A stretch of 55,653 nt of DNA from Actinomycetes bacterium (lineage in GTDB: Bacteria; Actinomycetota; Acidimicrobiia; IMCC26256; Chersky-534). Of the stretch, positions 1 through 55,653 are shown piece by piece; the first letter of the stretch is position 1; each line of letters starts with the position of its first letter. The stretch is taken from positions 1 to 55,653 of the forward strand of contig JAODBH010000237.1 of NCBI GenBank assembly GCA_025463865.1, read 5' to 3'. The notes beneath the pieces are model-generated. The model was given only the letters and a program-made list of their open reading frames with translations, did not search any database and was not told the DNA's origin. A program made the translations under genes and the position numbers.

Positions 1-504
1 CCCACCGTCCGAAGCCACCAGCCAATAGCCGTTGCCACTCGAGGTACGGGCCATGCCCACGATCGGGGCTTTCAACCGGAGGTTGCCGGTGCTGCCGAAG
101 AACCGGGCATCACCGAAGGTGAACACCCCACCGTCCGAAGCCACCAGCCAGTAGCCGTTGCCACTCGCCGTGCGGGCCATGCCCACGATCGGGGCGTTCA
201 AGCGGAGGTTGCCGGTGCTGCCGAAGAACCGGGCATCGCCGTAGGTGAAGACGCCACCGTCGGTGGCCGCGAGCCAGTAGCCCTGCGTGCTGGGCGTCAC
301 GCTCATCGCGATCACCGGCTTCTGGAGCGGGAGTCCGCCCGCGCTGCCGTGGAACGACGCGTCGCCGTAGGTGAACATCCCGCCGTCGGTGGCCGCGAGC
401 CAATAGCCGCGCGTGACCGGGTTCACCGCGATGCCGATGTCGAGCCGGCCGGCGGCGACCCGGGAACCGGTCCCCGGGATGTAGACCGACGACGACAGCA
501 GGCG
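1..504 (-). repeat. tandem 126-bp coding repeats (42 aa each)
   Basis: Copies begin at 1, 127, 253 and 379, exactly 126 bp apart, all in frame with the subtilisin gene. The two copies nearest base 1 are nearly identical in DNA, while those at 253 and 379 have diverged. The array runs out of the window, so the copy number is unknown. Confidence 0.85.
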
Positions 505-1749
505 TGACGTGATGTCGCCTGCGGACCACGTGGGGTTCGCGGCGAGGAGCAGCGCGGCGGCGGCCGAGACGAACGGGGCCGCGGACGACGTGCCGTCGCC
601 CAGTGCCAGGCCACCCTGGTACGTGCTGAGAATGTCGATGCCGGGCGCAGCCAGCTTCACCCACGTGCCGAAGTTGGAGAACGACGTCAGCTTGTCGTTC
701 CGGTCCGTTGCACCGACCGAGAGCACACCCTGATTGGCCGCCGGGTACACCTTGGCGTTGATGCCGTCGTTGCCGGCGGCCGCGACCACCAGCACGTTGT
801 GCGCCTCGGCGTAGGCGACCGCGTCGGTGATGGTCTGGTTCTCCGACGACTGGCCCAACGAGAGGTTGATGATGCGCGCGCCGTGGTCGACCGCGTCGTG
901 GATGCCGTTGGCGATGGTGAACTGGTTGCCGCAGCCGTAGTCGTCGAGCACCTTGATCGACAGGATCCGGGTGTTCCAGCCCGCTCCCGCGACCATGATC
1001 CCGTTGTTGGTCGCGGCGCCGATGATGCCCGCGACCGACGTCGCGTGGTCGACCGTGCTCGAGAGGCCGCAGTTGAGGTTCGCGGGCGCTTCGTCGGGCA
1101 GCCAGTCGATCTTGCCCGAGAGGTCGGGGTTCACGGGTTGGGCCGGATTGCTGCCGGCCTGGATGCGCACGCCGGTGTCGAGCACCGCGACGCGGATCTG
1201 CGGGTTTCCGTGGGTGACGGCCCAGGCGCGGTTGAGGTCCAACTTCTGGAGCGCCCACTGGCTCTGACCGAAGCACAAGTTCGGGTTCGACACGCACGGG
1301 TCGTTCGGCACGTCGAGCGCGCGGTACTGGACCTCGGGCTCCGCGACCGCGACGTCGGCGCGGGCGGTGAGCTCCCGACTCGCCGACCCCACGTTGCCCG
1401 GTCCGACGTCGATGACCGCGCTGTCGGTGCCCACCGTCGTGACCACGTTGCCGTCGACGGTGTTGGCGAGTTGCTGGGCGGTGTGGCTCGCGTCGGCGTG
1501 GTTGTCTGCCGGGTGTTCGAGTTGGACGACCACCCGGCCGGTGTTGCCGCTGCCGTCCCCGGGGGGCGCCGGGAGGTCCGGCATCGCGGTGGTGGCCGTC
1601 GGGGCGGTGGGTCCAGGAGCAGCGGCTGGCGCGGCACCGGCGGAGATGGGGGCCACCACCGCACCCGAGAGGGCGAGGACGCCGGCGAGCGCCACCGAAA
1701 GGGTCACGCTGCGCGTTCGGGCGGACCGCGTCCGGGAGAACAGGGGCAT
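1..1749 (-). CDS. secreted S8 (subtilisin) peptidase with C-terminal 42-residue repeats, 3' end cut off
   Basis: The ATG start lies at 1749-1747 and the frame is open to base 1, so 583 residues are visible and the C-terminus is missing. An N-terminal hydrophobic segment (about residues 15-40) ending in alanines looks like a Sec signal peptide and is followed by a propeptide-like region. The catalytic triad is D191 (VAVLDTG), H235 (VDHATSVAG) and S388 (GTSSAAP). The His motif reads HATSVAG instead of the usual HGTHVAG, but the His itself is kept. After the protease domain come at least four 42-aa repeats with the core GYWLA/VxDGGxFTxGDAxFxGS, a repeat family I associate with secreted Acidimicrobiia proteins, possibly a beta-propeller used for surface attachment. 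Product class is secure; substrate is unknown. Confidence 0.9.
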
Positions 1750-1972
1750 CAGCCTTCGATCGTTCGCGACGGGAGACGGGCGGTCGATCGCCCCGGAAGT
1801 TGGCGGTTCCGCGGCCGGTCGGCGCGGACGCATCGTAATCCCGGCCCCCGACCCCTTCGCACCACCCTGATCGAGCGGTTCGAGGCCCGACCCGGGCCCT
1901 TCAGCCTGTGGTAAACGTGGGCTTCGCCGTCCCTGCGGCGGTTTGTCCGCCAGCACAGGAGGCCACGACCAG

Positions 1973-3115
1973 TTGCGGGTCGCCGTGGACGTCACCCCTC
2001 TTGTCGGAGTGCGCACCGGCATCGGCCAGGCGGTCGGCGCGGTTCTCGACGCGCTCCGCGCGCAACCGACCGGTCCGGACGCCCCGCGACCCGCGGCAGC
2101 CGTGCCCGTCGTCATCCCCTACGCGCTGAGCCGCCGCGCGCGCGGCCATGCCGGCGCTCTGCCGGAGGGCACCCGCTTCCCCGCGTGGCCGGCGCGGATG
2201 CTGCTGCGCGCGTGGGAGCGCTCCGACGGACCGACCGTCGACCGATGGCTCGACGGCGCCGAGGTCGTGCACGCGACCAACTACCTCGCGCCGCCGTCGC
2301 GACACCCGGTCGTCGTGAGCGTCTGGGACTGCACGTTCGTACGCAGCCCCGAGCTCGTCAGCCCCGCGGTCCGCAGGATCGAGCCGATGCTCCGCCGGGC
2401 CATGCGACGCGGCGCGTGGGTGCACACCGGCTCGCACTTCGTCGCATCGGAGATCCTCGAGTATTTCGGCGCCGACCTCGCCGGACCCGACCGCGTGGCG
2501 GTCGTCGCGCCCGGCATACCCGAGCTCCATCACGGTGGCGCGGTCGAGCCCGAGGTCCAGGCCTTGCTCGAGAAGCCGTTCATCCTCGCGCTGGGCACGA
2601 TCGAGCCCCGCAAGAACCTCGACGGACTCGTCCGCGCGTTCGGACTCCTCGCACCGCAGCATCCCGAGCTGCATCTCGTGCTCGCGGGACCCGACGGCCC
2701 CGGCCGCCGCGCGGTCGACCTCGCGCGTGCCGCGCTGCCGCAGCGCAGCGCAGCGCGCATCGTCTTCACCGGCGCGGTCTCCGACGCGGTGCGCACCACG
2801 CTCCTCGAATCGGCGTCCGTCCTCGCCTACCCCAGCGTCTACGAGGGCTTCGGGTTCCCGATCCTCGAGGCGATGCGCAGCGGCGTTCCCGTGGTCGCCT
2901 CGCTCGCAGGGTCGATCCCGGAGGTCGCCGGTGACGCCGCGGCGCTCGTCGAGCCGCTCGATCCCGACGCGCTCGCGGCCGCGCTCGCCCGGGTCCTCAC
3001 CGACGACGACCACCGGGAGGAGCTGATCGCACGCGGTCGGCTCCGGTCCGCCGAGTTCTCGTGGGGTGAGACCGCGCGGGGGCTCACCGAGCTCTACGCC
3101 AAGGCCATCGGGTGA
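1973..3115 (+). CDS. GT4 family glycosyltransferase (first of three in tandem)
   Basis: This is a retaining GT-B glycosyltransferase of 380 aa that probably adds a hexose (mannose or rhamnose type) to a lipid- or polysaccharide-linked acceptor at the cytoplasmic face. The N-terminus [18 protein letters not shown] is the usual donor-fold opening of mannosyltransferase-B-like GT4 enzymes, and the C-terminal half has the [13 protein letters not shown] and [21 protein letters not shown] nucleotide-sugar motifs. I chose the TTG at 1973 because AGGAGG lies at 1957-1962 and the protein then begins where relatives begin. Another TTG at 1943 and a GTG at 1985 are possible. The next gene overlaps its stop by 4 nt, so the two are translationally coupled. 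Confidence 0.85.
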
Positions 3116-4257
3116 ACGATCGCCCGCAGGACGACCGAGACGCCGACGGCCCGTCGGTCGCGCTCCACGTCGGGCAGCTGCTCCAACGGGTCCCGGGCGG
3201 GATCGGTCGCTACACCCGCGCGTTGATCCGTGAGCTGCCGCCGGTGGGCGTGCAGCTCCACACGTTCGCCGCGGGCGACCCGTCGGTCGCGGTCGCCGCG
3301 GGCTTTCCCGACTTCGTCCAGCTCGGACACCCGTACGCGCCGGTCCGCTACGAGCTCTGGCACCGGCTGCGGGCGCCGAGGATCCGCGTCGACGGCGACC
3401 TCATCCACGCACCCAGCATGGCGATCCCGCCCAAAGGCGATCGCCCGCTCGTCGTCACCGTCCACGACGTCGCGTTCCTCCGTCACCCCGAGCTGTTCAC
3501 CAAGCGGGGCGTCTCGTTCCACCGGCGCGGGCTCGAGCTCACCCGGCGCGACGCGACCGCGGTCATCACCCCGTCGCGCTTCACCCACGACGAGCTCGTC
3601 CGCGAGGGCTTCGACCCCGGCCGCATCCACGTGATCCCGCACGGCATCGCAGCCGAGCCCGGTCCGATCACCGACGACATCAGGCGGCGCCTCGGTTGGG
3701 TCGGCGTGGATCCGCCGTTCGTCCTCTTCGTCGGCACGCTCGAGCCCCGCAAGGGCCTGCCCATCCTGCTGGAAGCCATGGCCGCGGTGCGGTGCGCGCA
3801 TCCCGACGTCACCCTGGTCGTCTCCGGTCAACCCGGTTGGGGCGACGTCCCGGAGCTCGACGCCCCGTTCGTGCGCAAGTTGGGCTTCACGGACAACGAC
3901 GTCCTCGACGCGCTCTACCGCTGCGCCGTGCTGGTGGCCGTCCCCTCCCGCTATGAGGGGTTCGGGCTGCCCGCGCTCGAGGCCATGGCCCGGGGGACGC
4001 CGGTCGTGGCGTCCAACGCGGCGAGCCTGCCCGAGGTCGTCGGCGACGCGGGCATCCTCGTCGAACCCCAGGACGTTGCCGGCTGGGCTGAGGCGATCGG
4101 CCGCGTGATCGAGGATGACGACGAGCGCGTCCGCCTCCAGGTCGCCGGCTCCCGGCGGGCCGCGGGCTACACGTGGCTCTCCTCCGCACGCGCGCACCGG
4201 GCCGCCTACATCGCCGCGACGCGCGCTTCGTCCTCGGGCCAGGACGGGACCGGCTGA
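3112..4257 (+). CDS. GT4 family glycosyltransferase (second of three)
   Basis: A 381-aa GT-B enzyme starting at GTG 3112, overlapping the previous stop (GTGA). It has LHVGQLLQRVPGGIGRYTRAL near the N-terminus, HDVAFLRHPELF in the middle, LEPRKGLPILLEAM at about residue 210, and RYEGFGLPALEAMARGTPVVAS as the donor-binding E-x7-E region. It resembles its two neighbours in length and order of motifs, suggesting local gene duplication followed by divergence in sugar or linkage specificity. The acceptor cannot be read from sequence. Confidence 0.85.
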   Translation: MNDRPQDDRDADGPSVALHVGQLLQRVPGGIGRYTRALIRELPPVGVQLHTFAAGDPSVAVAAGFPDFVQLGHPYAPVRYELWHRLRAPRIRVDGDLIHAPSMAIPPKGDRPLVVTVHDVAFLRHPELFTKRGVSFHRRGLELTRRDATAVITPSRFTHDELVREGFDPGRIHVIPHGIAAEPGPITDDIRRRLGWVGVDPPFVLFVGTLEPRKGLPILLEAMAAVRCAHPDVTLVVSGQPGWGDVPELDAPFVRKLGFTDNDVLDALYRCAVLVAVPSRYEGFGLPALEAMARGTPVVASNAASLPEVVGDAGILVEPQDVAGWAEAIGRVIEDDDERVRLQVAGSRRAAGYTWLSSARAHRAAYIAATRASSSGQDGTG

Positions 4258-4272
4258 TCTCCGGGGCACCAC

Positions 4273-4278
4273 TACCCT
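4273..4278 (+). promoter_or_regulatory. candidate -10 box of the third glycosyltransferase
   Basis: TACCCT lies 8 nt before the GTG at 4287 and there is no Shine-Dalgarno sequence, which fits a near-leaderless transcript beginning inside the cluster. No convincing -35 box was seen. Confidence 0.35.
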
Positions 4279-4286
4279 TGCGCGCC

Positions 4287-5432
4287 GTGCGCCTACTCCT
4301 CGACGTCAGCGCGGTGCCGGCCCGGCCGGTCGGCGCGGGCGTCTACACGGTCGAGCTCGCCCGTGCGCTGGGCCAACGCGACGACGTCGACCTCGTCCTC
4401 GCATGCCGGGCCGGCGACCGGCGCCGGTGGCGCCGCCTCGCGCCCGACGCGCTCACCCTCGACGCCGCGCCTGCCAAACGCCCAGCACGCGTCGTGTGGG
4501 AGCAGACGCGCGCGCACCGCCTGGCCGACTCCGCGCGCGTCGACGTATGGCACGGACCGCACTACACGATGCCGCGTGCGCTCGATGTTCCCGCGGTGGT
4601 CACCATCCACGACCTGACCTTCGTCGAACATCCCGAATGGCACGAACGCACAAAGGTCGCGTTCTTCCGCCGGATGCTGCGGTCATCGGCCCGGCGCGCC
4701 GCGGTCCTCGTCGCGATCAGCCGGCACACCGCCGCGGGCATCCAGGAGCACCTGCGGCCCAGGGGGGAGGTGGTCGTCGTTCCGCACGGAGTCGACCACG
4801 ACCGGTTCCGCCCCGGTGTCGACGGCGATCCCGACGACCTCGACCTGCTCCGGTCGATCGGCGTCCAGCCTCCGTTCCTTGCGTTCGCGGGCACCGTCGA
4901 GCCCCGCAAGGACCTACCGACGCTCGTCGCCGCGTTCGCGCGGGTGGCGTCGAGCCGTCCCGACCTTCGGCTCGTCTTGGTCGGCGGCGACGGGTGGGGC
5001 TCGTCCGACCTCCACGTCGCCATCGAGCGCAGCGGGGTCGCGACCCGCATCGTCCGTCCCGGCTACATCCCCGACGCCGCGCTGCCGGCTCTCTTCCGGC
5101 AGTCCGAGGCGGTGGTCTATCCGTCGCTCGTCGAGGGTTTCGGCCTCCCCGCCCTCGAAGCCCTCGCGTGTGGCGCGCCGCTCGTGTCCACCACCGGCTC
5201 GGCGATCGAGGAGATCGTCGGCGACGCCGCACTCCTCGTCGCGCCCCACGACGAGGTGGCGCTGGCCGACGCGATGCGCCGCGTGCTGGACGACGAGACC
5301 CGGAACCGCCGTCTGCGCGACGCCGGCCCCGCCCGCGCCGCGCCCTACACGTGGACCGCCTCGGCTGCGGGTCACGTCGACGCCTACCGACGGGCGGCAG
5401 ATGTCTCCGCGTCGCGTCCGAAGGGCAACTGA
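4287..5432 (+). CDS. GT4 family glycosyltransferase (third of three)
   Basis: This is 381 aa from GTG 4287, the point at which homologous N-termini begin (VRLLLDVSAVPARPVGAGVYT). An in-frame upstream extension to 4173 would add a low-complexity arginine-rich segment overlapping the preceding gene, so I rejected it. GT4 motifs are EPRKDLPTLVAAF and VEGFGLPALEALACGAPLVS. The stop at 5430-5432 shares one base with the ATG of the next gene, so it is coupled to the sugar-nucleotide reductase. It probably works with the two upstream GT4 enzymes on one glycan. Confidence 0.85.
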   Translation: MRLLLDVSAVPARPVGAGVYTVELARALGQRDDVDLVLACRAGDRRRWRRLAPDALTLDAAPAKRPARVVWEQTRAHRLADSARVDVWHGPHYTMPRALDVPAVVTIHDLTFVEHPEWHERTKVAFFRRMLRSSARRAAVLVAISRHTAAGIQEHLRPRGEVVVVPHGVDHDRFRPGVDGDPDDLDLLRSIGVQPPFLAFAGTVEPRKDLPTLVAAFARVASSRPDLRLVLVGGDGWGSSDLHVAIERSGVATRIVRPGYIPDAALPALFRQSEAVVYPSLVEGFGLPALEALACGAPLVSTTGSAIEEIVGDAALLVAPHDEVALADAMRRVLDDETRNRRLRDAGPARAAPYTWTASAAGHVDAYRRAADVSASRPKGN

Positions 5433-6337
5433 TGCTCGCGCTCGTCACCGGCGGCTCCGGCTTCGTCGGCCAACATCTGCTCGCGCACCTCGCCGAGCAG
5501 GGTGACGAAGCGGTCGGCCTCGACCGCTCGGGAACCCCGAGCCTCGACATCACCGATCCCGACGTCGTCGCCCGGACCATCAGCGACCTGCGCCCCGACG
5601 CGGTGTACCACCTCGCGGGCCTGAGCCACGTCGGCGAGTCGTGGGACGCGCCCCAGCGCTTCATGGCCGTCAACGCCATCGGCACGCTCAACGTGTTGCA
5701 GGCGTGCGAGCGCTCCGACGTCGGGCGCGTCCTCGTGATCGGCAGCGCCGACGAATACGGCCTGGTCGATCCGGCCGACGTGCCGATCGCCGAGACCGCC
5801 GCCCTGCGCCCGATGACGCCTTACGGCGCGAGCAAGGTCTCGGCCGACTACCTCGCGCTCCAAGCGTTCCTGGGTCGGGGCGTGCCCGCCATCCGGGTGC
5901 GTGCCTTCAACCACACCGGGCCGGGACAGCCGCCGCGCTTCCTGGTCCCTTCGCTCGCGCACCGTATCGTCGCGGCCGAGCGCACGGGGCTCGACGACAT
6001 CGTGGTCGGCTCGCTCGACGCGGTGCGCGACATCACCGACGTGCGCGACGTGGTGCGCGCGTACCGCACGCTGGTCGTCGACGGCGTACCCGGAGAGGCC
6101 TACAACGTCTGCTCGGGCCGCGGCGTCGCGGTCCACGAGGTTGCCGACCTCCTGCTCGCGCACACACCGCGGTCCCTGCGACTGGTCGTCGACCCGGCCC
6201 TCGTCCGTCCGATCGAGGTGCCCGTGCTCGTGGGCGATCCGGCCAAGATCCACGCCGCCACCGGGTGGAGCCCGCACTACGAGCTCGAGCAGACCCTGGC
6301 CGACGTGCTCGAGAGCTTCCGCGCCCAACCCGACTGA
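5432..6337 (+). CDS. NAD-dependent epimerase/reductase, GDP-6-deoxy-D-mannose reductase-like
   Basis: A 301-aa extended short-chain dehydrogenase with the nucleotide-binding motif TGGSGFVG at residues 6-13, a catalytic YGASK (YxxxK) motif, GSADEYG before it, and RAFNHTGPGQ, which is typical of the GDP-mannose 4,6-dehydratase / GDP-6-deoxymannose reductase group. Enzymes of this type reduce a 4-keto-6-deoxy sugar nucleotide, for example to GDP-D-rhamnose. Its position directly after three glycosyltransferases suggests it makes their donor. The matching 4,6-dehydratase is not in the window. The exact sugar is an inference. Confidence 0.75.
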   Translation: MLALVTGGSGFVGQHLLAHLAEQGDEAVGLDRSGTPSLDITDPDVVARTISDLRPDAVYHLAGLSHVGESWDAPQRFMAVNAIGTLNVLQACERSDVGRVLVIGSADEYGLVDPADVPIAETAALRPMTPYGASKVSADYLALQAFLGRGVPAIRVRAFNHTGPGQPPRFLVPSLAHRIVAAERTGLDDIVVGSLDAVRDITDVRDVVRAYRTLVVDGVPGEAYNVCSGRGVAVHEVADLLLAHTPRSLRLVVDPALVRPIEVPVLVGDPAKIHAATGWSPHYELEQTLADVLESFRAQPD

Positions 6338-6361
6338 GCGGGCGGCGACGCCGATCCGTGG

Positions 6362-7429
6362 CTACAGCGGGATGCTGATCTCGGAGTCGTCGCCGATCAT
6401 GAGCCGGAGGGCCGCGGGGAGAGCCGAGGTCTTCACGATCTTGGCGTCGCGGCCGATCAGGCTGTCGACGATGCGCTGCACGCCGTCGATCTCGGCCCGG
6501 TCCAGGACGACCGAGTGCTCGATCTCCGCGTCCACGAGCCGGCACCCGTTGCCCACCGACGAGAACGGGCCGACGAAGGTGCGCTCGATGTGGGCGCCGG
6601 CGCCGATCACGGCCGGACCCCGGATCGTGCTGTCGCGTACCACCGCGCCTTCGGCGACGACGACCTTGCCCTCGACGCGCGAAGCATCGTCGACGTCGCC
6701 ACGGATGTCACGGCTGATCGCGTCGAGCACGATGCGGTTCGCCTCGAGCAGGTCCTGCAGCTTGCCCGTGTCGATCCACGGCGACGTGAGGATGTGGGGG
6801 CGGACCGTACGGCCGTTCTCGATCAACCACTGGATCGCGTCGGTGATCTCGAGCTCGCCCCGCCCCGAAGGTTTGATCGCGCGCACCGCCTCGTGGATGC
6901 AGGAATCGAAGAGGTAGACGCCCACAAGGGCGAGATCGCTCGGCGGGTTCTTCGGCTTCTCGACCAGCCGAACGAGCGATCCGTCGGCCGCGAGCTCGGC
7001 GACGCCGAACGACTGCGGGTTGTCGACCTTGGTGAGCAGCACCATCGCGTCGGGCCGCTCGGTCGTGAACTCCTCGACGAACGCGGTGATGCCGCCGACC
7101 ACGAGGTTGTCGCCCAGGTACATCACGAAGGGCTCGTCGCCCAGGAACTCCTTGGCGATCAGGACCGCATGGGCCAGGCCCTTCGGCGCGTCCTGCTGGA
7201 TGAAGGTCGCCTTGATGCCGAGCTCGGAACCGTCACCTACGACGTCGCGGATCGCCTGGTGGGTCTCGCCGACGATGATCCCGACCTCGGTGATCCCCGA
7301 AGCCGCGATCGCCTCGAGCCCGAAGAACAGGATCGGACGGTTCGCAAGCGGAACGAGCTGCTTCGCGCTCGTGTAGGTGATCGGACGCAGTCGCGTCCCG
7401 GAACCTCCCGCCAACACCAGTGCTTTCAC
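6362..7429 (-). CDS. sugar-1-phosphate nucleotidylyltransferase, long glucose-1-phosphate thymidylyltransferase type
   Basis: A 355-aa protein starting GTG 7429. The N-terminal pyrophosphorylase domain has LAGGSGTRLRPIT at residues 6-18, the YLGDN metal-binding segment at about 108 and VEKPKNP at about 157. The C-terminal third (from about residue 255) shows left-handed beta-helix hexapeptides (VVVAEGAVVRDSTIRGPAVIG). This long architecture is that of StrD/RfbA-like dTDP-glucose synthases in actinobacteria and archaea, rather than short RmlA (about 290 aa). It supplies activated hexose, probably for the neighbouring glycan genes, with which it is convergent. Confidence 0.8.
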   Translation of the reverse strand: MKALVLAGGSGTRLRPITYTSAKQLVPLANRPILFFGLEAIAASGITEVGIIVGETHQAIRDVVGDGSELGIKATFIQQDAPKGLAHAVLIAKEFLGDEPFVMYLGDNLVVGGITAFVEEFTTERPDAMVLLTKVDNPQSFGVAELAADGSLVRLVEKPKNPPSDLALVGVYLFDSCIHEAVRAIKPSGRGELEITDAIQWLIENGRTVRPHILTSPWIDTGKLQDLLEANRIVLDAISRDIRGDVDDASRVEGKVVVAEGAVVRDSTIRGPAVIGAGAHIERTFVGPFSSVGNGCRLVDAEIEHSVVLDRAEIDGVQRIVDSLIGRDAKIVKTSALPAALRLMIGDDSEISIPL

Positions 7430-7437
7430 GGTCGGTG

Positions 7438-7443
7438 ACGCTA
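7438..7443 (-). promoter_or_regulatory. candidate -10 box, leaderless nucleotidylyltransferase
   Basis: On the minus strand TAGCGT lies 8 nt upstream of the GTG start at 7429 with no Shine-Dalgarno sequence. Confidence 0.35.
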
Positions 7444-7488
7444 GCCGCGCGCCTCACGTCTCCCGAACCGCGCGTTCGCCGGCTCGGC

Positions 7489-8304
7489 CTAGGGGATCTG
7501 GCGGTCGAGCCAGCCGAGGAGCGCGGCGACCGCCCGCGGGTCGTGACGCAACCGGTGCCCTGCCGCGTGCACGATGCGCAGCTCGGCCGAGGGACCCGCG
7601 CGGTCGACGAGCTCGCGGGCGTCGGTGACCGGGACGATCTCGTCGTCCGAGCCCTGGAGCACGAACAACGGGCGAGGCGGGAGCTTGCTGGCGGCACCCA
7701 CGATGTCGAGCGACACGATCGCCCGGGCCCACTCCGAGACGTCGGGCGGAAAATCGGGATCGCGCACGAGGCCGACGCTACGGACGTGCTCGAGGAACCG
7801 CGCGGGCTCCCGGGCCCACTCGCGCAAGGACGCGGGCGCGCCCAGGGTCGCGACGCCACGGACGCGGTCGTCCTCCGCCGCGGCCCGGATGGCGAGCGAT
7901 CCGCCGAGGCTCGATCCCGCGATCCACACGCCGGTGACGTCGGGACGCGCGTGGAGCGCATCGATCGCGGCGCGCAAATCGGCGGCCCAACCGTCGATGG
8001 AGAAGTTGCCCTCCGAGGGTCCCGATCCGCGGAAGTTGAACGTGAGCACCGCCCAGCCCGCGTCGCGTGCGAGCCGTTCGGCCAGCTCGGGGTAGGTGGC
8101 GCCGTATGTGGCCGCACCGCGGGGACCACTCGGGAAGCCGTGGCACAGCACGAGACCCGGAACCCGAGCGAGGCCGGGTGGGCGGGCGAAGTGCGCTCCG
8201 AGTCGGAGTCCCTCGGAGGTGATCGTCGCTTCCACGGGGCCGGCCTTCGACGGGGCCCGGACGGGATGCCCGGGCGCAGGACCATTATCCTTGCGCGGTG
8301 GCAT
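7489..8304 (-). CDS. alpha/beta hydrolase
   Basis: A 271-aa single-domain alpha/beta-hydrolase. It has an oxyanion segment LCHGFPSGPRG near residue 53, NFRGSG, the nucleophile elbow GSSLGGS with Ser near residue 132, the acid region GSDDEIVP and the final His in AAGHRLRHD. It resembles the dienelactone hydrolase / serine aminopeptidase S33-like group; the substrate is unknown. The start (ATG 8304) overlaps the divergent DUF1802 gene by 7 bp, so the two promoters lie inside each other's coding sequence. Confidence 0.75.
   Translation of the reverse strand: MPPRKDNGPAPGHPVRAPSKAGPVEATITSEGLRLGAHFARPPGLARVPGLVLCHGFPSGPRGAATYGATYPELAERLARDAGWAVLTFNFRGSGPSEGNFSIDGWAADLRAAIDALHARPDVTGVWIAGSSLGGSLAIRAAAEDDRVRGVATLGAPASLREWAREPARFLEHVRSVGLVRDPDFPPDVSEWARAIVSLDIVGAASKLPPRPLFVLQGSDDEIVPVTDARELVDRAGPSAELRIVHAAGHRLRHDPRAVAALLGWLDRQIP
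8286..8291 (+). promoter_or_regulatory. candidate -10 box, leaderless DUF1802 gene
   Basis: TATCCT ends 6 nt before GTG 8298. It sits inside the first codons of the divergent hydrolase gene. Confidence 0.4.
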
Positions 8305-8924
8305 CCCCCCGAACCGCCGAGTCCGCCGCCGTCGCCCCGGCCTGCAAGGAATGGGCCGCGATCGTCCAGGCCCTGCTCGAAGGCGAGCAGATCCTCGACG
8401 TGCGCAAGGGCGGCATCCGGGAGGACGGCCGCCACTTCGCGGTGCAGGCGCCCCGCTTCTGGCTGTATCCCACCGTCGAGCATCAGCGACCCGAGCTGCT
8501 CAAGCCCGCCTACCGGCATTGGGTCGACGACACGGTGGCGTCGGCGCCGCCCGACCGCGCCATCCGGGTCGAGGGTTGGGCCGACGTCGTGGGGCTGGCG
8601 CGGGTACGTGAGGCCGACGATCTCGCCGCGCTCGACGGCAAGCTGATCTGGAGCCACGACTACGTCGAGAGCCGGCTCAAGTGGAAGCGCCGCGATCCGC
8701 TCTGGGTGCTCGCGCTGCGCGTGCACCGCCTCGTCGAGCCGATCGTCGTTCCCTTCCGCGACGGCTATGGCGGCTGCACCAGCTGGGTCGACCTCGACGG
8801 GCTACCCGCGGACCCCGCGTCGCTGCCCAGCGAACCCGCGTTGTCCGATGTGGCGTTCGAGGCCCGCTACCGGGGCGCGGAGAGCGCGCTCTCGGTCCCG
8901 TTCGAGCCCTACTCCGCTGCCTGA
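8298..8924 (+). CDS. DUF1802 family protein
   Basis: A 208-aa soluble protein starting GTG 8298. It carries the DUF1802 hallmarks ACKEWAAIVQALLEGEQILDV, then RKGGI at about residue 37, and LYPTVEHQ at about 55. This family of unknown function is common in actinobacteria and cyanobacteria. It stands alone, divergent from a hydrolase. Its last codons and stop are tandemly repeated downstream (see 8914-8967). Confidence 0.7.
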   Translation: MASPRTAESAAVAPACKEWAAIVQALLEGEQILDVRKGGIREDGRHFAVQAPRFWLYPTVEHQRPELLKPAYRHWVDDTVASAPPDRAIRVEGWADVVGLARVREADDLAALDGKLIWSHDYVESRLKWKRRDPLWVLALRVHRLVEPIVVPFRDGYGGCTSWVDLDGLPADPASLPSEPALSDVAFEARYRGAESALSVPFEPYSAA

Positions 8925-8967
8925 CAATCCTCCGCTGCCTGACAACCCGCCGCTGCCTGACAACCTG
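8914..8967. repeat. three 18-bp tandem repeats spanning the DUF1802 stop codon
   Basis: Units at 8914-8931, 8932-8949 and 8950-8967 share CCGCTGCCTGACAA plus four variable bases. The first unit holds the gene's own final codons and TGA (8922-8924); the others copy that stop in the same frame. The array fills the gap before the convergent gene ending at 8973. Confidence 0.85.
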
Positions 8968-8972
8968 CCGCG

Positions 8973-9515
8973 CTACGAGTCGGCGCGGTTCCGTGCGTCC
9001 TCGAAGAGGCGGCGGACGGTCTCACCGTCGGCGGGGCGTTCCTCCCGCGTCTCGGCGTCCCACATGCTCCGCGGCTGCCGCAGGTAGTCGCCGCCGTAGA
9101 CGTGGATCGACCCGGTGCACGCACGCGCGTCGGGATTGGTGACCGCGTGGATCACGTCGGCGCCGAGCATGGCGGAGCGCCCACGGCCCACCCGGCGCCC
9201 GCCCGACTCGACGATGCCCGCGCCGCTCCGGCGGAAGAAGACGTTGTCCTCCTCGCCGCCGTAGATCCCGTTGACCGCCCACATGAGATGGTCGTGCGGA
9301 GGGATCGACATCGCCGGGCCCCAGACGAACTTCATGATGCTCATGTCGGACGACGTGTACAGCGGGAGGAACTCGGCGGCCGTCGCGGGCAGCGCGTGGG
9401 CGATCCGGTCGGGTTCGGTGAGCGCACGGTCGAGGATCTCGCGGACCGCCGTGATCCCGTCGGTCTCGGCCCGGGCCACCACGCAGTCGGCGATGAACTG
9501 GTCGAGATCGAACAT
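8973..9515 (-). CDS. cysteine dioxygenase-like cupin (double-stranded beta-helix) protein
   Basis: A 180-aa protein with the cupin metal site PPHDHLMWAVNGIYGGEEDN (HxH near residues 73-75) and later histidines in GADVIHAVTNP and GSIHVYGGDY. This pattern matches the predicted metal-dependent cysteine dioxygenase-like cupins, which oxidise a thiol with non-haem iron. Whether the substrate is cysteine, another thiol or something else cannot be told. It follows a 77-aa gene by only 13 bp, so the two form an operon, with a long leader upstream (9860-10102). Confidence 0.7.
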   Translation of the reverse strand: MFDLDQFIADCVVARAETDGITAVREILDRALTEPDRIAHALPATAAEFLPLYTSSDMSIMKFVWGPAMSIPPHDHLMWAVNGIYGGEEDNVFFRRSGAGIVESGGRRVGRGRSAMLGADVIHAVTNPDARACTGSIHVYGGDYLRQPRSMWDAETREERPADGETVRRLFEDARNRADS

Positions 9516-9528
9516 GGGACCTCGCTTG

Positions 9529-9762
9529 CTAGTACTCGGCGGCCGCCGCTTCGCGTTCGGCGGCCCGGATGGTCCAGTCGGGGCGGTAGCACCGGTTCTT
9601 GGCCTCGTCGAGGGAGTCGGGACCGAAGCTGATGAACTGCTCCGACTCCATGAGCTCGGCGATCACCGCGGCTTCGAGGAAGGTGTTGTCGAGGTCGTAG
9701 ACGATCTGGGTGCGCTTGTCCCCGACGTAGCGGAAATCCTCGAATCGGGTCGGGCGTTCCAC
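9529..9762 (-). CDS. small conserved-looking protein (77 aa), operon partner of the cupin
   Basis: Unrecognised. It starts at GTG 9762, supported by GAGGAG at 9773-9768. The sequence is soluble and acidic in the middle, with YDLDNTFLEAAVIAELMESEQFISFGPDSLDEAK and a C-terminal alanine/glutamate-rich tail. Codon use matches neighbours. Its tight coupling to the cupin dioxygenase-like gene suggests a helper, substrate-binding or regulatory role, but no domain is visible. Longer in-frame versions up to 9891 read low-complexity sequence and are unlikely. Confidence 0.65.
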   Translation of the reverse strand: MERPTRFEDFRYVGDKRTQIVYDLDNTFLEAAVIAELMESEQFISFGPDSLDEAKNRCYRPDWTIRAAEREAAAAEY

Positions 9763-9859
9763 GGGGGCTCCTCGTCGGCCGTCGGCACGTGGTGGTGGGC
9801 GAGCCGGAGGGTACCGCACCCCCCGCAAAGGGCAGGGTTCGTTCCGGGCCGGGACGCGA

Positions 9860-9891
9860 GTGAGGGGCGCCTCCGGAGAGGCACCCCTCAC
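9860..9891 (-). terminator. 14-bp stem hairpin, terminator- or attenuator-like
   Basis: GTGAGGGGCGCCTC and GAGGCACCCCTCAC pair with one non-Watson-Crick position around a CGGA loop. No T-run follows, as is common in GC-rich genomes. The stop codon of the 43-codon leader ORF lies in the first arm. Confidence 0.5.
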
Positions 9892-10096
9892 TGCACACCA
9901 TTGATGGAACGAATGCTGGGATTACGGGTGCCGGCCGAGATGGCATCGGGTGGGACCAACTCCCGACTCGAGCGGCGGCGGTGCGGCGGTTGGACTCCGC
10001 CGAGCGGTCCAAGCTGCACGCCCTAACGGCCGCGCACCTCCAGGGTCCCGGGTTGATCATGCATGTGTTGGACCACCTCCCTTCTCTGGTCCCGAA

Positions 10097-10102
10097 ATCT
10101 TA
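10097..10102 (-). promoter_or_regulatory. candidate -10 box for the 9.86-10.10 kb leader RNA
   Basis: TAAGAT on the minus strand lies in the only AT-rich patch of this region. No clear -35 was found. Confidence 0.35.
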
Positions 10103-10138
10103 GGACGCGCGGAGCCGGTCCGCGGCGCGGATTCCGGG

Positions 10139-10648
10139 TCAGCCGGGCGGCAGCTCGGGCGGGGGCTCTTCCGGCGGGAGCTCGGGCCGCGGGTCGGCGG
10201 CGAGGTCTCGGCGGGTGAGCCGGGGCTTGGCCGGGTTGCTGATCGCGCCGATCGCCCGCATGTACCGCAACTGGGTCTCGATCACCGCGTGCACCTGCTC
10301 GGGGTGGAACTCGTAGCCCTCGACGGCTCCCTGCTCGATCACGTAGTCGACGGTCTCCGCTCCCCCGACGATCACCGGCCCGGGCGGGTTCGCGGTGCTC
10401 CCGTTCACCGCGACGCCCTTGCGCTTGAAGAAGTCCATCTGCAGCTTCAGGATCCGCCGCACGTCCTTCGGTGTGAGGGTGGCGGCGATGTCGTCCGGGA
10501 GGTGCTCGACGACCCAGTCGTAGGCCTCGGTCATGTCGAACACGGGCGCGGGCGGCTCCTGTGCGAGCCGGCCTGCCTCGCGCGCGAGGAAGAACGCCGC
10601 AATCACGAGGATCACGCCCACCAGCAGGACTCCGACGACCAACGCCAT
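10139..10648 (-). CDS. membrane-anchored hypothetical protein (169 aa)
   Basis: Unrecognised. One N-terminal transmembrane helix (about residues 3-22) is followed by a soluble domain with MTEAYDWVVEHLPDDIAATLTPKDVRRILKLQMDFFKRKG, then a second helical part (HAVIETQLRYMRAIGAISNP) and a proline/glutamate-rich tail. The orientation rule predicts the domain is cytoplasmic or periplasmic with equal uncertainty. It stands between the acyl-CoA dehydrogenase operon and the leader region, all on the minus strand. Confidence 0.65.
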   Translation of the reverse strand: MALVVGVLLVGVILVIAAFFLAREAGRLAQEPPAPVFDMTEAYDWVVEHLPDDIAATLTPKDVRRILKLQMDFFKRKGVAVNGSTANPPGPVIVGGAETVDYVIEQGAVEGYEFHPEQVHAVIETQLRYMRAIGAISNPAKPRLTRRDLAADPRPELPPEEPPPELPPG

Positions 10649-10727
10649 GGGCGCAGGCTATCGAGGCCCGCGCGCGTTCCCGCCTCCGGGTGAGATGGGA
10701 ACGACTCGCCGGTGGACCGCCGCGTGA

Positions 10728-10740
10728 GGCGCTCAGCGCC
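10728..10740 (-). terminator. small GC hairpin after the acyl-CoA dehydrogenase operon
   Basis: GGCGC-TCA-GCGCC, a 5-bp stem located 8 bp past the stop codon at 10748. It is weak and has no T-run. Confidence 0.25.
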
Positions 10741-10747
10741 CGGCGCG

Positions 10748-11878
10748 TTACAGGCCGATGCGTTGCGCGAGGAGCTCGCGGTGGTACGTGGCGTCGCCGA
10801 GCAGGACCTCGGAGCTCTTCGCCCGCTTGAAGTAGAGGTGCGCGGGGTGCTCCCAGGTGAAGCCGATGCCACCGTGGATCTGGATGTTCTCGGCCGCGGC
10901 GTGAAAGTAGGCATCCGAGCAGTAGGCCTTGGCCAGGCTCGCGACCACCGGCAGCTCGTCGCTGTCCTCGGCTGCGGCCCACGCGCTGTAGTACGCCGCG
11001 CTCTTCGCCGACTCGACCTCGAGCAGCATGTCGGCGCACTTGTGCTTGATGGCCTGGAACGACCCGATCGGCCGCCCGAACTGCACCCGGACCTTGGCGT
11101 ACTCGACGCTCATGTCGAGCACCTTCTGGGCACCACCGACCATCTCGTTCGACAGACCGACCGCGGCCTGGTCGAGTGTCTTCGACAACGCGTCCCAGCC
11201 GTTGCCGACCGTGCCCAACGGCTTCGCCGCGACCCCGGCGAAGTCGACCCGGGCCTGCTTGCGGGTCTGGTCCATCGTGGCCAGCGGTGTGCGCGTGAGA
11301 CCTTCCGCGTCGCCCTGCACGGTGAACAGCGAGACGCCTTCGGCGCCGCCCGTGCCCTGGGTCCGTGCCGCGACCACGAGCAGGTCGGCGATGTGGCCGT
11401 CGATGACAAACGTCTTGGTGCCGTCGAGCGTGAAGGAGTCGCCCGATCCCGACGCGACCATGGTGATGCCGTCGGCGTCCCACCGGCCGGACGGCTCGGT
11501 GAACGCAAGCGCCGCGATCGTCTCGCCCGACGCGATTCCCGGCAGCAACGCGGCCTTCTCCTCGTCGGTACCCGCGTGCAAGATCGCGTTCGCGGCCAAC
11601 ACCACGGTCGAGAAGAACGGCGCGCACAGGAGCACGCGGCCCATCTCCTCGAGCACGATGCCGAGCTCCACGAACGTGTAGCCCTGCCCGCCGTACGCCT
11701 CGGGCAGCGCCAGGCTCTGCAGACCCAGCTCGTTCGCCATCTGGGCCCACACCGCCGGGTCGTATCCCTCGACCGTGTCCATCAGGCGGCGGACCTCGCT
11801 CTCGGGCGAACGCGCCTCGAGGAACTTGCGCACCGTGTCCCGTAGGGCCTCTTGGTCCTCGTCAAAGGCAAAATCCAT
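10748..11878 (-). CDS. acyl-CoA dehydrogenase family protein (subunit 2 of a pair)
   Basis: A 376-aa FAD flavoprotein of the acyl-CoA dehydrogenase fold: N-terminal helical domain, a central beta-domain with LAFTEPSGRWD near residue 125, and a C-terminal helical domain with RVQFGRPIGSFQAIKHKCADM and QIHGGIGFTWEHPAHLYFKRAK. It lies 9 bp after another acyl-CoA dehydrogenase gene. Such adjacent non-identical pairs often form alpha2beta2 heterotetramers in actinobacterial lipid or steroid side-chain oxidation, so a shared complex is likely. Substrate is not predictable from sequence. Confidence 0.85.
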   Translation of the reverse strand: MDFAFDEDQEALRDTVRKFLEARSPESEVRRLMDTVEGYDPAVWAQMANELGLQSLALPEAYGGQGYTFVELGIVLEEMGRVLLCAPFFSTVVLAANAILHAGTDEEKAALLPGIASGETIAALAFTEPSGRWDADGITMVASGSGDSFTLDGTKTFVIDGHIADLLVVAARTQGTGGAEGVSLFTVQGDAEGLTRTPLATMDQTRKQARVDFAGVAAKPLGTVGNGWDALSKTLDQAAVGLSNEMVGGAQKVLDMSVEYAKVRVQFGRPIGSFQAIKHKCADMLLEVESAKSAAYYSAWAAAEDSDELPVVASLAKAYCSDAYFHAAAENIQIHGGIGFTWEHPAHLYFKRAKSSEVLLGDATYHRELLAQRIGL

Positions 11879-11887
11879 GATGCTCCT

Positions 11888-13093
11888 CTATCGGGGCTCG
11901 CGGGGAAGGCCGAGTACCCGCTCGCCGATGATGTTGCGCTGGATCTCACTGGCGCCGGCGTAGATGGTCTCCGACCGACTGAACATGAACGAACGCTGGA
12001 TCTCGTTGAGCTCGTAGTCGCCGTCGAACCCGGCGTCGATGATCTGACCCTCCGGGCCGAGGACGTGCATGGCCCGCTCGCCGAGCGTGCGGTGCCAGTT
12101 GCTCCAGTACAGCTTGCCGATGCTCGACTCGGGCCCGATCACACCCCGCTTGACCAGGTTGGTGAGCATCCGCATCCCGTTGTACTTCATGATCATCACA
12201 CCGACGTAGGAGTCGGCGAGCTCTTGGCGGATGCGCGGCTCGTCGATCGAACCGTTGGCCCGGGCCACCTCGATGAGATCGGCGAGCTCGCGCTGGAAGC
12301 CGAGCTGCTGGGAGAGGAACGCGGTGCCCCGCTCGAAGCCGAGCGTGGCCATCGCGACCTTCCACCCGTCGTTCACCTCGCCGACCACGAGGCTCTTCGC
12401 GGTGCGGGCGTCGTCGAAAAAGACCTCGTTGAACTCGGCCGAGCCGGTCATCTGCCGGAGCGGGCGCACCTCGACCCCGGGCTGGTCCATCGGTACCAGC
12501 AGGTACGAGAGACCCTTGCTGCCCTTCGACTCCGGGTCGGTACGCGCGATGAGGAAGCACCACTGGGCCCGGTGGGCGAGCGTGGTCCACACCTTCTGGC
12601 CGTTGACGACCCACTCGTCGCCGTCGAGCACCGCGCGCGTCTGCACATTGGCAAGGTCGGATCCGGCGTTCGGCTCGGAGTAGCCCTGGCACCAGAGCTC
12701 GTCCACCGACTGGATCTTGGGCAGGAACCGCTGCTTCTGCTCCGGGGTGCCGAACGCGATGAGCGTGGGCGCGAAGAGGCCTTCACCGAAGAAGCTGATC
12801 CGCGCGGGCGCGCCCGCTTTGGCGTACTCCTCGTCGAAGATCACCTGCTGGGAGAGGTCGGCCGCCCGTCCGCCGTACTCCTCGGGCCAGCCGAGACCGA
12901 TCCAACGATCCTTGCCGAGGATGCGCTCCCACTCGACGCGCGTCTCCCAGCCGGTCTCGTCCGCGGGGCCGCCGCGACCGCCGAGCGCCGCGAACTTGCC
13001 GACGAGGTGCTCGTCGAGCCAGGCGCGGATCTCGGCCCGGAATTCGGCTTCGGCTGGGGTGTCGCGGAAATCCACCGAACTCTCCTCGGTCAA
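11888..13093 (-). CDS. acyl-CoA dehydrogenase family protein (subunit 1 of a pair)
   Basis: A 401-aa acyl-CoA dehydrogenase with the flavin/substrate loop GYSEPNAGSDLANVQTRA, WVVNGQKVWTT, and the C-terminal SETIYAGASEIQRNIIGERVLGLPREPR, a FadE ending typical of actinobacteria. It introduces a double bond next to the CoA thioester and passes electrons to ETF. It is the first gene of a two-gene minus-strand operon with a second dehydrogenase. About 85 bp separate it from the divergent MBL-fold gene. Confidence 0.88.
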   Translation of the reverse strand: MTEESSVDFRDTPAEAEFRAEIRAWLDEHLVGKFAALGGRGGPADETGWETRVEWERILGKDRWIGLGWPEEYGGRAADLSQQVIFDEEYAKAGAPARISFFGEGLFAPTLIAFGTPEQKQRFLPKIQSVDELWCQGYSEPNAGSDLANVQTRAVLDGDEWVVNGQKVWTTLAHRAQWCFLIARTDPESKGSKGLSYLLVPMDQPGVEVRPLRQMTGSAEFNEVFFDDARTAKSLVVGEVNDGWKVAMATLGFERGTAFLSQQLGFQRELADLIEVARANGSIDEPRIRQELADSYVGVMIMKYNGMRMLTNLVKRGVIGPESSIGKLYWSNWHRTLGERAMHVLGPEGQIIDAGFDGDYELNEIQRSFMFSRSETIYAGASEIQRNIIGERVLGLPREPR

Positions 13094-13164
13094 CCGGCGG
13101 GACCCTACCTGACCGACCGGTCAAGGACCATGGCGCTCGCCGTTCGACGCGCGACGCCAACCAC

Positions 13165-13170
13165 TACCCT
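13165..13170 (+). promoter_or_regulatory. candidate -10 box of the MBL-fold gene
   Basis: TACCCT ends 7 nt before ATG 13178, consistent with leaderless transcription, although a weak CGGAG also lies there. Confidence 0.35.
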
Positions 13171-13177
13171 CGGAGCC

Positions 13178-13789
13178 ATGGTGCGACCGGCGCATTTCGA
13201 GGACTCCTCGGTCCGAATCGACAAGCTCGTCGTCGGCCCGTGGGAGAACAACGTCTTCATCCTCCGCAGCAAGGGCACCGGCGACGCCGTGCTGATCGAC
13301 GCGGCCAACGAGCACGAGTTGCTGCTCGAGGTCAGCCGAGCGACCGGCGTGCGCCGGGTGCTCACGACCCACGGCCACTTCGACCACATCGGCGCGGTCA
13401 CCGCCATGCGAGACGCCGGCATCGAGGTGGGCATCGCGAGCGCCGACGCCGAGATGCTGCCCTCGTACGACTTCACGATCCCCGACGACGAGGTCATCCG
13501 CGTCGGCGACCTCCGCCTGCGCAGCATCCTGACGCCCGGCCACACCGCCGGCTCCACCTGCTTCCTGGTCGAGGGCCTGCCGATCCTGTTCAGCGGGGAC
13601 ACCCTCTTCCCCGGCGGCGCGGGCAACACCAAGCAGCCGGGGGGCGACTTCGCCACGATCATCGAGTCGATCGACCGCCGGCTCTTCACCCTCGATCCCG
13701 ACACGCTCGTGCTGCCCGGTCACGGGCTCGACACCACCGTGGGAACGGAGCGGCCCAACCTGGACGAATGGGTTGAACGGGGCTGGTGA
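13178..13789 (+). CDS. MBL-fold metallo-hydrolase, glyoxalase II-like
   Basis: A 203-aa metallo-beta-lactamase fold protein. The metal motif is H65-x-H67-x-D69-H70 (THGHFDH), followed by TPGHTAGS, the bridging aspartate in FSGDTLF and the last His in LPGHG. These are all ligands expected of a binuclear hydroxyacylglutathione-hydrolase-like enzyme. The length fits the short glyoxalase II-like group in actinobacteria, probably acting on a thioester. An upstream extension in the same frame runs antisense through the acyl-CoA dehydrogenases and is not credible. Confidence 0.85.
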   Translation: MVRPAHFEDSSVRIDKLVVGPWENNVFILRSKGTGDAVLIDAANEHELLLEVSRATGVRRVLTTHGHFDHIGAVTAMRDAGIEVGIASADAEMLPSYDFTIPDDEVIRVGDLRLRSILTPGHTAGSTCFLVEGLPILFSGDTLFPGGAGNTKQPGGDFATIIESIDRRLFTLDPDTLVLPGHGLDTTVGTERPNLDEWVERGW

Positions 13790-13861
13790 TCGAGCACGTT
13801 CAGTGGCAATAGACTGACGGTCCGTCACCGTCACCATCGTCCGCACGAGAGATCGGCCCCG

Positions 13862-14080
13862 ATGAAGCTGCGGTTCGTCGCCCCCGCCCCGACGCCCTCC
13901 GAGGCTTCCGGCCGACGGTTCGAGCCGCGCCTCGCGCCCGACCCGAAGCCCTGCGAACGATCGGTCTCCGACCACCCGTGGCCCCGCCCGTGCGACGAGT
14001 GCGGCGCGGCCCAACCCCTTTCCGCGGCCCCCGACGCCCGCTGCACCGAATGCGGGGGCAGGGTCCGCTCGCAGAGCTAG
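13862..14080 (+). CDS. small zinc-ribbon-like protein (72 aa)
   Basis: Unrecognised. From ATG 13862 it encodes a proline-rich N-terminus and a C-terminal CDEC-x15-CTEC arrangement, which could bind one zinc ion. GAGA precedes the start by about 10 nt. A competing minus-strand reading frame exists in the same place (13831-14046), but it lacks any motif. The paired CxxC motifs favour the plus strand. Confidence 0.45.
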   Translation: MKLRFVAPAPTPSEASGRRFEPRLAPDPKPCERSVSDHPWPRPCDECGAAQPLSAAPDARCTECGGRVRSQS

Positions 14081-14101
14081 CGACGACGGACGACCGAGGC
14101 G

Positions 14102-14146
14102 GGGCGGTCGCGGAGAGGACCGCCCGCAATCGCGAACGGTCCTCTC
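14102..14146. terminator. overlapping hairpins between convergent genes
   Basis: GGGCGGTC (14102-14109) can pair with GACCGCCC (14118-14125), and GAGAGGACCG (14113-14122) can pair with CGGTCCTCTC (14137-14146). The two stems share bases 14118-14122, so only one can form at a time. The site probably serves as a two-way terminator for the genes ending at 14080 (+) and 14218 (-). Confidence 0.5.
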
Positions 14147-14217
14147 ATCCGGCTGGTGCGCAACGTCTTCGGGCAGTAGCGCGTTCGGCAAGGTCAGGTG
14201 CAACCAGCCCCGCTCCG

Positions 14218-15120
14218 CTACTTGATCAGCTTCGCGTCCTTCAGCAGGGTCGTCGCGGCCTCGGCCGGGTCGATCTTGTCGTTGAACACCGAGAGCGCAG
14301 CCTTGTTGTACGCCTTCGTCGTCAGCGCCGCGGTGACCTTGGCCGCGTCCTTCTTGAACTTCGACGTCGCGACCGACGACTTCGCGATCAGGATCGCGTT
14401 GTCGGACGGCTGCAAGCCCTTGTCGTCCTTCAGCAGCACGTAGTTCGGCTTGATGATGCTGCTGCCGGTGAAGAGCAGGCCCACCTGGATCGTGCCGTCG
14501 TCGAGCGCCTTGTTGGTGATGGGACCACCGGCGTCGAGCTTGCGCACGTCCTTGAACTTCAGGCCGTACAGCTGCTGTGACGTCGTGCCGAGGCAGAGCG
14601 GACGGTCCAGGCACTCCGGCGGTCCGCCGAACACGAGCTGCGGCGCGACCTTCTTGAGGTCCGAGACCGTCTTCAGCTTGTACTTGGTGGCGGTCGACTT
14701 CAGGACATAGAACGCATTGACGTCGAGCGCGGACGCCGGCGGCAACGCGGTGATGCCCGTGCCCTTGAGCTTGGCCTGGAGCAGCTTGTACGTGCTGTCC
14801 TTGCTGCCGGTGGGCGTTCCACCGAGGTACGTGAGCAGGGTGCCCTGGTAGTCGCCGTAGGCCCCGATGTCACCGCTCTTCAATGCCGGGTAGGTGATCT
14901 CGGTCGGGCCGATCTTGTCTTTGTAGCTGACGCTGTACCCCTTGCTCTTGAGGTACTGGCCGTAGGCCTGGCTGATGATCTGCGCACCGGCGAAGTCCTT
15001 GGCGCCCACCGTCACCGAGGTGGCGGCGCCCGCGGAGCCGAACGTCGAGAACGCCAACGCGATGCCGATCAGCATGGCGCCGAGCGCGCGCCCGCTGAAT
15101 CTCAATCGTGCCTTTCTCAT
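14218..15120 (-). CDS. osmoprotectant (glycine betaine/choline-type) ABC transporter substrate-binding protein
   Basis: A 300-aa secreted binding protein. A positively charged N-terminus and a hydrophobic core ending FGSAGA form a signal peptide, without a lipobox Cys. The mature part begins TSVTVGAKDFAGAQIISQAYGQYLKSKGY, the typical OpuCC/OsmF-type opening, followed by GDIGAYGDYQGTLLTYL and DNAILIAKSS. It captures compatible solutes outside the membrane for the two permeases encoded upstream, whose last gene it overlaps by 4 nt. Confidence 0.88.
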   Translation of the reverse strand: MRKARLRFSGRALGAMLIGIALAFSTFGSAGAATSVTVGAKDFAGAQIISQAYGQYLKSKGYSVSYKDKIGPTEITYPALKSGDIGAYGDYQGTLLTYLGGTPTGSKDSTYKLLQAKLKGTGITALPPASALDVNAFYVLKSTATKYKLKTVSDLKKVAPQLVFGGPPECLDRPLCLGTTSQQLYGLKFKDVRKLDAGGPITNKALDDGTIQVGLLFTGSSIIKPNYVLLKDDKGLQPSDNAILIAKSSVATSKFKKDAAKVTAALTTKAYNKAALSVFNDKIDPAEAATTLLKDAKLIK

Positions 15121-15914
15121 GGTGCTTTCCCTCCAGTTGGTGTTGTGGTCGTGAGCTGAGTGTCGGGAACCATCGACGCGTCGAGGACCCCGTCGATCTC
15201 GGAGTTCGTCGCGGTCTCTTCGCGCAATCCCTTCGGGACCACGACGCGTTGCACAGCCGCGAGACCGTATTCGACGATCAACGCGAGCACGGCAACGCAC
15301 AACGCTCCGGCGAAGAGGCGCGGCTTGTCGAACTCGCCCTGGCCGTCGACGATGAGCCGGCCGAGGCCGCCCGCGTCGACGAGCGCCGCGAGCGTCGCGG
15401 TGGCGACGATCGCAACGGCGGCCGTGCGAATGCCCGCCATGATCAGTGGCATCGCGACGGGGAGCTCCACCTTGCGGAGTGACTGCGGACCGGTCATGCC
15501 CATGCCGCGCGCGGACTCGCGTAGATCCGCGTCGACGCCGCTCATCCCCACGAAGGTGTTGGTCAGGATCGGCGGGATGCCGAGCAGGACGAGCGCGATG
15601 AACACCGGGATCGAGTTCACGCCGATCGTCGTGAGGAACGTGGGCGGATTGCCGATGCCGAAGTAGGTGACGCCGAACAGCAGCAGCGCGTACGAGGGCA
15701 GGGCGCGCCCGAAGTTCGACACGTTGATCGCGACGAACCCACCTCGTTGCCTGTGCCCCAGCCAGAGGCCGATGGGAATCGCGAGCAGCGCCGCGACGAG
15801 GAGCGCGGAGACGGTCATCTCGATGTGCTGCCGGGTCAGGTTGGGGATGCCCTCCTTCCCCGTCCAGTGGTCCCCGTTGAGGAACCAGTCCCACACCTGG
15901 CCCAGGAAGTTCAC
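15117..15914 (-). CDS. osmoprotectant ABC transporter permease
   Basis: A 265-aa membrane protein with about six hydrophobic segments and the binding-protein-dependent permease EAA-type loop (RESARGMGMTGPQSLRKVELPVAMPLIMAGIR) that contacts the ATPase. It is coupled by 4-nt overlaps to the other permease upstream and the binding protein downstream. An extra hydrophilic C-terminal tail of about 40 residues, rich in threonine, is unusual for the family. Confidence 0.88.
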   Translation of the reverse strand: MNFLGQVWDWFLNGDHWTGKEGIPNLTRQHIEMTVSALLVAALLAIPIGLWLGHRQRGGFVAINVSNFGRALPSYALLLFGVTYFGIGNPPTFLTTIGVNSIPVFIALVLLGIPPILTNTFVGMSGVDADLRESARGMGMTGPQSLRKVELPVAMPLIMAGIRTAAVAIVATATLAALVDAGGLGRLIVDGQGEFDKPRLFAGALCVAVLALIVEYGLAAVQRVVVPKGLREETATNSEIDGVLDASMVPDTQLTTTTPTGGKAP

Positions 15915-16591
15915 GAACGGACCGCCTTACGGGTCCAGGGCGTGATGAGCTTCTGGACGCCGAGCAGCATCACGTCGACGACGACCGCGAGGACCAGGGT
16001 CAGCACGACACCCACGGTGATCGGCGTGTTGAAGTCGATCTGGAAGCCGTCGCGCATCAGCGATCCGAGGCCACCGAGCGCGAACTGGGCGGTGATGGGC
16101 ACGAGCCCGATCAACGTCACCGTGGCGATCCGCACCCCGGCGAAGATCGTCGGCGTGGCGAGCGGCACCTCCACGAGGAAGAGCCGGCGGGTACGGCTCA
16201 TGCCCATGCCGTCGGAGGCCTCGAGCACCTCCTCGGGCACGTTGTCGAGCCCGGTGACGGTGTTCCGCACCAGGATCAACAGCGTGTAGGCGGTGAGCGG
16301 GATGAGCACGGTGGTGGTCGAGAGGCCGAAATACGGCTGCAGCGCGGCGAAGGCCGCCAGCGACGGGATCGTGTAGAGGGCCCCGGTGAAGCCCAGCACC
16401 GGGCCCAGGGTGCGTCGCTTGCGTGTGGCGAGCACCGCGAGGGGGAACGCGATGAGCATCCCGAACAGCATCGGCTCCGCGACGAGCTGGATGTGCTGGA
16501 CCAGCGCGCTCCGGATCTGGTCGGTGTGGGAGTCCACCCAGGACCAATCGAGCAGCCCGTTGTTGTAGGCGAGGATCGCGCTGCCCGGCAT
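15911..16591 (-). CDS. osmoprotectant ABC transporter permease
   Basis: A 226-aa permease, the first gene of the three-gene minus-strand operon. It has about five or six transmembrane segments and the coupling loop EVLEASDGMGMSRTRRLFLVEVPLATPTIFAGVR. It resembles OpuCB/OpuCD-type permeases and pairs with the 15117-15914 product to form the channel. The ATPase is encoded divergently, 96 bp away. Confidence 0.88.
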   Translation of the reverse strand: MPGSAILAYNNGLLDWSWVDSHTDQIRSALVQHIQLVAEPMLFGMLIAFPLAVLATRKRRTLGPVLGFTGALYTIPSLAAFAALQPYFGLSTTTVLIPLTAYTLLILVRNTVTGLDNVPEEVLEASDGMGMSRTRRLFLVEVPLATPTIFAGVRIATVTLIGLVPITAQFALGGLGSLMRDGFQIDFNTPITVGVVLTLVLAVVVDVMLLGVQKLITPWTRKAVRS

Positions 16592-16687
16592 GACCCGCCC
16601 CCTACCCGATTCCCGTCCGAAATCCGACCGAACAACTCAGCTTTGGGATGGTAGCGTCCCGCAACGCCCGGCGAGAGGCGCGCCAGC

Positions 16688-17857
16688 ATGATCCGGTTGG
16701 ACTCGGTGAGCAAGAAGTACCCCAACGGTCAGCTGGCGGTCCGCGACCTCTCGCTCGACGTCCCGGAGGGCGAGATCGTCGTGCTGGTCGGGCCCTCGGG
16801 CTGCGGCAAGACCACGACGCTGAAGATGATCAACCGGCTCATCGAGCCCACCAGCGGGCGGATCTACCTCGACGGCGACGACGTCACCCACGTCGACCCG
16901 GTCGAGCTGCGCCGCCGGATCGGCTATGTCATCCAGCAGGTGGGCCTGTTCCCGCACCTCACCATCGGCGCCAACGTCGGCACGGTGCCGAAGCTGCTCG
17001 GCTGGGACAAGGCGCGGGTCCGCAAGGTCTCCGACGATCTGCTCGAGCTCGTGGGCCTCGACCCCGGCGTGTACCGCGACCGTTATCCCAACCAGCTCTC
17101 CGGCGGCCAGCGTCAGCGGGTCGGTGTGGCGCGGGCCCTCGCGGCCGACCCCCCGGTCCTCCTGATGGACGAGCCGTTCGGTGCCATCGACCCCGTGACC
17201 CGCGCCCGACTCCAGGACGAGTTCCTGCGGCTGCAGGGCGAGGTGCGCAAGACCATCGTGTTCGTCACCCATGACATCGAGGAAGCCGTGAAGATGGGGG
17301 ACCGCATCGCGATCCTCGACGTCGGCGGCATCCTCGCCCAGTACGACACGCCCGCCCAGATCCTCGGCGACCCCACCTCCCACATGGTCGCCGAGTTCGT
17401 GGGCGCGGACCGCGGGCTCAAGCGCCTGAAGGTGACGCCGATCGATCCCGGGGGCATCGAGCATCCTCCGACGGTCCGGCCCGACCAGACCCTGGCCGAG
17501 GCGCGCGCACTCATGGATGCGAACGACTCCCGGTTCCTGGTCGTGGTCGACGACCGCGGGGAGCTGCGGGGCCACGTACGACGCGTCAACGCGCTCGGTG
17601 AGGGCAGCGTCCACTCGCGCACCGAATACATCGACTCGTGGGTCAGCTCCGACGACTCGCTCGAGCATGCGCTCGCGAAGATGCTCCTCACCGACTACGG
17701 CTGGGTCGCGGTCGTCGATGGGCAGCGCTACGTCGGCGTGTTGGGCCCGGACGCGATCTACCGCGCGCTGCGCAACTCGATCGACGATGCCGCGGAGCAG
17801 ACCCTCGGCGCCGCAACGGAGCGGGCGATCGACGAGGGCGCCGAGCTCCAACCCTGA
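16688..17857 (+). CDS. osmoprotectant ABC transporter ATP-binding protein with CBS domains
   Basis: A 389-aa ATPase: Walker A GPSGCGKT at residues 35-42, signature LSGGQRQR, Walker B VLLMDEPFGAID and switch His in VFVTHDIEE. The C-terminal third (about 260-380) carries two CBS-like segments (PDQTLAEARALMDANDSRFLVVVDD and WVSSDDSLEHALAKML...WVAVVD), which in OpuA-type ATPases sense ionic strength. GAGAGG precedes ATG 16688. It is transcribed divergently from its permeases, an uncommon split for an opuC locus. Confidence 0.9.
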   Translation: MIRLDSVSKKYPNGQLAVRDLSLDVPEGEIVVLVGPSGCGKTTTLKMINRLIEPTSGRIYLDGDDVTHVDPVELRRRIGYVIQQVGLFPHLTIGANVGTVPKLLGWDKARVRKVSDDLLELVGLDPGVYRDRYPNQLSGGQRQRVGVARALAADPPVLLMDEPFGAIDPVTRARLQDEFLRLQGEVRKTIVFVTHDIEEAVKMGDRIAILDVGGILAQYDTPAQILGDPTSHMVAEFVGADRGLKRLKVTPIDPGGIEHPPTVRPDQTLAEARALMDANDSRFLVVVDDRGELRGHVRRVNALGEGSVHSRTEYIDSWVSSDDSLEHALAKMLLTDYGWVAVVDGQRYVGVLGPDAIYRALRNSIDDAAEQTLGAATERAIDEGAELQP

Positions 17858-17880
17858 GTCTCGCGGTCCACGCTCACGCC

Positions 17881-17903
17881 GATGGTTCGACCGTTCGAAC
17901 ATC
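17881..17903 (+). terminator. hairpin after the ABC ATPase gene
   Basis: GATG-g-TTCGA and TCGAACATC form a 9-bp stem with one bulged G and a CCGT loop, 24 bp after the ATPase stop. It may be a terminator or, given the TTCGA symmetry, an operator for the next gene. Confidence 0.35.
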
Positions 17904-17987
17904 ACCACCCGCAACTACGCTCGCCGAGGTGCTCGATGAAGGCATCTTGGAGACCGTCGTCGGCGAGTGCGCGACCGCGGTAGCGCG

Positions 17988-19037
17988 ATGAAGTTGGCGA
18001 TCGTCGCGCCGGTCTGGGTCCCCGTGCCTCCACCGGGATACGGCGGCATCGAGCTCGTCGCCTCGCTCGAGACCGAGACGCTCGTCGCCCGCGGTCACGA
18101 CGTCACCCTGTTCGCGAACGGCGAGTCACGCACGTCGGCCCGTCTCGTCGCCACGTTTCCCACCGCACCGGACCCGTCGTTGATGGGGGACGTCTGGTAC
18201 GAGTCGCTGCACGCGATGACGGTGCAGATGTGCTCCGAGCGCTTCGACCTCATCCACGACCACTCGGGAGTCGTCGGCGCCGCGTTGGGCGCGTCCCGAC
18301 CGGTCGTGCCGACCGTCCACACGTTGCACGGCCGGTGGACACCCATCGCGGAGCGCTTCTACCCACTGATCGCAGGCCGGGTGCACCTCGTGGCGATCAG
18401 CGAGCACCAACGCCGCGCCTTCCCGTCGATCCCCTACGCGGGCGTCGTGCACAACGGCATCGACGTCGGCCGCTACACGTACGTCGAGCAAAAGGACGGC
18501 TACCTCGTCTACATCGGCCGCGCCGCGCCCGACAAGGATCCGGCCCGGGCCATCGACCTCGCCCGGGCGGCCGGCCTGCCGATCAGGATGGTCGTGCGGC
18601 GCGCCCGCATGACCAACAAACCCGACGAGCCGGACGAGATCGAGTACTGGAACCGCGAGATCGTGCCCCGGCTCGGTCCCGACGTCGAGATCTTCGACCG
18701 CGTCTCGCCCGAGCAGAAGGTCGAGCTCCTCGCCCACGCGACCGCGATGGTCTTCCCGATCAACTGGCCCGAGCCGTTCGGGCTGGTGATGGTCGAGGCC
18801 ATGGCCTGCGGAACCCCCGTGGTCACCTGCCCGGTGGGAGCCGCCCCGGAGATCGTCGTGCACGGTGTCACCGGGTTCGTCCGCCCCGACGACGCCGGGA
18901 TGGTCGACGGGATCCGCCGGATCGTCGCCGGCGAGATCGACCCCGCGGCGTGCCGGGCCCGGGTCGAGGAGCACTTCTCGGCCCCGGTCATGACCGAGGG
19001 CTACGAGCGCATCTTCGAGCGGGTCCTCGCCCCCTGA
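17988..19037 (+). CDS. GT4 family glycosyltransferase
   Basis: A 349-aa GT-B enzyme beginning MKLAIVAPVWVPVPPPGYGGIE, the start used by relatives. An in-frame start at 17967 adds only seven residues. Motifs are HDHSGVVGAALG, YIGRAAPDKDPARAIDLARA and PEPFGLVMVEAMACGTPVVTC. This subgroup (group 1 transferases with YGGIE) is widespread in actinobacteria; specific donor and acceptor are unknown. It is not close in sequence to the three tandem enzymes at 1973-5432. Confidence 0.85.
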   Translation: MKLAIVAPVWVPVPPPGYGGIELVASLETETLVARGHDVTLFANGESRTSARLVATFPTAPDPSLMGDVWYESLHAMTVQMCSERFDLIHDHSGVVGAALGASRPVVPTVHTLHGRWTPIAERFYPLIAGRVHLVAISEHQRRAFPSIPYAGVVHNGIDVGRYTYVEQKDGYLVYIGRAAPDKDPARAIDLARAAGLPIRMVVRRARMTNKPDEPDEIEYWNREIVPRLGPDVEIFDRVSPEQKVELLAHATAMVFPINWPEPFGLVMVEAMACGTPVVTCPVGAAPEIVVHGVTGFVRPDDAGMVDGIRRIVAGEIDPAACRARVEEHFSAPVMTEGYERIFERVLAP

Positions 19038-19060
19038 GGAACCGATTTCGGGGGTTTCCC

Positions 19061-19084
19061 CTATAGCCGTAGTGTTATTAAACT
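19061..19084 (+). promoter_or_regulatory. sufC1-sufS-sufU promoter with CTA-N6-TAG operator candidate
   Basis: CTATAGCCGTAG (19061-19072) is an inverted repeat CTA-N6-TAG lying just upstream of a -10-like TAAACT (19079-19084), which ends 7 nt before ATG 19092. There is no Shine-Dalgarno sequence, so the message is likely leaderless. The same element occurs between the -35 and -10 boxes of the sufB operon. Confidence 0.5.
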
Positions 19085-19091
19085 TTCCGCC

Positions 19092-19868
19092 ATGACGACC
19101 ACTCCCGAGACTCCCGCCCTCGAGATCGAGGACCTCCACGTGGAGGTCGACGGCGCCCCGATCCTGCGCGGGGTCAGCCTCGCGGTCATGCCCGGCGAGC
19201 TCCACGCCCTCATGGGGCCCAACGGCTCCGGCAAGTCGACCCTGGCCAACACGCTCCTCGCCAATCCCGCCTACACCATGACCCGGGGCCGGATCCTGCT
19301 CGAGGGTGAGGACGTCACCGGCCTCGCCCCCAACGAGCGGGCGGAGCGCGGCCTGTTCCTCGGCTTCCAGCACCCCGAGGAGATCCCCGGGGTCAGCGTG
19401 CTCAACTTCCTCCGCCAGGCCATGGCCGCCCGCAAGGGCATCAACGACTTCTCGGTCCTCGAGGTCCGGCTGCAGCTCCTCGACTGGACCAAGCGCCTCG
19501 GCCTCGACAACAACTTCTCCGACCGTTACCTGAACGAGGGCTTCTCGGGCGGTGAGAAGAAGCGCAACGAGCTGCTGCAGATGGCGCTCATGGAACCCGA
19601 CGTCGCCGTCCTCGACGAGACCGACTCCGGGCTCGACATCGACGCGCTGCGCCTGGTGTCCGACGGCATCTCCGAGATCCGCAAGGACCGCTCCCGGCTC
19701 GCCATCCTCCTGATCACCCACTACCAGCGGATCCTCGAGTACCTCACCCCCGACCGCGTGCACGTCCTGATCGACGGCCGGATCGTCGAGTCCGGCGGGC
19801 CCGAGCTCGCACGCAAGGTCGAAGCCGGTGGCTTCGAGAGCTTCCGATCCGAGGAGCTGACGCCATGA
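19092..19868 (+). CDS. sufC: Fe-S cluster assembly ATPase SufC (copy 1)
   Basis: A 258-aa ABC-type ATPase that powers the SufB-SufD scaffold. It shows Walker A GPNGSGKST, the SufC-specific LFLGFQHPEEIPGVSVLNFLRQA, signature FSGGEKKRNELLQ, Walker B VAVLDETDSGLDIDALR and the switch His in ITHYQRILEYL. It is the first gene of sufC-sufS-sufU, overlapping sufS by 4 nt (ATGA). A second SufC is encoded at 23218-24021 with SufB and SufD. Confidence 0.93.
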   Translation: MTTTPETPALEIEDLHVEVDGAPILRGVSLAVMPGELHALMGPNGSGKSTLANTLLANPAYTMTRGRILLEGEDVTGLAPNERAERGLFLGFQHPEEIPGVSVLNFLRQAMAARKGINDFSVLEVRLQLLDWTKRLGLDNNFSDRYLNEGFSGGEKKRNELLQMALMEPDVAVLDETDSGLDIDALRLVSDGISEIRKDRSRLAILLITHYQRILEYLTPDRVHVLIDGRIVESGGPELARKVEAGGFESFRSEELTP

Positions 19869-21097
19869 GCGTCGATGTCGAACGCATCAAGAAGGACTTC
19901 CCGATCTTCGAGCGCGAGGTGCACGGCAAGCGGCTCGTGTACCTCGACTCCGCGGCGTCGTCGCAGAAGCCCGCGGTCGTGCTCGACGCGATGGACGGCG
20001 TCTACCGCGACCACTACGCCAACGTGCACCGCGGTGTGTACACGATCGCCGAAGAGGCGACCCAGGCCTACGAGGGCGCCCGGGCGAAGGTCGCGAAGTT
20101 CGTCGGCGCGCCGAGCTCGAGCGAGATCGTGTTCACCCGCAACGCCACCGAGTCGATCAACCTGGTCGCGTACTCCTGGGCCCGCGCCAACCTGAAGGCC
20201 GGCGACCCGATCGTCCTGACCCAGCTCGAGCACCACGCCAACGTCGTGCCGTGGCACATCCTCGCGGCCGAGCGGGGCGTCGAGCTCCGTTGGATTCCGT
20301 TGACCGCCGACTACCGGCTCGACCTCAGCCACCTCGACGAGCTGCTCGACGGAGCCAAGCTCCTGGCGTTCAGCGCGATGTCGAACGTGCTGGGGACGAT
20401 CACCGACGTCGCCCCGCTCACGCAAGCCGCGCACGCCGCGGGCGCCAAGGTCCTGGTCGACGCGTGCCAGTGGGTCCCGCACGAGCCCACCGACGTGAAG
20501 GAGTGGGGTGCCGACTTCGTCGCCTTCTCCGCCCACAAGATGCTCGGACCGACCGGCATCGGCGCGCTGTGGGCGCCCGCCGAGCTGCTCGACGCGATGC
20601 CGCCGTTCATGGGTGGCGGCGACATGATCCGCGACGTTCGCCTCGACGGCTTCACCCCCAACGACCTGCCCTGGAAGTTCGAGGCCGGCACGCCCGCGTT
20701 CGTGGAGGGCGTCGGCTTCGGTGCCGCGGTCGACTACCTCGAGGCCATCGGGATGGACAACGTGCGCGCCCACGAGCGCGCCGTCACCACCTACGCGCTC
20801 GACGCGCTGCACGACCGCTTCGGCGACCGGCTCACGATCTACGGCCCCGCCGACATCGACGTGCGCGGCAGCGCGATCAGCTTCGCGTTCGAAGGCATCC
20901 ACGCCCACGACGTTTCGCAGGTGCTGGACGAGGACGGCATCTGCGTCCGGGCCGGCCACCACTGCGCCAAGCCACTGATGCGCCTGCTCGGCATCTCGGC
21001 CACGAGCCGGGCGAGCTTCTACCTCTACAACGACACCGACGACGCCGACGCGCTGGTCGACGGGCTCACGCACGTCGAGCAGTTCTTCGCGCTCTGA
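19865..21097 (+). CDS. sufS: cysteine desulfurase SufS
   Basis: A 410-aa PLP-dependent group II desulfurase that removes sulfur from cysteine. The PLP lysine is in AFSAHKMLGPTGIG (about residue 226), the substrate-sulfur-binding Cys is in RAGHHCAKPLMR near residue 364, and EHHANVVPW, NVLGTI and RASFYLYND are present. The usual VDGAQ motif before the PLP lysine reads VDACQWVPH here, a modest deviation. Sulfur is passed to SufU, encoded next. Confidence 0.93.
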   Translation: MSVDVERIKKDFPIFEREVHGKRLVYLDSAASSQKPAVVLDAMDGVYRDHYANVHRGVYTIAEEATQAYEGARAKVAKFVGAPSSSEIVFTRNATESINLVAYSWARANLKAGDPIVLTQLEHHANVVPWHILAAERGVELRWIPLTADYRLDLSHLDELLDGAKLLAFSAMSNVLGTITDVAPLTQAAHAAGAKVLVDACQWVPHEPTDVKEWGADFVAFSAHKMLGPTGIGALWAPAELLDAMPPFMGGGDMIRDVRLDGFTPNDLPWKFEAGTPAFVEGVGFGAAVDYLEAIGMDNVRAHERAVTTYALDALHDRFGDRLTIYGPADIDVRGSAISFAFEGIHAHDVSQVLDEDGICVRAGHHCAKPLMRLLGISATSRASFYLYNDTDDADALVDGLTHVEQFFAL

Positions 21098-21105
21098 CCC
21101 GACCC

Positions 21106-21111
21106 TAGGAT
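21106..21111 (+). promoter_or_regulatory. candidate internal -10 box before sufU
   Basis: TAGGAT ends 6 nt before ATG 21118, the spacing of a leaderless start. It would allow sufU to be transcribed apart from sufCS. Confidence 0.35.
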
Positions 21112-21117
21112 CTCCCC

Positions 21118-21612
21118 ATGCCCGGCCTCGAAGACCTCTACCGCGAGATCATCCTCGACCACTACCGCTCACCCCGGAACAAGGGCGAGCTCGCGGTCCC
21201 ACCCGCGCACAAGGTCGAGGGCTTCAACCCGCTCTGCGGCGACGAGGTCGTGCTCTACCTCGAGGTCAACGCCGACGGTGTCGTCGAGGACCTCAAGATC
21301 AACGGGCAGGGCTGCTCGATCTCCCAGGCCAGCACCTCGATGATGAGCGCAGCGGTGAAGGGCAAGCCCGTCGCCGAGGCCCGCAAGCTGATCCGCGCCT
21401 TCAAGGCGCTGATGTCGATCCACGAGAGCAAGCTCGACGGGGAATCCGACGGTTCCGACCTCGCGGCCGATCTCGAGGGCGTGAAGCTCGGCGATCTCGA
21501 GGCCCTGCAAGGAGTGGTCAAGTTCCCGGTCCGCATCAAGTGCGCCACGCTGGCCTGGAACACCCTCTCCCAAGGCCTGGATGAGTCCGAGGAGCCGGTC
21601 ATCAGCGCCTAG
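21118..21612 (+). CDS. sufU: SufU, NifU-like zinc-dependent sulfur acceptor
   Basis: A 164-aa IscU/SufU family protein. It has NPLCGDEV (first Cys at about residue 40), INGQGCSISQASTSMM (second) and PVRIKCATLAWNTL (third), the three conserved cysteines, plus the roughly 20-residue insertion between the second and third that marks SufU as distinct from IscU. It accepts persulfide from SufS in Gram-positive bacteria. It is encoded 20 bp after sufS. Confidence 0.92.
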   Translation: MPGLEDLYREIILDHYRSPRNKGELAVPPAHKVEGFNPLCGDEVVLYLEVNADGVVEDLKINGQGCSISQASTSMMSAAVKGKPVAEARKLIRAFKALMSIHESKLDGESDGSDLAADLEGVKLGDLEALQGVVKFPVRIKCATLAWNTLSQGLDESEEPVISA

Positions 21613-21753
21613 GCTGAGCCGCGCTGGACCACGGGTCGGATCCCAGAGGTTTGGGAGCTCTCCGGCATTCGCACACTCGAAATATTGCGCTCACGGGATC
21701 GAAACCGTGGTGAAGGATGTTGTAGGCACCACACACGTCACCGGGAGGCTCCA

Positions 21754-21939
21754 ATGGACCAGGTCCGCATCACCGAGATGATCGACTCCGCGTTGATCGA
21801 CTTCCGCGGTCGGGACCTGATCTCAGGTTCCGAGATCGTCGATTTCCTGCTCGATCTCCGCATCACCGCAACGGAGGACTCCGACGCCGCGCTCGAGCGC
21901 CTGCTCGCGGTCGAGGCACCCGCCACCCCCACGTTCTGA
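21754..21939 (+). CDS. small hypothetical protein (61 aa)
   Basis: Unrecognised. ATG 21754 is preceded by GGGAGG at 21742-21748, a good ribosome site. The sequence MDQVRITEMIDSALIDFRGR is followed by an acidic, helical stretch and a short proline-containing tail; no cysteine is present. It lies between sufU and an L,D-transpeptidase in its own transcription unit. A CACGG/CCGTG hairpin in its leader (21692-21709) may be regulatory. Confidence 0.55.
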   Translation: MDQVRITEMIDSALIDFRGRDLISGSEIVDFLLDLRITATEDSDAALERLLAVEAPATPTF

Positions 21940-22109
21940 GTCAACGCCTCTGAGGCCGCCACCTCGGAAGCCGTCACTTCTGCGAGACGCTGTCGGTGCG
22001 CTGCGCCGTGGTCGATGTTCCCCACGCAGCGCGTTGATCGAGGCCCTTGGGCCGATAGGATGCGCGTTCCCCCCGCCATGCGCCCGAGGATCTCGTCCTG
22101 AAAAGCTTC

Positions 22110-23135
22110 TTGCGTCCCCGCGTCCTCTTCAGCATCGGTGCCGCGCTCGCGGTGCTCGCGGCAGTCGTCGGTGTGGGCGCGCTCGTGCGCACGTCGGACG
22201 CCACGTCGTCCGCGGCGCGGCGCACGGTCGACTCGAAGCCGGTCCGGGCCGTGGAGACCACCACCTCCACCACCACGACCGCGCCGCCGCCCACCACCAC
22301 GCTGCCGCCGGTCGAGCCCGATCCGCCGAACCAGATGCTGCCCGATCTGCACGGCGGCAGCATCGGCATCGGCGCCAGGGGCCCTGACACCCAGGTCTAC
22401 GAGCAGCGGTTGGCCGACCTCCGCTTCGACGTCGGGGCGGTCGACGGCTCGTTCGACCAGCAGACCCAGTACGCGGTGCAGGGATTCCAGAAGCTCGAGG
22501 GCCTCCCGATCACGAGCCGTATCGACCTCGCCACCAGCCAGGCGATGGCCACGTTCAAGTGGCCGCTGCCGCTCCAGGCGAACGCGGAGCCGAGCCGACT
22601 CGAGGTCAACGTGACCAAGCAGTACGCGGTGCTGTGGTCGAACTACAACGTGAAGCTGATCACCACCGTCTCCACCGGCGCGGGCGAGAACTACTGCTAC
22701 GTCCCGCTCACCGGCGGCTCCCGGGTCTGCGAGTACGCCGACACGCCGTCGGGCCGGTACCAGTTCAACTACCGCTACACCGGCTGGCAGAAGTCGGACC
22801 TCGGGCAGCTGTTCAACCCCGTCTACTTCAACGGCGGCATCGCGGTGCACGGCTACCCGACGGTCCCCACGGTCCCCGCATCCCACGGTTGCGTGCGCAT
22901 CCCGATGCACACCGCGGGCTTCTTCCCGAGCCTGGTCGTCACCGACGAGCCCGTCTACGTGTTCGGCGGCACCAACGGCCGTCGGCCGGTGACCCGCACC
23001 CCGCTCCCACCGACCACTGCACCGCCGGCCACCACCACACCGCCCGCGACCACGGCACCGCCGGTGACCACGGCACCGCCGGCAACCACGGCCGTCCCGG
23101 CGACGGCTCCCACCGCACCGGCCGCCCCCGCCTGA
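22110..23135 (+). CDS. L,D-transpeptidase (YkuD) with peptidoglycan-binding domain
   Basis: A cell-wall cross-linking enzyme of about 341 aa. A signal anchor (about residues 5-25) is followed by a Thr/Pro linker, a PG_binding_1 domain (about 90-150: DTQVYEQRLADLRFDVGAVDG), the YkuD domain with HGYPTVPTVPASHGCVRI (catalytic Cys in SHGCVR, about residue 260), and a C-terminal PPATTTPPATTAPP repeat tail that probably spans the wall. The start is uncertain: TTG 22110 is the first conventional start, but a CTG at 22098 has GAGGA at a better distance. Confidence 0.85.
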   Translation: MRPRVLFSIGAALAVLAAVVGVGALVRTSDATSSAARRTVDSKPVRAVETTTSTTTTAPPPTTTLPPVEPDPPNQMLPDLHGGSIGIGARGPDTQVYEQRLADLRFDVGAVDGSFDQQTQYAVQGFQKLEGLPITSRIDLATSQAMATFKWPLPLQANAEPSRLEVNVTKQYAVLWSNYNVKLITTVSTGAGENYCYVPLTGGSRVCEYADTPSGRYQFNYRYTGWQKSDLGQLFNPVYFNGGIAVHGYPTVPTVPASHGCVRIPMHTAGFFPSLVVTDEPVYVFGGTNGRRPVTRTPLPPTTAPPATTTPPATTAPPVTTAPPATTAVPATAPTAPAAPA

Positions 23136-23136
23136 C

Positions 23137-23160
23137 GCCCGGCCTCACGCACGGCCGGGC
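23137..23160. terminator. 8-bp perfect hairpin between convergent genes
   Basis: GCCCGGCC (23137-23144) pairs with GGCCGGGC (23153-23160) across an 8-nt loop, directly after the L,D-transpeptidase stop. Confidence 0.6.
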
Positions 23161-23173
23161 ACGGACGCGCCGA

Positions 23174-23199
23174 CCGCGGTGTCCTCACCCACACCGCGG
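23174..23199. terminator. second hairpin between convergent genes
   Basis: CCGCGGTGT and ACACCGCGG form a 9-bp perfect stem with an 8-nt loop, just past the end of the sufC2 operon, so the pair of hairpins can stop transcription from both sides. Confidence 0.6.
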
Positions 23200-23217
23200 A
23201 GCGGTGTGCGGGCTCGG

Positions 23218-24021
23218 CTAGAAGCCGGGGTCGGCGAACGGATCGTCGGAGACCGCGGGCGCGACGACCGTCTCTTCGACGCCGAGCTCGGCCGCGAGGC
23301 CTTCGTAACCGGTCCGTTCGAGTTGCTCGGCCAGCTCGGGGCCACCGCTCGCGACCACGCGCCCGCCCATCAGCACGTGCACTCGATCGGGCCGCAGCTC
23401 GGTGAGCAGCCGCGCGTAGTGGGTGATCGCGAGGACGCCGAGACCCTTCTCCTGGGTCATGGCCTCCACCCGGCGCGAGACGTCCCGCAACGCGTCGACG
23501 TCGAGGCCGGAATCGATCTCGTCCAGGATGGCGAACTTCGGCGCGAGCACCGCGAGCTGCAGCGTCTCGAGCCGCTTCTGCTCACCCCCGGAGAACTCGA
23601 CGTTGACGCCGCGCTGCAGGAACCGCTCGGCGACCCCGAGCCGCGTCGCTTCCGCGGCGAGACGCTGGTGGAGGTCGGCGGCGTCGCGACCGGAGCCGGC
23701 CAGCGCGGCCTCGAGGAAGTCGGCGAGCCGCACCCCGGGGATCTCGACCGGGTACTGCATCGCGACGAAGAGCCCACGTGCCGCCCGCTGGTACGTGGGC
23801 AGACCCAGCAGCTCTTCGCCGTCGAGCGTCACCGACCCGCCCTGGACCTCGTATTCGCGGCTGCCCATGAGGGTGTGGCTCAACGTGCTCTTGCCCGAGC
23901 CGTTGGGCCCCATCAGCGCGTGGACCTCGCCCGACTCGATCTCGAGGTCGACGCCGCGCAGCACCTCGACGCCGTTCGACGCGATCGTCGCGCGCAGGCC
24001 TTCGATCTTGAGGGTGCTCAT
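23218..24021 (-). CDS. sufC: Fe-S cluster assembly ATPase SufC (copy 2)
   Basis: A 267-aa second SufC, clearly different from the copy at 19092. It has Walker A GPNGSGKST, LFVAMQYPVEIPGVRLADFLEAAL, signature FSGGEQKRLETLQ, FAILDEIDSGLDVDALR and ITHYARLLTEL. It is the last gene of sufB-sufD-Rieske-sufC and overlaps the Rieske gene by 4 nt, so it is the copy made together with SufB and SufD. Its C-terminus has an extra acidic, proline-containing tail. Confidence 0.93.
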   Translation of the reverse strand: MSTLKIEGLRATIASNGVEVLRGVDLEIESGEVHALMGPNGSGKSTLSHTLMGSREYEVQGGSVTLDGEELLGLPTYQRAARGLFVAMQYPVEIPGVRLADFLEAALAGSGRDAADLHQRLAAEATRLGVAERFLQRGVNVEFSGGEQKRLETLQLAVLAPKFAILDEIDSGLDVDALRDVSRRVEAMTQEKGLGVLAITHYARLLTELRPDRVHVLMGGRVVASGGPELAEQLERTGYEGLAAELGVEETVVAPAVSDDPFADPGF

Positions 24022-24335
24022 GCCGCCAGCTCGACGTAGACGTCGCCACCGTCGACCCGCACGGGGTACACGGCGACGGGCTGCGTGGCGGGAAGCGACT
24101 GCGGCTCCCCGGTGATCAACGAGAACGTGCTGCCGTGCTTGGGGCATTCGATCTCGCGCTCGTCGGTCCAGACCTCGCCCTCGGAGAGGGAGTACTGGCC
24201 GTGGGAGCACGTGTCGTCGATCGCGTAGACCTCGCCGTTGATGCGCACGACCGCGATCTTGTGATCGGCGACGTCGAAACGCTTCACGCTGCCCGGCACG
24301 AGCTCGTCGAGGTTGCAAAGCCGTACCTCAACCAT
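24018..24335 (-). CDS. Rieske-type [2Fe-2S] ferredoxin in the suf operon
   Basis: A 105-aa small Rieske ferredoxin (NirD / biphenyl-dioxygenase ferredoxin type). The cluster ligands are C-x-H in DDTCSHGQYSL and C-x2-H in ECPKHGSTF. It starts ATG 24335, overlapping sufD by 8 nt, and its stop overlaps sufC2 by 4 nt. In actinobacterial suf operons such a ferredoxin commonly lies between sufD and sufC and may supply electrons or act as a first client of the assembly machinery. Confidence 0.88.
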   Translation of the reverse strand: MVEVRLCNLDELVPGSVKRFDVADHKIAVVRINGEVYAIDDTCSHGQYSLSEGEVWTDEREIECPKHGSTFSLITGEPQSLPATQPVAVYPVRVDGGDVYVELAA

Positions 24336-25650
24336 GCAGGCGCCCCAACTTCTCGGAGACTGCGTGGCGCAGCGTGCGCACCAGTGACGGCACGGGGAGC
24401 CGGTCGAACACGTCGTCGAAGAAGCCGAGCACGATGAGGCGCTCGGCGTCCTCGGGCGACACCCCCCGGCTCTCGAGGTAGTAGAGCTGGTCCTCGTCGA
24501 TGGGGCCGACGGTCGATGCATGCGAGCACTTCACGTCGTTGGCCTCGATCACGAGGTTCGGGATGCTCTCCGCGCCGGCGCCCTCGGTGAGCACGAGGTT
24601 GCGGTTGGTCTGGAACGCGACGCTCTTCTGGGCCTCTTCGCGGATGTGGATCAGGCCCGAGTACACCGACCGTGCCCGGTCCTCGACTGCGCCCTTGAAC
24701 AGGAGATCGCTGCGGGTGTTGGGCGCGGCGTGGTCCTGAAGGGTTCGGAAGTCGAGCATCTGGCCGTGGTCGCCGTAGTAGACCGCGAGCAGATCCGATT
24801 CGGCCCCGACGCCGGACAACAGCGACTCGCTGCGCAGCCGGGCGTAGTCGCCGCCGAGCGCGACCGCGGACGAGCGCAACGACGCGTCCCGTGCGACGTG
24901 GGCGCGCTGCAGGGCGACGTGCCACGTGGACGGGCCGTGGTCCTGGATCGAGAGGTAGCGGACCCGGGCAGCCTGCGCGACGTGCAGCTCCACGACCGCG
25001 TCGACGAGGTGCGACGTGGCCGTCGAGCTGAAGCGATCGACCACCGTGACCTCCGAGTTCTCGTCCGCCACCAAGAGGGTGTGCGGGAAGCTCGCAAGTC
25101 CGTCTCCCTCGGCCCAGTGCAACACCACGATGGGCCGCTCGACGACGACACCCGCAGGCACGTGCACGAAGGCGCCGCCGGCGAGGAAAGCGTCGTGCAG
25201 CACCGTGAACGCGTCGGGCGATGCGTCGGAGCACACGCCGAGCCACTGGCGCACCTCGGCCTCCTCGCACGTGGCGATTCCGCAGACGCGCACGCCCTTG
25301 CGCTCGAGCGCCTCGTCGAGGTCGGAGTGGACGACCCTGCCGTCGCGCACGACGATCAGCCCGGCGCGCTCCCCCGCCTCCGCGGCAACTGGACCTCCGC
25401 CGAACGCGACCTCTTGGGCCGGCTCTTGACCTTGATCTTCCCGAACCCGTTGCGCAGCAATCGGAAGGAGCGACGGGCGGTACTTCTCGAGGTCGAAGTC
25501 GTCGACCCGGCTGTAACGCCAGATCTCCTCGGAGCTCGTGGGCCATGCGAGCGCGGCGAGCCGCTCGGCTGCCGCGACCCTACGGTCGCTCAGCCAGGCC
25601 GGCCCGCCAAGAGCGCGTGCGGCTTCGGGGGTGAATGCGGTGGACGTCAC
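24328..25650 (-). CDS. sufD: Fe-S cluster assembly protein SufD
   Basis: A 440-aa SufB/SufD-family scaffold protein. After a helical N-terminus with EEIWRYSRVDDFDLEKYRP comes the long right-handed beta-helix, and the C-terminal SufBD core has AAPNTRSDLLFKGAVEDRARSVYSG, IEANDVKCSHASTVGPIDEDQLYYLESRG, where the His and Cys correspond to the site shared with SufB. It forms the SufBC2D complex. It lies 13 bp after sufB. Confidence 0.92.
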   Translation of the reverse strand: MTSTAFTPEAARALGGPAWLSDRRVAAAERLAALAWPTSSEEIWRYSRVDDFDLEKYRPSLLPIAAQRVREDQGQEPAQEVAFGGGPVAAEAGERAGLIVVRDGRVVHSDLDEALERKGVRVCGIATCEEAEVRQWLGVCSDASPDAFTVLHDAFLAGGAFVHVPAGVVVERPIVVLHWAEGDGLASFPHTLLVADENSEVTVVDRFSSTATSHLVDAVVELHVAQAARVRYLSIQDHGPSTWHVALQRAHVARDASLRSSAVALGGDYARLRSESLLSGVGAESDLLAVYYGDHGQMLDFRTLQDHAAPNTRSDLLFKGAVEDRARSVYSGLIHIREEAQKSVAFQTNRNLVLTEGAGAESIPNLVIEANDVKCSHASTVGPIDEDQLYYLESRGVSPEDAERLIVLGFFDDVFDRLPVPSLVRTLRHAVSEKLGRLHG

Positions 25651-25663
25651 GGAGGTGGTGCGG

Positions 25664-27064
25664 TCAGCCGACCGCGCCCTCCATGTTCAACTCGATGAGC
25701 CGGCTCAGCTCGACCGCGTACTCCATCGGCAGCGTCTTCGTGATCGGCTCGATGAAGCCGTTGACGATCATGGCGGTGGCCTGCTGCTCGGTGAGGCCTC
25801 GGCTCATGAGATAGAAGATCTGGTCCTCGCCGACCTTCGAGACCGTGGCCTCGTGACCGATGCGCGCGTCCTTCTCGTCGATCTCCATGTACGGGTACGT
25901 GTCGGAGCGGCTCTCGTCGTCGAGGATGAGGGCGTCGCAGCGGACGTGGCTCTTCACGTGGTGCGCGCCCTCTTCCACCTTGACCAGGCCGCGGTACGTG
26001 GTGCGGCCGCCGTCCTTGGAGATCGACTTGCTGTCGATGATCGAGGTGGTCTCCGGCGCGACGTGGGTCATCTTGGCCCCGGCGTCCTGGTGCTGGTGGG
26101 CACCGGCGTAGGCGACGGACAGGACCTCGCCATGCGCCTTCGGGCCGGTCATGACGACGGCCGGGTACTTCATCGTGAGCTTCGAGCCCAGGTTCCCGTC
26201 GATCCACTCGACGGTGGCCTCGGTCTCGGCGACCGCGCGCTTGGTGACGAGGTTGTAGACGTTGGGCGACCAGTTCTGGATCGTCGTGTAGCGGATCCGA
26301 GCGCTGGGCTTGGCGATGAGCTCGACGACTGCGGAGTGCAGCGAGTCGGTGGAGTACACCGGCGCCGAGCAGCCCTCGACGTAGTGCACCGACGAGCCCT
26401 CGTCGGCGATGATCAGCGTGCGCTCGAACTGGCCCGCGTTCTCCGCGTTGATGCGGAAGTAGGCCTGGAGCGGCTGGTCGACGTGCACGCCCGGCGGCAC
26501 GTAGATGAACGAGCCGCCGCTCCAGACCGAGCTGTTGAGGGCGGCGAACTTGTTGTCCCCGGGCGGGATCACGGTGCCGAGGTACTTCTGGACGATCTCC
26601 GGGTACTCGCGCACCGCGGTGTCCATGTCGCAGAACAGCACCCCGAGCTCCGCGAGGTCGTCGCGGTTCTTGTGGTACACGACCTCGGACTCGTACTGGG
26701 CGGTGACCCCGGCGAGGAACTTGCGCTCGGCCTCGGGGATGCCCAGCTTCTCGTACGTGTTCTTCATGTCCTCCGGCAACATGTCCCAGTCGGAGACCTG
26801 CTTGTCGGTCGGCTTGATGTAGTAGTAGATGTCGTTGAAGTCGATGTCGGGCATGTTGCTGGCGAACCACTCGAGCATCGGCTTGCGCTCGAAGCGCTTC
26901 AGCGAGTCCAGTCGGAACTTCGTCATCCAGGCGGGTTCGCTCTTCTGGTGCGAGATGTCCTTGACGACGTCGATGTTCAAGCCCTTCTTGGGCTTGTAGA
27001 CGAACTCGTCGCCATCGTTCCAGCCGAGCTTGTACTTGCCGAGATCGAGACCGCTGACTGCCAT
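25664..27064 (-). CDS. sufB: Fe-S cluster assembly scaffold SufB
   Basis: A 466-aa SufB from ATG 27064, where GGAGG precedes the start and MAVSGLDLGKYKLGWNDGDEFVY begins; a longer reading to 27127 is not needed. Landmarks include FIYVPPGVHVDQPLQAYFRINAENAGQFERTLIIADEG, the Cys of YVEGCSAPVY (the conserved scaffold cysteine), and DAGAKMTHVAPETTS with GGRTTYRGLV near the C-terminus. It is the first gene of the minus-strand suf operon. Confidence 0.94.
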   Translation of the reverse strand: MAVSGLDLGKYKLGWNDGDEFVYKPKKGLNIDVVKDISHQKSEPAWMTKFRLDSLKRFERKPMLEWFASNMPDIDFNDIYYYIKPTDKQVSDWDMLPEDMKNTYEKLGIPEAERKFLAGVTAQYESEVVYHKNRDDLAELGVLFCDMDTAVREYPEIVQKYLGTVIPPGDNKFAALNSSVWSGGSFIYVPPGVHVDQPLQAYFRINAENAGQFERTLIIADEGSSVHYVEGCSAPVYSTDSLHSAVVELIAKPSARIRYTTIQNWSPNVYNLVTKRAVAETEATVEWIDGNLGSKLTMKYPAVVMTGPKAHGEVLSVAYAGAHQHQDAGAKMTHVAPETTSIIDSKSISKDGGRTTYRGLVKVEEGAHHVKSHVRCDALILDDESRSDTYPYMEIDEKDARIGHEATVSKVGEDQIFYLMSRGLTEQQATAMIVNGFIEPITKTLPMEYAVELSRLIELNMEGAVG

Positions 27065-27131
27065 GCGTCGCCTCCGTGGGAGGAACCGGAGTGTCCCCGG
27101 GGTGACCGCCGAGACGGCGTCACGCAACCGG

Positions 27132-27160
27132 GATAATTTCCACTACGGAGATAGTAACAA
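27132..27160 (-). promoter_or_regulatory. sufB operon promoter with ACTA-N6-TAGT operator candidate
   Basis: On the minus strand a -35 TTGTTA (27160-27155) is separated by 17 nt from a -10 ATTATC (27137-27132). The spacer holds an inverted repeat ACTATCTCCGTAGT (27155-27142). Transcription would start about 60 nt before ATG 27064. The CTA-N6-TAG core and the CCGTAGTG string match the sufC1 promoter. Confidence 0.55.
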
Positions 27161-27214
27161 TTCCCCGGCCGGCCCGGCAACGCCTGGACACGACCTCCCG
27201 GACCTGCGGTGGGG

Positions 27215-30187
27215 TCAGTTGGGGGCGCTCTTGGACAGGGCCTGCGGGCTCGACCCGGCGCTCGTGGTCGTCGTCCCCGGCCGGGTCGTCGTGGTGGTGC
27301 TGGTACCGCTGGTGGAGAGGTCCTGGGCCTGCTGGAGCAGCTTCCCGACCGCGTCGACGTCGGACTGATACGTGGCGAGATCCCCGCTCTTCAGCGCGGT
27401 CTGAGCGTCGGCGTACTTCTGCGCGGCCTGCTTGATGAGGTCGGAGACCGTGCTCGTGACCCCACTCGGGCTCGTGGTCGCGGTGCTGCCGGGGGTCGTG
27501 GTGGCGGTCGGCGCCGTAGGGCTACCGGTCCGGGGGACGTCGGGGAAGAACTGCGAGAGGGCGTCCTGGACCGTGTCGTCGATCTTGGCCACGCCGTTGT
27601 ACACGACGACCACCTGGCGGAACGCGGGGATCTGGGACCCTGCCTGTCCCTGGACGTAGATGGGCCGGATGTAGAGCAGCGAGTTGCCGATCGGGATCAG
27701 CTGCAGGCTGCCCTGGATGACCTGGGAGCCGTGCCCGCCGAGCAGCGTGAACTCCTGGGAGATCTGCTCGGTGTTGTTGATGGTGTTGTTCACCTGTTCG
27801 GGGCCGGCGACGGTGCGTCCGCTCGGCATGACGAAGGAGCCGAGCTTCCCGTACTCCCCCGGGTCCGAGCCCGCGACCATGAACGACACCAGGTTGGTGA
27901 GCCGGTTGTTCCGCGAGACGGGGACGAACGGCCGCAGCAGGGTGAACTGCACCTTGCTCTCGCCGGGGAGGCGCAGGATCAGGTAGTAGGGGTCGATCCG
28001 GGCGCCGCTCGACGACGCCGCGGTCGGCTGGCTCGTGGAGCTGGTCACCCCGGAGTTGACCACCGTGTCGCCGACCACACCGGTACCCGGATCAGGGGAC
28101 ACGGCCCAGAGGTCGGTCTTGTTGTAGAAGGTCCGCGGGTCGGTCACGTGATACGCGGAGTAGACGTTGGTCTGGAGCGAGAAGAGGCCCTCGGGGTACC
28201 GGAGGTGGGTCTTCAGCTCGGGCGACATCTTCGAACCGTCGGTGAAGAGGTGCGGGAACGCCTTCTCGTAGGCCCGGATGATCGGATCCTTGGCGTCGAC
28301 GACGTAGAACTTCATCGTGCCGTTGTAGGCGTCGACCGTGATCTTGACCGAGTTGCGGATGTAGTTGACCTGTCCGCCCGCGACCGTGTCGACGCTGGCC
28401 GGCTGCGCGTTCGGGTAGGAGCTCGACGTCGTGTAGGCGTCGAGGATCCAGACGGTGCGACCGCCGATCACCGCCGAGTACGGATCGGCGTCGAGGTGCA
28501 GGAACGGCGCCGCCTTCTGGGCCCGCTGCCGGATGTCGCGCAGGTAGAGCACGCGCGTGTTGGCGGTCACCTGGTTCGAGATCAACAGGTTGAAGTCGCT
28601 GAACCGGAGGAAGAACGCGGACTTCCTGAGCAGGCCGGCCGCGCCCGAGCCGATCTTGACGCCGCCGGTACCTGCGTACCGGGTCGTGGCGTCGGCCTTG
28701 CCCTTGCGGGGGTAATCGAACTCCGACTGCTTGGCGTTGACCAGCGAGAAGCCGCTCAAGCCCTCGCCGAAGTAGACCTGCGGGACCTTGAGGGCGATGC
28801 GACCCTCCGGCGGGATGTTGCTCAACAGGTAGGTGGGCAAGCCGTCGCTGGCCGCCGTGTTCCCGGGCGAGACCACGTTGCCGTAGCCGTGCGTGTAGAC
28901 GAGGTGCCGGTTGACCCAGGTCTGGCTCGGCAGGTCGTCCTGGTTGAGCTCGCGCACCGACGACAGGACCTGGGTCAGCCGGCCACCGATGAGGTAGCGG
29001 TCGACGTCGACGTCGTTGAACCGGTAGAAGGTGCCCAGCTGCTGGAACGACTGGAAGTCGCGGATGATGACGTCAGGACCCCACAGGCGCGCGTTCTGGA
29101 TCGTGGGCTCGTCGGCGGCCAGCTTGGCGGCGTCGAGATTGGGCTTGTAGTCGAACTGCCGGACCTTGACGGTGTCGAGGCCGAACGCGGCGCGTGTGGC
29201 CGCGATGTTGTTGCGGATGTAGGGGAGCTCCTTGTTGAACTCGTCGGGGTTGACGCGCGTGCTCTGCACCAGCGCCGGATAGATGCCGCCGACGATGACG
29301 AACACCACCGCCCAGAGACCGACCGCGATGATGGGAAGGATCCAGCCCCGCCGGAAGATGTTGTAGAGGAACAGGATCGCGGCCGCGACCGCGATCACGG
29401 TCAGGAGGTTGAGCCCGGGTAGTTGCGCGTGGAGATCGGTGTAGGTCGCGCCCGCGACCGTCCCGCGCGACGAGAAGCTCAGTTCGTAGCGGTCGACGAA
29501 GAAGTACTGGATCGCCCGCACGAGCGCCATGAGGCCCAGCAGCACGGAGAGGTGCGCCTTCACCTGCGGGGTGACCCGTTGGAACGGCGTCTGCAGGCGG
29601 ATGCCACCGTTGAGGTAGTGGGCGATGAGCGTGATGAAGAACACCATCAGCAGCGTGTTGAACGTCCACTGCACGATGAACTTCAGGAAGGGCAGCTGGA
29701 AGACGTAGAACCCGATGTCGAGGTGGAAGTTGGGATCCGTCTTCCCGAAGTCGACCCGGTGGGTGAAGAGGATCCATTGCTGCCAGTGCGACGCGACGTT
29801 CACGCCGAAGAGCAGCGCGAACAGGATCGCGATCCCGATGCGGATGCGGAACGCGTAGGGCGCCACCGCGTCCTGGTACCGACCGATGACCTCGTCCTCC
29901 GGGCCGAGCGAGCGGAAGCGCGGCGCGAGCCGGTCGGCGATGATCAGGTTGGCGAGCAGCACCACGAAGACGATCGCGGTGAAGACGAACGCGGGCACGA
30001 GCTTCGCGAGCAGCAGGCTCCGCCAGGTCTGGTCCTGTCCGATCGACTTGAACCACATCTGGTCGGTCCAGAAGCCGGCCAGCCCGCGCAGGCTGATCAA
30101 CAGGACGATCAGGACCGCGATTGCGATCCCGATGGCCCAGTAGCGCACATGACTCGGACGACGACGTTCGATCGTGGGGACGCGCAT
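27215..30187 (-). CDS. UPF0182 family large membrane protein
   Basis: A 990-aa protein of the usual family length. The first 300 residues hold about seven transmembrane helices (IGIAIAVLIVLLISL, LVPAFVFTAIVFVVLLANLI, and others), followed by a long extracytoplasmic domain with PPEGRIALKVPQVYFGEGLSG and LPGESKVQFTLLRPFVP, and a C-terminal Thr/Ser/Pro-rich stretch. The function is not established. In mycobacteria the family member Rv3193c lies next to the PDZ protein Rv3194c; here the two are separated only by the DivIVA-like gene, so the link is conserved. Confidence 0.9.
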   Translation of the reverse strand: MRVPTIERRRPSHVRYWAIGIAIAVLIVLLISLRGLAGFWTDQMWFKSIGQDQTWRSLLLAKLVPAFVFTAIVFVVLLANLIIADRLAPRFRSLGPEDEVIGRYQDAVAPYAFRIRIGIAILFALLFGVNVASHWQQWILFTHRVDFGKTDPNFHLDIGFYVFQLPFLKFIVQWTFNTLLMVFFITLIAHYLNGGIRLQTPFQRVTPQVKAHLSVLLGLMALVRAIQYFFVDRYELSFSSRGTVAGATYTDLHAQLPGLNLLTVIAVAAAILFLYNIFRRGWILPIIAVGLWAVVFVIVGGIYPALVQSTRVNPDEFNKELPYIRNNIAATRAAFGLDTVKVRQFDYKPNLDAAKLAADEPTIQNARLWGPDVIIRDFQSFQQLGTFYRFNDVDVDRYLIGGRLTQVLSSVRELNQDDLPSQTWVNRHLVYTHGYGNVVSPGNTAASDGLPTYLLSNIPPEGRIALKVPQVYFGEGLSGFSLVNAKQSEFDYPRKGKADATTRYAGTGGVKIGSGAAGLLRKSAFFLRFSDFNLLISNQVTANTRVLYLRDIRQRAQKAAPFLHLDADPYSAVIGGRTVWILDAYTTSSSYPNAQPASVDTVAGGQVNYIRNSVKITVDAYNGTMKFYVVDAKDPIIRAYEKAFPHLFTDGSKMSPELKTHLRYPEGLFSLQTNVYSAYHVTDPRTFYNKTDLWAVSPDPGTGVVGDTVVNSGVTSSTSQPTAASSSGARIDPYYLILRLPGESKVQFTLLRPFVPVSRNNRLTNLVSFMVAGSDPGEYGKLGSFVMPSGRTVAGPEQVNNTINNTEQISQEFTLLGGHGSQVIQGSLQLIPIGNSLLYIRPIYVQGQAGSQIPAFRQVVVVYNGVAKIDDTVQDALSQFFPDVPRTGSPTAPTATTTPGSTATTSPSGVTSTVSDLIKQAAQKYADAQTALKSGDLATYQSDVDAVGKLLQQAQDLSTSGTSTTTTTRPGTTTTSAGSSPQALSKSAPN

Positions 30188-30195
30188 CGGGTGGG

Positions 30196-30201
30196 ACTCT
30201 A
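30196..30201 (-). promoter_or_regulatory. candidate -10 box of the UPF0182 gene
   Basis: TAGAGT on the minus strand lies 8 nt before ATG 30187, without a Shine-Dalgarno sequence. Confidence 0.4.
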
Positions 30202-30256
30202 GATGCGGGACGCGGGAATTGACGCTCGGGACCCGCGGACCATCGACGCGCCGCTG

Positions 30257-32788
30257 TCAGCGGTCGGCTGATCGGCCTGCGTCGACCCGCACGAGCGGGG
30301 TGGACATGGCGACCATCAACAGACAGCGACAGCCGGGGTGGGCGGGCGGGAAGGGCTGCCCGGTCGGGAAGCACTGGCCGCGAACGGTCGGCTCCAGCGC
30401 GTTGTCGTCGCAATCGGGGCAACGTCCCACCACCGCGGGCACCCACTCGAGCAGCGCTCCGGCGGGAGCGGCTTCGTAGACGCCGCGCGCGTACGCGACC
30501 GCGAGGCCGTCGCCCAGCGCGTTCTCGAGGTTCTGGTTCTTCCACTCCCGGAAGCGGGCGCTGACCCGCCCGGCGACGTCGTCGTCCTCGTCGGGCTCGC
30601 TGGAGTCGCCGGAGATCGCGGGGACGAGCCGCTCGCGGAGCGGGACCACCAGCGCCTCCGCGAGCTCGGCGGCCAGACCGACCGGGAGCTCGGAGTCGGC
30701 GGGGTCGTCGACCGTCGCGTAGCCGGCGGCGAAGGCGGCGTGGACCGCGTCGGACAAGACGGTGGTCCAGAGCTCGATCTGCTCCTCGACCGGCGGCAGC
30801 ACCTTGGCGGCCACCGGCCGGCCCCGTTGCGTCCGCAGCGCGTCGAGCAACGCGTTCTGGTCGTCCTGCAGGGTCCGCTTCGCGCGGCGGGCGAGGTCGC
30901 GGCCGACCTTGGTGAGGGCCAGATCGCGGGCCGCGCGCGCCTGCACCGGCCTGCTCTCGGCCTCGGCGGCCCGGGCGTCGTCGACTGCGTCGGATCCCTC
31001 GGTGTCGGCGGTGTCGGCGGTGACCACGACCGTGAGCCCGTCGATCGTGACCTCCTGCAGCACGACCGACTCGGTGGTCCCAGGGGCGTCGGCGACGGAG
31101 GTCTCGGGCGGGGAACCCTCGACCGCGGAACCGGCTGAGCCCTCGGGCCCAGAGGCCGGAGGCTCCTCGGTGACGGTCGTGGCGGTGTCGGCCCTGAGGC
31201 GCGCGAAGAGCGCACCGACGTCACGGGGCTCGCCGCTCTCGTCCGCAGCGTCGGCGGTGGACTCGACGGGAGTGGGCTCGACGGCAGTGGGCTCGACGGC
31301 AGTGGGCTCGACGGGAGTGGGCTCGACAGCCGCGGACTCGTCGAGCGCGGGCTCGACGGGAGTGGGCTCGGCGAGCGCGGGCTCTGCGGACGGCCGCGAT
31401 TCCTCGGTCGCCTGAGTGGTGGAGCTTTCGAGGGTGGAGCTCTCGAGGGTGGGGCTTTCGAGGGTGGAGCTCTCGAGGGTGGAGCGCTCGGAGGTCGGCT
31501 GCTCCTCGGTCGCCGGCAACGGTTCGGCGGTCTCCGCCGCTTCCGGATCGGGCTCGTAGCCAAGAGTGGAGCGGAGGTAGCCCCGGAGGCCGGGACGACG
31601 GGCGGGCGCGGCGGCTTGCGCGACCGCCTCGGCCGCGAGCCCGGTCGAGTCCGCAGCGGGTGCGGGCTCCGAGGCAACGCCCGCGGTCGGAACGCCCGGA
31701 CCCGCCGGCTCCTCGATGATGCGAACCCTCTCCGCGACCTCGCCCACGACGATGCCGATCGCCGGCGATGCGGGGCTCTTGGATACCGGGCCTGGAGCGA
31801 CGTTGCTGTCCGGCTCGGATGCTTCCCCCGGGTGGTCCGGGGCCGGAGCGTCGCCGTCGCTCCCGCTCGCTCCGGCTTCGTCGCGGGCATCGGCACGGCC
31901 CGACGCGTTCGGGTCGAGGACCGCACCGGTGGCGTCGGCGCTGATCTCGTCGTCGAACATCCCGAGGTCGGCTTCGACGGTCACGATCGGCTGCGGGCCG
32001 GTGGTCTCGAAGTGGCCGAGCTCGCTCGAGGCCCGGAACTCGACCTGGGCCAGCGCCTCGGTCGCCGAGCCGAGCGTGTCCTTCACGACGCGGTACGCGT
32101 CGAGCAACCGGTCGCGGCCGCGGCGCAGCTCGTCGACCTGCGCCTGCAGCAACTCGCGCCGCTTGTCGAGGTCGCCCAGCACCCGGTCGCGCAGCGCGCG
32201 CGATTCGGTGACCATCTCGCGTCCGGCGGTCTTGGCCGCTTCGAGCTCCGCGGCGGCCGCGTCGGCGGCCGCGGTCCGGACGCGCTCCGCGTCGGACGCG
32301 GCCAACTCCACCACGCGCGCAGCATCGGTCTCCGCCGCCGCGCGCAGCTCGGAGGCCACGGCCTCGGCGTCGCGCGTGCGGTCGGCGAGGAGCTCGGCGC
32401 TCTCCTCGCGGAGACGGTCCGACTCGACCTGCGCTTCCGACACGAGCAAGCCCGCGCGGGCCTCGGCCTTCGACCGGATCTCCTCCGCCGCCTCGTTCGC
32501 GGAGCGCAGCACACGTGCGGTCTCCTCGCCCAGTGACACGAGCAGCTGCTGCTCGGTGGGCGGGGGCGGGTTCTTGATCTGGCCTTCGAGCGCTTCGACC
32601 CGGCCGCGGAGATCGGTCTCGGTCGTGCGCATCCGCAGGAGCTCGTCGGAGACCCGGCGGAGATAGTTGCGGACCTCGGTGTCCGAGATGCCCCGGAACT
32701 GGTGGGAGAACGTCCGGTTTGCCACCTCTTCGGGGGTCAGGCGCCCCGGTCCTGGCGACGTCCGTCGCGGCGTGTCCTCTTCAGCCAT
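30257..32788 (-). CDS. DivIVA-domain coiled-coil protein with phage MuF-like C-terminal motif
   Basis: An 843-aa protein from ATG 32788. Residues 14-60 (LTPEEVANRTFSHQFRG, then EVRNYLRRV) resemble the DivIVA/Wag31 membrane-curvature domain, followed by about 170 residues of alanine/glutamate coiled coil. The middle (about 300-560) is acidic and repetitive, including VEPTP and STLES pentads. The C-terminal 200 residues are helical (ARDLALTKVGRDLARRAKR) and end in CPDC, then PPAHPGCRCLL at about residues 790-822, a pattern I know from phage Mu gpF-like minor head proteins. It may be a polar or septal scaffold. It sits between UPF0182 and a PDZ-protease gene. Confidence 0.7.
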   Translation of the reverse strand: MAEEDTPRRTSPGPGRLTPEEVANRTFSHQFRGISDTEVRNYLRRVSDELLRMRTTETDLRGRVEALEGQIKNPPPPTEQQLLVSLGEETARVLRSANEAAEEIRSKAEARAGLLVSEAQVESDRLREESAELLADRTRDAEAVASELRAAAETDAARVVELAASDAERVRTAAADAAAAELEAAKTAGREMVTESRALRDRVLGDLDKRRELLQAQVDELRRGRDRLLDAYRVVKDTLGSATEALAQVEFRASSELGHFETTGPQPIVTVEADLGMFDDEISADATGAVLDPNASGRADARDEAGASGSDGDAPAPDHPGEASEPDSNVAPGPVSKSPASPAIGIVVGEVAERVRIIEEPAGPGVPTAGVASEPAPAADSTGLAAEAVAQAAAPARRPGLRGYLRSTLGYEPDPEAAETAEPLPATEEQPTSERSTLESSTLESPTLESSTLESSTTQATEESRPSAEPALAEPTPVEPALDESAAVEPTPVEPTAVEPTAVEPTPVESTADAADESGEPRDVGALFARLRADTATTVTEEPPASGPEGSAGSAVEGSPPETSVADAPGTTESVVLQEVTIDGLTVVVTADTADTEGSDAVDDARAAEAESRPVQARAARDLALTKVGRDLARRAKRTLQDDQNALLDALRTQRGRPVAAKVLPPVEEQIELWTTVLSDAVHAAFAAGYATVDDPADSELPVGLAAELAEALVVPLRERLVPAISGDSSEPDEDDDVAGRVSARFREWKNQNLENALGDGLAVAYARGVYEAAPAGALLEWVPAVVGRCPDCDDNALEPTVRGQCFPTGQPFPPAHPGCRCLLMVAMSTPLVRVDAGRSADR
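31269..31328. repeat. four 15-bp coding repeats (VEPTP/VEPTA)
   Basis: Units of 15 bp at 31269, 31284, 31299 and 31314 encode the pentads of the acidic middle region of the DivIVA-like protein; more degenerate copies continue beyond. Confidence 0.8.
31421..31495. repeat. five 15-bp coding repeats (STLES)
   Basis: Units start at 31421, 31436, 31451, 31466 and 31481. They encode Ser-Thr-Leu-Glu-Ser-like pentads and keep the frame, so copy-number change would alter linker length only. Confidence 0.8.
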
Positions 32789-32917
32789 GCCGCTCACCCC
32801 CGTCGACGGCACCGCCGTCCGATCCGTGCCTCTGGCCGCCCCGGATCTCGGGCGGCGTGGGAGACATGGTATTCGGAGCGGTCACCCCGAGGGGAGAACC
32901 AGTTCGGGAACCTCGGG

Positions 32918-34018
32918 TCACGCCGCGGGCGGGCTCTTGGTCAGCAGCGGGTGGAACGGTGCCCCGCCGTTGCGCTGCAGGACCGCCAGCGCCTCGTCGA
33001 GGGTCTTGACGCCGACGACCTTCATCGAGCCGGCCTTCTTCCGCGCGTCCTTGACCTCCGCCATGGGCGTGATCATCAGCTTCACGCCTGCCCGACGCGC
33101 GGTCACCGCCTTCTGCGGCACTCCGCCCACCTCCTGCACCTCGCCGTTCGGGCCGATCGCACCCGTCACCGCCACCGGGCGTGGGCCGGTGAGGTTGCCG
33201 GGCGTCAGCTCGTCGAGGATCGTCAGCGTGAAGGCCAGTCCGGCGCTGTCACCGCTCACCGGACCCGGCTCGATCTGGACGTCGATCGGGAACTTGTACC
33301 GGAGATCCTTGGTGTAGGTCGTGATGCCGAGGAACGAGGCTCCGTCGCGGGCGACGGTGACGATCGGGACGTCGATCTCCTTGCCCGACCGCTGCACCTT
33401 CAAGGTGACCGTGCTTCCCGGCGCCACCGCGCGCACAGCCGGCCGAACGTCGTCGGCGAGCGGAGTGGACTGGGCGTCGACCCCGACGATGACGTCGTTG
33501 GGCCGGAGCCTGCCGTCGGCCGGGCTTCCCTTCTCGACGGTCCCGACCACCGCGCCCTTGCCGCTGACCGGGACCGTGTACCCGAGCTTCTCGAGCGCGA
33601 CCTTGCGCGCGAGGTCCTGCGACTGGCTCATCAACTGGACCGAGAGCTGGTTGCTCTGTTCGGGGGTGAGTGACCCGTTGACCTGCTGCTCGGGGACGAC
33701 CTGGGTGTCGGGATCCAGGTAGGCGTCGGCAAGCCGCAGGAGGCTGGGACGGTCGGCGACGCTGACGGTGAGGAACAGGACGCCGCCTGCGTGGCGGTAG
33801 GCGCGAGTGCCCGACACCGACACGACGTTCGCGACGGGCGTCGCGTCTCCGGGGGAGATCACGACCTTGTGCGGATGGATCGCAAACCCGGCGACCAGCG
33901 CGACGGCAAGGATCACTCCGAGGATCGAGAAGACGATCGGCGAACGGGCCCGGCGCTTCCGGGCGGTCGTCACGGGCGCGTCCGCTGCCGCCGGAACGTC
34001 GTCTTGCAAGTCGGACAT
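32918..34018 (-). CDS. PDZ-domain, Lon-like (S16) membrane protease, YlbL type
   Basis: A 366-aa protein from ATG 34018. One N-terminal transmembrane helix (about residues 32-52) is followed by an extracytoplasmic region, a PDZ domain (about 165-235: GAVVGTVEKGSPADGRLRPNDVIVGVD) and a C-terminal Lon-like protease domain. The nucleophile Ser is in GPVSGDSAGLAFTL and the catalytic Lys in GVPQKAVTARRAG. It is the counterpart of mycobacterial Rv3194c and Bacillus YlbL, thought to degrade or release membrane proteins. An in-frame extension to 34105 is arginine/proline-rich and less likely. Confidence 0.87.
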   Translation of the reverse strand: MSDLQDDVPAAADAPVTTARKRRARSPIVFSILGVILAVALVAGFAIHPHKVVISPGDATPVANVVSVSGTRAYRHAGGVLFLTVSVADRPSLLRLADAYLDPDTQVVPEQQVNGSLTPEQSNQLSVQLMSQSQDLARKVALEKLGYTVPVSGKGAVVGTVEKGSPADGRLRPNDVIVGVDAQSTPLADDVRPAVRAVAPGSTVTLKVQRSGKEIDVPIVTVARDGASFLGITTYTKDLRYKFPIDVQIEPGPVSGDSAGLAFTLTILDELTPGNLTGPRPVAVTGAIGPNGEVQEVGGVPQKAVTARRAGVKLMITPMAEVKDARKKAGSMKVVGVKTLDEALAVLQRNGGAPFHPLLTKSPPAA

Positions 34019-34137
34019 CTGGGTTCCCGTTCGGGGTGCCCGGCTCCGGTCGGGAGCGGCGTAGGCGGGCGGCCGTTGGTGAGATGGACGACCGCAGGAT
34101 GCCACGGCTGCGCACCCCAGCGGGCGTCACCCGACGC

Positions 34138-34797
34138 TCAGGTCGTCGGCGGATTCTCGAGCTCTCCGTGCACGACGTAGCGCTCGGTCGCGCTCCCCGG
34201 CGGGTGGCACGCGAACAGCGTGATCCGGTAACCGGGGGTCTGGTCGACGATCCACGTCTCGTTCGGCTTCACGATCTCTGAACCGGTGACGCGGTAGCGG
34301 TACGTGCCGGTTCCGGTCTGCACGATGATCTCGTCGCCGGGAACGAGCTCGTTGATGCGGCGGAACGGATGCGTGTGGGTGACGCGGTGACCCGCGAAGA
34401 CCGCGTTGCCGTAGCCGCCCGGCAGCGCAGTGCCGGGCCAGTGACCCGGCCCCTGGTTGATCACGGTGAGCCAGATGCCCTCGAAGATCGGGTGCACCAG
34501 GCCGATCTTCGGGATCTCGATCGTGCCGATCTGGTTGACCGGGACGTCGGCGTTCGGATCGGCCGGCACGTTCTGGGGCTGCGGGAGCGGCTTCGCCGTG
34601 GTGGTGGGCGCAACCGCGGGGGCCGACGGCGCTGCGGTCGTCGTGGTGGTCAGGTGCTGGGCGGCGGCCTCGAAGTTGAGCCCGGGATCGTCGGCGCGGG
34701 CGGGGCCCGGCCGCAGCGCGAGCCACGACACCGCGCCGACGAGGAGCACCACGAGCACGGCGACCGCGACCAGCGCTCGACGACGTGGGCTCGACAC
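34138..34797 (-). CDS. class E-type sortase
   Basis: A 219-aa transpeptidase that fixes secreted proteins to the wall. It has an N-terminal transmembrane anchor (about residues 7-28), a Thr/Pro/Ala linker and a sortase barrel with IGTIEIPKIGL, the catalytic His in VFAGHRVTHTHPF, Cys in ITLFACHPPG and Arg in ATERYVVHGEL. Length and motif order fit actinobacterial class E enzymes. No certain sorting-signal protein was seen in the window. Two 15-bp repeats (34811-34840) lie in its leader. Confidence 0.83.
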   Translation of the reverse strand: MSSPRRRALVAVAVLVVLLVGAVSWLALRPGPARADDPGLNFEAAAQHLTTTTTAAPSAPAVAPTTTAKPLPQPQNVPADPNADVPVNQIGTIEIPKIGLVHPIFEGIWLTVINQGPGHWPGTALPGGYGNAVFAGHRVTHTHPFRRINELVPGDEIIVQTGTGTYRYRVTGSEIVKPNETWIVDQTPGYRITLFACHPPGSATERYVVHGELENPPTT

Positions 34798-34890
34798 CGG
34801 TTCCCTCTCCCTCGTGCAGCGCCGGCTCGTGCAGCGCTGGTTCCGTCGCCGGATGGATCGACCCCCTGCACCGGAAGCTTGACCAACCGG

Positions 34891-34896
34891 TAACGT
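34891..34896 (+). promoter_or_regulatory. candidate -10 box of the HEAT-repeat gene
   Basis: TAACGT ends 6 nt before GTG 34903, with no Shine-Dalgarno sequence. Confidence 0.4.
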
Positions 34897-34902
34897 CGAC
34901 CC

Positions 34903-35523
34903 GTGCCCAGAGGCCGCGATTCTCGCACCGAACGGGTCGATCGTGCCGTCGTCGCGGCCCAGGATCCCACCGGCGCAGGGCTCGCAGATCCGGACCCGAG
35001 GGTCCGGTCCGTCGCCCTGGCTGCGCTCGTCCGGGCCGCGGGACCGTCGGCCGCGGCGCAGTGGAGCCGGGCGAGCGCCGACGACGACGCCTCGGTCCGC
35101 CGGCGGGCCGCCGAAGTGGCGCCGCTGATCGGCGCCGCGGGAGCCGAACCGCTCCGGGCACTGCTCAACGACGACGACGCGCTCGTGGCCGAAGCGGCCG
35201 CCGCCGCGCTCGGCGAACTGGTTCCCGAGGAGCTCGACCCGTCCGCTCTGGCCGAGACCCTGGATTCACTCATCCACGCCGCGGCGGACCACACCGATCC
35301 CCTGGTGCGCGAGGCCGCGGTCGCCGCCCTCGGCTCGCTGGGCGATGCACGGGGACTGGCGACGATCCTCACGGCGTGCGAGGACCGGCCTGCGATCCGC
35401 CGTCGAGCCGTGCTCGCGCTCGCGCCGTTCGAAGGGGCGGAGGTCGACGCGGCATTGGCCCGGGCTCTGGGCGACTCCGACTGGCAGGTCCGCCAGGCGG
35501 CCGAGGATCTCACCGCCGACTGA
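34903..35523 (+). CDS. HEAT-repeat protein (206 aa)
   Basis: A soluble all-helical protein made of about five HEAT/PBS-lyase-type repeats with the core DPLVREAAVAALGSLGD. Such proteins are usually protein-binding adaptors; no partner can be named. GTG 34903 is the first start after a promoter-like box. It is divergent from the sortase and convergent with mreB. Confidence 0.7.
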   Translation: MPRGRDSRTERVDRAVVAAQDPTGAGLADPDPRVRSVALAALVRAAGPSAAAQWSRASADDDASVRRRAAEVAPLIGAAGAEPLRALLNDDDALVAEAAAAALGELVPEELDPSALAETLDSLIHAAADHTDPLVREAAVAALGSLGDARGLATILTACEDRPAIRRRAVLALAPFEGAEVDAALARALGDSDWQVRQAAEDLTAD

Positions 35524-35560
35524 CCGGCGATACGGGCGAGAACCGCGGGGAACGTGGTGG

Positions 35561-36574
35561 CTAGCGACTCTCCCGCGGCTTGCCCATGAACATCTCCTTG
35601 AGCGTGTCGAAGGACTCGAGGCAGCGACCGGCGCCGAGCACGACGCATTCGAGCGGCGCGTCCACGAGGTGCACGGGGAGCGAGGTCTCCTGGCTGATGC
35701 GCTGGTCGAGGCCCTTGAGCATGCCGCCGCCGCCGACGAGGTGGACGCCGTTCATGATGAGGTCCTGCGCGAGCTCGGGCGGCGTCTGCGCGAGCGCGCT
35801 GATGACCGCGTCGCAGATCGCCCGCGTCTGCTCCTCGATCGCGTCGCGCACCTCCTCCGGCGACAGCACGATCACCTTGGGCAGACCGCTCATCAGGTCG
35901 CGGCCGCGGACCTCGGCCTTGAACTCCTCCGCCGTCGGCGCAGCCGAGCCGATCGCGAGCTTGATCTCCTCAGCCGTGCGCTCGCCGACGGCGATGCCGT
36001 ATTCGCGACGCACGTAGGACTGGATCGCGGCGTCGATGTCGAAGGAGCCGACGCGTACCGCTTCCAACGCGACGATCCCGCCGAGCGAGATCACCGCGAC
36101 CTCGGTCGTGCCGCCGCCCACGTCGACGATCATGTTCCCCAGGGGTTCGTGGATCGGCAGGCGTGCGCCGATGGCCGCGGCCATGGGCTGCTCGATGAGG
36201 AAGGTGGCCGCGGCGCCGGCCCGTCGAGCGGCTTCCAGCACCGCCCGCTGCTCCACGTGGGTGATCGCGGACGGCACGCAGATCAGGACGCGCGAGCGGT
36301 AGAGCCGTGACACGCCGGCCCGCTCGAACAGCAGCCGGATCATCCGCTGCGTGATCTCGAAGTCGGTGATCGCACCGCCCCGCAGCGGCCGGACGGCGAC
36401 GATGTAGCCGGGCGTGCGGCCGATCATCTGCCACGCCTCGTGCCCCATGGCCAGGACGTCCTGAGTGCGGCTGTTGAGCGCGATCACGGTCGGCTCGTTG
36501 AGGATGATCCCCTGCCCACGCGAGTAGACGAGCGTGTTCGCGGTGCCGAGGTCGATCGCGAGATCCTTGGTCAC
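35561..36574 (-). CDS. mreB: rod-shape-determining actin homologue MreB
   Basis: A 337-aa actin-fold ATPase. It begins DLAIDLGTANTLVYSRGQGIILNEPTVIAL (phosphate-1), and has PSAITHVEQRAVLEAARRAGA, the phosphate-2 motif MIVDVGGGTTEVAVISLGGI and the adenosine motif VHLVGGGGMLKGLD. The start is GTG 36574, overlapping the stop of a small membrane protein gene by 4 nt. It polymerises on the inner membrane to guide lateral wall growth. No mreC or mreD follows here, so the classic mreBCD order is broken. Confidence 0.92.
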   Translation of the reverse strand: MTKDLAIDLGTANTLVYSRGQGIILNEPTVIALNSRTQDVLAMGHEAWQMIGRTPGYIVAVRPLRGGAITDFEITQRMIRLLFERAGVSRLYRSRVLICVPSAITHVEQRAVLEAARRAGAAATFLIEQPMAAAIGARLPIHEPLGNMIVDVGGGTTEVAVISLGGIVALEAVRVGSFDIDAAIQSYVRREYGIAVGERTAEEIKLAIGSAAPTAEEFKAEVRGRDLMSGLPKVIVLSPEEVRDAIEEQTRAICDAVISALAQTPPELAQDLIMNGVHLVGGGGMLKGLDQRISQETSLPVHLVDAPLECVVLGAGRCLESFDTLKEMFMGKPRESR

Positions 36575-36810
36575 GACGGCCCGGGCCTCGGATCACGGCG
36601 CGGGGTGTCGGGGCCTCCGCCGGGCGGACCCGGACGCCGGGCCGGTCGCGGAGGGGGTGCCGCGCCGGGCTCCGGTTCGGGCGCGATCGCCCGGAGCCCC
36701 TTCTCGAACTCCTCGATGCTGGAGTTCATCGACGTGGGCCTCCGGTTCCGCAACAGGACGAACGTGACGCCGACGACGATCAACACGGCGGCGAGCGCGA
36801 GATAGGCCAA
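36571..36810 (-). CDS. small membrane protein (79 aa) coupled to mreB
   Basis: Unrecognised. One N-terminal transmembrane helix (LALAAVLIVVGVTFVLL, residues 4-20) is followed by RRPTSMNSSIEEFEKGLRAI and a proline/arginine-rich cytoplasmic tail. The start is TTG 36810 with AAGGA about 8 nt upstream. It overlaps mreB by 4 nt, so it could be a membrane anchor or modulator for MreB. Confidence 0.6.
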   Translation of the reverse strand: MAYLALAAVLIVVGVTFVLLRNRRPTSMNSSIEEFEKGLRAIAPEPEPGAAPPPRPARRPGPPGGGPDTPRRDPRPGPS

Positions 36811-36822
36811 CGGACCGTTCCT

Positions 36823-37287
36823 TCAGCCCGCGACCGGACGTAGCGGAGCATCCGCGGGTGACCAGTCGGAACCTCCGGACCAGTGCTCGCGCTTCCAGAT
36901 CGGGACCGTTTCCTTCAGCGTGTCGATGCAGTACCGGGCGGCTTCGAAGGCCTCGGCGCGATGCGGGCTCGAGACCACGACGACGACCGCGGCGTCCGAC
37001 AGCTCGAGATCGCCGACCCGGTGGAGCAGCGCGACGCGCTCGACGGCCGGCCAGCGGGACCGCGCCGCCTCCACGATCTCGGCCATGCGGCGACGCGCGA
37101 CCTCCTCGTACGCCTCGTACGTGAGGCCGCGCACGTCGGATCGGCCCTCGGCGTGGTCGCGGACGACGCCCCGGAACGTGACGACGGCTCCGCTGGAAGG
37201 CGTGGTCGCCCACTCGACGACGGGGTCGCCGGGGAGCGGATCGACGGTGAGGTCGATCCAGTCGGGTCCGGAGGGCGGGGGGATCAC
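36823..37287 (-). CDS. moaE: molybdopterin synthase catalytic subunit MoaE
   Basis: A 154-aa MoaE that transfers sulfur from MoaD to precursor Z in molybdenum cofactor synthesis. Motifs are GAVVTFRGVVRDHAEGR, LTYEAYEEVARRRM, HRVGDLEL, VVVVSSPHRAEAFEAARYCID and the KETVPIWKREHWSGGSDW signature with the catalytic lysines. It starts GTG 37287 directly after a TAGAAT box. No moaD is present in the window. Confidence 0.9.
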   Translation of the reverse strand: MIPPPSGPDWIDLTVDPLPGDPVVEWATTPSSGAVVTFRGVVRDHAEGRSDVRGLTYEAYEEVARRRMAEIVEAARSRWPAVERVALLHRVGDLELSDAAVVVVVSSPHRAEAFEAARYCIDTLKETVPIWKREHWSGGSDWSPADAPLRPVAG

Positions 37288-37293
37288 ATCGGC

Positions 37294-37299
37294 ATTCTA
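37294..37299 (-). promoter_or_regulatory. candidate -10 box of moaE
   Basis: TAGAAT on the minus strand lies 6 nt before GTG 37287, the clearest leaderless arrangement in the window. It would also drive the small membrane protein and mreB. Confidence 0.45.
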
Positions 37300-37374
37300 G
37301 GGATGTACCTGGTCGGAGGCCCGTCCGGGGTCACAGCTTCCCAAAACCAACGCAGGTGCGAGGGCCACTCGAGG

Positions 37375-38943
37375 TCAGTTCCGCAACTCGTACCAGGTGT
37401 CCGTGCCGACCCGTCTCACCGGCCGGTACAGGCGGTGCACGACCGCGAGGGTCGCCGGAGCGCGCTGCTTCATGATCCCCGTGGAGGACTCGTCCATGAC
37501 CAGCAGCCGCGGGCGGGCCTGCCGGATTCCGTCGGCGATCCGCTTCCAGACCACGCTGTCGTATTGCTCCGGCGACCATCCGTTGGTCGGTATCGCCTGA
37601 TCGCGCCCCGAGACGTAGAGGTCGACGGGATCCCCGAGGACGTAGATGTCGCCGCGCACGTGCTGCTGCCCGAGGAACGCCGACAGCGCACGAGCCGTGG
37701 GGTACTGCGGGTCCTCGCGATCCGCGATGGCTCGGCGGCCCGCGGCGGTGAGGCCGAGGTCGTGGCGCGCCACCACCGCCGCACTCCGCCCGAAGCGGAG
37801 GCCGAGCGGGATGGCCGACAGCACGACGACCATGCTCACAACCATCGCGCTCACCACCACGGCGGTCGTGCGCGCCGTCGACCACGTCCGGACGATCCAC
37901 TCGAGGCCGGCGGCCGCGAAGATCGCGAGGGGCACGAGCGCGAGCTCGTACTGGTAGAGCCACCAATGCTGGATCAAGAAGAGCGGCACCGACAGGACGA
38001 TCCAACCCGCATAGGCCGTCCACCAGATCGACCAGCCGCGACGGAGCCGGGTCACGAATCCGACCACCGCCAGGAGCAGCACCGGCGCGGTCCATTCCGC
38101 GAAGTCCTTGGCCCCGTCGGTGAGCCGCGAGACCGGGCGTCCCGCGATCCCGGTGGTCTTGGGCGTGAACGTGAAGTAGGTCCAGCGGATCTCCGAGAGC
38201 TGCCCGTGCGCGCCGAAGTAGACGAGGAACGCCACGATCGGGACCGCGAGCCCCGCCACGATCGCACCCGCGTCGGCCGCGAGCTCGCGGGAAGGTCGCC
38301 GGCGCCCTCCCTCCGGTCGCCGGAGCAGCACGAGCACCCATGCGAACGCCACGATCGGTAGGTAGACGTACTTGAACCAGCAGACGACGCCGCCCAGGAC
38401 GCCGCTCCAGAACAGACGGCCTCGGGAACGGCCGGGCGCCCCCGAGAGCGCGAACCACACCCCGAGGTACAGCGGGAAGCCGACCAGGATCTCGACCTGG
38501 GTCAGCGCGGATGTGCTCGCGCCCGCGTAATAGGTACCGACCGCGAGCACCGAGGCGGCCGCGGGGATCCACGGCGCCCCGAACAGTGGGCGCAACGTCC
38601 GTTGGAGGACGAACGCGAACCCGAGCATGTAGACGAGCTCGAACAGATGGATCCCGACCGCGCTGAAGCCGAACACGGCGCCGCCGCCCGCGTAGAAAAG
38701 ATAGATCGCGGGTTGCTTGACGTCCCAGAAGTCGCGGTAGAGCACCGCGCCGTGGAGGATCTCCCGGCCGCCGCTCGCGAACAGCGCCTGATCGCCGGAC
38801 AGGGGGTACGCGAGCTTCAACGCGCCCGCGGCGGCGATCAGGGCCAACGCGCCGATTCCCGCGAAGCGTGCCCAACCGGCCGACGAATCGGGGGTGGAGA
38901 CCGTGGCGTCCGTCGCGCGATCCGCGTCGGTGGCGACGCCCAT
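37375..38943 (-). CDS. GT39/ArnT-like membrane glycosyltransferase
   Basis: A 522-aa polytopic membrane protein from ATG 38943, supported by GGAGG a few bases upstream. It has about ten hydrophobic segments, an early DQALFASGGREILHGAVLYRDFWDVKQPAIYLFY segment with the acidic residue and DxxxxK pattern of PMT/ArnT-type enzymes, and a C-terminal soluble domain (DIYVLGDPVDLYVSG). It probably moves a sugar from a polyprenyl-phosphate donor outside the membrane. Frame continues further upstream but only as antisense sequence to the next gene. Confidence 0.78.
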   Translation of the reverse strand: MGVATDADRATDATVSTPDSSAGWARFAGIGALALIAAAGALKLAYPLSGDQALFASGGREILHGAVLYRDFWDVKQPAIYLFYAGGGAVFGFSAVGIHLFELVYMLGFAFVLQRTLRPLFGAPWIPAAASVLAVGTYYAGASTSALTQVEILVGFPLYLGVWFALSGAPGRSRGRLFWSGVLGGVVCWFKYVYLPIVAFAWVLVLLRRPEGGRRRPSRELAADAGAIVAGLAVPIVAFLVYFGAHGQLSEIRWTYFTFTPKTTGIAGRPVSRLTDGAKDFAEWTAPVLLLAVVGFVTRLRRGWSIWWTAYAGWIVLSVPLFLIQHWWLYQYELALVPLAIFAAAGLEWIVRTWSTARTTAVVVSAMVVSMVVVLSAIPLGLRFGRSAAVVARHDLGLTAAGRRAIADREDPQYPTARALSAFLGQQHVRGDIYVLGDPVDLYVSGRDQAIPTNGWSPEQYDSVVWKRIADGIRQARPRLLVMDESSTGIMKQRAPATLAVVHRLYRPVRRVGTDTWYELRN

Positions 38944-39095
38944 CGGTCCTCCAGATCGGGTGCTCGACCCGTTGCGACGTGGGTCCGGCGCCCGCGCGCC
39001 GAGCGGGAGTGTAGGCCGACGCGCCGGGCGTACCACCACGTCACGGCGCCGCGACGGCGGCGAGCACCCGCGGTCGCGCCGGAAATCCGCGTCGT

Positions 39096-39101
39096 TACAC
39101 T
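39096..39101 (+). promoter_or_regulatory. candidate -10 box of the HtrA-like gene
   Basis: TACACT ends 7 nt before ATG 39109, which has no Shine-Dalgarno sequence. Confidence 0.4.
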
Positions 39102-39108
39102 CCGTCGG

Positions 39109-40452
39109 ATGGGGCCGGAGGACGCTGACGACGAGAGCCCGCGGCAGCTCCCGGATCCGCTCGATCGCATCTGGGTCCACCCGTCGGAGCTCGGAGGGAT
39201 GACCCAGGCGGTCCGGCGGCGGCGCCGGATCGGCCCGGGAGTCACGTTCCTGGTGGCCGGGGTCGCGATCGGCGGCCTCGTGGTGCTCGCGGCGCTCACC
39301 TTCGGCGACGCCTCCGACCGGGGCGGGGTCGAGACGGCCGCGCGCCGGACCCTCAACCCCGTGGCCCGGGCCATGGCCGTTGCGCCGAGCGTCCTCCAGG
39401 TGCGCCTCACCGGAGGCGCGTACCGGCGCATCGAAGCGGTCTGCGTGGGCGACGGGATCGCGCTCACGAGCGCCAGCGCCATCAGCGGCGCCAGCAGCAT
39501 CCGGGTCCGTGGCGAGGACGGCAAGCAGCACCGGGCGGTCGTCGTCGGCCGCGACCCGCAGACCGACCTCGCCCTGCTCGACCTGAACTCGGTCCCCGGA
39601 ACCGCGCTCGTGGCCGACTCGGTCGAGTCGGACGCCGTCGGATCCGACGATGTGGTCTTCTCCGTGGCGGCGACCGCGTCCCCCGAGCCGGTGTCGATCA
39701 CCGGCTGGGACGAGATGCTCTCGAGCAGCAGCGGCGTGGTCGCCTCGGGTCTCCTCCGCAGCACCGCGGGCCCCGGGGAGCCCGCGCCGACGCCCGGCAG
39801 CGTGCTCGTCGACGCGAAGGGCCGGGTCGTCGGCATCGTGATCGGCTTCGCGGCCCCGACCGGCGGTGATCGCTACGCGGTACCGATGGATGTCGCCCTC
39901 GACGTCGCGCGCCAGATCCACGACACGGGCGCGGCCGTGCACGGGTGGGTCGGCATCGCCGGGCGCGACCACGCCACCGCTCCCTCCGGCACCGAGGTCG
40001 TCCACGTCGCTGACGGCAGCCCCGCGGCGGCGGCCGGGATCCGCGAAGGCGACGTCATCGTCGCGGTCGAAGGCGCGAAGTCCCCGCGGATGGCGGTGGT
40101 CCTCGCCGCGGTGCGTCGGCGCGAGCCCGGCGACGCGCTCCGGTTGACCGTCGAACGAGCAGGAAAGTCCCGGACCGTGCAGATCAACGTCTCCGGGCCC
40201 ACCACCACGACCGCCGCCGGGCCCACCGCCGCGACGACGTCCGTCCTGGCCACCGCGAGCACCGCGTCCCCGAAGCCAGCGACCACCGGGGCGACGACCT
40301 CGACCACGGCACGGGGCTCGGATCCCGGTACCGCCACCTCGACCACCGGTACGCCCTCGCCGGCGCCCGCTCCGTCGACGACCGCACCTGCCACCACGAC
40401 CACGCCTCCCACGTCGGTTCCCTCCAGCGTGACCGCCGGCGCCTCCCACTGA
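39109..40452 (+). CDS. HtrA/DegP-like PDZ membrane protein with degenerate protease domain
   Basis: A 447-aa protein from ATG 39109. A cytoplasmic N-terminus with LPDPLDRIWVHPSELGG is followed by a transmembrane helix (about residues 45-65), a trypsin-like domain (about 85-265), a PDZ domain (about 280-360: VVHVADGSPAAAAGIREGDVIVAVEG) and a Thr/Pro/Ala tail. The protease domain keeps the Asp (DPQTDLALLDL), but the TNAHVV motif is replaced by TSASAI and the GNSGGPL motif by PTPGSVL, so His and Ser are gone. It is probably a non-catalytic sensor or scaffold. Confidence 0.8.
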   Translation: MGPEDADDESPRQLPDPLDRIWVHPSELGGMTQAVRRRRRIGPGVTFLVAGVAIGGLVVLAALTFGDASDRGGVETAARRTLNPVARAMAVAPSVLQVRLTGGAYRRIEAVCVGDGIALTSASAISGASSIRVRGEDGKQHRAVVVGRDPQTDLALLDLNSVPGTALVADSVESDAVGSDDVVFSVAATASPEPVSITGWDEMLSSSSGVVASGLLRSTAGPGEPAPTPGSVLVDAKGRVVGIVIGFAAPTGGDRYAVPMDVALDVARQIHDTGAAVHGWVGIAGRDHATAPSGTEVVHVADGSPAAAAGIREGDVIVAVEGAKSPRMAVVLAAVRRREPGDALRLTVERAGKSRTVQINVSGPTTTTAAGPTAATTSVLATASTASPKPATTGATTSTTARGSDPGTATSTTGTPSPAPAPSTTAPATTTTPPTSVPSSVTAGASH

Positions 40453-40534
40453 GCCGGCCGTCGCCTGGGCAGCCCCGTTGGGTCACGGGGCCGCCAGATG
40501 CGGGACAATGGTCGACCACCAGACGAGGAGCACC

Positions 40535-41614
40535 ATGGCTGACGACAGCAAGCCCGCGACGAGCAGCGCGATGGACGACCTCGACCCGGTCGACCGTGAG
40601 CTGCTGAACGCGGTGCAGTGGGACTTCCCGCTCGAGTCCCGTCCCTTCGCGGCGTTGGGTGAACGGCTCGGGATCAGCGAGGACGAGGTCATCGAGCGGG
40701 CCCGCAAGGTCAAGGACGCGAGCGTCCTCCGTCAGCTCTCCGCGATCTTCGACACGCGCGCCCTCGGCTACAACTCGGCGCTGGTCGCCGCGAAGATCGA
40801 GCCGTCGCGCATCGACGAGGCCGCCGCGGTCATGAGCGCGCACCCGGGCGTGTCGCACAACTACAAGCGCAATCACGCCTACAACCTCTGGTACACGCTC
40901 GCGACGCCGCCGGGTGAGGACTTCGACGCCCATCTCGACGTGCTGCACCGCGACTCGGGCTCTCTCGTCACCCGCAAGCTCCCGACGCTGAAGCTCTACA
41001 AGATCGGCGTGAAGCTCGACATGACCGGGACCATGGCTCCCAACGCGAAGAGCACGGTGCTCGAGCACGAGAAGCCGGAGCGCAAGGAGCACATGGACGC
41101 TCCCGAGCTCGACGAGCTCGCGCGCCGCACCATCGCGGTCGTCCAGGAGGACCTGCCGCTCGTGCCGCAACCGTTCGCAGCCCAGGGCGAGCTCATCGGC
41201 TGCGACGAGGAGACGGTGCTCGCGCAGCTCCGCTCGTTCAAGGAGCGCAAGCTCATGCGTCGCTTCGCCGCGGTGATGAACCACCGCAACGCGGGCTTCA
41301 AGGCGAACGCGATGGGCGTCTGGGCCGTGCCCGAGGACCAGCTCGAGGCGATCGGGCCGCAGATGGCCGGCTTCTCCGCGGTCAGCCACTGCTACCGCCG
41401 GCCGACGTACGACGACTGGCCGTACACCGTGTTCACGATGGTCCACGGGCGCAGCGGCCGCGACTGCGAGGCGATCATCGACGCGATCCGCACCGAGACC
41501 GGGATCGAGGAGCACGCGCTGCTCTGGTCGGTCAAGGAGTACAAGAAGACGCGCGTGCGCTACTTCACTCCCGAGTGGGACGACTGGACACGGGAGCACC
41601 TCGCCGCGGTCTGA
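40535..41614 (+). CDS. fused AhbA-AhbB-type siroheme decarboxylase (Lrp/AsnC fold)
   Basis: A 359-aa protein from ATG 40535 with GAGGAG about 5 nt upstream. It contains two AsnC/Lrp-like units. The first (about 15-165) has DRELLNAVQWDFPLESRPFAALGERLG and HNYKRNHAYNLWYTLATP; the second (about 190-350) has QEDLPLVPQPFAAQGELIG and SHCYRRPTYDDWPYTVFTMVHG. The WPY/HCY pattern is that of AhbA/AhbB and NirDLGH proteins, which decarboxylate siroheme in the alternative haem b or d1 pathway. Usually these are separate 150-170-aa subunits. Other haem genes are not in the window. Confidence 0.78.
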   Translation: MADDSKPATSSAMDDLDPVDRELLNAVQWDFPLESRPFAALGERLGISEDEVIERARKVKDASVLRQLSAIFDTRALGYNSALVAAKIEPSRIDEAAAVMSAHPGVSHNYKRNHAYNLWYTLATPPGEDFDAHLDVLHRDSGSLVTRKLPTLKLYKIGVKLDMTGTMAPNAKSTVLEHEKPERKEHMDAPELDELARRTIAVVQEDLPLVPQPFAAQGELIGCDEETVLAQLRSFKERKLMRRFAAVMNHRNAGFKANAMGVWAVPEDQLEAIGPQMAGFSAVSHCYRRPTYDDWPYTVFTMVHGRSGRDCEAIIDAIRTETGIEEHALLWSVKEYKKTRVRYFTPEWDDWTREHLAAV

Positions 41615-41630
41615 GTCCAGCCCGGTGACC

Positions 41631-41672
41631 GGATCAGCGGCGGCGGGTCAGCGGCGGTGGGTCAACGGCGGC
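41631..41672. repeat. three 14-bp tandem repeats spanning the epimerase stop codon
   Basis: Units at 41631-41644, 41645-41658 and 41659-41672. On the minus strand the unit nearest the gene holds its final Arg codons and TGA (41664-41662); the other two lie downstream and repeat that TGA in shifted frames. Confidence 0.8.
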
Positions 41673-42699
41673 GGCGCGGCCCGCGTCGGCGCAACGCGTA
41701 GCCGAGCGCGGCGGCGGACGCGACCGTGGCCGCGCCGGCAACCGCACCCGTCTTGATCGCGGTAGGGCTCGGCCGGAGCACCGCGTCGCCCGGGAGGGTC
41801 GCGAGGATGGCCTCCTCGTTGCTGAACATCGGCTCCCAGCCTGCGGCGCGCAGCCGGTCGTTGGCGAGCACCCAGGGATGGATCAGGTAGGGGAGGATCG
41901 ATCCGGGGACGTCGCCCACACCGGAGCGCCAGAGCCAGCCGATGAAGCGCCCGACGAGCTCCGGTGGCACGGCCACCGAGGGACGCCCGTCGAGGAGCTC
42001 CGCCACCGCGGCCGCGTCCACCCATCCGTCGGCCGAGACGTTGAAGACGCCGGTGAGCGACTCGCGCACCACGAGCGCCAGCGCGCTGGCCACGTCGTCG
42101 GCGTGGACGACCTGGATCGGCGGCGCCTCGCCCCGCGGCCGGAGCGGCGGCCGCCCGGCCAGCAAGCGGGTTGCGAGCTGGTTGTGACCGGGCGCGCACA
42201 CGGGCGCGGCGCGCAGCACCGTGAGCGACGCTCCCGGATGGTCGTCCCGCCACTCGCCGAGGAGGCGCTCGACCTCGGCGGAATGAACCGCCGGCGAGAA
42301 GCCCGGGTTGGGGCGCAGCGCGGCATCCTCGGTGATCGGTACCGGATTGTTGGAGTAGGCGCCGTAGACCGCCGCGGTGGAGACCCGGACGACGCGCTGG
42401 ACCCCGACCGCGGACGCGGCCTCGAGGAGCCGACGGGTGCCTTCGACGTTGACCCTGGCCATCAACGAGTCGTCGAGGATCGGATCGGTGATCGCGGCGA
42501 GGTGCACGATCACGTCGACGCCTTCGAGGAGCGGCTTCACATCTGCGCTCGCGAGATCGATCCGGTGGAAGTCGAGGTGCGGGGTGCGGCGGTCGGGCTC
42601 GCGCACATCCAGTGCGACGACACGGGTGGAACCATCGAGCAACGGCAGCAGTCGTTGCCCGAGGACGCCGGCCGCCCCGGTGACCGCTATTGAACCCAT
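41662..42699 (-). CDS. NAD-dependent epimerase/dehydratase with C-terminal anchor
   Basis: A 345-aa extended SDR from ATG 42699 (GGGAG just upstream). The cofactor loop is TGAAGVLGQ (residues 7-15) with ALDVREPD after beta-2. The expected YxxxK is replaced by FSPAVHSAEVE after PNPG, so the catalytic tyrosine appears to be missing. A C-terminal hydrophobic segment (TGAVAGAATVASAAALGYAL) followed by RRRGPRRRR suggests membrane attachment. Substrate unknown; a binding or atypical SDR function is possible. Confidence 0.75.
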   Translation of the reverse strand: MGSIAVTGAAGVLGQRLLPLLDGSTRVVALDVREPDRRTPHLDFHRIDLASADVKPLLEGVDVIVHLAAITDPILDDSLMARVNVEGTRRLLEAASAVGVQRVVRVSTAAVYGAYSNNPVPITEDAALRPNPGFSPAVHSAEVERLLGEWRDDHPGASLTVLRAAPVCAPGHNQLATRLLAGRPPLRPRGEAPPIQVVHADDVASALALVVRESLTGVFNVSADGWVDAAAVAELLDGRPSVAVPPELVGRFIGWLWRSGVGDVPGSILPYLIHPWVLANDRLRAAGWEPMFSNEEAILATLPGDAVLRPSPTAIKTGAVAGAATVASAAALGYALRRRGPRRRR

Positions 42700-42704
42700 C
42701 TCCC

Positions 42705-42710
42705 TAGACT
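42705..42710 (+). promoter_or_regulatory. candidate -10 box within a 17-bp divergent gap
   Basis: TAGACT ends 6 nt before GTG 42717. The whole intergenic space to the divergent epimerase gene is 17 bp, so each promoter must extend into the other gene. Confidence 0.4.
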
Positions 42711-42716
42711 GGCCGA

Positions 42717-44111
42717 GTGCCGGACGATCCTCAACCCGACGATTTCCACGACCCGGACGACACCGGGAACGAAGGCCCGCTCGATCCGTTCCCGCCGTCC
42801 GGATCCGGGACCGGGGACCTCGCGCCGCCACCTCCTGACGACCCGGGCGTGACCCCGCCGGCCGGCCCAGGTGCGTTCCCTCCTGGCGGCTTCCCGCCCG
42901 GTGGCCTCGGAGGCTTCGACCTCCAGGAGGTCTTCCGGATGCTGCAGAGCGAGGGCCCGATCAACTGGGAGATCGCGGAGCAGATCGCGGCCTGGGTCGC
43001 GGTCGTCGATCCCGAGACCCTCGAATCGGGTCAACCGCCGACGAACCTGCCCGCGGAGCCTCCGGTCGATCCCGACACCACGTCGTCGATCGACGGCTTG
43101 GCGCGGGCCGTGCAGGCCCGCGTCGCCGAGACCACGGGGATCGATGCGGCCTACGCCACCCCCGTGCGCGTGGTCACGCGGCGGGAATGGGCCGACATCC
43201 ACTTGAAGGCACTGCGACCGGTGCTCGAGGCGTTCGCGAGCACGTTGCAGCGGGCGATGCTCGACCGGGGCGACGACGCACCGGAGACGCCGGCCGTCCC
43301 CGACCCGTCGAACCCGTTCGGGTTCCCGATGGGCGCCGACCCGTTGAGCGGCATCCTCACCATGCTCGCGCCCGTCCTGCTCGGTGTGCAGGCGGGCACG
43401 ATGGTCGGCCACCTCGCGCAACACGCGCTGGGGCGCTACGACCTTCCGCTTCCCACCGCCGACCAGCCCGGGATGCTGTTCATCGCGCGCAACCTCGACG
43501 AGTTCGAGTCGGCGTGGGGATTGCCGCGCACCGACCTGCGCTTCCACGTGGTGCTGCACGAGGCCGTCCGCGCCGCGGAACGCGGGGTCCCGTGGGTGCA
43601 GCCGCGCCTCGTGCGGCTGAGCACCGAGTACGTGCGGGGCTACGACCTCGACATCAGCTCGCTCGAGCAGCAGCTCGGCAGCTTCGATCCGTCGGACCCT
43701 TCGTCGCTCAGCGGCATCGCCGACGACCCGCGCGCGCTCCTCGGTGCGATGCAGACGCCCCGGCAGCGGGAGCTGCTCCGACCGCTCGAGGTGTTCACCT
43801 CGGTGCTCGAGGGCTACGCCGACGTCCTGCTCGAGGAGATCGGTCGCCCGCTCATCCCCGACTTCGACCGGATCAACGAGGCTCGTCGGCGCCACCGCGT
43901 CGAGCGCGGCGAAGCCGAGCGCTTCGTCGGCATGCTCCTGGGCCTCGAGCTCGACCGCGAGCAGTACGAGCAGGGTGAGGCGTTCTGCCGGGGTGTGATC
44001 GAGCGTGAAGGCATCCCCGGCCTCAACCGCCTTTGGAGCAGCGAAGCGATGATCCCCACTCCCGCGGAGCTCGAGGCGCCGGGTCTCTGGCTCGCCCGCA
44101 TCGACCTGTAG
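42717..44111 (+). CDS. DUF2342 / COG5282-type zinc-dependent metalloprotease-like protein
   Basis: A 464-aa protein from GTG 42717. A 60-residue proline/glycine/aspartate-rich N-terminus is followed by a helical domain with VFRMLQSEGPINWEIAEQIAAWVA, GVQAGTMVGHLAQHALGRYDLPLP and FHVVLHEAVRAAERGVPWVQPRLVRL. This is the layout of the actinobacterial family often annotated as putative hydrolase or F420-associated protein. The expected HExxH site reads HEAVR, so the second zinc His is absent. Activity is therefore uncertain. Confidence 0.8.
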   Translation: MPDDPQPDDFHDPDDTGNEGPLDPFPPSGSGTGDLAPPPPDDPGVTPPAGPGAFPPGGFPPGGLGGFDLQEVFRMLQSEGPINWEIAEQIAAWVAVVDPETLESGQPPTNLPAEPPVDPDTTSSIDGLARAVQARVAETTGIDAAYATPVRVVTRREWADIHLKALRPVLEAFASTLQRAMLDRGDDAPETPAVPDPSNPFGFPMGADPLSGILTMLAPVLLGVQAGTMVGHLAQHALGRYDLPLPTADQPGMLFIARNLDEFESAWGLPRTDLRFHVVLHEAVRAAERGVPWVQPRLVRLSTEYVRGYDLDISSLEQQLGSFDPSDPSSLSGIADDPRALLGAMQTPRQRELLRPLEVFTSVLEGYADVLLEEIGRPLIPDFDRINEARRRHRVERGEAERFVGMLLGLELDREQYEQGEAFCRGVIEREGIPGLNRLWSSEAMIPTPAELEAPGLWLARIDL

Positions 44112-44113
44112 CC

Positions 44114-44131
44114 CCCGCGCGTCCGCGCGGG
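44114..44131. terminator. GC hairpin between convergent genes
   Basis: CCCGCGCG and CGCGCGGG pair directly after the stop at 44111 and before the MFS gene end at 44136; a 7-bp stem with a 4-nt loop is realistic. Confidence 0.5.
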
Positions 44132-44135
44132 CGGA

Positions 44136-45470
44136 TCAGGGGTCGACGACCTCGGGTGCGGGCCGGGTGCTGTCCTTCCGGCTTTTTGGCGCGGGCGGCG
44201 CGGGAGGCGGCTTCGGTGCCGCGCCGTCCGCCGCAGCGGTGGCCGGATCGCTGCCGGGGAGGAGCGCGGGGGGAAGGCGCCGGTTGCGCGCGGCCCGCAG
44301 ACCACCGATGTAGGTCAGCCCGCCGAAGCAGAGGGCGATGCCGAGGAGGAACAGCCCGATCTGCTTGGTCATCGTGATCGCGACCGGAATCAGCGCGCCG
44401 ATGACCCACACGATCTGGAAGCGGGTCTCGAACCGGGCGAAGGCGCGGCCGCGAGCGGCGTCGTGCGCGTCGCGTTGCACGAGGCTGTCGAACACGAGCC
44501 GACCGCCGCCCGCGAAGATCGCAACGACGAACGCGGTGACGATCAGGGCGAAGTTGGTGTGGGTCCGCGCCGCGAAGAGCGCGACGACGCCCGGCACGAG
44601 CAGCGACAGGATGAGGACCAACTCCTGCTTGACGTACTTGCGCACAAACGGGGCTCCGACCACACCGATCAGGCCACCCACCGTGCTGACCGCGAGCGCG
44701 GCGCCCAGCAACGACTGGCTGTTCTTGAACGCGAACGCGATGAAGAACGACACGAACCCCACGCCCCCGCGCAGGATCCCCATCGCGCTGCCTGCGAGGA
44801 CGATGCTCGGCGCATGGAGCGAGGCCTTGTCGGCGGGCGTCTCCTCGACCCGGTTGGTCCGGGCAGCGCGCGGGATGCGGAAGGCACAGAAGGCGCCCGC
44901 GAAGAGGAACACCGCGCCGAGGATGAGCGCAGCCTGGATGCCGAACAGCTTCGCCAGACCCGCGGCGGGAAGCCCGGCCGTCAGACCCGCGATCACCGAG
45001 ATGAGGGCCAGCCGGGAGTTGGCCTGCACGAAGTCCTGGTGGTCGCCCTGCACCAGCGTCGGGACCAGCGCGCTCTTCGCCACCGCGTGGCCCTTGGAGA
45101 AGACCAGCACGCCGAACGCCAGCACGTAGAGGGTGACCCCGCTGTGGTACTTCGCCATCAGCAGCAGGAGGATCGCCCGCGCGACGCAACCCAGGGCGAG
45201 GAGCGTGCGCCGTCCGCCGCGGCTGCGGTCGAGGGCCGGGCCGATGAGGGGGGCGACGACGGCGAACGGCACCATCGTCAGACAGAGGTAGAGGATGACG
45301 TTGCCGCGGGCGGCGCCGGGCCGTACGGCGAAGAACGTGCTCGTGGCCAGCGCGACCGTGAAGCACGCGTCGCCGGCGACGCTCAGCGCGTGGGTCACCG
45401 CGAGCCGGCCGAACGGTGAGAGACCGGAGAACGCGGGATTCGACGGGCGCTGCATGACCGCGTTCACCAT
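44136..45470 (-). CDS. MFS transporter
   Basis: A 444-aa polytopic membrane protein with about 11-12 hydrophobic helices, including VAPLIGPALDRSRGGRRTLLAL (the loop 2-3 GxxxDRxGRR motif) and MGILRGGVGFVSFFIAF. The C-terminal 70 residues are hydrophilic and proline/alanine-rich. ATG 45470 and ATG 45455 are both possible starts. The substrate is unknown; it resembles drug-efflux-like MFS proteins in actinobacteria. Confidence 0.78.
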   Translation of the reverse strand: MVNAVMQRPSNPAFSGLSPFGRLAVTHALSVAGDACFTVALATSTFFAVRPGAARGNVILYLCLTMVPFAVVAPLIGPALDRSRGGRRTLLALGCVARAILLLLMAKYHSGVTLYVLAFGVLVFSKGHAVAKSALVPTLVQGDHQDFVQANSRLALISVIAGLTAGLPAAGLAKLFGIQAALILGAVFLFAGAFCAFRIPRAARTNRVEETPADKASLHAPSIVLAGSAMGILRGGVGFVSFFIAFAFKNSQSLLGAALAVSTVGGLIGVVGAPFVRKYVKQELVLILSLLVPGVVALFAARTHTNFALIVTAFVVAIFAGGGRLVFDSLVQRDAHDAARGRAFARFETRFQIVWVIGALIPVAITMTKQIGLFLLGIALCFGGLTYIGGLRAARNRRLPPALLPGSDPATAAADGAAPKPPPAPPAPKSRKDSTRPAPEVVDP

Positions 45471-45810
45471 ACCGGGCGCATCCCCTGATCCACTGCGGGC
45501 GGTCACGCCTTCCGGGCCGCGTCCGGGTCCCGGCGAGGTGACGTCGCGGGCCCGCGTCGTTCATCGGCGCGCAACCCGATGTTCAGCTGTCCGTCGGCTG
45601 CGGCTCACCGTTCACCACTACCTTCGGTTGGGGCCCGGGCGGATCTCCCAGCCGTCACGTCGGGCCCCGCGCAGCGCCCCGCCAGCCAGGGTGCGGCCCC
45701 GGACCGGGGAAGCCCCGTGTGTCCCCCCGCACGGGACTCCCCGTCCACCGGGCCGGACCGGCAGGTAACATCGCGCGCTGCGGCAACGGCCGCACAGGCA
45801 AGGACAGGCG
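45471..45810. other. 340-bp divergent intergenic region (MFS / ppk1)
   Basis: No coding gene is convincing here. It holds the promoters of the divergent genes: a -10-like TAACAT at 45766-45771 for ppk1, with AAGGACAGG before ATG 45811. A CCCGTG/CACGGG hairpin lies at roughly 45714-45735. No clear PHO-box direct repeat was identified by eye. Confidence 0.4.
45766..45771 (+). promoter_or_regulatory. candidate -10 box of ppk1
   Basis: TAACAT lies 39 nt before ATG 45811, giving a short leader with a Shine-Dalgarno-like AAGGACAGG. Confidence 0.35.
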
Positions 45811-47946
45811 ATGAACAGCCCGGAGAGCGCGTCGGACGTGAACCGCCCGTCCGCCGACGCGCACGATTCCACTGCCCCCATGGCCGGCCCCGACCGGTTC
45901 CTCAACCGTGAGCTCTCGTGGCTCGACTTCAACGCACGGGTGCTCGCGCTGTCGGAGGATTCGTCGCAGCCCTTGTTCGAGCGGGCGAAGTACCTGGCGA
46001 TCTTCAGCCAGAACCTCGACGAGTTCTTCCAGGTACGCGTCTCCGCGTTGCAGGAGCAGGTCGACGCCGGGCTGCGCGAGCCGTCGCCCGACGGCCTCAC
46101 GCCGATCGAGACCTTGCGCGAGATCCGGCGGCGGGTCGACGAGATGGTCGAACGACAGGCCCGCCTGTTCACGAAGGAGGTCGCCCCGGCGCTCCAGGAC
46201 GCGGGGGTCAACTTCTCCGACTGGAACGACCTGTCCGACGCCGACCGTGCCTACCTCGTCGAGGTGTTCGAGGAGCAGGTCTTCCCGGTGCTCACACCGC
46301 TCGCGGTCGACCCGGCCCACCCCTTCCCCTACATCTCGAACCTCTCGTTGAACCTGGCCGTCGTGGTCCGTGATCCCGACAACGGTGAGCAACGCTTCGC
46401 GCGGGTGAAGGTGCCGCCACTCCTCCCGCGGTTCGTCCTGATGCCCGACGACCAGCGGTTCGTGCCGCTCGAGCAGGTGATCGCGGCACACCTCGATTCC
46501 CTGTTCCCGGGTATGGAGGTGCTCGAGCACCACCCGTTCCGCGTCACCCGCGACGCCGACTTCGAGCTCGCCGAGGAGGCCGAGGACCTCCTGGTCGAGA
46601 TCGAGGACGTGCTCCGGCGACGGACGAAGTTCGGCCACTGCGTGCGGCTCGAGGTCGGCACCGACATGTCGGAGGAGGTCCTGCAGCTCCTGTGCCGCGA
46701 GCTCGAGCTGACGATGGCCGACGTCTACATCATCGACAGCCCCCTCGACCTCTCCGGCCTGTGGGGCGTCTACGGGATGCCCCGCGCGGACCTGAAGGAG
46801 AAGCCCTGGGTGCCCCAGACCCAGAGCTCGCTCGTCGGCCCCGACGGCGACCGGGCCGACTTCTTCAAGGCCATCCGGAACGGCGACATCCTCGTCCACC
46901 ACCCGTACGACTCGTTCTCCACCTCGGTCGAGGCGTTCGTCGGGCAGGCCGCGCGCGACCCGCGCGTCCTCGCGATCAAGCAGACCCTCTACCGAACCAG
47001 CGGTGACGACAGCGCGATCGCCCGTTCGCTCGCGCACGCGGCCGAGTCGGGCAAGCAGGTCGTCGCGCTCGTGGAGCTGAAGGCCCGCTTCGACGAGCTG
47101 GCCAACATCGAGCGGGCCCGTTCGCTCGAAGAGTCGGGTGTGCACGTCGTCTACGGGCTGGTCGGCCTGAAGACCCACGCCAAGCTGGTGCTGGTCGTCC
47201 GCCAGGAGGACGACGGGCTCCGGCGGTACTTCCACATCGGTACGGGCAACTACAACCCGAAGACCGCACACCTCTACGAGGACCTCGGCCTGTTCTCGTG
47301 CGACCCGGACCTCGGCGCGGATCTCACCGACCTCTTCAACCACCTCACCGGCTACAGCCACCAAGGCCATTGGCGGAGGCTCCTCGTGGCGCCGGTCACG
47401 CTGCGACCGGGACTGGTGGAGCGCATCCGCGGCCAGGCGGAGCTCGGCCCGTCCGGCCACATCACCATGAAGATGAACAGTCTCGTCGACCCGCAGATCA
47501 TCGACGAGCTGTACGCCGCGTCAGGCGCCGGCACACCCGTCGAGCTCATCGTGCGCGGCATCTGCTGCCTGCGGCCCCACGTTCCCGGCCTCTCGGAGCA
47601 CATCACCGTGCGGTCGATCCTCGGCCGGTTCCTCGAGCATTCGCGGGTCTACCGCTTCGGCCTCGGACCCGACGCCGAGTACCTCATCGGCTCGGCCGAC
47701 CTGATGCCGCGCAACCTCGACCGGCGGGTGGAGGCGATCACGCCGGTCACCGAGCCGAAGCTGCAGAGCCGGCTCGACGAGATCCTGGCGGTCAACCTCG
47801 CCGACGACACCCTCGCGTGGGAGCTCCACGCCGACGGCACCTACCACAGGGTCGCGACCACCGTCGGGGTCGACACCCACAAGGTGTTGCAGGAGCTCGC
47901 GCAGACCCGGGCCCAGGGTCCGCGCGGCTCCGAGCACCGCAGCTGA
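45811..47946 (+). CDS. ppk1: polyphosphate kinase 1
   Basis: A 711-aa enzyme that reversibly moves the ATP gamma-phosphate onto polyphosphate. All four PPK1 domains are present: N-terminal helices (FLNRELSWLDFNARVL, residues about 30-45), head, and two phospholipase-D-like catalytic domains. The autophosphorylated His is H456 in GLKTHAKLVLVV; the second His is in RPHVPGLSEHI. HIGTGNYNPKTAHLYEDLGLF and GSADLMPRNLDRRVE complete the signature. It begins a plus-strand run of phosphate-related genes. Confidence 0.95.
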   Translation: MNSPESASDVNRPSADAHDSTAPMAGPDRFLNRELSWLDFNARVLALSEDSSQPLFERAKYLAIFSQNLDEFFQVRVSALQEQVDAGLREPSPDGLTPIETLREIRRRVDEMVERQARLFTKEVAPALQDAGVNFSDWNDLSDADRAYLVEVFEEQVFPVLTPLAVDPAHPFPYISNLSLNLAVVVRDPDNGEQRFARVKVPPLLPRFVLMPDDQRFVPLEQVIAAHLDSLFPGMEVLEHHPFRVTRDADFELAEEAEDLLVEIEDVLRRRTKFGHCVRLEVGTDMSEEVLQLLCRELELTMADVYIIDSPLDLSGLWGVYGMPRADLKEKPWVPQTQSSLVGPDGDRADFFKAIRNGDILVHHPYDSFSTSVEAFVGQAARDPRVLAIKQTLYRTSGDDSAIARSLAHAAESGKQVVALVELKARFDELANIERARSLEESGVHVVYGLVGLKTHAKLVLVVRQEDDGLRRYFHIGTGNYNPKTAHLYEDLGLFSCDPDLGADLTDLFNHLTGYSHQGHWRRLLVAPVTLRPGLVERIRGQAELGPSGHITMKMNSLVDPQIIDELYAASGAGTPVELIVRGICCLRPHVPGLSEHITVRSILGRFLEHSRVYRFGLGPDAEYLIGSADLMPRNLDRRVEAITPVTEPKLQSRLDEILAVNLADDTLAWELHADGTYHRVATTVGVDTHKVLQELAQTRAQGPRGSEHRS

Positions 47947-47966
47947 CGAGAGGGGAGCCGCCGCCC

Positions 47967-49454
47967 ATGCAGGAGCGTGAGATCAAGCTCGCCGTGCCTC
48001 CGGGGTTCCGGCTGCCCAGCCTCGACGGGCTGTTGGGCGGCGTCATCGCGGTGCCGCTCCCCGATGTCACGTTGGCGGCCGTCTACCACGACACCGCCGA
48101 TCTCCGGCTGGCCCGGGCCGGGGCCAGCCTCCGGTACCGGAGCGACGACGGCTGGACCGTGAAGCTGCCGCAATCCACGAGCGCGGCGGGACTGCTCACG
48201 CGGTCGGAGCTGCCGGTGCCCGGCGGTCCGGGTCCGGTCCCGCCCGCCGCGCTCGATCTCGTACGCGCCTACGCGCGAACCGCCCGGGTCGACGTCGCCA
48301 CCCGCCTGCGCACCCATCGCCGACGGGTGGAGCTGGTCGACCTCGACGGCAAGCCGCTCGCGGAGGTCACCGACGACGAGGTCTCGGTGCTCGACGGACG
48401 TCGCGTCGCGTCCCGCTTCCGTGAGCTCGAGATCGAGCTCGCCGAGCACGCGACCGAGCAACTCGCGGAGCTGATCGTCGACGCGTTGCGCGCCGCGGGC
48501 GCGGGCGCGCCCGATCCGATTCCCAAGGTCGTACGCGCGCTCGGGCCGCGCGCGCTCGAGCCCCCCGACGTCGTCGTCCCCGACGTCGGCACAACCGCGG
48601 CGGACGCGGTCCGCCGTGCCATCGCCGCCTCGGTCGAGCGCCTGGTCGAGCACGACGCGCCGACTCGCATCGGTGAGGATCCCGAGGGCGTGCACCAGAT
48701 GCGCGTCGCGGCCCGCCGCCTGCGGTCCGACCTGCGCACGTTCCGGTCGCTGCTCGAGCCGTCGTGGAACGACCCGTTGCGCGACGACCTCCAGTGGTTG
48801 GGTGCGGAGCTGGGTGCGGTGCGCGACGCGGAGGTCCTCGCCGGACGCCTCCTCGACCTCGCGGCCACGCTGCCGGAGCCCGAGTCGGGCGCGGCGGGGC
48901 AGCTGATCGACGGTCTGCTGCAACAGGGCGACCGCGCCCGCGCTGATCTGCGGGCCGCCCTGCGCTCCGACCGCTACCTCGAGCTCCTCGACCGGCTCGT
49001 CGCCGCCGCTCAGGAGCCGCCGTTCGCCGCCGGGTCCGAGGCCGACGAACCCGCGGCGGAGGTCGTCGGGACCCTGGTGCGGGCCCCGTGGCGCCACCTC
49101 CACCGCGCGGTCGACGAGCTCGGTGAGGACCCGGCCGACCAGGCGCTCCACGAGGTCCGCAAACGGGCCAAGCGCGCCCGCTATGCGGCGGAGGCCGTGG
49201 CTCCGGTGATCGGCAAACCGGCGCGCAAGTTCGCGGACGCGGTCGCGGAGGTGCAGACCGTCCTCGGCGATCACATGGACGCGGTGATGGCGGAGGCCTG
49301 GTTGCGCGCCGCCGGCCTGGCCGAGCCGGGCACGGTCGCGTTCGCGGCGGGCGCGCTCGCGGCGAAGGAGTCCGCCCTCGCGCAGACCGCACGGGACGCG
49401 TTCCCCGCGGTGTGGGACGCGGCCGACCGCAAACGGCTCCGTCGTTGGATGTGA
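47967..49454 (+). CDS. CYTH-CHAD domain protein
   Basis: A 495-aa protein from ATG 47967 with GAGGGGAG upstream. The CYTH (triphosphate tunnel) domain, about residues 1-200, starts with the signature EREIK and continues YHDTADLRLARAGASLRYR and RELEIEL. The CHAD domain, about 215-495, has HQMRVAARRLRSDLRTFRSLL and HEVRKRAKRARYAAEAV, the conserved His/Lys/Arg helices that bind polyphosphate. It lies 20 bp after ppk1, so it probably binds or processes polyphosphate made by Ppk1. Confidence 0.92.
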   Translation: MQEREIKLAVPPGFRLPSLDGLLGGVIAVPLPDVTLAAVYHDTADLRLARAGASLRYRSDDGWTVKLPQSTSAAGLLTRSELPVPGGPGPVPPAALDLVRAYARTARVDVATRLRTHRRRVELVDLDGKPLAEVTDDEVSVLDGRRVASRFRELEIELAEHATEQLAELIVDALRAAGAGAPDPIPKVVRALGPRALEPPDVVVPDVGTTAADAVRRAIAASVERLVEHDAPTRIGEDPEGVHQMRVAARRLRSDLRTFRSLLEPSWNDPLRDDLQWLGAELGAVRDAEVLAGRLLDLAATLPEPESGAAGQLIDGLLQQGDRARADLRAALRSDRYLELLDRLVAAAQEPPFAAGSEADEPAAEVVGTLVRAPWRHLHRAVDELGEDPADQALHEVRKRAKRARYAAEAVAPVIGKPARKFADAVAEVQTVLGDHMDAVMAEAWLRAAGLAEPGTVAFAAGALAAKESALAQTARDAFPAVWDAADRKRLRRWM

Positions 49455-49508
49455 AGGGTCGTTGGATGTGACGGGTCGTTCGATGTGACGGGTCGTTGGA
49501 TGTGACCG
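49441..49508. repeat. four 17-bp tandem repeats joining a stop and a start codon
   Basis: Units at 49441, 49458, 49475 and 49492 share GTCGTTGGATGTGA plus three bases (one substitution in the third). The first contains the CHAD gene stop (49452-49454); the last contains the GTG start (49502) of the Nudix gene. Confidence 0.9.
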
Positions 49509-49921
49509 GCGACGAGGAGGTCCGGGCGGCTGGAGCGATCGTGGAACGCCCCGGTGACGCCGGGCCCGAGATCCTGCTGATCCACCGCGATCGCTACGAC
49601 GACTGGAGCTTTCCGAAGGGGAAGCTCGATCCGGGCGAGTCGTTCGAGGACGCGGCCCGCCGCGAGGTGTGGGAAGAGACAGGCGTCCACGCCGAGCTGG
49701 AGCAGGAGCTCCCGTCGGTCCGGTACGAGGACCACAAGGGCCGGCCCAAGCTCGTGCGGTACTGGCGGGCGCGGGCCGCGGGTTACGACCCGCCGTCCGA
49801 AGTGGTCGACCCCGGCGAGGTCGACGCCCAGCTGTGGTGCTCGCCGGCCGAGGCCCACGAGCTCCTCTCCTACGAGCACGACCGCGCGCTCCTCGACCGG
49901 TTCACCGAGACCACGACCTGA
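49502..49921 (+). CDS. Nudix hydrolase, MutT1 N-terminal-domain-like
   Basis: A 139-aa protein with the Nudix box GKLDPGESFEDAARREVWEETGV (G-x5-E-x7-REVxEE), residues about 37-59, preceded by DRYDDWSFPKGKL. This matches the Nudix half of mycobacterial MutT1, which in those species is fused to a histidine phosphatase domain. Here that second half is the next separate gene. Starts GTG 49502 or TTG 49496 fall within the last copy of a 17-bp repeat. It likely cleans oxidised nucleotides or diadenosine polyphosphates. Confidence 0.87.
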   Translation: MTGDEEVRAAGAIVERPGDAGPEILLIHRDRYDDWSFPKGKLDPGESFEDAARREVWEETGVHAELEQELPSVRYEDHKGRPKLVRYWRARAAGYDPPSEVVDPGEVDAQLWCSPAEAHELLSYEHDRALLDRFTETTT

Positions 49922-49931
49922 TGGGCCGCTG

Positions 49932-50396
49932 ATGCCCGGCGCGATCCACCTCGTCCGCCACGCCAAGGCGGGAAGCCGGCGCGCGTGGCAGGGACCCGAC
50001 GCCGAACGCCCGCTGACGCCGGCCGGCAAGCGGCAGGCCGAGGCCATCGCCAACTTCTTGGCGAGGAAGCCGGTGTCCCGCATCGTCTCGAGCCCCTTCC
50101 TCCGCTGCCGGCTGACCGTCGAACCGCTCGGCGCGAAGGTCGGCATCCCGGTGGAGACCGACGACCGGCTGGCCGAGGGCGCGGGAATCGACGGCGTCCG
50201 GGCCTTCATCTCCACGGCCGGGCGGGGTGACCTCGTGCTGTGCAGCCACGGCGACGTGATCGGCGGTGTCCTCGAGTGGTTGGAGCGCGAAGGCGCCGAG
50301 CTCGACCAGCCGCGTCGCATGGAGAAGGGCTCGGTGTGGACGCTCGAGACCCGCAAGGGTCGCGTCGTGCGCGCTCGATACCATCTGCCCGCATGA
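49932..50396 (+). CDS. SixA-like histidine phosphatase (MutT1 C-terminal-domain-like)
   Basis: A 154-aa phosphoglycerate-mutase-fold phosphatase. The phospho-His is in IHLVRHAKAGSRRAW (residue about 10), followed by ERPLTPAGKRQAEAIA, SSPFLRCRLTVEPL and the second His in LVLCSHGDVIGGVLEWL. It is encoded 10 bp after the Nudix gene and overlaps the PhnZ-like gene by 4 nt. Together with the Nudix protein it forms a split version of MutT1. Confidence 0.87.
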   Translation: MPGAIHLVRHAKAGSRRAWQGPDAERPLTPAGKRQAEAIANFLARKPVSRIVSSPFLRCRLTVEPLGAKVGIPVETDDRLAEGAGIDGVRAFISTAGRGDLVLCSHGDVIGGVLEWLEREGAELDQPRRMEKGSVWTLETRKGRVVRARYHLPA

Positions 50397-50929
50397 GCGC
50401 GGACGCGTTGCTCTCGGTGGACGACGTGCTGGCGCTCCTCCGCCGGGGTCCCGGCTTCGCCGACGAAGAGGACGTCGACCAACTCGCGCACGCGCTGCAG
50501 TGCGCGGCCCGACTCGAGCAGGAGGCTCCGCTCGACCTCGAGCTGCAGATCGCGGGACTCGTGCACGACATCGCCAGCATCGCGGCGCCCGACTCCCCCG
50601 CTACCCATGCGCCGGTCGGCGGACGCATGGTGCGCGCGCTGTTCGGCACTCGTGTCGCGCAGCTCGTCTCGCTCCACGCCGACGCCAAGCGCTACCTCGT
50701 GACGACCGACCCCGGCTACCGGGCGACGCTCAGCCGCCGGAGCTTGGAGACGCTCGTCGCCCAGGGCGGGTTGCTCTCCGATCCGGCGGTAGCCCGCATG
50801 CAGCAGCTGCCCGAGCTCGAGGACGCGTTGACGCTCCGCCGGGCCGACGACGGCGCCAAGGTCGCGAACGCGTCGGTGGCGGGGCTCGACCACTGGGAGC
50901 CCGTGCTGCGGCGCGTGGCGTCGACGTGA
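50393..50929 (+). CDS. PhnZ-like HD-domain phosphonate oxygenase
   Basis: A 178-aa HD-fold protein. Candidate di-iron ligands are H33 (QLAHALQCA), H58-D59 (LVHDIAS), H72 (THAPVGG), H95 (SLHADAKRYLV) and a later Asp in RRADDG. The HADAKRYLV-x-SYLxxLSxxSxxTLxxQGG pattern is the one I recall from PhnZ, which uses two irons and O2 to cleave 2-amino-1-hydroxyethylphosphonate to glycine and phosphate. The next two genes, on the other strand, are also of phosphonate-degradation families. A PhnY hydroxylase is not in the window. Confidence 0.75.
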   Translation: MSADALLSVDDVLALLRRGPGFADEEDVDQLAHALQCAARLEQEAPLDLELQIAGLVHDIASIAAPDSPATHAPVGGRMVRALFGTRVAQLVSLHADAKRYLVTTDPGYRATLSRRSLETLVAQGGLLSDPAVARMQQLPELEDALTLRRADDGAKVANASVAGLDHWEPVLRRVAST

Positions 50930-50939
50930 CGCGGGTTCG

Positions 50940-51614
50940 CTAGCCGTTCCGGCGCAGCACCGCCGGAAGCTCGGCGATGGTCTCGAGCATGTGCGTGTGC
51001 GGGACCGCGTCGAGCGTGCGGCGGTCGTGGGCGCCGGTGAGGACGCCCGCGATGATGCGGGCACCGGCGCGCGAGCCGGCGAGCAGGTCGTTGGCCGTGT
51101 CACCCGCGACCGCGACCTCCGCGAGCGCGTCGATCTCCAGCCGCATGACCGCCTGCAGGATCAGGTCGGGGTAGGGCCGGCCGCGTACCCCCGGACCCGG
51201 CGCCAACGCGAGATCGATGCGCGACGCCCAGCCCAAGCCCGCGATGAGCTGCTGTTGCGTCTCGGGTGAGAAGCCGGTGGTGAGGCAGATGCGGACGCCG
51301 GCGTCGCGCATCTCGGCCAACGCGTCCTCCGCTCCGGGCAGGGGTTCGACGTCGCCGCGGGCGACGGCCGCCGAGAACGCGGCTTCGAACCGGCGGTTCG
51401 CGTCGGTGGCGCGGGCTTCATCGTCGAACAGGTGACGGAAGACGGTGATCTTGCTCGCGCCCATGGTGTCGCGCACGTGGGTGAGCCCGGCTTCCATCTC
51501 GGCACTCCCGGGCTCGATTCCCATGCCCGTGAGCGCGTCGACGAACGCGCCTTCGACGACGCCGTCGTCACGGACGGTCGTACCCGCCATGTCGAGGACC
51601 GCGAGCCGGATCAT
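50940..51614 (-). CDS. PhnX-like HAD hydrolase (phosphonoacetaldehyde hydrolase-like)
   Basis: A 224-aa HAD-fold protein. The nucleophile region DMAGTTVRDDG (residues 8-18) is the DxAGT variant shared by phosphonatase-type enzymes, with TTGFSPETQQQLI as motif II and VAGDTANDLLAGSRAGA as motif IV. A lysine in the cap helix (GASKITVFRHLF) could be the Schiff-base residue of true phosphonatase. It would split phosphonoacetaldehyde into acetaldehyde and phosphate. It is coded just after the FAD oxidase on the same strand. Confidence 0.78.
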   Translation of the reverse strand: MIRLAVLDMAGTTVRDDGVVEGAFVDALTGMGIEPGSAEMEAGLTHVRDTMGASKITVFRHLFDDEARATDANRRFEAAFSAAVARGDVEPLPGAEDALAEMRDAGVRICLTTGFSPETQQQLIAGLGWASRIDLALAPGPGVRGRPYPDLILQAVMRLEIDALAEVAVAGDTANDLLAGSRAGARIIAGVLTGAHDRRTLDAVPHTHMLETIAELPAVLRRNG

Positions 51615-51656
51615 GGGCGGAACCCTCTCACGCGGGCTCGGGTCGTGCGCCGGACC

Positions 51657-52766
51657 TCATGGGCCGAGCTCCGCGAACGTCTGCTCCGCGACCGCGGGCG
51701 AGAGCGTCATGCCGCGGCCCCCGAGCCCGGTGACGACCACCACGCCCGGCGCGGGCGACACCCGCACACACACCCGGTCGTCGGTCGCCTGCGAGTAGAC
51801 GCCGGCCCAGCGGCGTTGCACCGGCGGCAACGGGCCACCGAGCAGAGACTCGACCCTCGACCTCAGGTGCTCGTACGGCTCCTCCTCGACCGCGAAGTCG
51901 AACGGCTCGTCGTAGGCGTGGGTATCGCCGATGGTGAGCTCCCCGGTCGCCCGTTGCGAGACGAGCAGTTGGATGCGGTGCTCGGTAACAAGCGGGGACG
52001 GCGGCCGGAGCTTCTCCAGCGGGAACCGCGCGAACACCGGGTAGTAGCGCAGCGAGTCACCGTCGGCGAGCGACGTCGTCAGACGTTCGGGATGCGGCGC
52101 GGTCTGCATCATCTGCAGGCGGCACCGCCGCAACGGAGCGTCTGCGAGCATCGAAGCGGCGACCCCTTCGTGTCGCGACCCCGGGCAGATCACGACCAAA
52201 TCGGCGTCGAAGCGGTTGCCACGCGAGTCCTCCGCCCAACCCGGGCCGACGTCCGCGATCGACGTCGACGGCCGGAACTCGTAGCGCCCCGTAGCCGCGA
52301 ACGACGCACGAAGCTCCGGGAGCACCCGCCCGGGCTCGACGACACCGTCCTGCGTGCACAGGAGCGCGCCGAGGAGCTCGCCCTTCACGGCCGGGTTCAG
52401 CGCACGGGTGGTCGCCGGATCCAACATCCGCACCCCACGCGCGCCCGCGTCGTCCGCGGCCGCGACCGCTTCGAGCACCGCGAGCTCCTCGGGAGCCTGC
52501 GCGATGGTGAGCGATCCGTCGGAGCGGAAGCCCACGCCCGGAACGTCGCGACCGATGCTCGCCCAGATCTCGCGCGCCCGCAGCGCGAGGCTCAGCTCGG
52601 GGCCCGCGGCCCGGCCGCTGATCCACACCAGCCCGAAGTTGCGGACCGATGCTCGCCGCGGGGCCGCATCGGCCTCGACCTGGATGACCGAGTGACCCAG
52701 GAGGAGCGCCTGCCGTGCGTGCATCGTGCCGACGACCCCGCCACCGACGACCAGTACGCGCTCCAT
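51657..52766 (-). CDS. FAD-dependent amine oxidase, phosphonate-locus type (TIGR03364-like)
   Basis: A 369-aa DAO-family flavoprotein from ATG 52766. It starts VLVVGGGVVGTMHARQALLLGHSVIQVEAD (Rossmann GGGVVG) and ends VVVVTGLGGRGMTLSPAVAEQ. RRASVRNFGLVWISGRAAGPEL near residue 35 is typical of the FAD oxidases that occur beside PhnX-like genes. Such enzymes (PbfC/PbfD group) are reported to deaminate 2-aminoethylphosphonate or its N-methyl form to phosphonoacetaldehyde. With the adjacent PhnX-like gene it makes a short catabolic route. Confidence 0.77.
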   Translation of the reverse strand: MERVLVVGGGVVGTMHARQALLLGHSVIQVEADAAPRRASVRNFGLVWISGRAAGPELSLALRAREIWASIGRDVPGVGFRSDGSLTIAQAPEELAVLEAVAAADDAGARGVRMLDPATTRALNPAVKGELLGALLCTQDGVVEPGRVLPELRASFAATGRYEFRPSTSIADVGPGWAEDSRGNRFDADLVVICPGSRHEGVAASMLADAPLRRCRLQMMQTAPHPERLTTSLADGDSLRYYPVFARFPLEKLRPPSPLVTEHRIQLLVSQRATGELTIGDTHAYDEPFDFAVEEEPYEHLRSRVESLLGGPLPPVQRRWAGVYSQATDDRVCVRVSPAPGVVVVTGLGGRGMTLSPAVAEQTFAELGP

Positions 52767-52901
52767 CCCGACGAGGCTGACCGCCTTCGTGACGGGGCGC
52801 AAACGCGGTGCCGGTGTTCACCCTTCGTTCGCCTGCCGGACCGGAAGGCGGGCGGGAACGCGGCGGTAGGGTCTGGAATCGGCGAGCGCTCGGACGGGAA
52901 C

Positions 52902-53693
52902 ATGCGGATCCTGGTCACCAACGACGACGGCATCGGGAGCCAGGGGCTACGCGTCCTGGCCGAACGGCTCGCGGCCGCCGGTCACGACGTCTTCGTCGTC
53001 GCCCCGACGGGCGAGCGAAGCGGCGCCGGAGCCGCCATCGGGCCGTTGCACCAGGCCGGACCCATGCCCGTGATCGAGCACGAGTGGCCGGCCCTGGGCG
53101 GCCCTGCGTTCGCGATCGACGCGCCACCGGCCGCGGCCGTGTACGCCGCCTGCCTCGGCGGATTCGGCGCAGCCCCCGACATCGTGGTCTCCGGCATCAA
53201 CCCCGGCCCGAACACGGGTCACCTCGTCCTGCACTCGGGGACCGTGGGCGCGGCGATGACCGGCGCGGTGCTGGGCGTCCCGTCGCTCGCGGTGAGCATC
53301 GGCATCGGCCAACCCGTCCACTGGGCCACCGCGGCGGAGTACGCGGCCGGCGCGGTCGACTGGGTGCTCGAACGCGCCGACACGCCGCTCACGCTCAACA
53401 TGAACGTGCCGAACACGCCGCTCGAGGAGATCAAGGGTGTCCGCGAGGCCGAGCTCGCTCGCTACGGCAGCGTGTGGGCCGCGACCGCGTCGGGCGCCGA
53501 CGGGTACGTCAGCATCGAGTTCGCCGGCTCCGAGTTGCCGGCCGCTCCGGGCACGGATCTCGCGGTCCTGCTCGACGGCTACGTCGCCGTCACCCCGCTC
53601 GCCTGCATCGAGCGCTACGCCCCCGCCGACGATCCGTCGGTGGCGACGGGCGCGGCCGCGACGATCGCCGCCCGGCTCGCGCAACCCGCCTGA
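52902..53693 (+). CDS. surE: 5'/3'-nucleotidase SurE
   Basis: A 263-aa metal-dependent phosphatase. The active-site motif MRILVTNDDGIGSQGL gives the paired aspartates at residues 8-9, followed by APTGERSGAGAA (Ser) and VSGINPGPNTGHLVLHSGTVGAAM. SurE enzymes remove phosphate from nucleoside monophosphates and short polyphosphate. The usual C-terminal part is somewhat shortened and divergent. The start is ATG 52902, 135 bp from the divergent FAD oxidase. Confidence 0.9.
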   Translation: MRILVTNDDGIGSQGLRVLAERLAAAGHDVFVVAPTGERSGAGAAIGPLHQAGPMPVIEHEWPALGGPAFAIDAPPAAAVYAACLGGFGAAPDIVVSGINPGPNTGHLVLHSGTVGAAMTGAVLGVPSLAVSIGIGQPVHWATAAEYAAGAVDWVLERADTPLTLNMNVPNTPLEEIKGVREAELARYGSVWAATASGADGYVSIEFAGSELPAAPGTDLAVLLDGYVAVTPLACIERYAPADDPSVATGAAATIAARLAQPA

Positions 53694-53831
53694 GTCCCGC
53701 AGATCCGCCGCCCGCGTCCACCGCGTCGATGGATCGGAGTCCGGGCCGCTTGCGTACACTCACAGTCCCCGCCAACCCCATGCGGACCCGCTCGAGCGAC
53801 GCACACCGTCGCACATCCGGTAGGAGGAACC

Positions 53832-54293
53832 ATGAGCGCCGAGATCGGTCAGCCTGCACCCGAGTTCACGCTGAAGGACCAGGACGGCAACGACGTCAGC
53901 CTGTCCGACTTCCGCGGGAAGCGGAACGTCGTCCTCGTCTTCTACCCGTTCACCTTCACCGGGGTCTGCCAGGGCGAGCTCTGCGAGATCCGAGACGATC
54001 CCTCGACGTTCGAGACCAACAACGCCGCGGTGCTCGCCATCTCCTGCGACACGCGGCACGCGCAGAAGCAGTGGGCCGAGCAGCAGGGCTTCACGTTCCC
54101 CGTGTTGAGCGACTTCTGGCCCCACGGCGAGGTCGCCCGAGCCTACGGCGTGTTCAACGAGGCGCTCGGCTGCGCCAATCGCGGGACGTTCGTGATCGAC
54201 AAGGACGGCACGATCGTCGCCAAGTTCGAGTCCGCGAACCTCGGCACACCGCGCGCCCGGGCGGAGTACGAGGAAGCGCTCGCCAAGGTCTGA
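53832..54293 (+). CDS. AhpE-like peroxiredoxin
   Basis: A 153-aa thiol peroxidase with an excellent ribosome site AGGAGG before ATG 53832. It matches mycobacterial AhpE in YPFTFTGVCQGELCEIRDD, GFTFPVLSDFWPHGEVARAYGVFNE and NRGTFVIDKDG. The peroxidatic cysteine is C46. Unlike 1-Cys AhpE it has a second Cys at C51, the spacing (C-x4-C) used by PrxQ/BCP, so it may work by an internal disulfide. A -10-like TACACT lies at about 53755-53760. Confidence 0.9.
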   Translation: MSAEIGQPAPEFTLKDQDGNDVSLSDFRGKRNVVLVFYPFTFTGVCQGELCEIRDDPSTFETNNAAVLAISCDTRHAQKQWAEQQGFTFPVLSDFWPHGEVARAYGVFNEALGCANRGTFVIDKDGTIVAKFESANLGTPRARAEYEEALAKV

Positions 54294-54326
54294 TTCTGCG
54301 GATCTCGGATCGGCTCGCGGGCGGGG

Positions 54327-55049
54327 TCAGCCGGCGGCCTTGGCCGGGCGCGGCTTCTCGTAGCGGTAGCCGACGCCGCGGACGGTCACGATGCGGTTCG
54401 GCCGGGCGGGGTCCTCCTCGACCTTGGCCCGGAGGCGCTTGATGTGCACGTCGAGCGTCTTGGTGTCGCCGTAGTAGTTCGGGCCCCAGATGCGGTCGAT
54501 GAGCACGTCGCGGGTGAGGACGCGGCCGGCGTTGGTGAGCAGGAGCTCGAGCAGCTCGAACTCCTTGAGCGGCAACGCGACGAGCCCGCCCCGCACGAAC
54601 ACCTCGTGGCGGCTGACGTCGACCCGCACGTCGCCGACCTCGACGCTGTCGATCGCCTCGGCCCGACTCTCCTCGAGGCTGGGTACCCGTCGGAGCGAGG
54701 CGCGGACGCGCGCCACGAGCTCACGGAGGCGGAACGGCTTCGAGACGTAGTCGTCGGCCCCGACCTCGAGCCCCACGACCGCGTCGATCTCCGCGTTGCG
54801 GGCCGTCACCATGATGATCGGCACCTGTGAGCGGGACCGGATCTGGCGGCACACGTCGACGCCCGAGATCCTCGGGAGCATCACGTCGAGCAGGATCAGC
54901 GCGGGCTTGGTGGCCTCGAAGCGCTCGAGGGCCTCGACACCGTCGGCCGCGAGCTCCACCAGGAAGCCCTCGCGCTGGAGGGCGACCGACAACGCGTCGC
55001 GGTACGACTGCTCGTCGTCGACGACCAGGATCAGGGGCGGGTCAGGCAC
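54327..55049 (-). CDS. OmpR-family response regulator, RegX3-like
   Basis: A 240-aa two-domain regulator from GTG 55049. The receiver has D11-D12, the phospho-Asp D55 (LILLDVMLP) and Lys in VSKPFRL. The winged-helix domain (about 130-232) ends GPNYYGDTKTLDVHIKRLRAKVEEDP, the characteristic RegX3 recognition region, which in mycobacteria reads phosphate-starvation promoters. It follows its sensor kinase gene by one base, so the pair is one operon. Confidence 0.88.
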   Translation of the reverse strand: MPDPPLILVVDDEQSYRDALSVALQREGFLVELAADGVEALERFEATKPALILLDVMLPRISGVDVCRQIRSRSQVPIIMVTARNAEIDAVVGLEVGADDYVSKPFRLRELVARVRASLRRVPSLEESRAEAIDSVEVGDVRVDVSRHEVFVRGGLVALPLKEFELLELLLTNAGRVLTRDVLIDRIWGPNYYGDTKTLDVHIKRLRAKVEEDPARPNRIVTVRGVGYRYEKPRPAKAAG

Positions 55050-55050
55050 G

Positions 55051-55653
55051 TCAGGAAGCCTCTCGTACGGAGCTCTCGGCCCGTGAGCCGGCCATCGGAA
55101 GCACGAGGCGGAACACCGAGCCCTCGCCTTCGCGGGACTCGACGGTCACCTCGCCTCCGTGGGCCTGGGCCACGTGGCGGACGATGGAAAGACCCAGGCC
55201 GGTGCCGCCGGTTGCGCGGCTCCGGGCCTGGTCGACGCGATAGAAGCGCTCGAAGATGCGCTCGAGATCCCGGGACGGGATGCCGACGCCCTGGTCGCGG
55301 ACGACGACGCTGGCGGTCGAACCGTCGGCCTCGGTGCTCACCAGGACGGGCCGGCCCGCCTCGGAGTACTTCACCGCGTTGTCGAGCAGGTTGGTGACCG
55401 CGCTGACGACCTGCCGGTGGTCGCACACGACCGTGAGCGGCTGGCGCCCCGCGGTGAACTCGATCGGGATCGACCGCGCGGTGGCCGCGACGCGCACGTG
55501 TTCGACGGCCTCCTGCACGAGCAGATGGATCGGCACCGGTACGCGCGTCGGCGCTTCCTGGGCTTCGATCAGGCTGAGGTTCAGCAGATCGTCGTCGATG
55601 TGCCCGAGCCGGTCGGCCTCGCGCACGACCCGGTCGGCGAGGCGGCCGTTGAC
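55051..55653 (-). CDS. sensor histidine kinase, SenX3-like, N-terminal part cut off
   Basis: The last 200 residues of a kinase whose start lies beyond the window. The frame is open at the edge (VNGRLADRVVREADRL...). It shows the region just after the His box (ADRLGHIDDDLLNLSLIE), the N box LLDNAVKYS, G1 DQGVGIP, F box FERFYRVDQARS and G2 GGTGLGLSIVRHV. It partners with the RegX3-like regulator downstream, probably as a phosphate-responsive system. Confidence 0.88.
   Translation of the reverse strand, partial: VNGRLADRVVREADRLGHIDDDLLNLSLIEAQEAPTRVPVPIHLLVQEAVEHVRVAATARSIPIEFTAGRQPLTVVCDHRQVVSAVTNLLDNAVKYSEAGRPVLVSTEADGSTASVVVRDQGVGIPSRDLERIFERFYRVDQARSRATGGTGLGLSIVRHVAQAHGGEVTVESREGEGSVFRLVLPMAGSRAESSVREAS

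Follow-up and report, generated by a model that had tools for sequence, protein, structure and literature searches.

Among the MuF proteins of phages, gp7 of SPP1 is a low-copy protein that binds strongly to the portal and is not needed for assembly, but supports infection (PMC6316719). The function of MuF has been stated as unknown and 96% of the chromosomal muf genes were found to belong to prophages or their remnants (PMC5576092), with that paper also citing a study having SPP1 gp7 as a DNA-binding protein in its title (Stiege 2003). DivIVA proteins gather at sites of negative curvature and recruit partners that differ between species, and in other actinobacteria DivIVA anchors origins through ParB (PMC8872289). 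Here we describe a bacterial gene that joins these two families, in which the C-terminus of a second DivIVA-type protein is almost certainly a domesticated phage MuF (gp7/gpF-like) domain. No published description of a DivIVA–MuF fusion was found in our literature search, the coverage of which left most subscription papers outside.

The fusion gene and its locus

The window (the whole stretch of DNA analysed here, 55,653 nucleotides) carries the DivIVA–MuF fusion gene at positions 30257..32788 of the (-) strand, encoding 843 amino acids from an ATG at 32788, as delineated by its open reading frame, the match to the Pfam DivIVA family and the family alignment. The same frame can be read longer, from a GTG start at 32812 (30257-32812 (-), 851 aa), and 32788 is then its first internal ATG; the coordinates 30257-32788 and the length of 843 aa given in an earlier note on this DNA match the frame taken from that ATG. 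In the numbering of the 851-residue form, residues 25-141 (32390..32740 (-)) make up a DivIVA domain with an FRG loop at the membrane-binding position. This N-terminus scored 53.4 bits (E 3.3e-14) with Pfam DivIVA PF05103, for which the curated cut-off is 28, and the protein scored 23.2 bits with TIGR03544 (cut-off 22), thereby bearing out the DivIVA-type N-terminus proposed in the earlier note. The FRG loop was well kept in 55 relatives (F 98%, R 87% and G 98%). Residues 261-625 (30938..32032 (-)) form a long low-complexity, strongly acidic linker of about 365 aa, rich in A, E, P, S and T and having, as calculated from its composition, a net charge of -56. The linker is followed by a MuF-like domain of about 210 aa (residues 626-835, 30308..30937 (-)), with approximately five predicted helices and then a small beta/knuckle region, as assigned using AF2, Foldseek, hhalign and PHROG 2662/16493. 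The tail of the fusion protein reads CPDCDDNALEPTVRGQCFPTGQPFPPAHPGCRCLL and holds the Cys/His knuckle CPDCDDNAL..FPTGQ..PPAHPGCRC (residues 798-830, 30323..30421 (-)), a predicted metal site; the CPDC...PPAHPGCRCLL pattern that had first been pointed out was indeed present, at residues 798-832 of 851 (790-824 of 843).

A further DivIVA protein, acidic in its tail, is encoded on contig C68 of the same genome (L217:1904-3139 (-)), adjoining sepF-like, ylmE-like and ileS-like ORFs, these neighbours being named by eye from the sequence and not by profile. Since C68 carries this other DivIVA ORF, the fusion protein is not the sole DivIVA of the cell, and it scored 20.2 bits with the Wag31 equivalog NF050102, having a cut-off of 260. 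By its DivIVA domain, the fusion protein is a putative cell-division protein.

The next gene downstream encodes a UPF0182 membrane protein (27215..30187 (-); PF03699, 887.8 bits) and the next gene upstream a PDZ/Lon-type (S16) protease (32918..34105 (-); PF13180, PF05362, SepM-like), which confirmed the two neighbours named in the earlier note, with MreB found further upstream in the same cluster (35561..36574 (-); PF06723, 432.8 bits). Further neighbours in the window were MoaE, SufB and a trypsin-like PDZ protease. Two additional ORFs, of 206 aa ('Y206') and 344 aa ('X'), were set aside as out-of-frame shadows or unassigned, the real gene at the place of Y206 being that of MoaE. When loci were compared, UPF0182 lay directly downstream and co-directional at all of the 102 distinct loci with flanking sequence, of which 101 were counted by script and the last one (L085) had UPF0182 present but with an overlap of the stop-to-stop frames that exceeded the limit of the script. 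The PDZ-Lon gene was located upstream of the fusion gene in 61 of the 86 loci with flank, and MreB was present in 28 of the 62 having more than 4 kb upstream, adjacency of these two thus being far from universal. Because many of the sampled genomes lacking the domain keep PDZ-Lon directly or nearly directly upstream of UPF0182, it is probable that the fusion gene entered a PDZ-Lon/UPF0182 pair that already existed.

In one genome (G097), the ORF directly upstream of UPF0182 is DivIVA-only (154 aa, L232:2462-2923 (-)) and leaves no space for a MuF domain; this would be either an intermediate or the result of a secondary MuF loss, and it implies that the pairing with UPF0182 may involve the DivIVA part and not the MuF head. 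Another genome (G235) holds the triad of PDZ-Lon, DivIVA–MuF and UPF0182 twice, on two contigs (L192 and L193) and with the MuF part matched only partly, suggesting either duplication of the module as one unit or an assembly of mixed origin.

The C-terminal domain was found encoded at 67 loci of the genome collection and in 55 of 61 related genomes. In a sample of the phylum, 37 of 38 Acidimicrobiia genomes matched the domain, as compared to 18 of 359 other genomes, with one of the latter matches (G166) being weak and probably due to chance. In two other classes the domain occurred in 8 of 24 and 16 of 61 sampled genomes, respectively. The named loci belonged to Acidimicrobiia or to loosely classified Actinomycetota, and one record was labelled Acidobacteria. 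Nearly all members read, including those from outside of the class, have kept the DivIVA N-terminus, and among the deep branches read it is present in all but L176, in which the start of the ORF is ambiguous. All three sampled genomes of one genus of the order (G015, G025 and G031; family f15, genus g15) gave no match to the single-sequence query, possibly reflecting a lineage-specific loss.

Fold and conservation of the C-terminal domain

The family alignment of the cellular C-terminal domain (A1, 84 members) displayed a set of invariant residues, namely K26, N34, L37, R41, R136, W171, C179, D181, D184, P197, G199, P204, H206, G208, C209 and C211. Judged from this alignment, chance is excluded as the origin of the C-terminal block, since its C, D, D, P, G, P, H, G, C and C are invariant in 84 relatives. 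The knuckle, with C-x2-C and HPxCRC, was nearly invariant as a whole in A1 and common to a set of viral relatives (A2). The helix-1 signature KR..QDDQN..LD..R (residues 645-660, 30833..30880 (-)) is conserved in the cellular family, with K, R, N, L and R each reaching at least 92% also in the divergent cellular set A4. The signature region had no match to the phage profile for A1, the hhalign alignment of which begins after it, and the pattern KR..Q..QN..L..R is a candidate for a new binding site. Four loci of class members (L194, L195, L207 and L215, of families f19 and f22) have a reshaped knuckle, C..C...W...PPA.P.CTC, in which the conserved His is sometimes absent. In isolate FR_1 (L076:4786-7101 and L214, being the same copy), a frame change splits the fusion gene within the MuF domain just before CPDC, and is either a sequencing error or real.

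Searching with the C-terminus as a single sequence gave nothing significant in Pfam, NCBIfam or PDB; the window protein alone had no match to PF04233 (cut-off 29.6 bits) at E 1 or below, while tblastn gave only weak matches against phage records (E 0.06 and above) and none against plasmids. The relation to MuF surfaced only through profiles and PHROGs. The window domain alone matched PHROG 16493 (head maturation protease) at E 7e-6, and among the 84 members of A1, PF04233 (Phage_Mu_F) matched 28 at E 0.1 or below (best 4.6e-5) and PHROG 2662, which is named portal protein and holds portal-MuF fusions, matched 81 (best 2.6e-16). Profile–profile comparisons of the cellular domain with phage MuF sets gave probabilities of up to 99.5-99.6. 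With hhalign, A1 aligned at a probability of 99.5 (E 8e-23) with viral set A2, having 28 aligned members that all match PF04233, but that were picked by motif patterns from a scan of viral contigs and hence are not independent with regards to the motif. Using instead nine annotated phage proteins not picked by motif patterns (MuF, minor head, head morphogenesis and portal-MuF proteins, including Mu gp30), the probability was 96.6 (E 5e-10), whereas reversed and column-shuffled decoys gave at most 2.1. Weak sequence-profile matches in PDB to ZorA and uS19 appear to stem from helical character or from chance, and the 'minor capsid protein' of JBD30, also considered, is an unrelated Soc-like decoration protein.

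Structure prediction was performed for the MuF domain of the window (AF2; pLDDT 92.7, pTM 0.87) and for that of a distant member from outside of the class (pLDDT 93.2, pTM 0.90). Searching the two models against BFVD with Foldseek gave best E-values of 2.2e-5 and 1.0e-6, with query TM of up to 0.72 and 0.77, respectively, and probabilities of about 1.0, and the named viral matches of both were essentially only portal-MuF, minor-capsid, capsid-maturation and head-morphogenesis proteins. The alignments span the whole domain; many of the pairwise rmsd values were high, from which it follows that part of the match is local; against PDB, Foldseek gave no match for the MuF domain model. The predicted models thus have the same fold as phage MuF proteins. 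The earlier note had likened this C-terminus to phage Mu gpF and named a structure unrelated to MuF as what would speak against it; both models favoured MuF, and the likeness held in hhalign and Foldseek alike, with the window protein alone falling below the PF04233 cut-off.

Predicted role of the MuF-like domain

The overall best explanation, to which we assign a probability of about 60%, is a MuF-tailed DivIVA scaffold with a docking head. The DivIVA domain would bind the membrane at negatively curved sites, at the poles or the septum, with a coiled coil multimerising the DivIVA part, and the long acidic disordered linker would let the C-terminal MuF head, held together by its Cys/His metal (zinc) knuckle, reach out. 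That head may be a docking module that has kept its ancestral grip on an oligomeric partner, being the portal ring in SPP1, and now exerts it on a host protein, most likely one within the adjacent envelope module (UPF0182 or the PDZ-Lon protease). A function of the MuF domain as a protein-docking head on a polar or septal scaffold appears reasonably probable to us. UPF0182 is the first candidate because of the gene linkage, and we put it forward as the direct partner only tentatively.

The MuF domain could instead lack a partner of its own and only oligomerise or stabilise the scaffold, as its helical body could self-associate and the invariant polar residues K26, N34, R41, R136, D181 and D184 could form a buried network. 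We find such a structural cap rather unlikely, because the near-fixation in the class and the invariant residues on a linker-tethered domain suggest a specific interaction, and a cap would have no use for the linker. It is also possible to envision the MuF head as a tether that binds chromosomal DNA and holds it at the pole or septum, either in place of ParB or in its support, which would agree with the title given to SPP1 gp7, with the anchoring of origins by DivIVA and ParB in other actinobacteria and with the conservation of the basic residues K645, R646, R660 and R755. The cellular MuF domain is, however, acidic (median pI 4.85, net charge -4.8 per 100 aa), and more so than the phage MuF sets, which argues against generic DNA binding, and the acidic linker is likewise unfavourable for DNA; tethering of DNA is therefore an unlikely function. 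Very unlikely is a role as an anti-phage decoy, in which the cellular MuF would bind the portal proteins of infecting phages, as the SPP1 protein binds its portal, and thereby spoil head assembly and sequester portals at the membrane, since the gene is core, syntenic and strongly conserved, neither lying in a defence island nor evolving fast, and the cellular helix-1 signature is not part of the region aligned with the phage profile.

Origin of the domain and comparison with known systems

The Cys/His motif supplied most of the profile score, which together with the failure of the window sequence by itself to match PF04233 at E 1 or below would fit with convergence, i.e. an unrelated helical domain and a zinc knuckle happening to end in PPAHPGCRC. 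When the helical halves were aligned without the motif, hhalign nevertheless gave probabilities of 74 for A1 and 92 for set A4, with reversed decoys below 1, and the Foldseek match covers the entire domain, making convergence highly improbable. An unrooted tree of 85 domains (139 columns) had one branch, with 97/99 support, parting the cellular from the phage domains, which is consistent with a single capture of the MuF domain from phage. The tree being unrooted and short, the direction from phage to cell is instead what we infer from how widely MuF occurs in tailed phages, set against a cellular family that, as far as searched, stays within one phylum. After the capture, the domain appears to have been inherited vertically, as part of a gene that belongs to the core set of Acidimicrobiia and of certain sister lineages.

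None of the scanned genes in the window was recognised as a phage gene, the PF04860 and PF05133 profiles found no portal homologue in the same genome, and in place of a portal or terminase neighbour the gene has PDZ-Lon and UPF0182 at its sides. A prophage remnant or a mis-assembly that joined phage and divIVA genes, although chromosomal MuF genes are usually prophage-linked (PMC5576092), can be dismissed because the same fusion with the same neighbour recurs at more than 100 distinct loci in many assemblies, single-contig genomes included. The earlier note was hence right in placing the gene outside of a prophage, in agreement also with the class-wide conservation and the constant UPF0182 neighbour, and its notion of a domesticated phage domain on a DivIVA protein gained support as far as homology and architecture are concerned.

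The DivIVA–MuF gene, fixed in Acidimicrobiia in the manner of a housekeeping gene, suggests a single ancient capture of a viral part, which would then have been turned to a new use in the envelope. A more elaborate scenario, in which an ancestor of Acidimicrobiia domesticated a phage portal-docking domain a single time and made it the effector head of a dedicated polar or septal scaffold recruiting UPF0182, is at present somewhat speculative. A class-wide, syntenic and conserved cellular MuF shows that such a domain can become fixed in the service of the host, and it offers a non-phage system for finding the ligand of MuF. MuF domains serve as markers of phage, and in these bacteria matches to them are poor grounds for prophage calls. 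We know of no function assigned to UPF0182, a large conserved family of membrane proteins, and its linkage to a DivIVA scaffold gives a testable prediction for both. Should the MuF head recruit UPF0182, MuF would for the first time have a cellular role outside of phages, and UPF0182 would gain its first functional handle.

Comparing finally with described systems, the MuF polymorphic toxins of temperate phages (PMC5576092) likewise carry MuF within a fusion protein, but here MuF is the last domain, outside of any prophage, and with only about 16-20 residues following it there is no C-terminal toxin domain, so that reading was rejected. In the portal-MuF fusions (PHROG 2662, the best PHROG match by member count, and gp3 of Arthrobacter phage Sonali, annotated as such a fusion), MuF is also the C-terminal part of a larger protein, with a portal as its N-terminal partner where the present protein has DivIVA. 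With the phage MuF superfamily in general (Mu gpF/SPP1 gp7; PF04233, TIGR01641, PF06152), the protein has in common the fold of helices and knuckle and the pattern W...C-x2-C...PP.HP.CRC, while differing by falling below the PF04233 cut-off, by its own helix-1 signature, by its position C-terminal to DivIVA and by being encoded by a core chromosomal gene without a portal or terminase neighbour. With DivIVA/Wag31 scaffolds (PF05103), it shares the N-terminal DivIVA domain and FRG loop followed by a helical region, and it differs from these in not being a Wag31 equivalog, in coexisting with another DivIVA and in having added a long acidic linker and a MuF domain.
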